DNA from: Syntrophobacterales bacterium
GTDB lineage: Bacteria > Desulfobacterota > Syntrophia > Syntrophales > UBA2210
DNA length: 36,239 bases
Assembly: GCA_021163105.1 (NCBI GenBank)
Contig: JAGGXJ010000128.1
Location: 1 to 36,239 of the forward strand
Direction of reading: 5' to 3'
Positions 1 through 36,239 of this stretch are shown here, piece after piece. Below the pieces are notes generated by a model. It saw nothing but the letters and a program-made list of their open reading frames with translations, had not been told where the DNA came from and searched no databases. Position numbers and translations under genes: made by a program. The first letter of the stretch is position 1, and the number at the start of each line of letters is the position of its first letter.

Positions 1-129
1 GCGGTTGAAATTGAAATAAACAAGGACGCGGGGACAACTCAGCTTGCCTCCTCAGGGGGCAAGCATCTGGCCCCCCTATGGGGGGCAAAAGCAAAGCCAC
101 GTCCTTTGGGCGTGGATCTTTACTTATAA
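1..129 (+). CDS. Putative C-terminal end of an IS200/IS605-family TnpB-like protein (partial, 5' end outside window)
   Basis: Frame 1 is open from the first base to a TAA at 127-129 (42 codons), while the other two plus frames hit stops within the first 20 bases. It has no start codon in the window, so it is missing from the ORF track. The translated tail (ending KPRPLGVDLYL) has no domain I can name. I suggest TnpB because the same bases form the GC-rich hairpins and the motif GCGTGGATCTTTAC that, from memory, characterise the right ends of IS200/IS605-type elements, where the tnpB 3' end overlaps the omega-RNA. It could equally be a chance open frame at an element end. The assignment rests on pattern recollection, not a search. 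Confidence 0.35.
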   Translation, partial: AVEIEINKDAGTTQLASSGGKHLAPLWGAKAKPRPLGVDLYL

Positions 130-135
130 AAGGGT
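50..135 (+). mobile_element. Probable right end / omega-RNA-like hairpins of an IS200/IS605-type element
   Basis: Two hairpins are visible: GCCCCCC-TAT-GGGGGGC near 70-88, and CCACGTCC-TTT-GGGCGTGG near 97-115 (one G-T pair). A short ATCTTTAC tail follows. Subterminal hairpins without long inverted repeats are typical of IS200/IS605 ends, and the last part of the tnpB transcript acts as guide-RNA scaffold in active elements. The rest of the element would lie left of the window. The exact end of the element cannot be fixed from this sequence. Confidence 0.4.
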
Positions 136-408
136 TCAAGGAGTCAAGGGAAAGCAAATCGTTGAGTGGATTCGTTTTGCTTAATCCGCCCTACATTCTA
201 ATATTTATCAAAATAGTGGGAGGAGTGATTTCAGTCACCACCGTAGTGAAGTGAGGTAAAAGCCTCCCTTACCATACACAACATTTTCCAACAACTCTAC
301 TACACTGATAAGGGGGCAAGTTTCACTGGACATGCGGGGTGATATTCTGTTAGTACACCGACAATGTACAACCTGAACAAAGATAAAAGGGAAGAAAGGA
401 ACGGACCG
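130..408. other. Intergenic stretch, no gene recognised
   Basis: This lies between the putative element end and the MBL-fold gene. The small minus-strand ORF across 235-420 has no recognisable features and overlaps the start of a well supported gene, so I do not call it. A weak long-range complement exists between GGGAGG near 219 and CCTCCC near 266, but there is no convincing riboswitch or promoter. Confidence 0.5.
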
Positions 409-1368
409 ATGCCGAGCCAAATCAAGATCACAGAGGTTGACAGGGTCGAAATTCTAAGCCTCCAGGATAATTACATCGATGTCACCTCGCAGGACAACAG
501 TCATATAGTAAAGCGGGCCACACCGATGCTGGACGGCGAAATCAAGAACTCCATCCAGGCCGAGCACGGCTTCTCGGCCATTGTGAGGACCACGGCGGGG
601 AATTCAACAAGAACCATGCTCTTCGACTTTGGTTTTTCCCCAAACGGGGCGGCCTATAATGCGAGAGCCCTCGGAGTTTCCATGAAAGAAGTAGAGATCA
701 TGGTTCTTTCCCACGGTCACAGCGATCATTTCGGGGGCATTGCCGAGTTGACCCGTATGATCGGCAAGCCGGGGATTCAACTTGTCCTTCATCCCCGTGC
801 ATTTTCTTACCCCCGATATCTCAAACCCCTTCCTCGTTTCAAGATGTTTTTTCCGAGGTTGATCAGGGAGGATCTGGAAAAAGAGAGGATCAAAATAATT
901 GAAACAACTAGGCCATATTCTCTTCTTGACGGTCGTGTTCTGTTTTTGGGAGAGATAGAACGCACAACCGGCTTTGAGAAGGGCTTCCCCATTGCCTACC
1001 GCAAGCAAAACGGAAAAGAAGAATGGGATCCCATTGAGGATGATACCGCCATTGCGATGAACATAAAAGGGAAGGGACTTGTTGTCATTTCGGGATGTTC
1101 CCACTCGGGTATCATTAACACCGTAAACCATGCCAGAAAGGTGACGGGGATAGACAAGGTACACGCCGTTATGGGTGGTTTTCATCTTGCAGGACCGCTC
1201 TTTGAGCCGATCATCGAAGTGACAACGGAAGCGATGAAAAAGATTGATCCCGACTATATTATCCCCTGTCATTGTACGGGAAGAAAAGCTGTTATTCACA
1301 TGGAAAAAGAGATGCCGGACCGGTTCATCTTTAATATGAGCGGGACAAAGCTCACCTTTTCCGCCTGA
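409..1368 (+). CDS. MBL-fold metallo-hydrolase, dihydropterin-aminobenzene-phosphate-synthase-like
   Basis: This is a 319-residue metallo-beta-lactamase-fold protein. The zinc motif LSHGHSDHFGG lies at about residues 100-110, followed by GCSHSG near 228-233, GGFHL near 256 and HCTG near 287. This order matches the MJ0301-type subgroup named after 7,8-dihydropterin-6-methyl-4-(beta-D-ribofuranosyl)aminobenzene-5'-phosphate synthase. The true substrate in bacteria is usually unknown. I chose the ATG at 409 over the track start at 364 because GAAGAAAGGA ends 8 nt before it, whereas 364 has no ribosome-binding site. The gene stands alone, with more than 500 bp to the next gene. A cytosolic hydrolase role is sound; the specific reaction is not established. 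Confidence 0.8.
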   Translation: MPSQIKITEVDRVEILSLQDNYIDVTSQDNSHIVKRATPMLDGEIKNSIQAEHGFSAIVRTTAGNSTRTMLFDFGFSPNGAAYNARALGVSMKEVEIMVLSHGHSDHFGGIAELTRMIGKPGIQLVLHPRAFSYPRYLKPLPRFKMFFPRLIREDLEKERIKIIETTRPYSLLDGRVLFLGEIERTTGFEKGFPIAYRKQNGKEEWDPIEDDTAIAMNIKGKGLVVISGCSHSGIINTVNHARKVTGIDKVHAVMGGFHLAGPLFEPIIEVTTEAMKKIDPDYIIPCHCTGRKAVIHMEKEMPDRFIFNMSGTKLTFSA

Positions 1369-1892
1369 TGCAAAGAGAGCATAGACCGGACATATTATGT
1401 ACTCCCGACAAAAATATTTCTTGACCTAATTAACGATATGAGATAGAGCCTGCGGTGAGCTTTGCAGGGGATTGTTTTTCCTGTGGCTTGCCGCAAGATT
1501 GCTGATGGTTTGTTCTAACTAATGCTTGGTTGCTTGCGGTGGAGTGGTTCATTTGGATTTGTGCTTAGGTCTCCTCAACGTAAAACGCTGCCAGATATTT
1601 TATCCAGTTCCGTTGTCAGAGCCGGCGATTTTTTTCGGTGGTGAGTGAAAGAGGACATCAAGGCCTGTATATAGTGAAGTGCGCCGGGGAGTGAAAGCTC
1701 CTTTAATATGCCGTTCTGGACGAGTATAACTTCGTGGAAGAGAATCCTGGAGCCTTGAGCGGAAAAATCAGCAGAATTGAGTGCAGGAAGAAGTTCCGGT
1801 GATGGAAGAGACCTTGTGACTCCAATTGCGCGGATACTCTGCGGTGCAAGAGATTTTTTAAGAACCAATAATTAAGAAGGAGGAAGAAAACT
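1369..1892. other. Long intergenic region upstream of the beta-oxidation genes
   Basis: There are 524 bases between the MBL-fold gene and the acyl-CoA dehydrogenase. The only content I can propose is a possible decayed cyclase fragment on the minus strand (listed separately). No clear sigma70 promoter or terminator was found. The acyl-CoA dehydrogenase promoter must lie somewhere here. Confidence 0.4.
1575..1868 (-). pseudogene. Possible remnant of a cyclase / kynurenine-formamidase-like protein C-terminus
   Basis: A 97-codon minus-strand frame starts at TTG with no ribosome-binding site and a stop immediately upstream. Its pattern (SIRAIGV, then FHEVILVQNGILKEL, then SPALTT) loosely resembles the end of metal-dependent cyclase-family proteins, where GIDTxSID, HxxLLxxGIxIxEnL and SPVRA follow in that order. 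If real, it lacks the N-terminal metal-binding two thirds and is a decayed fragment truncated by the acyl-CoA dehydrogenase locus. The resemblance is by eye and weak; a random open frame is the alternative. Confidence 0.2.
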
Positions 1893-3035
1893 ATGGATTT
1901 TGAGTTAACTAGTGAACATCAGATGTTGCGCGACATGACGTACCGCTTTGCCAAGGACAAATTCCCCCCCCTGACGGAGGAGTGTGACCGGGAAGAGAAG
2001 TACACGCGGGATCTCGTCACGGAGGCTGCGGAAGTAGGCCTCGTCGGTGCGTGGATTCCCGAGGAGTACGGCGGAGCAGGGATGGGCAGTCTGGGAAACG
2101 CCCTCATCACCGAACAGATTTCCAGAGTGGACATGGCGATAGGCCACAATATCTGGTCTGCGAGTTTTGGCTGTGAGGACATTCTTCATTACGGTTCAGA
2201 AGAACAGAAAAAGACATATCTTCCAAAAGTATGTAAGGGCGAGTGGATATGCGCCGGGGCCTTTACGGAGCCCAACGCCGGTACGGACGTTGCCGGTTAT
2301 AAGACGAGAGCCGTCAAAGATGGGAACGATTTTGTGATCACCGGTAATAAAATATTCATCACCAACGCATCGAACAGCGACTTTATGCTGGTACAGTGCG
2401 TCACAAATCCCGATGCGAAGAGACATGACCAGTTCAGCCAGATCATTGTCCCGACTAACACGAAGGGAGTGACCACGAACCATATGACTGGGAAACTGGG
2501 ACTCCGCTCAAGTGATACGTCAGAGGTCGCCTTTGATGAAGTACGCGTTCCCCAGGCCAACCTTGTTGGAACGGAAGGAAATGGTTTCCGCCAGCTCATG
2601 AATCTCTTTGACACGACTCGCGTCTGGATTGCCGGTCAGTGTCTCGGCCTCTCTGAGGCCTGTCTTGAGGAAAGCGTCAAGTATGTCAAACAGCGAATGG
2701 CTTTTGGTAAACCGCTCGGCAGCTTCCAGATATCCCAGATGAAGCTCACGGAGATGGCGGTCAATATTGAAGCCCTCAGAGGCCTGGTTTACAAGGCTGG
2801 CTGGCTGATTGATAATGGGAGTCCTGATTTCACACTCTCGGCGATGGCGAAGTACTTCGGTGGAAAGACCGCTGTTTCCTCCGCTAACTACGCCGTGGAA
2901 CTCCACGGGAGCTATGGCTATTTCGAGGACTATCCGGTTCAGAAGTTCTACCGCGACGCCAAGATCCTCGAACTCTACGAGGGAACGAAGGAAGCGGAGA
3001 TTATGACCCTTGGGCGGCATGTCCAGAAAGATTAG
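1893..3035 (+). CDS. Acyl-CoA dehydrogenase
   Basis: This 380-residue flavoenzyme has the usual acyl-CoA dehydrogenase length and layout: helical N-domain (EEYGGAGMG near residue 58), FAD/acyl-contact motif FTEPNAGTD near 130, middle beta-domain, and C-terminal helical domain. The C-terminal LYEGTKEAEI (about 363-372) supplies the catalytic Glu in the position used by short- and medium-chain enzymes. It performs alpha,beta-dehydrogenation of an acyl-CoA and passes electrons to ETF. AAGGAGG lies about 9-10 nt before the ATG. It is followed by hydroxyacyl-CoA dehydrogenase and crotonase genes in the same direction, so it is step one of a beta-oxidation set. Chain length and substrate are not readable from sequence; aromatic-derived or dicarboxylic acyl-CoAs are possible given the CoA-transferase nearby. 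Confidence 0.93.
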   Translation: MDFELTSEHQMLRDMTYRFAKDKFPPLTEECDREEKYTRDLVTEAAEVGLVGAWIPEEYGGAGMGSLGNALITEQISRVDMAIGHNIWSASFGCEDILHYGSEEQKKTYLPKVCKGEWICAGAFTEPNAGTDVAGYKTRAVKDGNDFVITGNKIFITNASNSDFMLVQCVTNPDAKRHDQFSQIIVPTNTKGVTTNHMTGKLGLRSSDTSEVAFDEVRVPQANLVGTEGNGFRQLMNLFDTTRVWIAGQCLGLSEACLEESVKYVKQRMAFGKPLGSFQISQMKLTEMAVNIEALRGLVYKAGWLIDNGSPDFTLSAMAKYFGGKTAVSSANYAVELHGSYGYFEDYPVQKFYRDAKILELYEGTKEAEIMTLGRHVQKD

Positions 3036-3077
3036 AATGCCATTAACATCATAGTTTTGTAATATGTGCTACGGAAT

Positions 3078-3116
3078 GGAGAAGATCCTCATATAAACCA
3101 GGTGAGGGTCCTCTCC
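3078..3116 (+). terminator. Imperfect hairpin between acyl-CoA dehydrogenase and 3-hydroxyacyl-CoA dehydrogenase genes
   Basis: GGAGAAGATCCTCA pairs with TGAGGGTCCTCTCC across an 11-nt loop, with one mismatch and one G-T pair. There is no T-run after it, so it is not a standard intrinsic terminator. It may mark an mRNA processing or attenuation point in the 196-bp gap. Confidence 0.3.
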
Positions 3117-3190
3117 AAGCATGTGATACGGAAGATGAGATAATCTGTCTGTGGATACCGCAGATTAGGTCGTTGGTTAAATTTTTTAAA

Positions 3191-3204
3191 GTTAACATGC
3201 TAAC
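3191..3204 (+). promoter_or_regulatory. Dyad GTTAACATGCTAAC upstream of the 3-hydroxyacyl-CoA dehydrogenase gene
   Basis: This is a 14-bp near-palindrome (12 of 14 positions symmetric) in an AT-rich segment about 28 bp before the start codon. It could be a repressor operator, but no partner copy was seen elsewhere in the window. Confidence 0.2.
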
Positions 3205-3231
3205 AATACAATTGGAAAGGAGTTCTGTATA

Positions 3232-4095
3232 ATGGAAATTAAAAAAGTTCTAATGATCGGCGCCGGTCAGATGGGGAACGGAATTACCCAGGTTATGGCC
3301 ATGTCCGGCCGCCAGGTGGCCATGTTTGATGTTAAGCAGGAGTTTGTTGACAAAGGTATCGCGACCATAGAAAAAAGCCTGAACAGAAGTGTTGAAAAGG
3401 GCAAAATGACGCAGAATGAAAAAGATGCCGTCATGGGTCGTATCACTACAGGAGTGGAATGGGGACCCGAGGACTGTGATGTGGATCTGGCCATGGAGGC
3501 AGTCGTCGAAGATATGGATCTCAAAAAATCTCTTTTCAAGAAGCTCGATGAATGGTGCCCCGAGCGAACTATCTTTGCCACCAACACATCCACGCTTCCT
3601 GTTACGGCTATGGGGAGCGTTACCAGTCGGCCTCACAAGATGATAGGCATGCATTTCTTCAGCCCTGTTCCCATCATGAAACTGATCGAAGGTGTCGTGG
3701 GACTGGCAACCGATGAGGATACCTACAAGAGCATTGAGGCTTTGGGAAACAGTCTTCCGAACAAAACGTTTATCAAGGTCGCGGATTCCCCCGGATTTGT
3801 GGGCAATCGTATTATGGTTCCCATGATGAATGAAGCCATCTATACCCTGTTTGAAGGTGTGGCCGAACCTGAGGTTATCGATAATGTAGCTCTTCTGGGA
3901 TTCAATCATCCCATCGGCCCGCTGCGTCTTTGCGATGCTATAGGTCTGGACACCATCCTGCATGTGATGGAGATTCTTTACGGAGAATACGGCGATACCA
4001 AATATCGTCCCTGTCCTCTGTTAAGAAAATATGTTGAAGCAGGCTGGCTTGGCAAAAAAGCAGGACGTGGTTTCTACAACGACTATAAAAAATAA
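3232..4095 (+). CDS. 3-hydroxyacyl-CoA dehydrogenase (3-hydroxybutyryl-CoA dehydrogenase type)
   Basis: This is a 287-residue short form of the NAD-dependent L-3-hydroxyacyl-CoA dehydrogenase family. It opens with the Rossmann motif MIGAGQMGNGITQ (residues 8-20). The catalytic His lies in MHFFSPVPIMKLIE, whose Glu completes the dyad, and DSPGFVGNRI begins the C-terminal helical dimerisation domain. It oxidises 3-hydroxyacyl-CoA to 3-oxoacyl-CoA, or the reverse in butyrate-type synthesis. AAAGGAG precedes the ATG. It lies 196 bp after the acyl-CoA dehydrogenase and 20 bp before the crotonase, so it is surely co-transcribed with the latter. Confidence 0.93.
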   Translation: MEIKKVLMIGAGQMGNGITQVMAMSGRQVAMFDVKQEFVDKGIATIEKSLNRSVEKGKMTQNEKDAVMGRITTGVEWGPEDCDVDLAMEAVVEDMDLKKSLFKKLDEWCPERTIFATNTSTLPVTAMGSVTSRPHKMIGMHFFSPVPIMKLIEGVVGLATDEDTYKSIEALGNSLPNKTFIKVADSPGFVGNRIMVPMMNEAIYTLFEGVAEPEVIDNVALLGFNHPIGPLRLCDAIGLDTILHVMEILYGEYGDTKYRPCPLLRKYVEAGWLGKKAGRGFYNDYKK

Positions 4096-4115
4096 TAGAG
4101 AGAGGAGTAAATATC

Positions 4116-4898
4116 ATGGCAGAATATAAAAATTTGCTATTTGAAAATCAGGACGGTATAGGCATTTTGACCATGAACAGACCAAAGGCTCTGAATGCTC
4201 TGAACTCGGAAACCCTGAGCGAGCTTTCGTCACTGATAGATGAGATCGCTGCTGATGATGCCGTCAAGGTTGTCATTATAACCGGTGCGGAGAGATCCTT
4301 TGTAGCTGGCGCCGATATTGTTGAAATGCTGAATTTCACCGCCGCCGAAGGACGGACTTTCGGACAACTGGGACAGGCTACATTCTTCAAGATTGAGAAA
4401 ATGAACAAGCCTGTTATAGCTGCCATCAACGGGTTTGCCCTGGGGGGCGGCTGTGAGCTGTCCATGGCCTGTGACATCAGGATCGCTTCAGAAAAAGCCA
4501 AGTTTGGCCAGCCCGAGGTGGGCCTGGGGATAGTACCCGGTTTTGGCGGAACCCAGCGTCTACCGCGTCTGGTAGGCAAAGGCAAAGCCAAGGAGATTCT
4601 TTTCACAGGTGGTGTTTATGATGCTCAGGAAGCTTTAAGCGCTGGTCTGGTTCAGAAGGTTGTGGCTCCTGAGGAGCTGATGGAAGCGGCCAAGGCCATG
4701 GCTAAGAAGATAATGAAGAATGGTCCTTATGCTGTAAGGCTTTGCAAGGATGCGGTTAATATGGGTCTGGATATTGATCTGGCTTCCGGTCAGGAATATG
4801 AAGCAACACTCTTTGCCGTTACCTGTGCAACAAGTGACAAGAAAGAAGGCATGTCGGCTTTTGTGGACAAAAGGAAACCGGCCTTTTCCGGCAAGTAG
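4116..4898 (+). CDS. Enoyl-CoA hydratase (crotonase)
   Basis: This is a 260-residue crotonase-fold protein. The oxyanion-hole region is AGADI (about 65-69) and FALGGGCELSMACDIRIA (about 108-125). Both catalytic glutamates of classical hydratases are visible, in GGCELSM and in GQPEVGLGIVPGFGG. It hydrates trans-2-enoyl-CoA to 3-hydroxyacyl-CoA, linking the two dehydrogenases upstream. GAGAGGAG stands about 10 nt before the ATG. It is the last gene of the plus-strand beta-oxidation set; no thiolase follows, so thiolysis must be encoded elsewhere. Confidence 0.93.
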   Translation: MAEYKNLLFENQDGIGILTMNRPKALNALNSETLSELSSLIDEIAADDAVKVVIITGAERSFVAGADIVEMLNFTAAEGRTFGQLGQATFFKIEKMNKPVIAAINGFALGGGCELSMACDIRIASEKAKFGQPEVGLGIVPGFGGTQRLPRLVGKGKAKEILFTGGVYDAQEALSAGLVQKVVAPEELMEAAKAMAKKIMKNGPYAVRLCKDAVNMGLDIDLASGQEYEATLFAVTCATSDKKEGMSAFVDKRKPAFSGK

Positions 4899-4930
4899 TT
4901 CATAACTAAAAAGATGTGCTAAGAGGTATA

Positions 4931-4970
4931 AAAAAGGCCCTCGATCAGATTATTGACCGGGGGCCTTTTT
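4931..4970. terminator. Bidirectional intrinsic terminator between crotonase and FabD-like genes
   Basis: AAAAAGGCCC...GGGCCTTTTT forms a long stem (about 17 pairs with one mismatch and one G-T pair) around a short loop. A-tract and T-tract flank it symmetrically, as expected for a terminator shared by convergent genes. Confidence 0.85.
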
Positions 4971-4991
4971 AGTGATTATCCGCTGATTTAC

Positions 4992-5999
4992 TTAGTATGG
5001 AGCCTTGATGTCCTTATTATAAAGACTTGGATCTTCCATAACCCGCAGCATGTTATCTATACCTTCCGGGTCCCTTACATTCAGGCAGAGCGTCTCGTTT
5101 TCCTTGCCCTTTGCAATACAGCATCTTTTGTTCACCTTTGTCAGAAAATTTCTCGATCCCAGTTCGATAAAGGTATTGATTCCCTGGTCCAGCATGGCGT
5201 ACATGGATGTCTCCCACCTCACCGGTTTATAAACGTGTGTCATAAGGAACAGTTTAACGCTGTCCGTTCCCGGTATAAAATAGCCTCCCGGAACATTATC
5301 AACATAGGGTATCTGTGGATCCTGTATGTCTATCTTGTCCAGTTCCACAAGGAGCTTTCTAGCCGCTGGAATGAGCAGGGAGGTGTGAAAAGGGGCGCTG
5401 ACAGGTATGAAGATAGCCTTGCCGCCCCTCTCAATCGCCAGTTTATGAGCGAGATCCATAGATGCATTATCTCCGGATATGATGCACTCGCCGGGGCAGC
5501 TGTAATTTGAGATTTGGATATGACCTGCCGGTTTACAGTCGAGGACGAGTTGGTCCACATCTTCTGCGTTTACGCCAAGCAGGGCGACCATCTTTCCGGT
5601 TCCCACGGGCACGGCAGTCTGCATAAAAAAGCCCCTGTACTTTACCACCTTTACCGACTGTTCAAATTTCAGGGCCTTGGCATAGACCAGGGCGCTGTAC
5701 TGCCCCAGGCTGTATCCTCCCGTGACTTCGGCTTTGAGACCGTATTGTTTTTCCAAGACCTGGAGAATAGCCAGACTGGTGGTATGGATAGATGGCTGAG
5801 CAAACTCCGTTAGTACCAGCTCTTCTTCAGGGCCTTCAAAGCACAGCTTGGAGATAGGAGCACCGGTGAGATCGTTGGCATATTCAAAGAACTCCATGGC
5901 TTCTTTGTGCGCATGGGCAATTTTCTTTCCCATGCCCGGGTAGTGGGTTGCCTGGCCGGGAAAAACAAAAGCGATCCTCTTCTTTGTAGATTTATCCAT
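4992..5999 (-). CDS. FabD-like acyl-carrier/CoA S-acyltransferase
   Basis: This is a 335-residue member of the malonyl-CoA:ACP transacylase fold. It has the N-terminal FPGQATHYPGMG, the nucleophile elbow GYSLG with Ser near residue 97, Arg in YRGFFMQ near 122 (carboxylate-binding Arg of malonyl-type transferases) and the catalytic His in APFHTSLL near 205. I start at 5999 because AAGGAG lies 7 nt upstream; the track start at 6005 is a GTG overlapping that site. A sigma70-type promoter precedes it and a terminator separates it from the CoA-transferase genes, so it is monocistronic. No other fatty-acid synthesis gene is nearby, which leaves its acceptor uncertain: ACP transacylase, a polyketide-type loader or a decarboxylase-associated transferase. 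Confidence 0.82.
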   Translation of the reverse strand: MDKSTKKRIAFVFPGQATHYPGMGKKIAHAHKEAMEFFEYANDLTGAPISKLCFEGPEEELVLTEFAQPSIHTTSLAILQVLEKQYGLKAEVTGGYSLGQYSALVYAKALKFEQSVKVVKYRGFFMQTAVPVGTGKMVALLGVNAEDVDQLVLDCKPAGHIQISNYSCPGECIISGDNASMDLAHKLAIERGGKAIFIPVSAPFHTSLLIPAARKLLVELDKIDIQDPQIPYVDNVPGGYFIPGTDSVKLFLMTHVYKPVRWETSMYAMLDQGINTFIELGSRNFLTKVNKRCCIAKGKENETLCLNVRDPEGIDNMLRVMEDPSLYNKDIKAPY

Positions 6000-6087
6000 A
6001 AACACTCTCCTTGTTTTTAGTTTTTATAATTATGAGACAGATTATAACTACTCCTCTATTGACAAAGGCTTTTCACAAATTCCAAAC

Positions 6088-6116
6088 ATTGTAAGACAAA
6101 CAAAAATTATTGTCAA
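6088..6116 (-). promoter_or_regulatory. Sigma70-type promoter for the FabD-like gene
   Basis: On the minus strand TTGACA is followed after exactly 17 nt by TACAAT. It lies about 90 nt before the chosen ATG and downstream of the CoA-transferase terminator, giving a 5' leader of roughly 80 nt. Confidence 0.65.
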
Positions 6117-6299
6117 GCCCAGTCTTCAGGAAAAATTACCTGTGTGACATCTTTGTCGGGTTCGCTTGAAAATATGGATTTAATCCGGTTGCCGGGGGGA
6201 GTCCATCACGCAGGCTGAGCACATTCATATCATTGAGAGGTTGTTGAGTCTCCCCTTGAACGGGAATTTTTCAATACTGTGTGTGAAAAAGATTGTAGG

Positions 6300-6339
6300 A
6301 GAAATAAAATAAAAACTGGGCGAGGTTGCCCTCGCCCAG
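6300..6339 (-). terminator. Intrinsic terminator of the CoA-transferase operon
   Basis: On the minus strand CTGGGCGAGG-GCAA-CCTCGCCCAG is a perfect 10-bp stem followed by TTTTTATTTTATTT. It starts about 28 nt after the alpha-subunit stop codon. Confidence 0.9.
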
Positions 6340-6367
6340 TTGCTGTTGATATCAAGCAACAGCCGAT

Positions 6368-7438
6368 TTACTTGGCTTCGCTTTCTGTCTCGGCTTTAGC
6401 CCTGTTGGCTTCAGCCTCCTTCATCAGTTTCTCCACCTCAGAGTCACTCATGAACCACTCGCGGAAGGGATCCATAAGATATTTAGTGGAAGTGTCTTCC
6501 AGGTTCTCCATGTTGTCTTTGCCTATCATTTCCATGTATTCGTCATGGTCTTTGTAAGAGAAGCAGTAATCCTGGATGCACTCCTCAGCACCTTCCCTAG
6601 TTTTGCTTCGCTTCAGAGTTTCTCTCATGTGATCGAGATCCTCGTCATAGTGTCCGACTGAATTACAGGGCCAGGAGCCGCCGTACCATGGAATTACGGC
6701 ATCAACCGCAAACCCTGGTATCAGCGTAAGATTGGGGAAGCGCTTGCAGGCGGCGGTATCCACTATGCGATCAGCCACGACGATGATATGTTTCCTTGCC
6801 GCGAATGGTGTCCACTGGTCATAAGCCATCTGACCGACTACGATAGTGTTGCCATAGGGATCGGCGGCCTGGGCCATGATGACGGAAACATCGGGGTAGA
6901 GTCCCTGGATCAGGGCTGTGTCAACTTCTGAACCAAAAGGATCCTTCATTATAACGTCCTTGGGATAGTGGTGAACAGGAATGGTGCCATCTTCATTGTA
7001 CCTTCTACCGAAGCCAGGCTTCCTGAAATCTCCCCACCGGCCTGAGAGACAGGGCATAAAAGGCACATTTAAAGCGGAAGCTGCCAGCCCCAGATTCATG
7101 CTCAGATTACTGTAATCCTCTATCCTGATTCTGCGCGGGACACCTGTCTCAATGCTCCGGCGCAGACTGGGATTTGTCCCCGGCCTTTCCTGAGAGATGA
7201 ACACGGTGACGCAACTCTCAACCAGCCCGGCAGCTACCATATAGCCATTGGTTTCATCTCCCATTCCCGGGCTGATGATTTGAAGGTCCATCTTGTCATT
7301 AATATGCTGCCTTATGATTTCTCTCCAGAAGATCTGGGGTTTTCGCATCAACGGAAAACCAGAAGAGGCAATACTCGTTCTGGTGTGGATAAAGCGCTTC
7401 ACCGCATCTTCCACCCGCATTAATTTCAACTGTGCCAT
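6368..7438 (-). CDS. CoA-transferase, glutaconate-type alpha subunit
   Basis: This is a 356-residue family I CoA-transferase alpha subunit, longer than the typical 320 residues because of a charged C-terminal tail. Landmarks include SGFPLMRKP near residue 26, PGMGDETNGY near 57 and RIEDYSNLSMNLGLAASAL near 100. The layout fits glutaconate CoA-transferase GctA and relatives better than the acetate/SCOT type. It would move CoA between acetyl-CoA or another donor and a carboxylic acid. It lies 32 bp after the beta-subunit gene, with GGAGG before its ATG, and ends at a strong terminator. Subunit order beta-then-alpha is reversed relative to many gct operons. The substrate is not determinable; a dicarboxylic or ring-cleavage acid is possible. 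Confidence 0.82.
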   Translation of the reverse strand: MAQLKLMRVEDAVKRFIHTRTSIASSGFPLMRKPQIFWREIIRQHINDKMDLQIISPGMGDETNGYMVAAGLVESCVTVFISQERPGTNPSLRRSIETGVPRRIRIEDYSNLSMNLGLAASALNVPFMPCLSGRWGDFRKPGFGRRYNEDGTIPVHHYPKDVIMKDPFGSEVDTALIQGLYPDVSVIMAQAADPYGNTIVVGQMAYDQWTPFAARKHIIVVADRIVDTAACKRFPNLTLIPGFAVDAVIPWYGGSWPCNSVGHYDEDLDHMRETLKRSKTREGAEECIQDYCFSYKDHDEYMEMIGKDNMENLEDTSTKYLMDPFREWFMSDSEVEKLMKEAEANRAKAETESEAK

Positions 7439-7470
7439 TATCTACCTCCTAACTTATATAGTTGTCTGGT

Positions 7471-8292
7471 TTATTTATTTACCAGCTTGGTCCAGCCGGT
7501 ATTCAGGCCCTCTTTGTCAAGAACCTCCCTGAGCATCTTGGTCTCTTCTGCTGTTGGAGGCTCCACCTCTTTTACGTCGGGCGAAACCTTAAGATCCCAG
7601 GCGCAGTTCTCTACACACTCCTCTATAGTACTGTACGGCATCACGCCGGTGAGGATAAACTCATGTGTATCCGGGTCAGGGTAATATTCTCCCAGGTTTG
7701 TAACTATTACCATGGGGCCTTTCCCGGGATACCACATCCTCTCACGGAAATGGCCATCTTCCCCATAACCCAGCGTGGTTTTGTAGTCCAGCTTGTCCAC
7801 GAGGGATCTTCTGGTTTGCGGGCCCAGCAGGATGGGGTGAACAGCACCGGTACCCAGGTCATGAGCGCCCCCACTGCCGGGGAATCTGACATCAGGGTCA
7901 TAGTAATTGCCCATGCAGGTCGTATTAAGATTACCGAATTTGTCTACCTGGGCGAATCCCAGCAAGGTATGGGTACTCCTGCCGCTCATGGTGGCCCAGC
8001 CCAACACGTGAAGCACGTCGGTGATACAGGGCGTGTCTGCCTGAATGCAGGAGTCATCGATGCCCTCGGGCAACCTGTCCCCCACAACGGTGGCATCTAC
8101 AGAGCCACTCTCATACATGAAGACAGCGTCAGGCGAATAAACTCCCTTGGCCAGATTTGATGCAACCAGGCCTAATCCCACACCAATGTCCATGATGGCG
8201 TCATTGGGGATGTGCCTTGCGCTAGCGCAACACATCATTTCCGGTTGCGTAAACTTCTCTAACAGTTCCTTTTTGCCTCCTATCTTTGCCAT
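7471..8292 (-). CDS. CoA-transferase, glutaconate-type beta subunit
   Basis: This 273-residue partner of the downstream alpha subunit carries MYESGS at about residues 59-64. Its Glu (about 61) is in the position of the thioester-forming glutamate of family I CoA-transferases, and a glycine-rich GSGGAHDLG segment follows. I start at 8292 because AAGGAGGAATC immediately precedes that ATG; the track start at 8331 lies inside the upstream repeat region and lacks a ribosome-binding site. It is the first gene of a two-gene operon ending at the 6.3-kb terminator. The catalytic assignment is established for the family, while the acid substrate is unknown. Confidence 0.83.
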   Translation of the reverse strand: MAKIGGKKELLEKFTQPEMMCCASARHIPNDAIMDIGVGLGLVASNLAKGVYSPDAVFMYESGSVDATVVGDRLPEGIDDSCIQADTPCITDVLHVLGWATMSGRSTHTLLGFAQVDKFGNLNTTCMGNYYDPDVRFPGSGGAHDLGTGAVHPILLGPQTRRSLVDKLDYKTTLGYGEDGHFRERMWYPGKGPMVIVTNLGEYYPDPDTHEFILTGVMPYSTIEECVENCAWDLKVSPDVKEVEPPTAEETKMLREVLDKEGLNTGWTKLVNK

Positions 8293-8335
8293 GATTCCTC
8301 CTTTTTTGATAAGAATTTTCTTGTTCAACAACTAT

Positions 8336-8468
8336 GAATTCGCAAAAAGTCAAAATCAGCGAATCCGTCATTTTAATCACAGAGAGAAATCTTGCATTTA
8401 CAACACATTATACGCACCAGATTTCTCGTTTCAATTGCAATGACATTTTGAGAAAACTTTTTACGAAC
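8336..8468. repeat. MITE-like palindromic repeat, degenerate copy 1
   Basis: The outer end AATTCGCAAAAAGTC (left) is roughly the inverse of ACTTTTTACGAAC (right). The inner arms contain GTCATTTT...AGAGAAATCTT and AGATTTCTCGTTTC...AATGACA. The same outer and inner blocks occur near 24464-24597 and 33630-33765. The inner left arm has diverged, so this looks like the oldest copy. Confidence 0.65.
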
Positions 8469-8489
8469 ACATCAATAATAAAAATCAGC

Positions 8490-8686
8490 AATTTCCGGTC
8501 AGGTTTTCACACGTAAATAAATTATAGAATAAGTGCATTAAATTACTTCTCTACACAACACCTCGCTTACAGCGCAGGTGCAGCAACTGCTCATTCAGTT
8601 TCATAATAGATTTCAATGCGGAGATCCTGCAAAATTCCAAAAAACAGAATGCCTGATACTCTCATGTAGAAACCTGACCGGAAATT
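8490..8686. repeat. 17-bp perfect inverted repeat, 163 bp apart, with an internal hairpin
   Basis: AATTTCCGGTCAGGTTT at 8490-8506 is the exact reverse complement of AAACCTGACCGGAAATT at 8670-8686. Between them, CACCTCGC-TTACA-GCG(C)AGGTG at 8559-8580 forms a second hairpin. No coding frame is supported inside. This could be a small non-autonomous mobile element or a structured RNA. Confidence 0.6.
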
Positions 8687-8784
8687 ACCTATAAAATGGA
8701 AATATAATATGAACAATCTTGTGTGTCAATAAAATAATGACCAAAACTCACCACCTGATCGTGCATGGCCTGGGTCCCCATATT

Positions 8785-11709
8785 TTAAAGCACCTTTAAG
8801 ATGTTCAGCGGTGGCAGTTTACTGCTGGCGGCTTCTGCAATAGCATTCTCTGACCCAAGCACTTTCACCAATCCGTTTTTTACTACCTCGTCTATCACAC
8901 CCGCAAACTTTCTGAAATCCTGAGCTGTTGTAGACAGAATTTCATCTCGCACACGCTGGATATCTTCCTCGGTATTACCGGTCAGATAATGAACCATTGA
9001 GGTATATCCTCTGGCATCAGGGAACATATATGCATCCATATCCCCTATGGCGCCGATAATTCCCTTTGCCAATTCGTCATCGCCCAGATCACAATCACGC
9101 AGGAATCCGGCTGTTTCGTCAAACGCCTCGAGGGTTTTTAGAAGATTTGGATCGCGGTACGACAGAAAGGTCAATACGCCGGAAAATTTATCAAAATTAC
9201 AAAACGCTCCGTAAGCGCCTCCACGCACGCGGATGCGATCCCACAGCCAGGAAGTTCTGAGATAGCGGGTAATAACTCTGATAGAACCGTGATATGTATA
9301 TCCGGAGCTGTAAATATTCGCTCCCTTTCCTACATAGTTTATCTGAGAAGGAACGACAAATCCCTCATACTCTGGTAGCTTCATGTCCGCCAGAAGATCT
9401 TCGGAAATGCCTGCCTCCGTGCCGCCCGCCGGTATTTTGCCTGCAAAGCCGGCAAGATGGGGTCTTACCTTTTTCCATCCTGTTTTATCAACGGTAACAT
9501 TGAATAACAGGTTCTCATGTCTGACAAGGATATGCCTCATCTCTTCGAGTATAGAGTGAACGGAAGACCAGTCATTATCTATTCTGCCGACAAGCTCACG
9601 CAGGAAGAAGAGATAGCTTACTCCGTTTAACTGTTCCGCCAGCCAGCCAGCTTCGCTGAAATGTGCCTTCAGACGCAGATTCACCGTCTGATGTCCGCCG
9701 GGTATCAACTGTTGCTCCTGCCTGGACTTTTCCTCCAGGACCATTTGTTTCAGACGCTCCCTGTTGTCCAGTCTGACATCCATAAGAAGATCCCTGATAA
9801 TATCGAAAAGATCCCCCACCTGTGGGAGCATGACCTTTCCGCAGAGAAAAAGCCTGGCCTCGGCCTCTTTTGTGTCCTTAGTCCCTGATATAAGCAGTGA
9901 TGGATGAATTCCCCCTGTCTTCCGGTCAATTCTACGGGAAATCTCAACATAATCTTCCTTTTTTGTACCCATTTCAAGAAGTGTTCTGCTGAACAGGGGA
10001 ATATACTGGATATATTTCCGGGGTAATGAGCGCAGATTCAGACCTGTTTCAACATACACGATACCGTTTGTGGATATGTCATGATACAAAACCGTGGCAC
10101 CCTTTTCATCCAGAACAGCGAGAGGTATTGTCCTGTTTTTCTTCTCCAGATCGGAAAGCTTCAGGTTTGGTATGGTTGCAAGGGCTTCAGGTGAGTCCGG
10201 AGCTTCCTGGATTTTTTTGAGCCGGTTTGCGGTTTTAAAGATATTTTCCAATTCCTTCGGGCTGGCAGATTCGCGCACATTATCGAGCCTCTGCCTCTCG
10301 GCCGTATCCATCTCATCCTTTAAACTCGCGTCCGGTTCCATAACAACAGTTGTGCGGTGTGGATTATCCAGGAAATATTTCCTTATCATATCTGCAAAGA
10401 ATGATTTCTCCGAAGCGATACGCGATTTAATCTCCGACATAAGGGATTCAAAAGGGAGTAACGTAAGGGGATCGCCATCATACAGCCAGGTCGTCATCGC
10501 CCGCAGCATCAGCACCAGTCCGCGGGGGTAACTGCCTGTATTGTTCTCACGCAGGCCGAATTCTATGATATTAACAGCCGCTTCCACTGCCTCAGGTTCA
10601 ATTCCATCGGCTGACAATTCTTCAAGGGTTTTTAATATCAGTGTTTCAATAACATCCGCTTTTCCATCATCAAATCCCTTCAATCCCACAGAGAAAAACA
10701 GCTGTTGCAATTCACCTTCCAAACCGCCTCCTGTAACATCCTCCCCAAGGCCGGATTCAATAAGCGCTTTGCGCAGGGGTGAACCCGGCGTACCTAAAAG
10801 GATATATCCAAGGATATGGAGCGCCATGTTTGTGACGGCATCTTTTGTCTCGCTAAACATCCAGTTTATCGTCATCATATTCCTGGATGAATCATCCTCT
10901 GCGGCAAAGGAACGCACGACCCGTCCGGGACCGTCAAATCGCGGCTGGAGATGTACCGCTGAATCTATTTCTATCTTTTCAAAGTCTTTCAGATAAGCAT
11001 CTACAAGGCGCAATCTTTCTTCCGGGTCATCATCACCGGAAAAGAAGATGCGCGCATTGGAAGGATGATAATATCTCCGGTGAAAATCCCTGAACTGTTC
11101 ATAGGTCAGATCGGGGATAACAGCGGGGTCTCCCCCGGAATCCAGCCCGTATGTCGTATCGGGAAACAGTGACTGCTGTGAATATTCGGCTAAAAGCCTG
11201 TCCGGAGATGAATTAGCGCCCTTCATCTCATTAAAAACCACGCCCCTGTACACAAGAGGCCCATCCAGTGCCTCCATTTCGTAGTGCCACCCTTCCTGCT
11301 GAAATATCTCTGGCGTGATACGCGGGTAGAAGACTGCGTCAAGATAAACATCTATCAAATTATAAAAATCCCGGGTGTTCTGACTTGCCACAGGGTAACA
11401 GGTCCTATCCGGATAGGTGAAGGCATTCAGAAAAGTCTGCAAAGATCCCTTTAATATTTCCACAAAGGGTTCCTTCACCGGATACTTGCGGGAACCGCAG
11501 AGGACGGAATGCTCCAGAATATGGGCTACGCCTGTTGAGTCGCGAGGCGGCGTCCGGAAAGTGATCCCGAACACCTTGTTCTCGTCATCATTTATTATCG
11601 ATAAAAGTTCGGCGCCTGTTTGAACATGTCTGTAAACCCTTGCATTTGTTTTCAGCTCATCGATATATTGTTCCCGTAAAAGCTTAAAACCATAAGAAAC
11701 TTTTGTCAT
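8785..11709 (-). CDS. Peptidase M16C, PreP/Cym1-like zinc metalloprotease
   Basis: This 974-residue protein matches the length of presequence-protease type M16C enzymes, which are two fused halves around a chamber. The inverted zinc motif HILEH is at 63-67, followed by SRKYPVKEPF and a region with YHPSNARIFFSGD near 215. The C-terminal half carries the substrate-closing segment RGGAYGAF. It should degrade peptides in the cytosol or periplasm; no signal peptide is visible, so cytosolic is more likely. GGAGG lies 5 nt before the ATG. It is on the same strand as meaB but 205 bp further on, so it may be separately transcribed. A link to propionate metabolism is not implied. Confidence 0.92.
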   Translation of the reverse strand: MTKVSYGFKLLREQYIDELKTNARVYRHVQTGAELLSIINDDENKVFGITFRTPPRDSTGVAHILEHSVLCGSRKYPVKEPFVEILKGSLQTFLNAFTYPDRTCYPVASQNTRDFYNLIDVYLDAVFYPRITPEIFQQEGWHYEMEALDGPLVYRGVVFNEMKGANSSPDRLLAEYSQQSLFPDTTYGLDSGGDPAVIPDLTYEQFRDFHRRYYHPSNARIFFSGDDDPEERLRLVDAYLKDFEKIEIDSAVHLQPRFDGPGRVVRSFAAEDDSSRNMMTINWMFSETKDAVTNMALHILGYILLGTPGSPLRKALIESGLGEDVTGGGLEGELQQLFFSVGLKGFDDGKADVIETLILKTLEELSADGIEPEAVEAAVNIIEFGLRENNTGSYPRGLVLMLRAMTTWLYDGDPLTLLPFESLMSEIKSRIASEKSFFADMIRKYFLDNPHRTTVVMEPDASLKDEMDTAERQRLDNVRESASPKELENIFKTANRLKKIQEAPDSPEALATIPNLKLSDLEKKNRTIPLAVLDEKGATVLYHDISTNGIVYVETGLNLRSLPRKYIQYIPLFSRTLLEMGTKKEDYVEISRRIDRKTGGIHPSLLISGTKDTKEAEARLFLCGKVMLPQVGDLFDIIRDLLMDVRLDNRERLKQMVLEEKSRQEQQLIPGGHQTVNLRLKAHFSEAGWLAEQLNGVSYLFFLRELVGRIDNDWSSVHSILEEMRHILVRHENLLFNVTVDKTGWKKVRPHLAGFAGKIPAGGTEAGISEDLLADMKLPEYEGFVVPSQINYVGKGANIYSSGYTYHGSIRVITRYLRTSWLWDRIRVRGGAYGAFCNFDKFSGVLTFLSYRDPNLLKTLEAFDETAGFLRDCDLGDDELAKGIIGAIGDMDAYMFPDARGYTSMVHYLTGNTEEDIQRVRDEILSTTAQDFRKFAGVIDEVVKNGLVKVLGSENAIAEAASSKLPPLNILKVL

Positions 11710-11914
11710 TTATTCCTCCATTTTTTTATTAGTCAAGTTCAAATTTAATGGTTTTATAAAAAGTCGATGGAAACCAGCCATCTTTTGGTTATCGTAAAAC
11801 AACTAAAAGAAATATAATAGCGAGGGTTGTTCTCTTCAAATCCAGAGAAGGGGATAAATAAATCCCGTCTCTATCTATTCTGTCTGTAGGGAAATCCAGC
11901 TTCCTGGAGAATCA

Positions 11915-12898
11915 TCACTTATCATCCAGAAAAAAAAGCAGCTTTTCTGCAGCGGCGGTTGGTGTGATTGTCCCTTCTTCCACCTCTTTCTCAATTTTCG
12001 GTACTATCTTTTTGGCATAAGGATTTTTGTAAAACCACTCGACGAGACCTTCTTTTACCAGAAACCACATCCAGTCAAGGGTCTGCTTTTCACGCTTCAT
12101 CTCCAGCTCTCCGGTAGACGACAGCTTTTTTCTGTGCTCCAGAACGGTATCCCATATCTCATGTATGCCGGTCAAATTCAAGGCACTGCATTTAAGAACA
12201 GGCGGAGACCAGTTGGGGGAAAGGGGGATTGAAAAATGGAGGGCTGCTTCGCACTGCTTTCTTGCAAAATCCGCTCTTTGAATATTATCGCCGTCCGCCT
12301 TGTTGATAGCAATGGCATCAACAAGTTCCAAAACGCCCTTTTTCATTCCCTGAAGCTCATCTCCTGCCCCGGATATCATCAGCATCAGGAAGAAATCAAC
12401 CATGGAAGCCACCGCCACCTCGGATTGACCGGAGCCCAGCGTTTCAACAATCACCACATCAAAGCCGGCTGCCTCACAGACGAGCATTGTTTCCCTGGTC
12501 TTGCTTGCAACGCCCCCTAAAGTGCCTCCTGAGGGAGAAGGCCGGATAAAGGCATTTTTCTCAACAGAGAGTTTTTCCATGCGGGTCTTGTCCGCCAGAA
12601 TACTTCCCCCGCTCCTTATGCTGCTCGGATCAACAGCAAGGACAGCCACGCTGTATCCCTTTTTCACCAGCAGCATGCCGAGTGCCTCTATGAAAGTGCT
12701 CTTTCCGGCGCCAGGCACCCCCGTTATCCCGAGACGTATTGCCTTTTCTGTATGAGGGAGCAGTTGATCGACAACAAGCCGCGCAGCCTTCTTGTGAGCA
12801 GGGAGTGCGCTTTCAATCAGAGTAATGGTCTTGGAGATCATACGCCTGTCATGCCTCAGCACACCTTCTATATAAGGCTGGATATCGCTTGATATCAT
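11915..12898 (-). CDS. meaB: Methylmalonyl-CoA mutase-associated GTPase MeaB
   Basis: This is a 327-residue G3E-type GTPase. It has the P-loop GVPGAGKST at 60-68, VDPSS near 93, the conserved [12 protein letters not shown] near 118-130, [10 protein letters not shown] as the switch region near 151-160 and NKADGDN as base-recognition motif near 198. MeaB/MMAA proteins gate cobalamin loading and protect methylmalonyl-CoA mutase from inactivation. The start codon overlaps the mutase stop as ATGA, so translation is coupled. The switch has Leu and Ser where VETVGVGQSE is usual, a modest variation. Identity is secure from sequence plus context. Confidence 0.95.
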
Positions 12899-15024
12899 GT
12901 TCTCTGCTCCAGGATGTTGAGAGTCTTGTTTGCGGAATCCAGAATTGGTGTCCCTGGACCAAATACTGCCGCCACACCCGCACCATAGAGAAAGTCATAA
13001 TCGCTGTGGGGAATTACTCCACCTGCAACGACCTTGATATCTTCGCCACCCTCTTCCGTGAGGCTTTCTAAAAGCTGAGGGATAAGGGTCTTGTGACCGG
13101 CAGCCAGACTTGAGACACCGATGACATGAACATCGTTTTCTACAGCCATTCTGGCCGCTTCCCCGGGAGTCTGGAACATGGGACCGATATCCACGTCAAA
13201 CCCAAGATCCGCATAAGCTGTAGCGATCACCTTGCTTCCCCGGTCATGACCATCCTGACCCATCTTAACAACAAGTATCCGTGGCCGTCTGCCCTCTTTC
13301 TTCATAAAATCACTTGTTCTCTTTTTTACGGCGTTAAATATTTCACTGTCCATGTACTCAGAGGCGTAGGCTCCGGATATACACTGGGTTGTTGCCGTAT
13401 AGCGTCCGAAGACTTTCTCCATGGCGTTTGAAATTTCTCCAACCGTTGCTCTGGCCCGCGTGGCGGATATTGTCACTTCCAGAAGGTTTCCCCCGGATTC
13501 GGCACAGTTTGTTACGGCCTCCAGGGCCTTCCGCACGGTGGCAGAATTTCGTTTTGCCTTCAGATCCTTTAATCTCGCAACCTGCTCGTCCCGAACAGTC
13601 TCCGACACTTCACGAATATCATCAAGAGGTTCTTCCTCTATCTGATATTTGTTTACACCCACGATCACATCCAGCCCCTGGTCTATCCGGGCCTGCTTTC
13701 TGGCTGCCGATTCCTCTATTCGCATCTTTGGCATTCCGGTTTCGATGGCCCTGGCCATGCCGCCCAACTCCTCGATCTCATCAATAATCTTTCTCGCCTC
13801 CCGGATGATCCCATCTGTCAGGGCCTCGACATAATAGGAGCCGCCCAGTGGATCAATAGCGTGACAAATCTGGGATTCTTCCTTGACAATTATCTGAGTG
13901 TTCCTCGCGATCCTGGCGGAAAAATTCGAGGGTGTGGCCACAGCCTCATCGAATGAATTGGTATGGAGAGACTGTGTTCCGCCCAAAACCGCGGCCATGC
14001 ATTCAATGGTGGTGCGTATAATATTGTTATATGGATCCTGCTCGGTCAGACTCCAGCCGGATGTCTGGCAGTGGGTTCTGAGCATGGCGGATTTTGGGTT
14101 TTGAGGGTTGAACTTGCCAATTAATTCATGCCAGAGAAAACGGGCGGCCCTCAGCATGGCAATCTCCATAAAGAAATTCATCCCGATCCCGAAAAAAAAT
14201 GAGAGTCGTGGCGCAAACGCGTCTATGTCAAGCCCCGCGTCAATGGCCGCTTTCACGTACTGCACCCCGTCGGCCAGAGTAAATGCGGTTTGAAGCACGG
14301 AGTTTGCTCCGGCCTCCATCATATGGTAACCGCTGATACTAACGGTATTGTACATGGGCATATTCTTCGAACAGTACCCGATAATATCCGAAACAATTCT
14401 CATGGAAGGGCCGGGAGGATATATGTATGTATTTCTCGTGAGATACTCTTTGAGGATGTCGTTCTGTATGGTCCCCGAAAGCTTATCCTGAGCAACTCCC
14501 TGCTCTTCCGCGGCAACGATATACCCGGCCAGACAGGGAAGAACGGCGCCATTCATGGTCATGGAAACCGACATCTTGTCCAGCGGGATCTGATCGAAAA
14601 GAACTTTCATGTCCTCCACGGAATCTATTGCAACGCCCGCCTTTCCGATATCACCGATTACCCTGGGATGATCAGAGTCATAGCCCCTGTGAGTTGCAAG
14701 GTCAAAGGCCACGGAAAGGCCCTTTTGACCGGCGGCGAGATTTCTTCTGTAAAATTTATTTGAATCTTTTGCCGTGGAAAAACCGGCATACTGACGGATG
14801 GTCCATGGTCTCTGGGCATACATGGTGGCCTGAGGGCCCCTGATATAGGGAGCAAGTCCGGGAAGGGTGTTGACAAACTCCAAACCTTCAAGATCTTCGG
14901 CTGTGTACAGGGGTTTTACCTGGATTCCCTCCGGGGTTACCCAGTTCAGGGATTCAAGCGGGTTCCCGTTTAAGCTCTTTTCTGCGAGTTTTCTCCATTT
15001 TTCTGCATCCGGATGCTCTGCCAT
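12895..15024 (-). CDS. Methylmalonyl-CoA mutase, single-chain type
   Basis: At 709 residues, this is the homodimeric type with both the TIM-barrel and the cobalamin domain in one chain. [14 protein letters not shown] near 72-85 is the mutase-specific substrate-channel motif, [15 protein letters not shown] is in the barrel, and DGHDRG at 591-596 provides the cobalt-ligating His593 of the B12 domain. It interconverts (R)-methylmalonyl-CoA and succinyl-CoA. AGGAGG lies 9 nt before the ATG. It precedes meaB with a 4-nt overlap and shares the strand with epimerase and propionyl-CoA synthetase genes, a complete methylmalonyl pathway apart from the carboxylation or transcarboxylation step. Confidence 0.96.
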
Positions 15025-15078
15025 GATATTATTCCTCCTAACCCGGACAAACCGGGATCAAACAACATATGATATTTC

Positions 15079-15160
15079 ATCACGAAAGCACGAAAAACAG
15101 GATTTGATTTTGTGCCTTCCTTTTTTTTGTGATCGTTCTTAATTCTTTTGCCATTTGTGC
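15079..15160. repeat. Dispersed repeat family 2, copy A
   Basis: ATCACGAAAGCACGAA at 15079-15094 and AATTCTTTTGCCATTT near 15141-15156 recur in the same order at 33545-33608, upstream of lgt. The sequence between is more divergent. It sits between the MBL-fold gene and the mutase gene. Confidence 0.6.
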
Positions 15161-15183
15161 CTGTCTGCGTGCAACAGACAGGC
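15159..15183. repeat. Perfect 9-bp hairpin with GCCTGTCTG arms
   Basis: GCCTGTCTG-CGTGCAA-CAGACAGGC is a perfect stem-loop followed by extra GGCAGGCAGG units. It directly abuts repeat family 2, so it may be part of the same dispersed unit. No T-run follows on either strand. Confidence 0.5.
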
Positions 15184-15254
15184 AGGCAGGTATAAACGTT
15201 ACAGATAGAGGACTAATAAATATTACTGATTATAACGTATAGATTTGCCTGATA

Positions 15255-16184
15255 CTATTTCTTATCCGTTTCCCTTCTCAGATAATCCTCCATTCCCTTG
15301 ATACTGTTAAAGGCAAAAAATTTTTCCCTGTTTTGCACATCCTCGGGGAGGGAATGATAATAAAACATGCCTTCATCGTTTTGTAGTATTTCATCAAAGA
15401 TATCCTTGCAGGGCAATTCATTGCCCGGACAATAATGCTTTTTTACGCTGGCGAGCCAGGTATCTGCCTGGCTGAAGGCGGCATTAAATACGTTCTCTGG
15501 ATCATGTCTGCATCCGTAGTGGGCAAAACATATATGGGAAACATCAAGAGAAGCAAGCTTTTTCAGGGAATTTCTGTAAGCCTCATACTTAAATACGGAA
15601 GGCGTTGCTATTCTGAGATAAAATCTGTTTTTCAATGGATAACTCACCCCTGCAGCCTCTCCGGTAAAAAGAATATCACCGGCACGATAGCAGAGGTGAT
15701 GGGGTGTATGCCCGGGTGTTTTGAGCGCACCTATTACGATTTCTCCAGCCTCGATAGAGTTTCTGTATCCAATATTCTTTACAGAAACAGGAACGATCTC
15801 CCCGTACATTTCTGCAAGCTTGCCCAGTGTTCTTCTGGATTCTTTCCACAGTTTTGCAGGATTGATCATATGACGAATCCCGTCAGGATGACAGATGACT
15901 TGCGCGTCCGGGTAGTGCTTCAGCAACAATCCGGCACCGCCTGCGTGGTCAATATGGATATGAGTCAGGAGAATGTAATCTATCTTCTTGACCCCACACG
16001 TTGTCAGGGCATTCAGAAGGATGGGAATAGAAGATCGGGGGCCGGGATCTATAACGACCGTACAATTACCGTTAATAAATATCCAGCTGCTGATAAAATT
16101 CCGGAATCCCTCTACTGGTTGATCCAGATCCACCAGGTAGAGATTCTCCATGGTTCGATGAACTATGTCATGTGTAATGTGCAT
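15255..16184 (-). CDS. MBL-fold metallo-hydrolase in the propionate gene cluster
   Basis: This is a metallo-beta-lactamase-fold protein of about 309 residues with LLTHIHIDHAGGAG (zinc site), PGHTPHHLCY and CFAHYGC in the expected order. It resembles glyoxalase-II/lactonase-like hydrolases; the substrate is unknown. I prefer the start at 16184, because the track start at 16313 would overlap the propionyl-CoA synthetase by about 95 bases. The ribosome-binding site there (AGGA, about 12 nt away) is weak, so another nearby ATG such as that of MENLYLVD is possible. It sits between propionyl-CoA synthetase and mutase, so a thioesterase or detoxifying role in propionate metabolism is plausible but only inferred. 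Confidence 0.75.
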   Translation of the reverse strand: MHITHDIVHRTMENLYLVDLDQPVEGFRNFISSWIFINGNCTVVIDPGPRSSIPILLNALTTCGVKKIDYILLTHIHIDHAGGAGLLLKHYPDAQVICHPDGIRHMINPAKLWKESRRTLGKLAEMYGEIVPVSVKNIGYRNSIEAGEIVIGALKTPGHTPHHLCYRAGDILFTGEAAGVSYPLKNRFYLRIATPSVFKYEAYRNSLKKLASLDVSHICFAHYGCRHDPENVFNAAFSQADTWLASVKKHYCPGNELPCKDIFDEILQNDEGMFYYHSLPEDVQNREKFFAFNSIKGMEDYLRRETDKK

Positions 16185-16218
16185 GGGAAAACATTCCTGA
16201 TAATTATTAACTTTGAAT

Positions 16219-18111
16219 CTACTCCCCGCAACCCATCTCCTCCGCTGCTCTGGTAATATCGTCAAGTACCGATGCATCTTCGATGGTTGAAGGAATTGAA
16301 TAGTTTTCTCCATCTACTATCTTGCGCATGGTTCCTCTTAAAATTTTTCCTGAACGGGTCTTTGGCAGGGCATCTACAAACGCACATTTTCTGAAACAGG
16401 CAATGGCCCCGAGATCAGAGCGAACCATTTGCACCAGTTCCTCTGCCATTTTATCCTGATCGCGATTCACGCCGGCCTTTAAAACAGCAAAGCCGACAGG
16501 CACCTGACCTTTAAGCTGGTCGTTTGCTCCAAGAACGGCACACTCCGCCACATCTCTGTGCCTGGCAATAATTTCTTCCATGGCGCCGGTGGAGAGCCTG
16601 TGGCCTGCCACATTAATGACATCATCCACGCGACCCATGATAAAAAGATAATCGTCTTCGTCTATATAGCCGCCATCGCCTGTAACATAAAAGCCGGGTA
16701 TTTCCGTAACATACTCAAGAAAACGCTTGTCATCGTTCCATAGTGTAGGCAGGCATCCGGGAGGAAGGGGAAGCTTGATAACCACGTATCCTTCCTGTCC
16801 GCGCGGAAGCTCATTGCCCTCGGCATCCACAATCTGTACATTGTAACCTGGGATAGCCTTGGTGGGAGATCCCGCTTTAACGGGAAACGGTTCGAGCCCC
16901 ATACAGTTGCCGGCAATACCCCACCCGGTTTCCGTCTGCCACCAGTGATCGATAACGGGTATGCCCAGTAAACTGCTTGCCCAGTCATACGTATCGGGAT
17001 CAAGCCTTTCACCTGCCAGAAAAAGATATTTCAGCGATTTGATATTATATTTCTTTAGATAAACGCCTTCAAAATCTTCTTTCTTGATTGCCCGAAATGC
17101 CGTCGGCGCCGTAAAGAGAACAGAGACACCATGCTCGGAAATGACCCGCCAGAAGGCGCCCGGATCCGGTGTTCCAACAGGTTTCCCCTCATAAAGAACG
17201 GTTGTGCATCCCGTTAGCAGGGGCGCGTAGACGATATATGAATGACCGACAACCCAGCCGACATCCGATGCCGCCCAGTAAACTTCACCCGGTTTTATAT
17301 CGTAGAGATATTTCATGGACCATTTCAGGGCAACGGCATACCCCCCATTATCCCGCATGACCCCCTTTGGTTTTCCTGTTGTTCCGGATGTGTAGAGGAT
17401 ATAAAGCGGATCCGTCGCGGATACTGTGACGCAATCTGCGGGATGTGCCTTTTTTATTTCTTTTTCCCAGTCAAAATCACGGTTCGGAACCAGCGAAGAT
17501 TCAGCCTGTGGTCGCTGGAATATTATGCATTTTTCCGGCTTATGATCGGCAATCTGAATTGCCTCATCCAGAAGCGGCTTATAGGGAATAACCTTTTTCC
17601 CTTCAATGCCGCACGACGCTGAAACAATAAGCTTGGGTTTGGCATCATCGATGCGGATGGCCAGCTCATTCGGAGCAAATCCGCCGAATACAACCGAATG
17701 AACGGCGCCGAGTCTTGCGCAGGCAAGCATCGCAACCACCGCCTCCGGAATCATCGGCATATAAATAATTACGGTGTCTCCCTTTGTGACACCAAAACCG
17801 CTCAGCACACCGGCAAACCTTGATACCTTTTCCAGAAGTTCTCTATAGCTGATTTTCCTTATAGTTTTTGTCACCGGACTGTCATAGATAACTGCCGTTT
17901 GATCACCCCGGCCATTTTCGACATGATAATCCAGAGCATTATAGCAGGTGTTAAGCTCTCCTCCCGTAAACCATCGATAAAAAGGTTTACGGCTGTCATC
18001 CAGAACCCTGTCCCACTTCTTTACCCACTGAACTTTCTCCGCCGCCATCCCCCAGAAAATCTCCGGGTCATTAATGGATTGTTCATAAAACCCTGAATAC
18101 CTGTCTGACAT
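16219..18111 (-). CDS. Propionyl-CoA synthetase (AMP-forming), PrpE-like
   Basis: This 630-residue ANL-superfamily acyl-CoA synthetase has the phosphate loop TSGTTGKPKG at 241-250 followed by VMRDNGGYAV, a hallmark I associate with PrpE/ACSS3 rather than Acs. It then has WAASDVGWVVGHSYIVYAPLL, and HWWQTETGW as adenylate motif. The catalytic Lys is in SGKILRGTMRK (about residue 589). It activates propionate (or acetate) to the CoA ester with ATP. AGGAGG lies 10 nt before the ATG. Its neighbours, epimerase, mutase and MeaB, make propionate the likely substrate. Lys589 could be controlled by acetylation, as in other ANL enzymes (family knowledge, not visible here). Confidence 0.9.
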   Translation of the reverse strand: MSDRYSGFYEQSINDPEIFWGMAAEKVQWVKKWDRVLDDSRKPFYRWFTGGELNTCYNALDYHVENGRGDQTAVIYDSPVTKTIRKISYRELLEKVSRFAGVLSGFGVTKGDTVIIYMPMIPEAVVAMLACARLGAVHSVVFGGFAPNELAIRIDDAKPKLIVSASCGIEGKKVIPYKPLLDEAIQIADHKPEKCIIFQRPQAESSLVPNRDFDWEKEIKKAHPADCVTVSATDPLYILYTSGTTGKPKGVMRDNGGYAVALKWSMKYLYDIKPGEVYWAASDVGWVVGHSYIVYAPLLTGCTTVLYEGKPVGTPDPGAFWRVISEHGVSVLFTAPTAFRAIKKEDFEGVYLKKYNIKSLKYLFLAGERLDPDTYDWASSLLGIPVIDHWWQTETGWGIAGNCMGLEPFPVKAGSPTKAIPGYNVQIVDAEGNELPRGQEGYVVIKLPLPPGCLPTLWNDDKRFLEYVTEIPGFYVTGDGGYIDEDDYLFIMGRVDDVINVAGHRLSTGAMEEIIARHRDVAECAVLGANDQLKGQVPVGFAVLKAGVNRDQDKMAEELVQMVRSDLGAIACFRKCAFVDALPKTRSGKILRGTMRKIVDGENYSIPSTIEDASVLDDITRAAEEMGCGE

Positions 18112-18255
18112 AAACTGATTACCTCCTGCCTGATTTTTTACGCCCTAAAACTGAGGGGAAGCGCTATTTACGGATGGAGCAATCTCGTTCAAGAACACGC
18201 GGGACACTGATATCAGTCACAGGGTCTGAAATGTTTTCCCCTGTTTTCTTAAGGC

Positions 18256-18660
18256 TCAGTCCCTCTGACACAATTCAAGGAGCACGCCTCCGGCAGCCCT
18301 GGGATGTATAAAAGCAATCTTTGTGCCACCCGCGCCGCGCCGGGGCGTTTCATCAATCAGTCCGACCCCTTTGTCCTTCAGTTCTTTAAGAGCAGCTTCA
18401 ATGTCATCAACTCTCAGCGCTATGTGTTGTATTCCCTCACCATTTTTAGATATATGCCTGGCGATCGGTCCATCCGGAACGGTCGATTCCAATATCTCAA
18501 TCTCGGATTCTCCAACCGGCAGGAAGGCGGTTCGTACCTTCTGCTCTGTCACCTCCTCGGTTCCAGCTAATTCCAGACCCAATATCTGTGTATAGAAATT
18601 TGCACTTTTATCCATATTGCTGGTCGCGATACCGATATGATCCACGCACAAAATCTTCAT
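18256..18660 (-). CDS. mce: Methylmalonyl-CoA epimerase
   Basis: This 134-residue vicinal-oxygen-chelate protein has VDHIGIAT at residues 5-12 (metal-ligating His), the mid-protein EGIQHIALRVDDI and the C-terminal VLLELCQ (metal-ligating Glu). It converts (S)- to (R)-methylmalonyl-CoA for the mutase. I start at 18660 because AAGGAG precedes that ATG by 7 nt; the 21 extra residues in the track version (MSACCIKWFD...) have no family counterpart. It is first in the minus-strand propionate cluster and divergent from the kor operon. Confidence 0.93.
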   Translation of the reverse strand: MKILCVDHIGIATSNMDKSANFYTQILGLELAGTEEVTEQKVRTAFLPVGESEIEILESTVPDGPIARHISKNGEGIQHIALRVDDIEAALKELKDKGVGLIDETPRRGAGGTKIAFIHPRAAGGVLLELCQRD

Positions 18661-18900
18661 ATAAAATCTCCTTAAAATAGAGTTGTCCCACGGGTCAAAC
18701 CACTTGATGCAACAAGCACTCATTCTACTTCCGTATTACTACCACAATGGATTTAACAGACAAAGCAATTTTTGTAATGAAAAAGGATATTTTTTGCTTG
18801 ACCTTACATAATGTATGGTAAGATAACGATGTTGGAAGAGATAATGGAATAAACAAAAATAATAGTTGGCAAGACTTTTTAATTTGATAGAGAATACGTC
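18661..18900. other. Divergent intergenic region between mce and the kor operon
   Basis: The 240-bp space must hold promoters for both directions. A plus-strand candidate is listed separately. On the minus strand only TTGACC without a convincing -10 box is seen near the epimerase gene. Confidence 0.4.
18798..18826 (+). promoter_or_regulatory. Possible promoter with dyad upstream of the kor operon
   Basis: TTGACC is followed after 17 nt by AGATAA. The spacer holds CTTAC-N10-GTAAG, a dyad overlapping the promoter that could bind a regulator. The start codon lies about 75 nt downstream. The -10 match is poor. Confidence 0.35.
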
Positions 18901-19104
18901 ATGGATACGGAAACGGAAAATAGAAAATTGCCTGTTATCAAAAGAGACTGGTGCAAGGGTTGTGGAATTTGTGTTGAGTTTTGCCCACAGGATGCTTTGT
19001 CAATAGATGATATGGAAAAGGCCATACTTGAATATCCGGAAAAGTGTAATAGCTGTGGAATGTGCGAACTACGCTGCCCTGATCTTGCGATTGAGATGGA
19101 ATAG
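18901..19104 (+). CDS. korD: 2-oxoacid:ferredoxin oxidoreductase, ferredoxin-like delta subunit
   Basis: This 67-residue protein has two 4Fe-4S motifs: CKGCGICVEFCP at about 18-29 and CNSCGMCELRCP at about 48-59. That matches the small delta subunit that carries electrons from the TPP site to ferredoxin. The next three genes encode alpha, beta and gamma subunits in the common kor order. The ribosome-binding site is weak (AT-rich leader with GATAGAG). It lies 95 bp before korA, longer than the 3-bp gaps further on. Taken alone it could be a free ferredoxin; context favours a subunit. Confidence 0.88.
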   Translation: MDTETENRKLPVIKRDWCKGCGICVEFCPQDALSIDDMEKAILEYPEKCNSCGMCELRCPDLAIEME

Positions 19105-19199
19105 AAGATCCGGTTGATCTTTTTCTGATACCTGTATCCGGCTGAAAAGCAAGGCAAAGCTAAACCAGGCAACTGTTTAGTAAGGAGGCAATTTTCGAA

Positions 19200-20348
19200 G
19201 TGAAGAAAGATATCGTGTTTGTTCAAGGTAATGAAGCCTGTGTAAGGGGAGCTCTTTATGCCGGTCTTGATTTTTTTGCCGGTTACCCGATAACCCCTTC
19301 TACAGAGATTGCAGAGCTGCTCTCAGAGCATTTGCCTGCGAAGAAGGGAAAGTTTATTCAGATGGAGGACGAGATCTCCTCCATGTGTGCCATAATCGGC
19401 GCCTCACTTACAGGAAAAAAGGTTATGACCGCGACCTCGGGACCGGGGTTTTCCTTGAAGCAGGAGGCTCTCGGCTTTGCCGTGATGACTGAAACTCCAT
19501 GCGTTATAGTTGATGTTCAGAGGGGTGGTCCCTCAACAGGTCTTCCTACGAGTGGAAGTCAGGGAGATGTTATGCAGGCACGTTGGGGAATCCATGGAGA
19601 TCATGCTATTATCGTTCTAACCGCATCCAACGGCCAGGATGTTTTTGCAATGACGGTTGAGGCCTTTAATCTGGCGGAAATTTTCAGGACACCGGTTATT
19701 TTGCTTCTTGATGAAGTTGTTGGACATACAAGGGAAAGACTTGTGGAGCCGAAGGCAGGGGAGATCAATGTAGTAGAGAGGCTGAGAACGTCCGTACCGG
19801 AAGGAACTGATTATCACCCTTATCTGCCAAGGGAGGATGGTCGCCTTCCCATGTCTGATTTTGGAGGCACTCACCGACATAATATCACAGGTCTGGCGCA
19901 TGACATGTGGGGATTTCCTTCAAACAAGCCGGATGTTGTATACGGGCTGATGCATCATCTGGTGGACAAGATTGAGACTCATGTAAACGAAATCACAAGA
20001 ATAAAGGAATTCTTTGTTGAGGATGCGGAATGTCTTCTGGTTTCCTATGGGTCTGCTGCCAGAACGGCCCTTCACATTGTAAAAAACAGGAGAGCGCGGG
20101 GGGAAAAACTCGGATTATTAGAATTGCAGACCCTCTGGCCCTTTCCTGCCAGACTTGTCAGGGAGCGATGTTCTTCTGCGAATCACATAATTGTGGTAGA
20201 AATGAATATGGGCCAGATACTTGGTGAGGTAAAAAAGGCAGTCGAGAATCCTGAAAGGGTTTTCCTTGCCAACAAGATTGACGGTGGATTTATTACACCT
20301 ACCGATGTTTTGAATTTCATAAGAATCACCCAGGGAAAGGGAGTGTAA
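19200..20348 (+). CDS. korA: 2-oxoacid:ferredoxin oxidoreductase alpha subunit, KorA-like
   Basis: This 382-residue protein contains FAGYPITPSTEIAELL near residues 22-37, typical of the alpha chain of 2-oxoglutarate:ferredoxin oxidoreductase. SGPGFSLKQEALGFAV and DVQRGGPSTGLPT follow. The start is GTG at 19200 with AAGGAGG about 11 nt upstream. It pairs with the beta subunit, whose gene begins 3 bp after the stop. The complex oxidises a 2-oxoacid to the acyl-CoA with reduction of ferredoxin. The motif set favours 2-oxoglutarate over pyruvate or branched-chain 2-oxoacids, but this is by resemblance. Confidence 0.9.
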   Translation: MKKDIVFVQGNEACVRGALYAGLDFFAGYPITPSTEIAELLSEHLPAKKGKFIQMEDEISSMCAIIGASLTGKKVMTATSGPGFSLKQEALGFAVMTETPCVIVDVQRGGPSTGLPTSGSQGDVMQARWGIHGDHAIIVLTASNGQDVFAMTVEAFNLAEIFRTPVILLLDEVVGHTRERLVEPKAGEINVVERLRTSVPEGTDYHPYLPREDGRLPMSDFGGTHRHNITGLAHDMWGFPSNKPDVVYGLMHHLVDKIETHVNEITRIKEFFVEDAECLLVSYGSAARTALHIVKNRRARGEKLGLLELQTLWPFPARLVRERCSSANHIIVVEMNMGQILGEVKKAVENPERVFLANKIDGGFITPTDVLNFIRITQGKGV

Positions 20349-20351
20349 AAA

Positions 20352-21155
20352 ATGGCAGTCAAAGACTATATCAGAAAGAGATTTTTCCCTCATCTGTGGT
20401 GCCCTGGTTGCGGTCATGGAACTATAATGACTGCCATTATTCGTGCAATTGAAAACCTCGATTTGAAAAAGAATAACATGGTTGTAGTGTCGGGTATTGG
20501 ATGTTCCGCCCGTATCAGTGGCTATCTTGATTTTCATACCATGCATACACTACATGGCCGGGCTCTTGCCTTTGCCACCGGTGTCAAACTGAGCAGGCCG
20601 GAACTTACCGTACTGGTCCCCATGGGAGACGGTGATGCCTGTGCTATTGGCGGGAATCATTTTATCCATGCGGCGAGACGTAATATTGATGTAACGGCCA
20701 TTATCATGAACAACAACATCTATGGTATGACAGGAGGCCAATATTCTCCCTTGACGGAATACGGAGACCTCGCCACGACCGCGCCCTATGGGAATATAGA
20801 TCATTCCTTTGATGTAGTTAAGCTTGCAACCGGTGCGGGGGCATCCTTTGTTGCCAGGACGACAACCTACCACGTTAATCCAATGATAAAGATATTGGAG
20901 AAGGCCATTATGCATAAGGGGTTTTCGGTTGTCGAAGTTTTGTCTCAGTGTCCAGAGCAGTTTGGCCGAAGAAACAATATTCCCAGTGCAGTGGATATGC
21001 TCAATAGTTATAAGACCAATACGACTCCCATAGGGAGTAAGGAAAAGGAGAAAAATCCCGATCTCATAGAACGAGGTATATTTGTCCAGGAAGAACGGCC
21101 AGAGTACTGTGCTGAATATGACAAGGTCATAGAAAGGGCTTCTAAAGGAAGGTAA
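20352..21155 (+). CDS. korB: 2-oxoacid:ferredoxin oxidoreductase beta subunit, KorB-like
   Basis: This 267-residue TPP-binding subunit has WCPGCGHG near residues 16-23, GIGCSARISGYLDFHTMHTLHGRA, and the TPP/Mg motif GDGDACAIGGNH ending in NNNIYGMTGGQ. That is the pattern of KorB. It holds the thiamine diphosphate where the 2-oxoacid is decarboxylated. GGGAG at the end of korA serves as ribosome-binding site. It is 3 bp from each neighbour and clearly in one operon. Confidence 0.92.
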   Translation: MAVKDYIRKRFFPHLWCPGCGHGTIMTAIIRAIENLDLKKNNMVVVSGIGCSARISGYLDFHTMHTLHGRALAFATGVKLSRPELTVLVPMGDGDACAIGGNHFIHAARRNIDVTAIIMNNNIYGMTGGQYSPLTEYGDLATTAPYGNIDHSFDVVKLATGAGASFVARTTTYHVNPMIKILEKAIMHKGFSVVEVLSQCPEQFGRRNNIPSAVDMLNSYKTNTTPIGSKEKEKNPDLIERGIFVQEERPEYCAEYDKVIERASKGR

Positions 21156-21158
21156 CTT

Positions 21159-21716
21159 ATGGAAAGACGTAGAATTATCCTCTCCGGTTCAGGCGGGCAG
21201 GGTGTAATTACAGCGGCCATAATACTGGCCGAGACAGCTATCCTTTATGAAGGGTTGAACGCAGTTCAATCCCAGGCATACGGCCCTGAAGCCAGAGGTG
21301 GAGCGAGTCGTTCGGATGTTATCATTTCCGATACGGATATACTGTTTCCCAAGGTTGTCCAGCCAAACATTCTGGTGTGTCTTACTCAGGAAGCATATGA
21401 TAAATTCTCCGGGCTTATCCGACCGGGGGGTTTTCTCCTGACCGATAGCCACTATGTCAAACAGAATGAAAAGATTGATGCGAGGCAGATAGAGCTTGAT
21501 ATGTACACAGAAGTTATGAATAAAATTGGAAAGCCGATTGTCTTCAACATATGTGTGCTCGGTGTCCTGATTACCTTTATCAAACTTGTTAACCCGAAGT
21601 CTATTATGAAGGTGCTGGAGACAAGGATCCCTCCCTCTTTTTTACAGTTTAACCGGGATGCCCTCGACCTGGGAATCAAAATGGCTGAAAATTATTCAGC
21701 AAAGGTGGCAGGATAA
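21159..21716 (+). CDS. korC: 2-oxoacid:ferredoxin oxidoreductase gamma subunit, KorC-like
   Basis: This 185-residue gamma subunit opens with SGSGGQGVITAAIILAE (residues 8-24), a CoA-binding/Rossmann-like segment of this family, and has YGPEARGGASRSDVIIS near 46-62. AAGGAAGG lies just before the ATG. It completes the four-subunit complex. The 2-oxoglutarate/succinyl-CoA couple would join it to the methylmalonyl-CoA mutase product made by the neighbouring divergent cluster. A strong terminator follows 25 nt after the stop. Confidence 0.92.
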   Translation: MERRRIILSGSGGQGVITAAIILAETAILYEGLNAVQSQAYGPEARGGASRSDVIISDTDILFPKVVQPNILVCLTQEAYDKFSGLIRPGGFLLTDSHYVKQNEKIDARQIELDMYTEVMNKIGKPIVFNICVLGVLITFIKLVNPKSIMKVLETRIPPSFLQFNRDALDLGIKMAENYSAKVAG

Positions 21717-21741
21717 CGGACGTTATATTTCGCTCTTGGCG

Positions 21742-21795
21742 GGCGATTTGCCGGTAGTTTCTTTTACCGATAAATCGCCTTTCTTATTCTTGCCC
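21742..21795 (+). terminator. Intrinsic terminator of the kor operon
   Basis: GGCGATTTGCCGGTA pairs with TACCGATAAATCGCC (one mismatch, one G-T) over an 8-nt loop, followed by the T-rich TTTCTTATTCTT. Confidence 0.85.
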
Positions 21796-21893
21796 ATCCG
21801 GCATGTTCCGGAGATTGCTCCGGAAGGCTGTTCGTAAACAAATCTTTGTAATAATAATGGTGCGTTATCAGGCAGATTCCCGAATAAAAAGGG

Positions 21894-22526
21894 ATGATGA
21901 GAATTATGACCGGACAAATATTAAGAGAATTAAAAAATCACGCCCCTTTTACTCTCCTCGGTACAATTACCGGTATAGTAATTATGCTTCTCTTTCAGCA
22001 CGTACCCCACTCAACTGCTCTGAATATATTCTATGTTCTCCATCCGGCACACGTTGTTTTGAGTGCCCTTGTCACTGCATCCATGTACGAACTTTACAAA
22101 TGCGGAAAGGCCAAAGGTAAATGTAATATCTGGATTCTACTGGTTATTGGTTATGCGGGTTCCATAGGCATTGCCACAATAAGTGATTCTCTGATACCCT
22201 ATCTTGGTGAAGTTATGCTCAATATGCCTGACAGGGGCTTTCACATCGGCTTTATCGAAAAGTGGTGGCTGATAAATCCCCTGGCAATACTGGGAATAGC
22301 CGTAGCCTATTTCCGGCCGTCAACAAAGTTTCCCCATGCCGGACATGTTCTCCTAAGCACTTGGGCTTCACTCTTTCATATAATTATGGCTGTGGGTGAT
22401 ACATTGAGCTGGATGTCTTACATTGCAGTCTTTATATTCCTGTTTGTTGCCGTCCTGATACCCTGCTGTGTCAGTGACATTGTATTTCCACTATTGTTCA
22501 CGGGAAACTCAGAAAACAACAGTTAA
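21894..22526 (+). CDS. Conserved-looking polytopic membrane protein of unknown function
   Basis: This 210-residue protein has about five to six hydrophobic segments (around residues 20-36, 43-65, 77-95, 120-135, 150-168, 176-203). Polar residues that could bind metal are embedded in or next to membrane segments: LHPAHVVLSA, SDSLIPYLGE, FIEKWW, TKFPHAGHVLLSTWASLFH and IPCCVSDIVFP. I recall similar hypothetical proteins with these motifs in anaerobes but cannot name a family. A start at ATG 21906 is possible; neither start has a strong ribosome-binding site. It follows the kor terminator and converges on the KamA-like gene with only 4 bp between stops. Transport or metal handling is a guess. 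Confidence 0.75.
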   Translation: MMRIMTGQILRELKNHAPFTLLGTITGIVIMLLFQHVPHSTALNIFYVLHPAHVVLSALVTASMYELYKCGKAKGKCNIWILLVIGYAGSIGIATISDSLIPYLGEVMLNMPDRGFHIGFIEKWWLINPLAILGIAVAYFRPSTKFPHAGHVLLSTWASLFHIIMAVGDTLSWMSYIAVFIFLFVAVLIPCCVSDIVFPLLFTGNSENNS

Positions 22527-22530
22527 AACA

Positions 22531-24345
22531 TTAAAAATAATACAGCATGGAAAGATAATCGTTCGCATTCTCGCCATCCTCCTGGAGCCTTTTAAAATAA
22601 TCATAAATGGATACATCCGTATAGAGGTAGTCCTTGGCTGTTGTAAGTTTTGTCTCCCATGAATAGAATCTGTATACCCTCCGGCCATCGGGCAGTATCA
22701 TTACGACTTCATGATCCTGCCACGCCCTCAGATGTGATTTTCCCAGCCTCGGCACATTGAAGACCGGTTCATCTGTTCTGACAAGACCGGGCAGAAGCCT
22801 TCCCTCCTCCTTGTTTTCCTGTAATATTCTTGCTATGGGAACCCTGAAATCCACGGTTTCATCCTTACCCTGACAGTTAAATGTATAATAGGGATCAATG
22901 CCGCAGACCTTGAGCGTCTTCCGCAGGAAGGCCGTTTCAAATTTTCTGCTGTTGTAATAGGTAAAGACCTGCTGATTATAGACATTGATTCCCAGTTTTC
23001 TTATCTTTTTCACGGCATCCAGGACTTCTGGACATATTTCGGTGGGGTGTTCGATATGTGTAACGAGAGCGATTTCTCTTTTTCCCCACTCGTGGTATTT
23101 CTCAAGGATTTTAAGCAGGCCGTTATCTATTCTCTGGGGCAGAGTTACAAGCGTTCTGGTCCCGATTCTTATCCTGTCTATATGGTCTATCGCCGCGAAT
23201 TCTCCTATCAGCCAGTCAAGATACTTGTTGTTGAGTGTAAAAGGGTCTCCACCGGTTATCAGAATTTCTGAGAGGTTCTTATCCTCTTTGGCCCAGTTTA
23301 TCATTTCTTCCACCTTTTCCCTGGGCATCATGGGATTGTCGTCAATATTTGTTATCTCCCAGTTTCTCTGGCAATAAACACATATCTGCGGGCATGAATT
23401 GAACGGTTTCACAATAATAATCTGAGGATACCTGCGCGTGACTCCATCTATGGGACTCGTCGCATGTTCACCCATGAAATCCATGTCTCTTCCCTCCCCC
23501 TGATTTGCGAGGACATTGGCGCAATACCTGGGGCTCTGGATAACCTGCGCGCGAACAGCGCGATCATGTAAAGTCATTCCGCCTTCATTAAAAAGGGACA
23601 GGTAATGAGGCGTTATTTCGAAAGGAATGTGATTTTCGGTTGCCAGCCTTAACCCTTTCATTTCATCATCATTCAGTTTGACAAGAGCAGACAGTGTCTC
23701 AATGTCTTTGATGATATGTTTCATATGCCAGAGGTAATTCCCCCAGTCTTTTTCTCCGGCCCCGAAATAGCTCAGTATCTTATCTTTCAGTCTCTTTCTC
23801 TTTCTTACCAGCTTAGGATCCAGCCCTGTTTTATATCTTTTGAAATATCTTCTTATCATCGCTCCGTAATCATCCAGCTGGTCAGATCGTTCAATGGCGG
23901 CGGCTCTTCCCTCTTTCTGCCTCAGCAGCTCGTGGTTTTGAGAATGTTTTCCATATTTCCCCCTGATACCCTCCAGCAAGGCAACGTATTCCATCAAAAA
24001 ACTTTCACTTACCTTTTCAAGGGCTTCTTCCTCATTATTTGCAAGGTCATACAAAAGTTCCAGAGGCGAGGCCTGTGTCAGATGTTCATTTTCTGTCCGC
24101 ATTGTATTTGCGAGCACCCGGATACATTCCCTGGCATTTCTTCTCTCTACAACATTCAAATCCGCAAAGAGTGTGTCGGCCTTCATGTTGTACAGATCTC
24201 TTCCGAAACGATCAAGGTAATCGAAAAACACGTACCGTGCTTCTTCCACATGTCTGGCATTGCGAAGAATATCCTTGAATTTGGGCTCAGCCTTCCATAT
24301 CCTTTCGAGAAGCTCTTCCCTTGACAAATCAATCAATCTTTTCAT
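22531..24345 (-). CDS. KamA-family radical SAM protein (lysine 2,3-aminomutase-like)
   Basis: At 604 residues, this is about 190 longer than lysine 2,3-aminomutase because of a helical N-terminal extension (roughly 1-195). The aminomutase-like part starts at DWGNYLWHMKHII near 200. The radical SAM cluster motif is CPQICVYC (Cys318, 322, 325). RLGKSHL carries Lys536, 45 residues after Cys491, the same spacing as between Cys292 and PLP-binding Lys337 of clostridial lysine aminomutase. The substrate-binding aspartates of that enzyme (Asp293, Asp330) are replaced by Gln492 and Phe/Asn529-530, so lysine is unlikely to be the substrate. GAGG lies 7 nt before the ATG. It lies downstream of an amine dehydrogenase gene, with a mobile repeat in between. 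Confidence 0.85.
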   Translation of the reverse strand: MKRLIDLSREELLERIWKAEPKFKDILRNARHVEEARYVFFDYLDRFGRDLYNMKADTLFADLNVVERRNARECIRVLANTMRTENEHLTQASPLELLYDLANNEEEALEKVSESFLMEYVALLEGIRGKYGKHSQNHELLRQKEGRAAAIERSDQLDDYGAMIRRYFKRYKTGLDPKLVRKRKRLKDKILSYFGAGEKDWGNYLWHMKHIIKDIETLSALVKLNDDEMKGLRLATENHIPFEITPHYLSLFNEGGMTLHDRAVRAQVIQSPRYCANVLANQGEGRDMDFMGEHATSPIDGVTRRYPQIIIVKPFNSCPQICVYCQRNWEITNIDDNPMMPREKVEEMINWAKEDKNLSEILITGGDPFTLNNKYLDWLIGEFAAIDHIDRIRIGTRTLVTLPQRIDNGLLKILEKYHEWGKREIALVTHIEHPTEICPEVLDAVKKIRKLGINVYNQQVFTYYNSRKFETAFLRKTLKVCGIDPYYTFNCQGKDETVDFRVPIARILQENKEEGRLLPGLVRTDEPVFNVPRLGKSHLRAWQDHEVVMILPDGRRVYRFYSWETKLTTAKDYLYTDVSIYDYFKRLQEDGENANDYLSMLYYF

Positions 24346-24641
24346 AAGATCGCCTCACTTGATGTTTTGTAACCGTTCACGGTTTATAGTTGTCAGTTTA
24401 CGGTTGAAAAAACAGAGAATTGAAATCAACATCCAAAATACTTCGATCGTTGCATACTTGACAAACTCGTAAGAAGTCAAATTCAGATGATATGTCATTT
24501 CGACCGTAGGGAGAAATCTTATCTTTTCAATGGGTTGCGAAATAAAGATTTCTCGTTTCACTCGAAATGACAAGCCAAGGGGACTTTTTACAAATGCTTC
24601 ATACTTTATTGGAAAACTGTGAACAGTTACGATGTTTTTAC
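24346..24641. other. Gap between amine dehydrogenase and KamA-like genes, mostly filled by a mobile repeat
   Basis: The 296-bp gap contains repeat copy 2 (24464-24597) and AT-rich sequence. No gene is supported; the small ORFs lie in the repeat. Confidence 0.6.
24464..24597. repeat. MITE-like palindromic repeat, copy 2
   Basis: The inner arms begin TGTCATTTCGACCG and end with CACTCGAAATGACA, with AGAAATCTT and AAGATTTCT facing each other. The outer ends ACTCGTAAGAAGTC and GACTTTTTACAAATG are imperfect inverted repeats. Relative to copy 3, the two non-identical arms (ACCGTAGGG versus GTTTCACT) are swapped, meaning the core is in opposite orientation. Confidence 0.75.
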
Positions 24642-25640
24642 CTACCAGATTGTTACTATGGGCAGGTCACGCATTGTGACCAGACCGGGCAGCGCCTCAA
24701 ATACACGGCGCACGGCATTGACCGCGATAGCTACCGTCGCGATGTCGCCATTGGTGCCTTTCAACCTGACCTCCAGATCAGGTTTCCCGGTAATCAGGAT
24801 GGTGTCTCCATCCTCTTTTTCATCCAGGGCGGCTATGAAGGTAAGGGTCATAAATTCGCCTTTACCGGTATAGCCACGGGCTACCTGCTTAAGGCCCCTC
24901 ACATGGCCGGGTTGTACCTCAAAGTAATCGGTTTTGACTGGTGAATCGGCTACTACCGGCTCGACGCCGGATTCGTATTTTACAAAATCTTTGCCTAATG
25001 TGGAAAAGACCATTCCCATTGATTCCGGAAGTCCGACATGTCCCATGCGACCCGTTTCCATCTTTGCCTTAAACTCTTCCACCGTCATTCCTGAACCTAT
25101 CTTTGCCTGAAAAGGTCCGCGTCTCAATGAGGCATTCATGAGACGTGTAACATCAATGCGGTCTACCCGCTGACAGATAGCCGTAAGATTAAGGGGCAGT
25201 GAATCCATAAGAAAGCCTGGATTGACGCCTGTGCCCAATACGGTTTTGCCTTCATGTCTTGCGGCGGCGTCTATCCTGGCGGCGGCATCCGGGTGTGCCA
25301 GCCAGGGAAACGAAAGTTCCTCGGATGTTGAGACAATATCCAGTCCGGCTTTCAGAATTTCCATAATCTGAGTCTCAAAAAGATCGAAGAAAGATCCGGT
25401 GGTGTGAAGCACCACATCCGCCGCTGTTCTCTCCAGCACCCGGGACAGGTCTTTCACTACAGGAAACCCCGCAGGGCTGCCGAGACCGATTACCTCGCCG
25501 ACATCCATGCCTGTTTTTGCCGGGTCAATATCCACCCCGCCTACCAGTTCCATCCCCTCCCGTTCCATAATATGGCGTGCAGTAGCGCTTCCGATAGGTC
25601 CCAATCCATATTGCACCACCCGTATTGTTTTACCGCTCAT
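24642..25640 (-). CDS. NAD(P)H-dependent amine dehydrogenase, 2,4-diaminopentanoate-dehydrogenase-like
   Basis: This 332-residue protein has an N-terminal Rossmann motif VVQYGLGPIGSATARHIM (7-24) and the family signature GTGVNPGFLMD near 136-146, which I associate with the Ord (2,4-diaminopentanoate dehydrogenase) branch of the dihydrodipicolinate-reductase-like fold. Family members oxidatively deaminate diamino acids, but many are uncharacterised. It overlaps the TRAP permease stop by ATGA, with AAGGAG before the start, so it is translationally coupled to the transporter. Coupling to a transporter and proximity to a KamA-like aminomutase argue for degradation of an imported amino compound. 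The cofactor and substrate cannot be fixed. Confidence 0.8.
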   Translation of the reverse strand: MSGKTIRVVQYGLGPIGSATARHIMEREGMELVGGVDIDPAKTGMDVGEVIGLGSPAGFPVVKDLSRVLERTAADVVLHTTGSFFDLFETQIMEILKAGLDIVSTSEELSFPWLAHPDAAARIDAAARHEGKTVLGTGVNPGFLMDSLPLNLTAICQRVDRIDVTRLMNASLRRGPFQAKIGSGMTVEEFKAKMETGRMGHVGLPESMGMVFSTLGKDFVKYESGVEPVVADSPVKTDYFEVQPGHVRGLKQVARGYTGKGEFMTLTFIAALDEKEDGDTILITGKPDLEVRLKGTNGDIATVAIAVNAVRRVFEALPGLVTMRDLPIVTIW

Positions 25641-28363
25641 TTTGCTTCTCCTTCAGTTATTTTTTTATTTCTCATGCCTTGGACTATATAAAGAGCTGTC
25701 AATATAGCAATTCCTATAAGATCACTGTAAACCTCCGGGGAAAAAAGGCAAAGGGCCGCTACGCCTGTCAGTGCCCTTTCGAGGAGAGTTGAATTGTTTC
25801 TGAAATATCCTATCACTGTAGCACCAAGGGCCACGACGCCCATCATCAGCGTTATAAATATATGCGCGAACCTGAGATAATCAAATGAAGCTTCAGGATC
25901 GAGAAGCGTCGGCAGCCACAGGATTATAGGAGCGGACACAATAATAAAGGGAACAATAAACCCCGCGGAAGCCAGACCGAAGGCGGTAAGGCCCGTCTTG
26001 AACGGATTGGCGCCGGAAATCCCTGACGCCGCATAGGCAGCAAGGGCGACGGGTGGAGTTACATCGGCGAGGACGGCGTAAAACAACACAAACATGTGAG
26101 ATACCAGGGGGTGAATGCCCCATTGCATGAGCGCCGGAGCGGCTATCATAGACGCTATGATATACTGAGCCGTCGTGGGAATTCCCATGCCGAGGATAAA
26201 ACATGCCACGGCGGTAAGCACGAGAGTAAAGAACAGTGCGACAGAGTTCGCGCTCAGGAGATGGAGTATGTCAAGGTTCATAGCAACAGACGTTATCACT
26301 TGGGCAAGCTCAATAACCGCGGCCGCAAACTTGAGCCCCAGGCCGGTAAGGGTTGTCGCTCCCACTATAAAGCCTATGCAGGCAACCGCGGCTCCGATGG
26401 CGAGGGCATTTTTTGTTCCCAGCTCCAGGGTTTCCATTATATCCGGTATTCTCATTTTACTTTCCCTGTAACGGGTTCCCATCGCGATAACAGTTATTAT
26501 TGCCCAGAAGGAACATAGAGATGGCTCCAGCCCCCATGCAAGCAACACCACAAGAATAGAGGCAGGCAATAAACCCCAAAGCCAGGAAGACCTGTCAGTT
26601 TTCTTGAAGGCATAGATAAATCCGGCGACAAGCAGGGCAACCCATACGATCGAAAAGAGGGAAAAATGATCCAGGGGATTCGCCCTGACCAGGACAGATG
26701 GAATTGCCAGGAAGATCGTGATCAGCAGAGGATATGTCTTCCTGTGTATCTGGCCTGTAGCGACGGAAAAGAAGATTCCCCAGAAGGCCGCCAGAAAAGG
26801 GCTGCTTCCCGAGATCAGGAGATATATAATAATGACGAGGGGTGTCAACAGCAGCCACCCATCCTTTATTACCTTCCACAGGTTAGGCAGCGTTTCACGA
26901 GGGAGTCCCAGCAGGCCCTGTTTTTTGGCTTCCAGATGCACCATGGTGCCCACCGCAAAGAAATAGAGTATGGCGGGAACAACAGCGCACGCGGCAATCT
27001 TGATGTATGGTATGCCTAAAAATTCCGCCATGATAAATGCCGCAGCACCCATAATAGGAGGCATCAGCTGTCCACCCGTTGATGAAGCCGCCTCGACGGC
27101 CCCGGCAAACCGGGAAGGATAACCGACACGTTTCATGAGGGGGATTGTAAACGCCCCGGTAGTGACGGTATTTGCTATGGAGCTTCCGCTTATAGAACCC
27201 ATGAAACCACTGCTTATAACCGCAACCTTGGCTGGACCGCCGGCAGACCACCCGGCAATAGCCATCGCGCAATCCATAAAAAACTGTCCCAGGCCTGTTT
27301 TGGATATAAAGATTCCGAACAGCACAAAATGGAATACAAAGGTAGCGACAACCCCGAGCGGAATGCCATATATACCCTCCGTGCCAAGATACATGTGCTC
27401 GATGATCCGCTCAATGGAATATCCCCTGTGCGCGAAAAAACTGAGTCCGGGAATATCAAGAAAATATGGACCCAGATAGCAGTTTACCAGAACAAGAAAA
27501 GCGATAATAGGAAGAGGAGGCCCTATGCTGCGTCGCGCCCCCTCCAGCACCAGCAGAATGGCAAAGGCGCCCACAACAACATCCATTTTGAGAGGCAGCC
27601 CCGCGCGTATAACCAGGCTGTTAAATTCCAGAAATATATAAACAGAGATAAAAGACGCCAAGATTACAAAAAATACATCAAAGTATGGAATATCATCCTG
27701 CTTATATGTAAACTGCCCGCCTTTTATCATCGCAAACAGCGCTCTGGCCCACTGAACGACAAAGAGCAATATCATGCTGAAAAATACACCGAACAGGAAA
27801 ACGCTCCAGAAAAAGAGGGATATGTCGGAATTGTTAAATGCTTCCCCAAGGTGCATGTACTGAAAACCGATGTGCGCGCCATAGGCCAGCACCGCGATCA
27901 TTATGGTAAATATAACAAAATCCACATATATAAAGATCCGATTCGACAGAAACTCTCTGCGCTTGAAATAAAGGATAAACAAAAACACGGCTGCCGACAG
28001 GATAAAGGTGGCATATCCTGAAAGTTCCAGAATTTCTCGAAACATGGCACCTGTAATGGCGGCGCCGATAATACCATAGATAACATCATATACAAGATCT
28101 TTTCCGGATTCCGTTTTGTCTTTTCTTATCGTATAAAGAAAAAATACAAGCGGCAGGACAAAGGCCAGATGAAATGCCCGGTGTCTCCACTCCTGAAAAA
28201 CGCCGAAGCCGGCAGTATAGATATGAAATATCGAAAGAACCTGCGTCATAAAAAAGGCAAGCTTCAGTGTAATACCCGTGAGTTTGCGGAACCGAAACTC
28301 CGGATCGTATTTGGCAATTTCTTCTATGTCTTCAGAAATGGTTACTGTTTCCTGTAGTTCCAT
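25637..28363 (-). CDS. TRAP transporter fused permease (DctQM-type, TAXI family)
   Basis: At 908 residues, this is the size of TAXI-associated permeases in which the small and large membrane subunits are fused. About 18-20 hydrophobic segments are visible. The N-terminal third corresponds to the DctQ-like part and the rest to DctM, with GSISGSSIANTVTTGAFTIPLMKR and PPIMGAAAFIMAEFLGIPY typical of the large subunit; ADVTPPVALAAYAASGIS is near the end. It uses an ion gradient to import a ligand delivered by the periplasmic protein encoded upstream. GAGG precedes the ATG, 12 bp after the DUF1850 gene. Confidence 0.93.
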   Translation of the reverse strand: MELQETVTISEDIEEIAKYDPEFRFRKLTGITLKLAFFMTQVLSIFHIYTAGFGVFQEWRHRAFHLAFVLPLVFFLYTIRKDKTESGKDLVYDVIYGIIGAAITGAMFREILELSGYATFILSAAVFLFILYFKRREFLSNRIFIYVDFVIFTIMIAVLAYGAHIGFQYMHLGEAFNNSDISLFFWSVFLFGVFFSMILLFVVQWARALFAMIKGGQFTYKQDDIPYFDVFFVILASFISVYIFLEFNSLVIRAGLPLKMDVVVGAFAILLVLEGARRSIGPPLPIIAFLVLVNCYLGPYFLDIPGLSFFAHRGYSIERIIEHMYLGTEGIYGIPLGVVATFVFHFVLFGIFISKTGLGQFFMDCAMAIAGWSAGGPAKVAVISSGFMGSISGSSIANTVTTGAFTIPLMKRVGYPSRFAGAVEAASSTGGQLMPPIMGAAAFIMAEFLGIPYIKIAACAVVPAILYFFAVGTMVHLEAKKQGLLGLPRETLPNLWKVIKDGWLLLTPLVIIIYLLISGSSPFLAAFWGIFFSVATGQIHRKTYPLLITIFLAIPSVLVRANPLDHFSLFSIVWVALLVAGFIYAFKKTDRSSWLWGLLPASILVVLLAWGLEPSLCSFWAIITVIAMGTRYRESKMRIPDIMETLELGTKNALAIGAAVACIGFIVGATTLTGLGLKFAAAVIELAQVITSVAMNLDILHLLSANSVALFFTLVLTAVACFILGMGIPTTAQYIIASMIAAPALMQWGIHPLVSHMFVLFYAVLADVTPPVALAAYAASGISGANPFKTGLTAFGLASAGFIVPFIIVSAPIILWLPTLLDPEASFDYLRFAHIFITLMMGVVALGATVIGYFRNNSTLLERALTGVAALCLFSPEVYSDLIGIAILTALYIVQGMRNKKITEGEAK

Positions 28364-28375
28364 ATAAAAGGCCTC

Positions 28376-28882
28376 TTACACAAAAATTTTTGCCTTCAAA
28401 TACAAAAATTCGAGAAATGGCAATTTTTCTACGGCCACCCTCAGGAGAGTGTCTCCCGCCAGAGAGGGGAGTTCCAGTACTTCACCATCTCCCAGCGTCA
28501 GGGTGTTGTCATATTTTTTATTGACCCACAGATTGAGCTCCGGCAATACCCTGTGCATGTTGGAGATACGCAGGTGGGTTCCAACATTGTAAAATTTTTC
28601 ATCTCCGGAGAGGGTGGTTGGAAGGCCGGTATTACAGGAAGAAAAAGTTGTTTCATAAAGCACGACTCGGAAGTTTTTGTCTATCTTGAAATATTCCCGG
28701 ACAGGGCTTAGTTCAACCGAATGAATATATTCCGTTGAAAATCTGTAATCCGGCCGGATTATCTGAATAAAGACCGTTCGGTTTTTCCTTGCCGCCTCTA
28801 TCCTCAATATATGACAGGGAATAAGAGAAAAGAAAAAGAGGGCGGCAATAGAAGAGAGGATGATTATTCTTTTCTTGTCCAT
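28376..28882 (-). CDS. DUF1850-domain protein
   Basis: This 168-residue protein has an N-terminal membrane anchor (IIILSSIAALFFFSLIP, residues 6-22) and an extracytoplasmic domain with STEYIHSVELSPVREYFKI. That HSVE-PVxE pattern is typical of DUF1850 proteins encoded beside TAXI TRAP permeases. The function is unknown; assistance to the transporter is inferred from constant linkage. The start is unusual: the SD AAGGAGG lies 34 nt upstream, but a perfect 26-nt hairpin between them would reduce the effective spacing to 8 nt (see the separate entry). Confidence 0.8.
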   Translation of the reverse strand: MDKKRIIILSSIAALFFFSLIPCHILRIEAARKNRTVFIQIIRPDYRFSTEYIHSVELSPVREYFKIDKNFRVVLYETTFSSCNTGLPTTLSGDEKFYNVGTHLRISNMHRVLPELNLWVNKKYDNTLTLGDGEVLELPSLAGDTLLRVAVEKLPFLEFLYLKAKIFV

Positions 28883-28923
28883 AAATACCGGGCACCGGAA
28901 AACCGGTGCCCGGATACCTCCTT
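28883..28923 (-). promoter_or_regulatory. Shine-Dalgarno separated from the AUG by a perfect hairpin
   Basis: On the minus strand, reading toward the gene: AAGGAGG (28923-28917), TAT, the stem CCGGGCACCGG-TTTT-CCGGTGCCCGG (28913-28888), TATTT, then ATG of the DUF1850 gene. The hairpin has 11 perfect GC-rich pairs. There is no T-run, so it is unlikely to terminate. Folded, it leaves 8 nt between SD and AUG. It may also stabilise the upstream binding-protein message against 3' exonucleases. Confidence 0.7.
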
Positions 28924-28949
28924 AACAAACTTAACAAATCAACCCTTTG

Positions 28950-29975
28950 CTATTTAACCAGCCCCTTCTCCCTGTAAAATTTAGCTGCGCCCGGATGAAG
29001 GGGAATCGCCACGCCGTCAAGCGCCGTGGCGAGGGTAACATCTCTACCCTTGGCATGGGCCTTCGCCATAATTTCAGCTCCACTCGGCGCCGCGGCAGCC
29101 TTGCCGCCCTTTTTACGCAGGACAAAAGATCCCTTGTCCCACAGCGCCTTTGTAAGATTGTAAACCATCTCTTCCGGAACGGCAGCATCAACAACCCACT
29201 GAGCCATTGTGGTGATGGTGGGAGTATCTGTATCCACCCCTTTGTAAGTGCCCGCAGGGATAACAACCTTAGCGTAGAAGGGATGCGCTTTGATGATCTT
29301 TGCTATGGTTTTGTCATCCAGCGGAACAAGTGTGATATCTGATGTTGTGGCCAGCTCTGTAACGGCTGCTGTGGGCCATCCCGCTGTAATGAATGCTACA
29401 TCGGCCTGCCTGTCTTTCAGCCTCTGGGTGGCGCCGGAAAAGCTGAGCCAGTCCACACCGGCGAAATCATCATAGGTAAGACCGAGACCCGCGAGAGTCG
29501 CCAGGCAGTCCACTTCGGTTCCACTTCCCCTGTCACCCGGGACCAGCTTCTTTCCCTTCAGATCCCCCCCGCTTTTTATACCGGCCCCCTCTCTGGCAAT
29601 GATCTGGATTGTCTCAGGGTAAAGAGAGGCGATGGCCCTCAGGTTTTTAACGGGTTTTCCATCAAATTGCTCGACCCCGTTATACGCATAGTAAGCAACA
29701 TTGTTCTGTACGAACCCCGATTCGATTTGGTGTGTCTTTATGAGGTTGCAATTCGCAACAGATGCGTTACCCGACTGTGCGGTAACAATAACATTGGGAA
29801 GTTTGTTGGACAGTGCCTGTGCCAGGACTCCTCCCAGGGGATAGTAAGTGCCACCCGTGCCACCTGTGGCAATCGCGAAGAAACTTTTCTTCGCCGCAAA
29901 CGACGGGCTGATAAAGACCATTGACAAAGCCACAATCAGCACAACAAACAGTACAAGGTTTCTCTTCTTAAACAT
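28950..29975 (-). CDS. TAXI-family TRAP transporter substrate-binding protein
   Basis: This 341-residue periplasmic protein has a signal peptide (MFKKRNL, hydrophobic LVLFVVLIVALSMVFI, cleavage after PSFA). The mature part begins with FFAIATGGTGGTYYPLGG, the ligand-pocket signature of TAXI proteins, and later has ARGSG-like GDRGSGTEVD. It would deliver a small ligand, often a dicarboxylate or amino acid such as glutamate, to the fused permease. I start at 29975 because AAGGAGAGG sits 6 nt upstream; the track start at 30032 would destroy the signal peptide. It has its own promoter just upstream and is the first gene of the transporter operon. Confidence 0.92.
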   Translation of the reverse strand: MFKKRNLVLFVVLIVALSMVFISPSFAAKKSFFAIATGGTGGTYYPLGGVLAQALSNKLPNVIVTAQSGNASVANCNLIKTHQIESGFVQNNVAYYAYNGVEQFDGKPVKNLRAIASLYPETIQIIAREGAGIKSGGDLKGKKLVPGDRGSGTEVDCLATLAGLGLTYDDFAGVDWLSFSGATQRLKDRQADVAFITAGWPTAAVTELATTSDITLVPLDDKTIAKIIKAHPFYAKVVIPAGTYKGVDTDTPTITTMAQWVVDAAVPEEMVYNLTKALWDKGSFVLRKKGGKAAAAPSGAEIMAKAHAKGRDVTLATALDGVAIPLHPGAAKFYREKGLVK

Positions 29976-30041
29976 AATGCCTCTCCTTTCAGATAGTTTT
30001 ATTGCCTGATGTTTTCTTCCAACAGGACGCATACTGTTTAA

Positions 30042-30070
30042 AGAATAAAATATCTAAAGGTCATTGTCAA
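30042..30070 (-). promoter_or_regulatory. Sigma70-type promoter for the TAXI transporter operon
   Basis: On the minus strand TTGACA is followed after exactly 17 nt by TATTCT. The -35 box overlaps the stop codon region of the MFS gene. Predicted transcription start is about 60 nt before the binding-protein ATG. Confidence 0.65.
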
Positions 30071-31287
30071 TGTTTTTCAGGCAACCAGCCCTTTAATCCC
30101 CACAACAGAGAACCCATCGCCAGAACACTGATAAAGGCAGAAACAGACCCGACAGCCCAGATGCCTCCGGCCATCCATACCGGCCCTCCGATCAGCGCCC
30201 CCGCCATACGTCCCAGGCCGGCCGCCGCCAGAACGCCGGACATCATCGTTGCGCGGGCGCCGGGCAGGACTTCGGTGCAAAGGGAGAGAAAGGAGACGAT
30301 GGAAAACTCGACGGCGATAAAAACGACAAACAACGTCACCATGGCCATACAAAAAGTATCTCCGAACAACGGGAGCGCCATATAACTTGCACCCGACAAT
30401 AACAGCCCGATAATCACGGAGCGTCGCAGGCCCAGCCGATCGGCCAGAAAAGCCGTCAGACCCTCTCCGGATAATTCAGCGATACCGATAACAATTGTCG
30501 TCATTCCCAGGGTTACAATGTCCAGGCTAAATGCATCCTCCAGCCATGCCCCGTACACAACAAAGAAATTGTCGTTGGCGGCGCTGATAAAAAACGCGAA
30601 ACCAAGTATCTTCAGTGCGGTCTTTTCATGTCCCAACTGCCGCAGCGCGGCCCAGTAATCGGTTTGTTTGCCGGCAGTTCCTGATTTACGCTGATCACCG
30701 GGGATAAGTATCGCGATGGCAGCCATCCCTGCCAGGCCCAGCCCCCCCAGCAGGAAGAAGGGTGAGCGCCATCCCAGATGCGCTATGATGAAGCCGGCGG
30801 CGGGAATTCCTATCAACGAACTGCCCGCCCAGGCGGTTTCCATGATCCCTATTACCATCCCCCGCCTGTGGAAGGGAACACGCTGTCCTACATATGCCTG
30901 TATTGCCGGATCGAAGATGGCCTTGCCGAGACCTGCCATAAGCAGGGCAACCAGCACAACGCCATAGAATGGCAGAAAACCGGCAACCAGCATTCCTCCC
31001 GCCAGCAACCCCATACCCGCCAGCAGCATACGTCTGTATCCCCATTTATCTCCGGCAGGTCCGAACAGGGGACTCAGTATGCCTGACAGCTGATTGACGG
31101 CGATCAGAGAAGTAACCGCCTCCAGTGGAACTCCCATGCCGCGTCCAAGCACGGGCGCGAAGGGATAGGGGAAACGCCTGGCAAGGTTCAGAAGGAGCCG
31201 GCATAAAGTGGCTGTTCCGATCCTCCAGGCCAGGCGGGGATTGTTGTTTTCAGGTGTGGCAAGCGCCGGTTTGGATATAAGACTCAC
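30067..31287 (-). CDS. Major facilitator superfamily transporter
   Basis: This is a 406-residue protein with about 12 hydrophobic segments in two halves. The loop after segment 2 contains GPAGDKWGYRRML, the MFS motif A equivalent, and the second half has a related FLADRLGLRRSV. It starts at GTG 31287, 28 bp after the flavoprotein gene, with a weak ribosome-binding site. Substrate and direction of transport are not visible. It may be co-transcribed with the flavoprotein, whereas the TAXI operon downstream has its own promoter. Confidence 0.85.
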   Translation of the reverse strand: MSLISKPALATPENNNPRLAWRIGTATLCRLLLNLARRFPYPFAPVLGRGMGVPLEAVTSLIAVNQLSGILSPLFGPAGDKWGYRRMLLAGMGLLAGGMLVAGFLPFYGVVLVALLMAGLGKAIFDPAIQAYVGQRVPFHRRGMVIGIMETAWAGSSLIGIPAAGFIIAHLGWRSPFFLLGGLGLAGMAAIAILIPGDQRKSGTAGKQTDYWAALRQLGHEKTALKILGFAFFISAANDNFFVVYGAWLEDAFSLDIVTLGMTTIVIGIAELSGEGLTAFLADRLGLRRSVIIGLLLSGASYMALPLFGDTFCMAMVTLFVVFIAVEFSIVSFLSLCTEVLPGARATMMSGVLAAAGLGRMAGALIGGPVWMAGGIWAVGSVSAFISVLAMGSLLWGLKGWLPEKH

Positions 31288-31315
31288 TGCTTTTTCAATT
31301 TACCCCCGGGGAACT

Positions 31316-32647
31316 TCACAACTTTTTCTCCAGAATCTGGGCTGCTGTATGAATCATATCCCATGCCCCGCTAAAGGATGGACTATAGGCGAGATCCATA
31401 TATCCTATCTCGTCGAGTTCCATACCCGACCACAGACACGCGGACAGAGTGTTGATACGGCTTACCGCCCCGCTCTGTCCAACCGCCTGAGCGCCCAGCA
31501 GTCTTCCCGAATCTCTGTCGGCGATCAGTTTAAGTCCAAGTTTTTGCCCTCTGTTCATGGAACGCGCTACGGGACTTCCCCAGATTATATTGCCTGCGGG
31601 AGAATATCCGCTTTTCTCCGCCTCCTTCTCATCGAGACCGGTCATGGCAACTTCCAGGCCAAACATTTTAAAGGATTGAGCGCCCACAATTCCGGGAAAT
31701 ACCATGGGATATCCGGCAATATTACGGCCGGCTACCCGTCCCTGTTTGTTCGCCATATCCCCCAGAGGGGTATACACCCATTTTTTGCTCATTCGGTTAT
31801 ATGATTCGCAGCAGTCTCCAACGGCAAATATCTCCTCGCGTGATGTATGCTGCGAAGAATCCACACTGATGGCGCCGGATTTGCCTGTCGTAAGACCCGC
31901 TTCACGCGCCAGCCGGGTATTTGGTTTTACACCCAGGGCGAATATGATAATGTCGGTTTCTATTTCCCCCTCGCTGGTAACCAGGCACAATCCCCTTGCG
32001 CCCTTCTCAACGGCAACGGGAGAGTTATGGGCGACAAAGGATACCCCGTTTCCCGTAAGCTCCTCCAGCACCACCCCGGAAAATACCGGGTCCCACTTCC
32101 TGACCGGAAGCTCGCCCCTGTACACGATACTCGTCTCAAGGCCGATATTTCTCAGTGCCTCGCTCATCTCCATCGCGATAAATCCGGCCCCGACTATCAC
32201 CGCCCTTCGGCAGCTGTTATCCTTTATATATTCCCTGATGTTGATGCCGTCACGCAGGTTCTTCAGGGTAAAAACTCCCTCCCGCGTCGTGCCCGGTATG
32301 TCGGGCAGGGTTGCCTCGGCGCCGGTTCCCATGACAAGGAGATCGTATGGCAGCCCTTCACCATTCGCCAGAAGAACCTCTCCCCTGTCGGCCTCAATGC
32401 CTTCAACGCGGGTATCAAGCCTCACTCTTATCCCTGTTTCCTCAAATTTTTCGGGGGTTCTCGCGATAAGCTTTTTCGGGTCTTTGATTACATCGCCGAT
32501 GTAATAGGGCATAGGTCAGGCGGCATATGAAACAAATTCACCTCTCTCCAGCATAGTCACATCCAGGGATGGATTTCTCCTCTTTGCCTCCGCGGCGGCG
32601 GAAGGTCCCCCCGCGCCGCCTCCGACCACTACCAGTTTTTTATTCAT
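31316..32647 (-). CDS. Selenocysteine-containing CoA-disulfide reductase / NADH oxidase-like flavoprotein (TGA read through at residue 44)
   Basis: The track shows two ORFs (32516-32824 and 31316-32512). They are in the same frame and separated only by TGA CCT. Joined from ATG 32647 (GGAG 7 nt upstream) they give 443 residues, the normal length of the CoA-disulfide reductase/Nox family. The N-terminal FAD motif is VVVGGGAGGPSAAAEAKR. SYAA-TGA-PMPYYIGDVI aligns with the family's SYANCGLPYYIG, so the TGA replaces the redox Cys (Cys43 in the staphylococcal enzyme). NAD-binding VGAGFIAMEMSEAL, FAD-binding EIFAVGDCC and the C-terminal LAYSPSFSGAWD are all intact. It overlaps the lgt stop by ATGA. 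A nonsense mutation is the alternative, but intact downstream sequence and a hairpin after the TGA favour selenocysteine. It probably reduces disulfides, CoA-disulfide, polysulfide or oxygen species. Confidence 0.85.
32487..32518 (-). promoter_or_regulatory. Candidate bacterial SECIS element after the in-frame TGA
   Basis: After TGA and 10 further nt comes ATTACATC-GGC-GATGTAAT, a perfect 8-bp stem with G in the first loop positions. The loop begins 18 nt after the TGA, inside the 16-37 nt range accepted for bacterial SECIS hairpins. It lies wholly in coding sequence (YYIGDVI). Confidence 0.7.
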
Positions 32648-33477
32648 CTGTTTTCTCCATGTTCTTTTTTTACAAGCATAACAATAATACCGAAGATAAT
32701 CATCACGAGACAGAGTATCTGCCCCATACTGAGTATCCCGGTGACAAAACCCACCTGGGGATCCGGCTGTCTGAAAAATTCGATGCAAAAACGCACGGCT
32801 CCATAACCGATAAGATACAGGCACAACAGAAATCCGTCAAACCGGCTTTTTTTTCTGATACCCCACAGGAGCGCGAAGAGAAATATGCCCTCAAAAAAGG
32901 CCTCGTAAAGCTGTGACGGGTGCCGAAGCCGGAGAAGCGGATCCAGGGGAAAATACATTCCCCACCATACATCCGTTACGCGCCCGTACAGTTCACCGTT
33001 CAGAAAATTTCCGATCCTCCCGAACATATAACCGAGCGGTATCGCGGGGCAGAAAAGGTCCGCGAATTGCCAGAAATTTATCGCGCGCCTCCGGCAGAAC
33101 CAGACAGATGCCAGAACAATACCCGCAAGACCGCCATGGTACGACATGCCGCTGATTCCGATAAACCGGAACCCGGCTGAAATGTCAAATGGAAATATAA
33201 TATAAAGGGGATGCGCCGCGTAGTATTCAAGATTATAGAAGAGGACATATCCCAGCCGTGCCCCTGTCAGAAGCCCCACTATCGCCCATACAAAATAGTC
33301 CTGGATGGTTTCCTTCGACCAGCCGATACCCTCGTCATTTATTCTATAGATAACAAGGGAATAGATAATGAGGAAAGCTATAAGGTACATAAGCCCGTAG
33401 TAACGGATCTGAAATGAACCTATTTCCAGAAACGCCGGGTTGATATGTTCAGGAATATGCTGCCAGAAATCGACCAA
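32644..33477 (-). CDS. lgt: Prolipoprotein diacylglyceryl transferase
   Basis: This 277-residue polytopic inner-membrane enzyme contains ISGMSYHGGLAG (the conserved HGGL segment), GRIGNFLNGELYGRVT (Lgt signature) and HPSQLYEAFFEGI, in family order, with about seven membrane segments. It transfers diacylglycerol to the lipobox Cys of prolipoproteins. I start at TTG 33477 (protein beginning with VDFWQHIPEHINPAFL, as in relatives), with a G-rich GTGGGGG about 8 nt upstream. The 32 extra N-terminal residues in the track come from a dispersed repeat. It overlaps the downstream selenoprotein gene by 4 nt. Confidence 0.92.
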   Translation of the reverse strand: MVDFWQHIPEHINPAFLEIGSFQIRYYGLMYLIAFLIIYSLVIYRINDEGIGWSKETIQDYFVWAIVGLLTGARLGYVLFYNLEYYAAHPLYIIFPFDISAGFRFIGISGMSYHGGLAGIVLASVWFCRRRAINFWQFADLFCPAIPLGYMFGRIGNFLNGELYGRVTDVWWGMYFPLDPLLRLRHPSQLYEAFFEGIFLFALLWGIRKKSRFDGFLLCLYLIGYGAVRFCIEFFRQPDPQVGFVTGILSMGQILCLVMIIFGIIVMLVKKEHGENR

Positions 33478-33507
33478 AAATGTGCCCCCACTTTTTGATA
33501 TGTTGTT

Positions 33508-33608
33508 ATCACAAAAACACGAAAAAAGATTATATAAAAGCTTTATCACGAAAGCACGAAGATACGAAATCACGAGAGTAAAGCTTCTAATTCTTTTGCC
33601 ATTTTTGC
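33508..33608. repeat. Dispersed repeat family 2, copy B
   Basis: ATCACGAAAGCACGAA at 33545-33560 and CTTCTAATTCTTTTGCCA from 33584 match copy A at 15079-15160 in order and orientation. A preceding degenerate unit, ATCACAAAAACACGAA, begins at 33508. It abuts MITE-like copy 3. Confidence 0.65.
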
Positions 33609-33629
33609 AAGAATTTTACAACTAAGACG

Positions 33630-33765
33630 TTGTCGTAAAAGGCTCTAACAGCTTGTCATTTCGAGTGAAACTAGAAATCTTTTCAGTGTAACATCTTGTA
33701 AATATAAGATTTCTCCCCGCGGTCGAAATGACAGATCCGCCGGGTTCTACTTTTTACGAATGCGC
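33630..33765. repeat. MITE-like palindromic repeat, copy 3
   Basis: The inner arms are TGTCATTTCGAGTGAAAC (from 33654) and GCGGTCGAAATGACA (to 33733), with AGAAATCTT and AAGATTTCT facing. The outer ends TTGTCGTAAAAGG and ACTTTTTACGAATGCG are inverted repeats. It ends 10 bp before the hflX stop, so it may act in 3' processing of the hflX transcript. Confidence 0.75.
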
Positions 33766-33775
33766 CAACATTGTC

Positions 33776-35392
33776 TTAAATGTTGTTTTCCAGCCTTTCA
33801 AGCAGCGGGGGAAGGGTTCCCGGGTCCAGCGCCGATATGGGGATCGCGTCGAATCTGCGGCACAGGTTGTCCAGGATATCCCTGTCGGGGAAGAGGTCCA
33901 CCTTGTTGAATACGCAGATGCACTTCTTTCTGCTCAGGTCAAGTTCCTCCAGTATCTTTTCCACCGACAGTATCTGTTCCTCAAAGCCCGGATTGCTCAC
34001 ATCTATGACATGGAGGAGCAGGTCGGCCTCATTCAGTTCCTCCAGCGTCGCGCGGAAGGCGGAGGCAAGCTCTTTCGGGAGATTCCTTATGAAGCCCACC
34101 GTGTCCGTGATGATCGCCTCCCTGTCGCGCGGGAAGCGGAGCCTTGAGCTCTTCGGATCGAGTGTGGCAAAGAGGAGATTTTCAGTCAGGACGCTGCTCT
34201 TTGTCAGCGCGTTCAGGAGTGTGGATTTTCCCGTGTTGGTATAGCCGATAATGGAGATGACGGGAAGCGCCCTCTTCTGCCTGAGCCGCCGCCGCTGGCT
34301 CCTTCCCTTCTGCACGTTTCTCAGTTCTCTCTTCAGGCGGCCGATCCTGTCCCTCGCCCGGCGCCGGTTAATTTCGAGCTTTGTCTCTCCCGGGCCGGTG
34401 CCGCCAATACCTCCGGTGAGACGGGACATAGCGGTGTTCTTTGTCGCGAGCCGGGGGAGGAGGTACTGCATCTGTGCAAGCTCCACCTGTATTTTCCCCT
34501 CGCGGCTGTGGGCGCGCCGGGCGAAGATGTCCAGTATCAATTGAGACCGGTCTATCACCTTCAGCTCGGTAAAATCGGTGATGGAGCGCACCTGGGCGGG
34601 GGAGAGTTCATGATCGAAGATCAGGAGGTTGGCGCCGATCTGAAGCGCCCTTATGACCAGGTCGGAAAGCCTGCCTCTTCCCATGAGGTACTTTGGATCG
34701 TATTTGTTCCGGTGCTGTATAACGGAGTCAAATACCTCGACGCCGGAGGATCTTGCTAATTCCCGTAACTCCTCTATGGATGCCTCGCTGTCGAACAGGG
34801 GATTTGTCTCGACGCGTATCAGGATGGCCCGTTCGGTGGAATCCACCCTTCTGGAGCTCTGTCTTCGCGCGAACTGTTCATCCAGGGCCTGTATGAATTT
34901 AAGGAAATTCAGGTCTGTTTCCAAGACAGGGACGGGGTCCATCAGGAGCCAGTATTCTCCCCCCGGATTTTCGGGGATCAGGTGCGCTGTGTGCATCATG
35001 CCGGGAAGTCCGTCCTCTCCGGCCTCGATGGCCGAGATCATGTCTAAGCGCAGGAGCGCGAGGTCGGTCAGGTCATCCCCGGTCAGCCTCTCTCCGTCAA
35101 GATGGGTATGGATGAGACGCAGGCCTTTCAGGCGCGCGGAGGATGATCTGAAACCCCCGAGATCAGGGATAACGATCTGCCTGTGGTCTCCGACGATCAC
35201 GTACAGAACTTCTCCCCGGCGGCTGACCAGGATGCCTGCCTGACGGTTTACGCGGCGCGAGATTGCGGCAAGACTCCTCGCTAACTCACGGGTGACAATC
35301 CGCTCCGGGGGTATCCTCCTCCGGTAAAACCGCTGGAGTTCCCTGATCTCACCCGCCTTCAGGCCGGTGGTGTTTCCGTGGAGTTTGTTTAT
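33776..35392 (-). CDS. hflX: Ribosome-associated GTPase HflX, probable AUA start
   Basis: At 538 residues when extended upstream, it has the HflX N-domain with KYLMGRGRLSDL, the glycine-rich linker LTGGIGGTGPGETKLE, GTPase motifs GYTNTGKST (about 383-391), DTVGFIRNLP and NKVD. It rescues or splits stalled ribosomes. The track begins at GTG 35200, but the same frame continues upstream with residues reading NKLHGNTTGLKAGEIRELQRF, the usual HflX N-terminus. No ATG, GTG or TTG exists upstream of 35200 before the terminator. ATA at 35392-35390 stands where Met should be, with AAGGAG 7 nt before it. Either AUA is used or the base differs from the true genome. Confidence 0.92.
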   Translation of the reverse strand: MNKLHGNTTGLKAGEIRELQRFYRRRIPPERIVTRELARSLAAISRRVNRQAGILVSRRGEVLYVIVGDHRQIVIPDLGGFRSSSARLKGLRLIHTHLDGERLTGDDLTDLALLRLDMISAIEAGEDGLPGMMHTAHLIPENPGGEYWLLMDPVPVLETDLNFLKFIQALDEQFARRQSSRRVDSTERAILIRVETNPLFDSEASIEELRELARSSGVEVFDSVIQHRNKYDPKYLMGRGRLSDLVIRALQIGANLLIFDHELSPAQVRSITDFTELKVIDRSQLILDIFARRAHSREGKIQVELAQMQYLLPRLATKNTAMSRLTGGIGGTGPGETKLEINRRRARDRIGRLKRELRNVQKGRSQRRRLRQKRALPVISIIGYTNTGKSTLLNALTKSSVLTENLLFATLDPKSSRLRFPRDREAIITDTVGFIRNLPKELASAFRATLEELNEADLLLHVIDVSNPGFEEQILSVEKILEELDLSRKKCICVFNKVDLFPDRDILDNLCRRFDAIPISALDPGTLPPLLERLENNI

Positions 35393-35422
35393 GGTGTGGC
35401 TCCTTCTTCCCGGGTGGATGAA

Positions 35423-35456
35423 AAAAGGCCCCGGAGCAATATCCCCCGGGGCCTTT
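35423..35456 (-). terminator. Intrinsic terminator of the outer-membrane protein gene
   Basis: On the minus strand AAAAGGCCCCGG pairs with CCGGGGCCTTTT and the 3' side runs into TTTTTT. It lies about 31 nt after the stop codon of the beta-barrel gene and about 30 nt before the hflX start. Confidence 0.88.
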
Positions 35457-35486
35457 TCAGTTCAACTCAGTTAATGAGCGTCAGCC

Positions 35487-36239
35487 TTAGAATTTCAACG
35501 TCAGTTTGTTCACGACGAGATAGTTGTCGTCGATATCAGCATTCGAGTCGTTACCTTTGTAGTAGTCGCCTGTCCAGAGATAGCCGAAGCCGACCTGATA
35601 GGAGAGATTGTCATAGATCTTGTATATTCCCTCTATGTCAAACTCGAGACCGTAATCGTCATCGACGTAACCTGCCGGTTTTTCATCCGCCTTGGCATAG
35701 GTCAGAGATCCCCTGACGGTCAGCTTGTCCATCGTGGTTCCGGTGAATGCCTGGATCAGCATCGCGTTGGACATCGCGGAACCGGTGCCGCCACCAACAA
35801 CTGTTCCCATGTTCCCCATCCATTTGTGGAGATTGTAGTTCCAGAGGATCAGGCAGGGATCCCAGTCAGCGCCGCCGCTGGCTCCGGATTCATCCTCATC
35901 GTTAGTAGCAGGATCATTACCGGATACCCAGCCGAACTGGCCGCCGATATAGGCGCCGCCGAGGTTGTACTTGGCATAGAGATACGCGTTGTATCCCTTA
36001 TAGTCCATATTAGTCCCGGATCCATCATGCTCCTTCTCGCCCCAGGTGACATTCGCCTCACCCTCGAGGTAGAGGTCGCCGAAGGTCGCCTTGAAATAGG
36101 GTACCAGAGAGTTTTTCCAGTAAGTTTTCAAACTAGGATCACTCGCGATCCTAGCGTAACCGTCGAGAAGGCCGACCTGGCCCCAGTCGGTTTTATAGAT
36201 GGCGCCAAGATAGTAATAGTCGGTGTCCTGGTCGGTTAC
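35487..36239 (-). CDS. Beta-barrel outer-membrane protein, C-terminal 250 residues (partial at window edge)
   Basis: The frame stays open from the window edge to the stop at 35487. The track start at 36131 is an internal TTG, and the sequence before it (DYYYLGAIYKTDWGQVG) is clearly coding. The protein shows alternating polar/hydrophobic strands rich in aromatic residues and glycine (YLYAKYNLGGAYIGGQFGWVSG, YQVGFGYLWTGDYY) and ends in LTLKF, the C-terminal Phe recognised by the BAM machinery. An Asp-rich loop (NDPATNDEDESG) suggests a surface or periplasmic turn. It is probably a porin-like barrel of unknown specificity. The N-terminus and signal peptide are outside the window. Confidence 0.8.
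   Translation of the reverse strand, partial: VTDQDTDYYYLGAIYKTDWGQVGLLDGYARIASDPSLKTYWKNSLVPYFKATFGDLYLEGEANVTWGEKEHDGSGTNMDYKGYNAYLYAKYNLGGAYIGGQFGWVSGNDPATNDEDESGASGGADWDPCLILWNYNLHKWMGNMGTVVGGGTGSAMSNAMLIQAFTGTTMDKLTVRGSLTYAKADEKPAGYVDDDYGLEFDIEGIYKIYDNLSYQVGFGYLWTGDYYKGNDSNADIDDNYLVVNKLTLKF

Follow-up and report, generated by a model that had tools for sequence, protein, structure and literature searches.

Spacer hairpins that enable a distant Shine-Dalgarno sequence (SD) to work are known from a handful of cases, chiefly two genes of phage T4 and E. coli thrS. In T4 genes 38 and 25 the SD lies too far from the AUG, and an intervening hairpin cuts the spacing from 22 to 5 nt and from 27 to 11 nt, an arrangement that is conserved in relatives (PMC3014915). 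E. coli thrS has a split ribosome-binding site (RBS), in which ribosome binding accommodates a hairpin that stays folded (PMC3936740). Both precedents show that ribosomes can bridge a folded hairpin. Hairpins of another kind have been described in Clostridia: behind the solute-binding protein (SBP) genes of ABC importers they stop 21-96 % of transcripts, and they combine weak U-tracts with long GC stems (PMC9045158). In the text searched of that paper neither ribosome nor Shine-Dalgarno nor translation appears as a term. DUF1850, the protein family concerned here, is not named in any paper of the literature searched.

The junction under study is located on the minus strand of the window (the whole stretch of 36,239 nt that was analysed), between a TAXI-type solute-binding protein gene and a DUF1850 gene. 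Its features, and those of the surrounding genes, are as follows:

28950..29975, minus strand: TAXI-type solute-binding protein gene (NMT1_3), the 5' gene of the junction (Pfam PF16868, E 2.8e-85)
28917..28923, minus strand: Shine-Dalgarno AAGGAGG at the 5' foot of the hairpin (sequence; anti-SD duplex -11.9 kcal/mol)
28914..28916, minus strand: UAU between SD and stem (sequence)
28903..28913, minus strand: 5' arm of the stem, CCGGGCACCGG (sequence and folding; compensatory changes)
28899..28902, minus strand: UUUU loop (sequence; length and sequence vary in relatives)
28888..28898, minus strand: 3' arm of the stem, CCGGUGCCCGG (sequence and folding)
28883..28887, minus strand: UAUUU, spacer from stem to AUG (equivalent to the U-tract of relatives, decayed in the window's genus)
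28880..28882, minus strand: AUG start of DUF1850 (only in-frame start before codon 26; start and N-terminus conserved)
28376..28882, minus strand: DUF1850 gene, 168 aa, with a hydrophobic segment at the N-terminus (Pfam PF08905, E 2.4e-15)
25637..28363, minus strand: TRAP permease gene (Pfam PF06808, E 1.3e-87)

The genes of PF16868, PF08905 and PF06808 follow one another, which places the element within a TRAP transporter operon, as had been proposed from the sequence. The likely start of the TAXI gene is the ATG at 29975-29973, preceded by AAAGGAGAGGCATT. Only 12 nt separate the DUF1850 stop from the permease ATG, and an AGAGG overlaps this stop. In the region 22531-25640 of the window, the end of the permease gene is overlapped by a 2,4-diaminopentanoate dehydrogenase-like gene (PF19328), and past it lies a gene that, judged by eye, resembles lysine 2,3-aminomutase. 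A possible substrate of the transporter is an amino acid or an amino acid-derived product.

The original prediction described an AAGGAGG 34 nt from the AUG, 26 nt of which are occupied by a perfect 11-bp stem with a TTTT loop, leaving an effective spacing of 8 nt (i.e. the SD-to-AUG distance with the stem taken out). These figures were found to be exact on re-reading. The hairpin has a folding energy of -25.0 kcal/mol, and the 121-nt region analysed has a folding energy z of -4.98 relative to shuffled sequences, none of 200 shuffles being as good. The inverted repeat occurs a single time in the 2.0-Mb genome with up to 3 mismatches allowed, which rules out a repeat element. A known structured RNA family was also rejected, since no Rfam family exceeded its gathering score (the only match, a chance one, was to U7 with 11.9 bits vs 34). 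When the region from -60 to +30 is folded, the SD averages only 28 % unpaired, in part owing to weak G-U pairs with the U-tract. This partial masking counts against bridging; the modelled weak pairing could tune the initiation rate. Relative to one related junction (L003), about 9 nt are duplicated in tandem in the window (TTGTTAAGT/TTGTTAAGG, 28917-28941) just 5' of the SD, which leaves the SD-stem-AUG unit unaffected.

The start codon was examined as well. The DUF1850 frame is closed upstream by a TAA overlapping the SD (TAAGGAGG), the next in-frame start after the ATG is a TTG at codon 26, and the N-terminus is conserved among orthologs. A different true start with its own SD, which the original prediction had named as evidence that would speak against a bridged site, was rejected, since none was found before codon 26. 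In the window the best anti-SD duplex near the AUG reaches -3.0 kcal/mol, vs -11.9 kcal/mol at the foot of the hairpin. The SD is thus too distant for linear initiation, at 34 nt here and 31-42 nt in relatives, with no nearer SD. GGAGG-ATG gaps in intact leaders of the same genome range from 2 to 15 nt, usually 4-11 nt, with a mode of 7, and removal of the hairpin brings the spacing (8 nt) within this normal range. A survey of SD-hairpin-start layouts, with loose criteria and covering 467 kb of the 2.0-Mb genome, found 16 other starts, all of which have weaker stems and resemble chance matches within reading frames. The idea of a common RBS type of this genome was rejected, as the 467 kb held no second clear case.

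A protein search of 149 related genomes gave 33 alignable orthologous TAXI/DUF1850 junctions of the order, Syntrophales. The stem is present in all 33, and an SD-like motif is found at its 5' foot in 28. The alignment reads AAGGAGG-n3-stem-U5-AUG, with the consensus AAGGAGGnAACCGGGCACCG..CGGTGCCCGGTTTTTATG and an unconserved flank and loop. Changes on both sides are seen at 7 of 12 pairs. Three of these changes (columns 23/54, CG to UA; 28/49, AU to GC; 31/46, GC to CG) are each found in at least two families of Syntrophales. In total, 39 such cells were counted vs 14.0 in shuffles, and none of 500 shuffles reached 39. Pairing is 93 % in the true register vs 30-52 % in slid controls. Comparison of related TAXI operons, the check put forward with the original prediction, therefore finds the hairpin kept with compensatory changes. 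In five junctions (L008, L012, L021, L030 and L031) the stem lacks a recognisable SD, which indicates that it can persist without bridging. One further observation concerns L027 (genome G030), where the hairpin is present and no in-frame ATG, GTG or TTG is found at the usual place behind it: a decayed gene, an assembly error and an unusual start are the alternatives.

The GGGC of the 5' arm and the GCCC of the 3' arm are invariant (33/33), i.e. four base pairs show no variation. This invariance, together with the lack of an Rfam family match, might suggest a site where a regulatory protein or an RNase controls access to the RBS; however, many terminators of the order have a G-rich 5' arm and a C-rich 3' arm, conservation does not extend to the loop and upper stem, and such a site seems hardly probable at all. 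In the 149 genomes, covariance model R1 matched 33 sites at E <= 3e-4, every one a DUF1850 junction that belongs to the training set; none at this threshold lies before another gene. The same element ahead of other genes was accordingly rejected, the 20 weaker matches inspected being mostly ordinary terminators in the ACCGGGC..GCCCGGU style. A class-wide search gave no further members.

Results concerning effective spacing show a narrow distribution: it is 5-12 nt in all 28 junctions with an SD-like motif, and exactly 8 nt in 20 of the 33. When the 21 upstream bases were shuffled in 2000 rounds, the 8-nt spacing was obtained on average in 0.88 and at most in 5 of 33 sequences, a comparison that overstates independence, the 33 sequences being related and most of f13 belonging to one genus. 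Owing to this relatedness the statistics show constraint and not independent origin. In L013 the hairpin unit is longer (34 nt vs 24-27 nt elsewhere) without any change in the 8-nt effective spacing. L025, with an SD directly adjoining the stem and a more distant AUG, also comes to 8 nt; L023 and L028 have the same layout with 10 and 11 nt. A conserved 8-nt effective spacing, like the usual GGAGG-ATG gaps of the genome and the lack of an SD at ordinary terminators (see below), is a mark expected if an SD works across a folded stem, and the comparison shows that the order has preserved SD, stem and AUG as a single unit. The idea that SD strength is traded off against U content was rejected (no correlation, Spearman -0.13, p 0.46).

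The position of the SD, between the stop of the binding-protein gene (in the window and in relatives some 60 nt ahead of the AUG) and the hairpin, would also suit re-initiation or scanning by ribosomes that finish this gene, the SD catching a sliding ribosome and the hairpin merely slowing it. A ribosome held at the SD would nevertheless face an AUG 31-42 nt further on, past a stem of -17 to -26 kcal/mol, so that bridging would be needed too, and the exact 8-nt effective spacing would otherwise be unexplained. We consider this explanation very improbable.

A second property of the hairpin, its terminator design, had been missed in the original prediction. Intrinsic terminators were scored from sequence by the d'Aubenton-Carafa criteria, with a tail cut-off nT of 2.895. 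Outside the window's genus 23 of 28 elements pass, and in most relatives the hairpin has the look of a leaky transcription terminator. Tail nT averages 3.61 in these 28 elements vs 0.61-2.47 in the window's genus (2.43 in the window itself, below the cut-off), where all five elements fail the tail criterion. Given the tails of this genus (UAUUU, UCUUU or CCUGU), bridging would be the function still clearly kept there. Ordinary terminators do not share the SD: it stands at the foot of none of 27 in relatives, which were drawn from matches to an SD-containing model, so that the bias runs against this result, and of 1 of 16 in the window's own genome, the one being this element. Non-DUF1850 terminators tallied in relatives that had not been selected were too few (n=6) to be of use.

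Hairpins after the binding-protein gene were also found in other taxa. In Bacillota they are present in 23 of the 34 junctions scanned; the hairpin (GGCATTGC..GCAATGCC-U5) lies about 27 nt past the binding-protein stop, usually within the first codons of DUF1850. Other Desulfobacterota are distributed as follows: in L233 and L234 the hairpin is within the coding start, in L232 it is upstream with room for a separate RBS, and in L225, L249 and L250 it is close to the start. In the Bacillota junctions (L105-L138) and in L233 and L234, the sequence for the DUF1850 N-terminal peptide (KALLxxNAF-like) encodes the stem. In a distant TAXI/DUF1850 pair (L040/L209, G009:C40) the two functions are unlinked: its strong terminator-like hairpin lies far upstream, and DUF1850 has an SD of its own (GAGGAG) close to the ATG. 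The scan of junctions after all TAXI genes misjudged the frame at several loci, and only its result for L209 was used. Hairpins elsewhere in Desulfobacterota and in Bacillota are thus usually not between SD and AUG: the hairpin is a wider theme, and its placement between SD and AUG at a fixed effective spacing is special to Syntrophales.

It could be argued from these results that the element is only a leaky internal terminator, or a hairpin protecting the 3' end, placed before the AUG by accident, with DUF1850 translated in some other manner. The stem-plus-U-tract design (23/28), the hairpins that follow the same binding-protein gene in other phyla and bridge no SD, the ACCGGGC..GCCCGGU style common to the order's other terminators and the comparable hairpins that terminate in Clostridia (PMC9045158) are all in agreement with it. 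It would leave unexplained why SD motifs occur at one fixed distance in 20 of 33 junctions while being absent from other terminators, and why the U-tract is lost in the window's genus with SD and stem intact; moreover, a plain terminator would be free to lie elsewhere, as it does in L209/L040 with its upstream hairpin and its own near SD. We regard this alternative as unlikely.

Since SD, hairpin and AUG stand at a fixed distance once folded, across the order, the hairpin most likely brings SD and AUG together. We favour a hairpin-accommodated RBS built on a terminator-like hairpin, with a probability of roughly three in four. The 30S subunit would pair with the SD at the 5' foot of the stem, which would stay folded and be looped out of the path of the mRNA; the AUG would then reach the P site at a normal distance, and DUF1850 would be translated without melting of the stem. 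The TRAP permease start, 12 nt past the DUF1850 stop, is probably reached through coupled translation. In most relatives the hairpin and its U-tract would terminate a fraction of the transcripts behind the binding-protein gene, so that binding protein is made in excess; in read-through transcripts the stem would stay folded, the 30S subunit would bind the SD and the AUG would be found 8 nt on. A leaky internal terminator after the binding-protein gene would in this way have become built into the RBS of DUF1850. In the window's genus the terminator role appears weakened, because the U-tract decayed with SD and stem intact.

The bridged RBS of the original prediction is thus retained and strengthened by the conserved hairpin, the covariation and the fixed effective spacing. 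Its proposal that folding switches translation on is unlikely, the stem being too stable to open readily; on the modelled energies the hairpin looks constitutive. As for the suggested effect on the ratio between binding protein and permease, the terminator-like build in relatives and the non-bridging hairpins in distant taxa make it as likely that part of any such effect is transcriptional. A tentative extension, somewhat less likely than not, gives one hairpin two opposed jobs: a leaky terminator that reduces transcription into the DUF1850-permease genes, and an SD-AUG bridge needed in the transcripts that read through, which would couple both controls and fix the ratio of binding protein to permease. 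If this were true, unfolded transcripts would be read through yet poorly translated.

Compared with T4 genes 38 and 25, the element has the same distant SD, the same bridging hairpin (34 to 8 nt here) and an arrangement kept in relatives. It differs in belonging to a chromosomal bacterial operon and in being known from sequence comparison; its stem is longer and far more GC-rich, and the hairpin resembles a terminator whose U-tract, in most relatives, continues into the AUG. As in E. coli thrS, a hairpin in a bacterial gene is predicted to be accommodated in ribosome binding, whereas the thrS leader is larger and multi-domain, and here nothing points to feedback by the gene product. The resemblance to the SBP terminators of Clostridia is in the stem-loop between the binding-protein gene and the membrane components, observed in the window as a GC stem, and in the combination of a long GC stem with a weakened U-tract; the differences are the TRAP (TAXI) operon and the location of the hairpin inside the RBS of the next gene. 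The element combines known kinds, the accommodated RBS of the T4 38/25 type and the internal SBP terminator, and is new as a combined variant. It would add a case from the chromosome, conserved throughout a bacterial order and following a measurable rule (8 nt once folded), and start-site predictors using linear SD spacing would mis-score such genes. It also suggests how a partial terminator can be placed after a binding-protein gene while the RBS of the next gene is spared.
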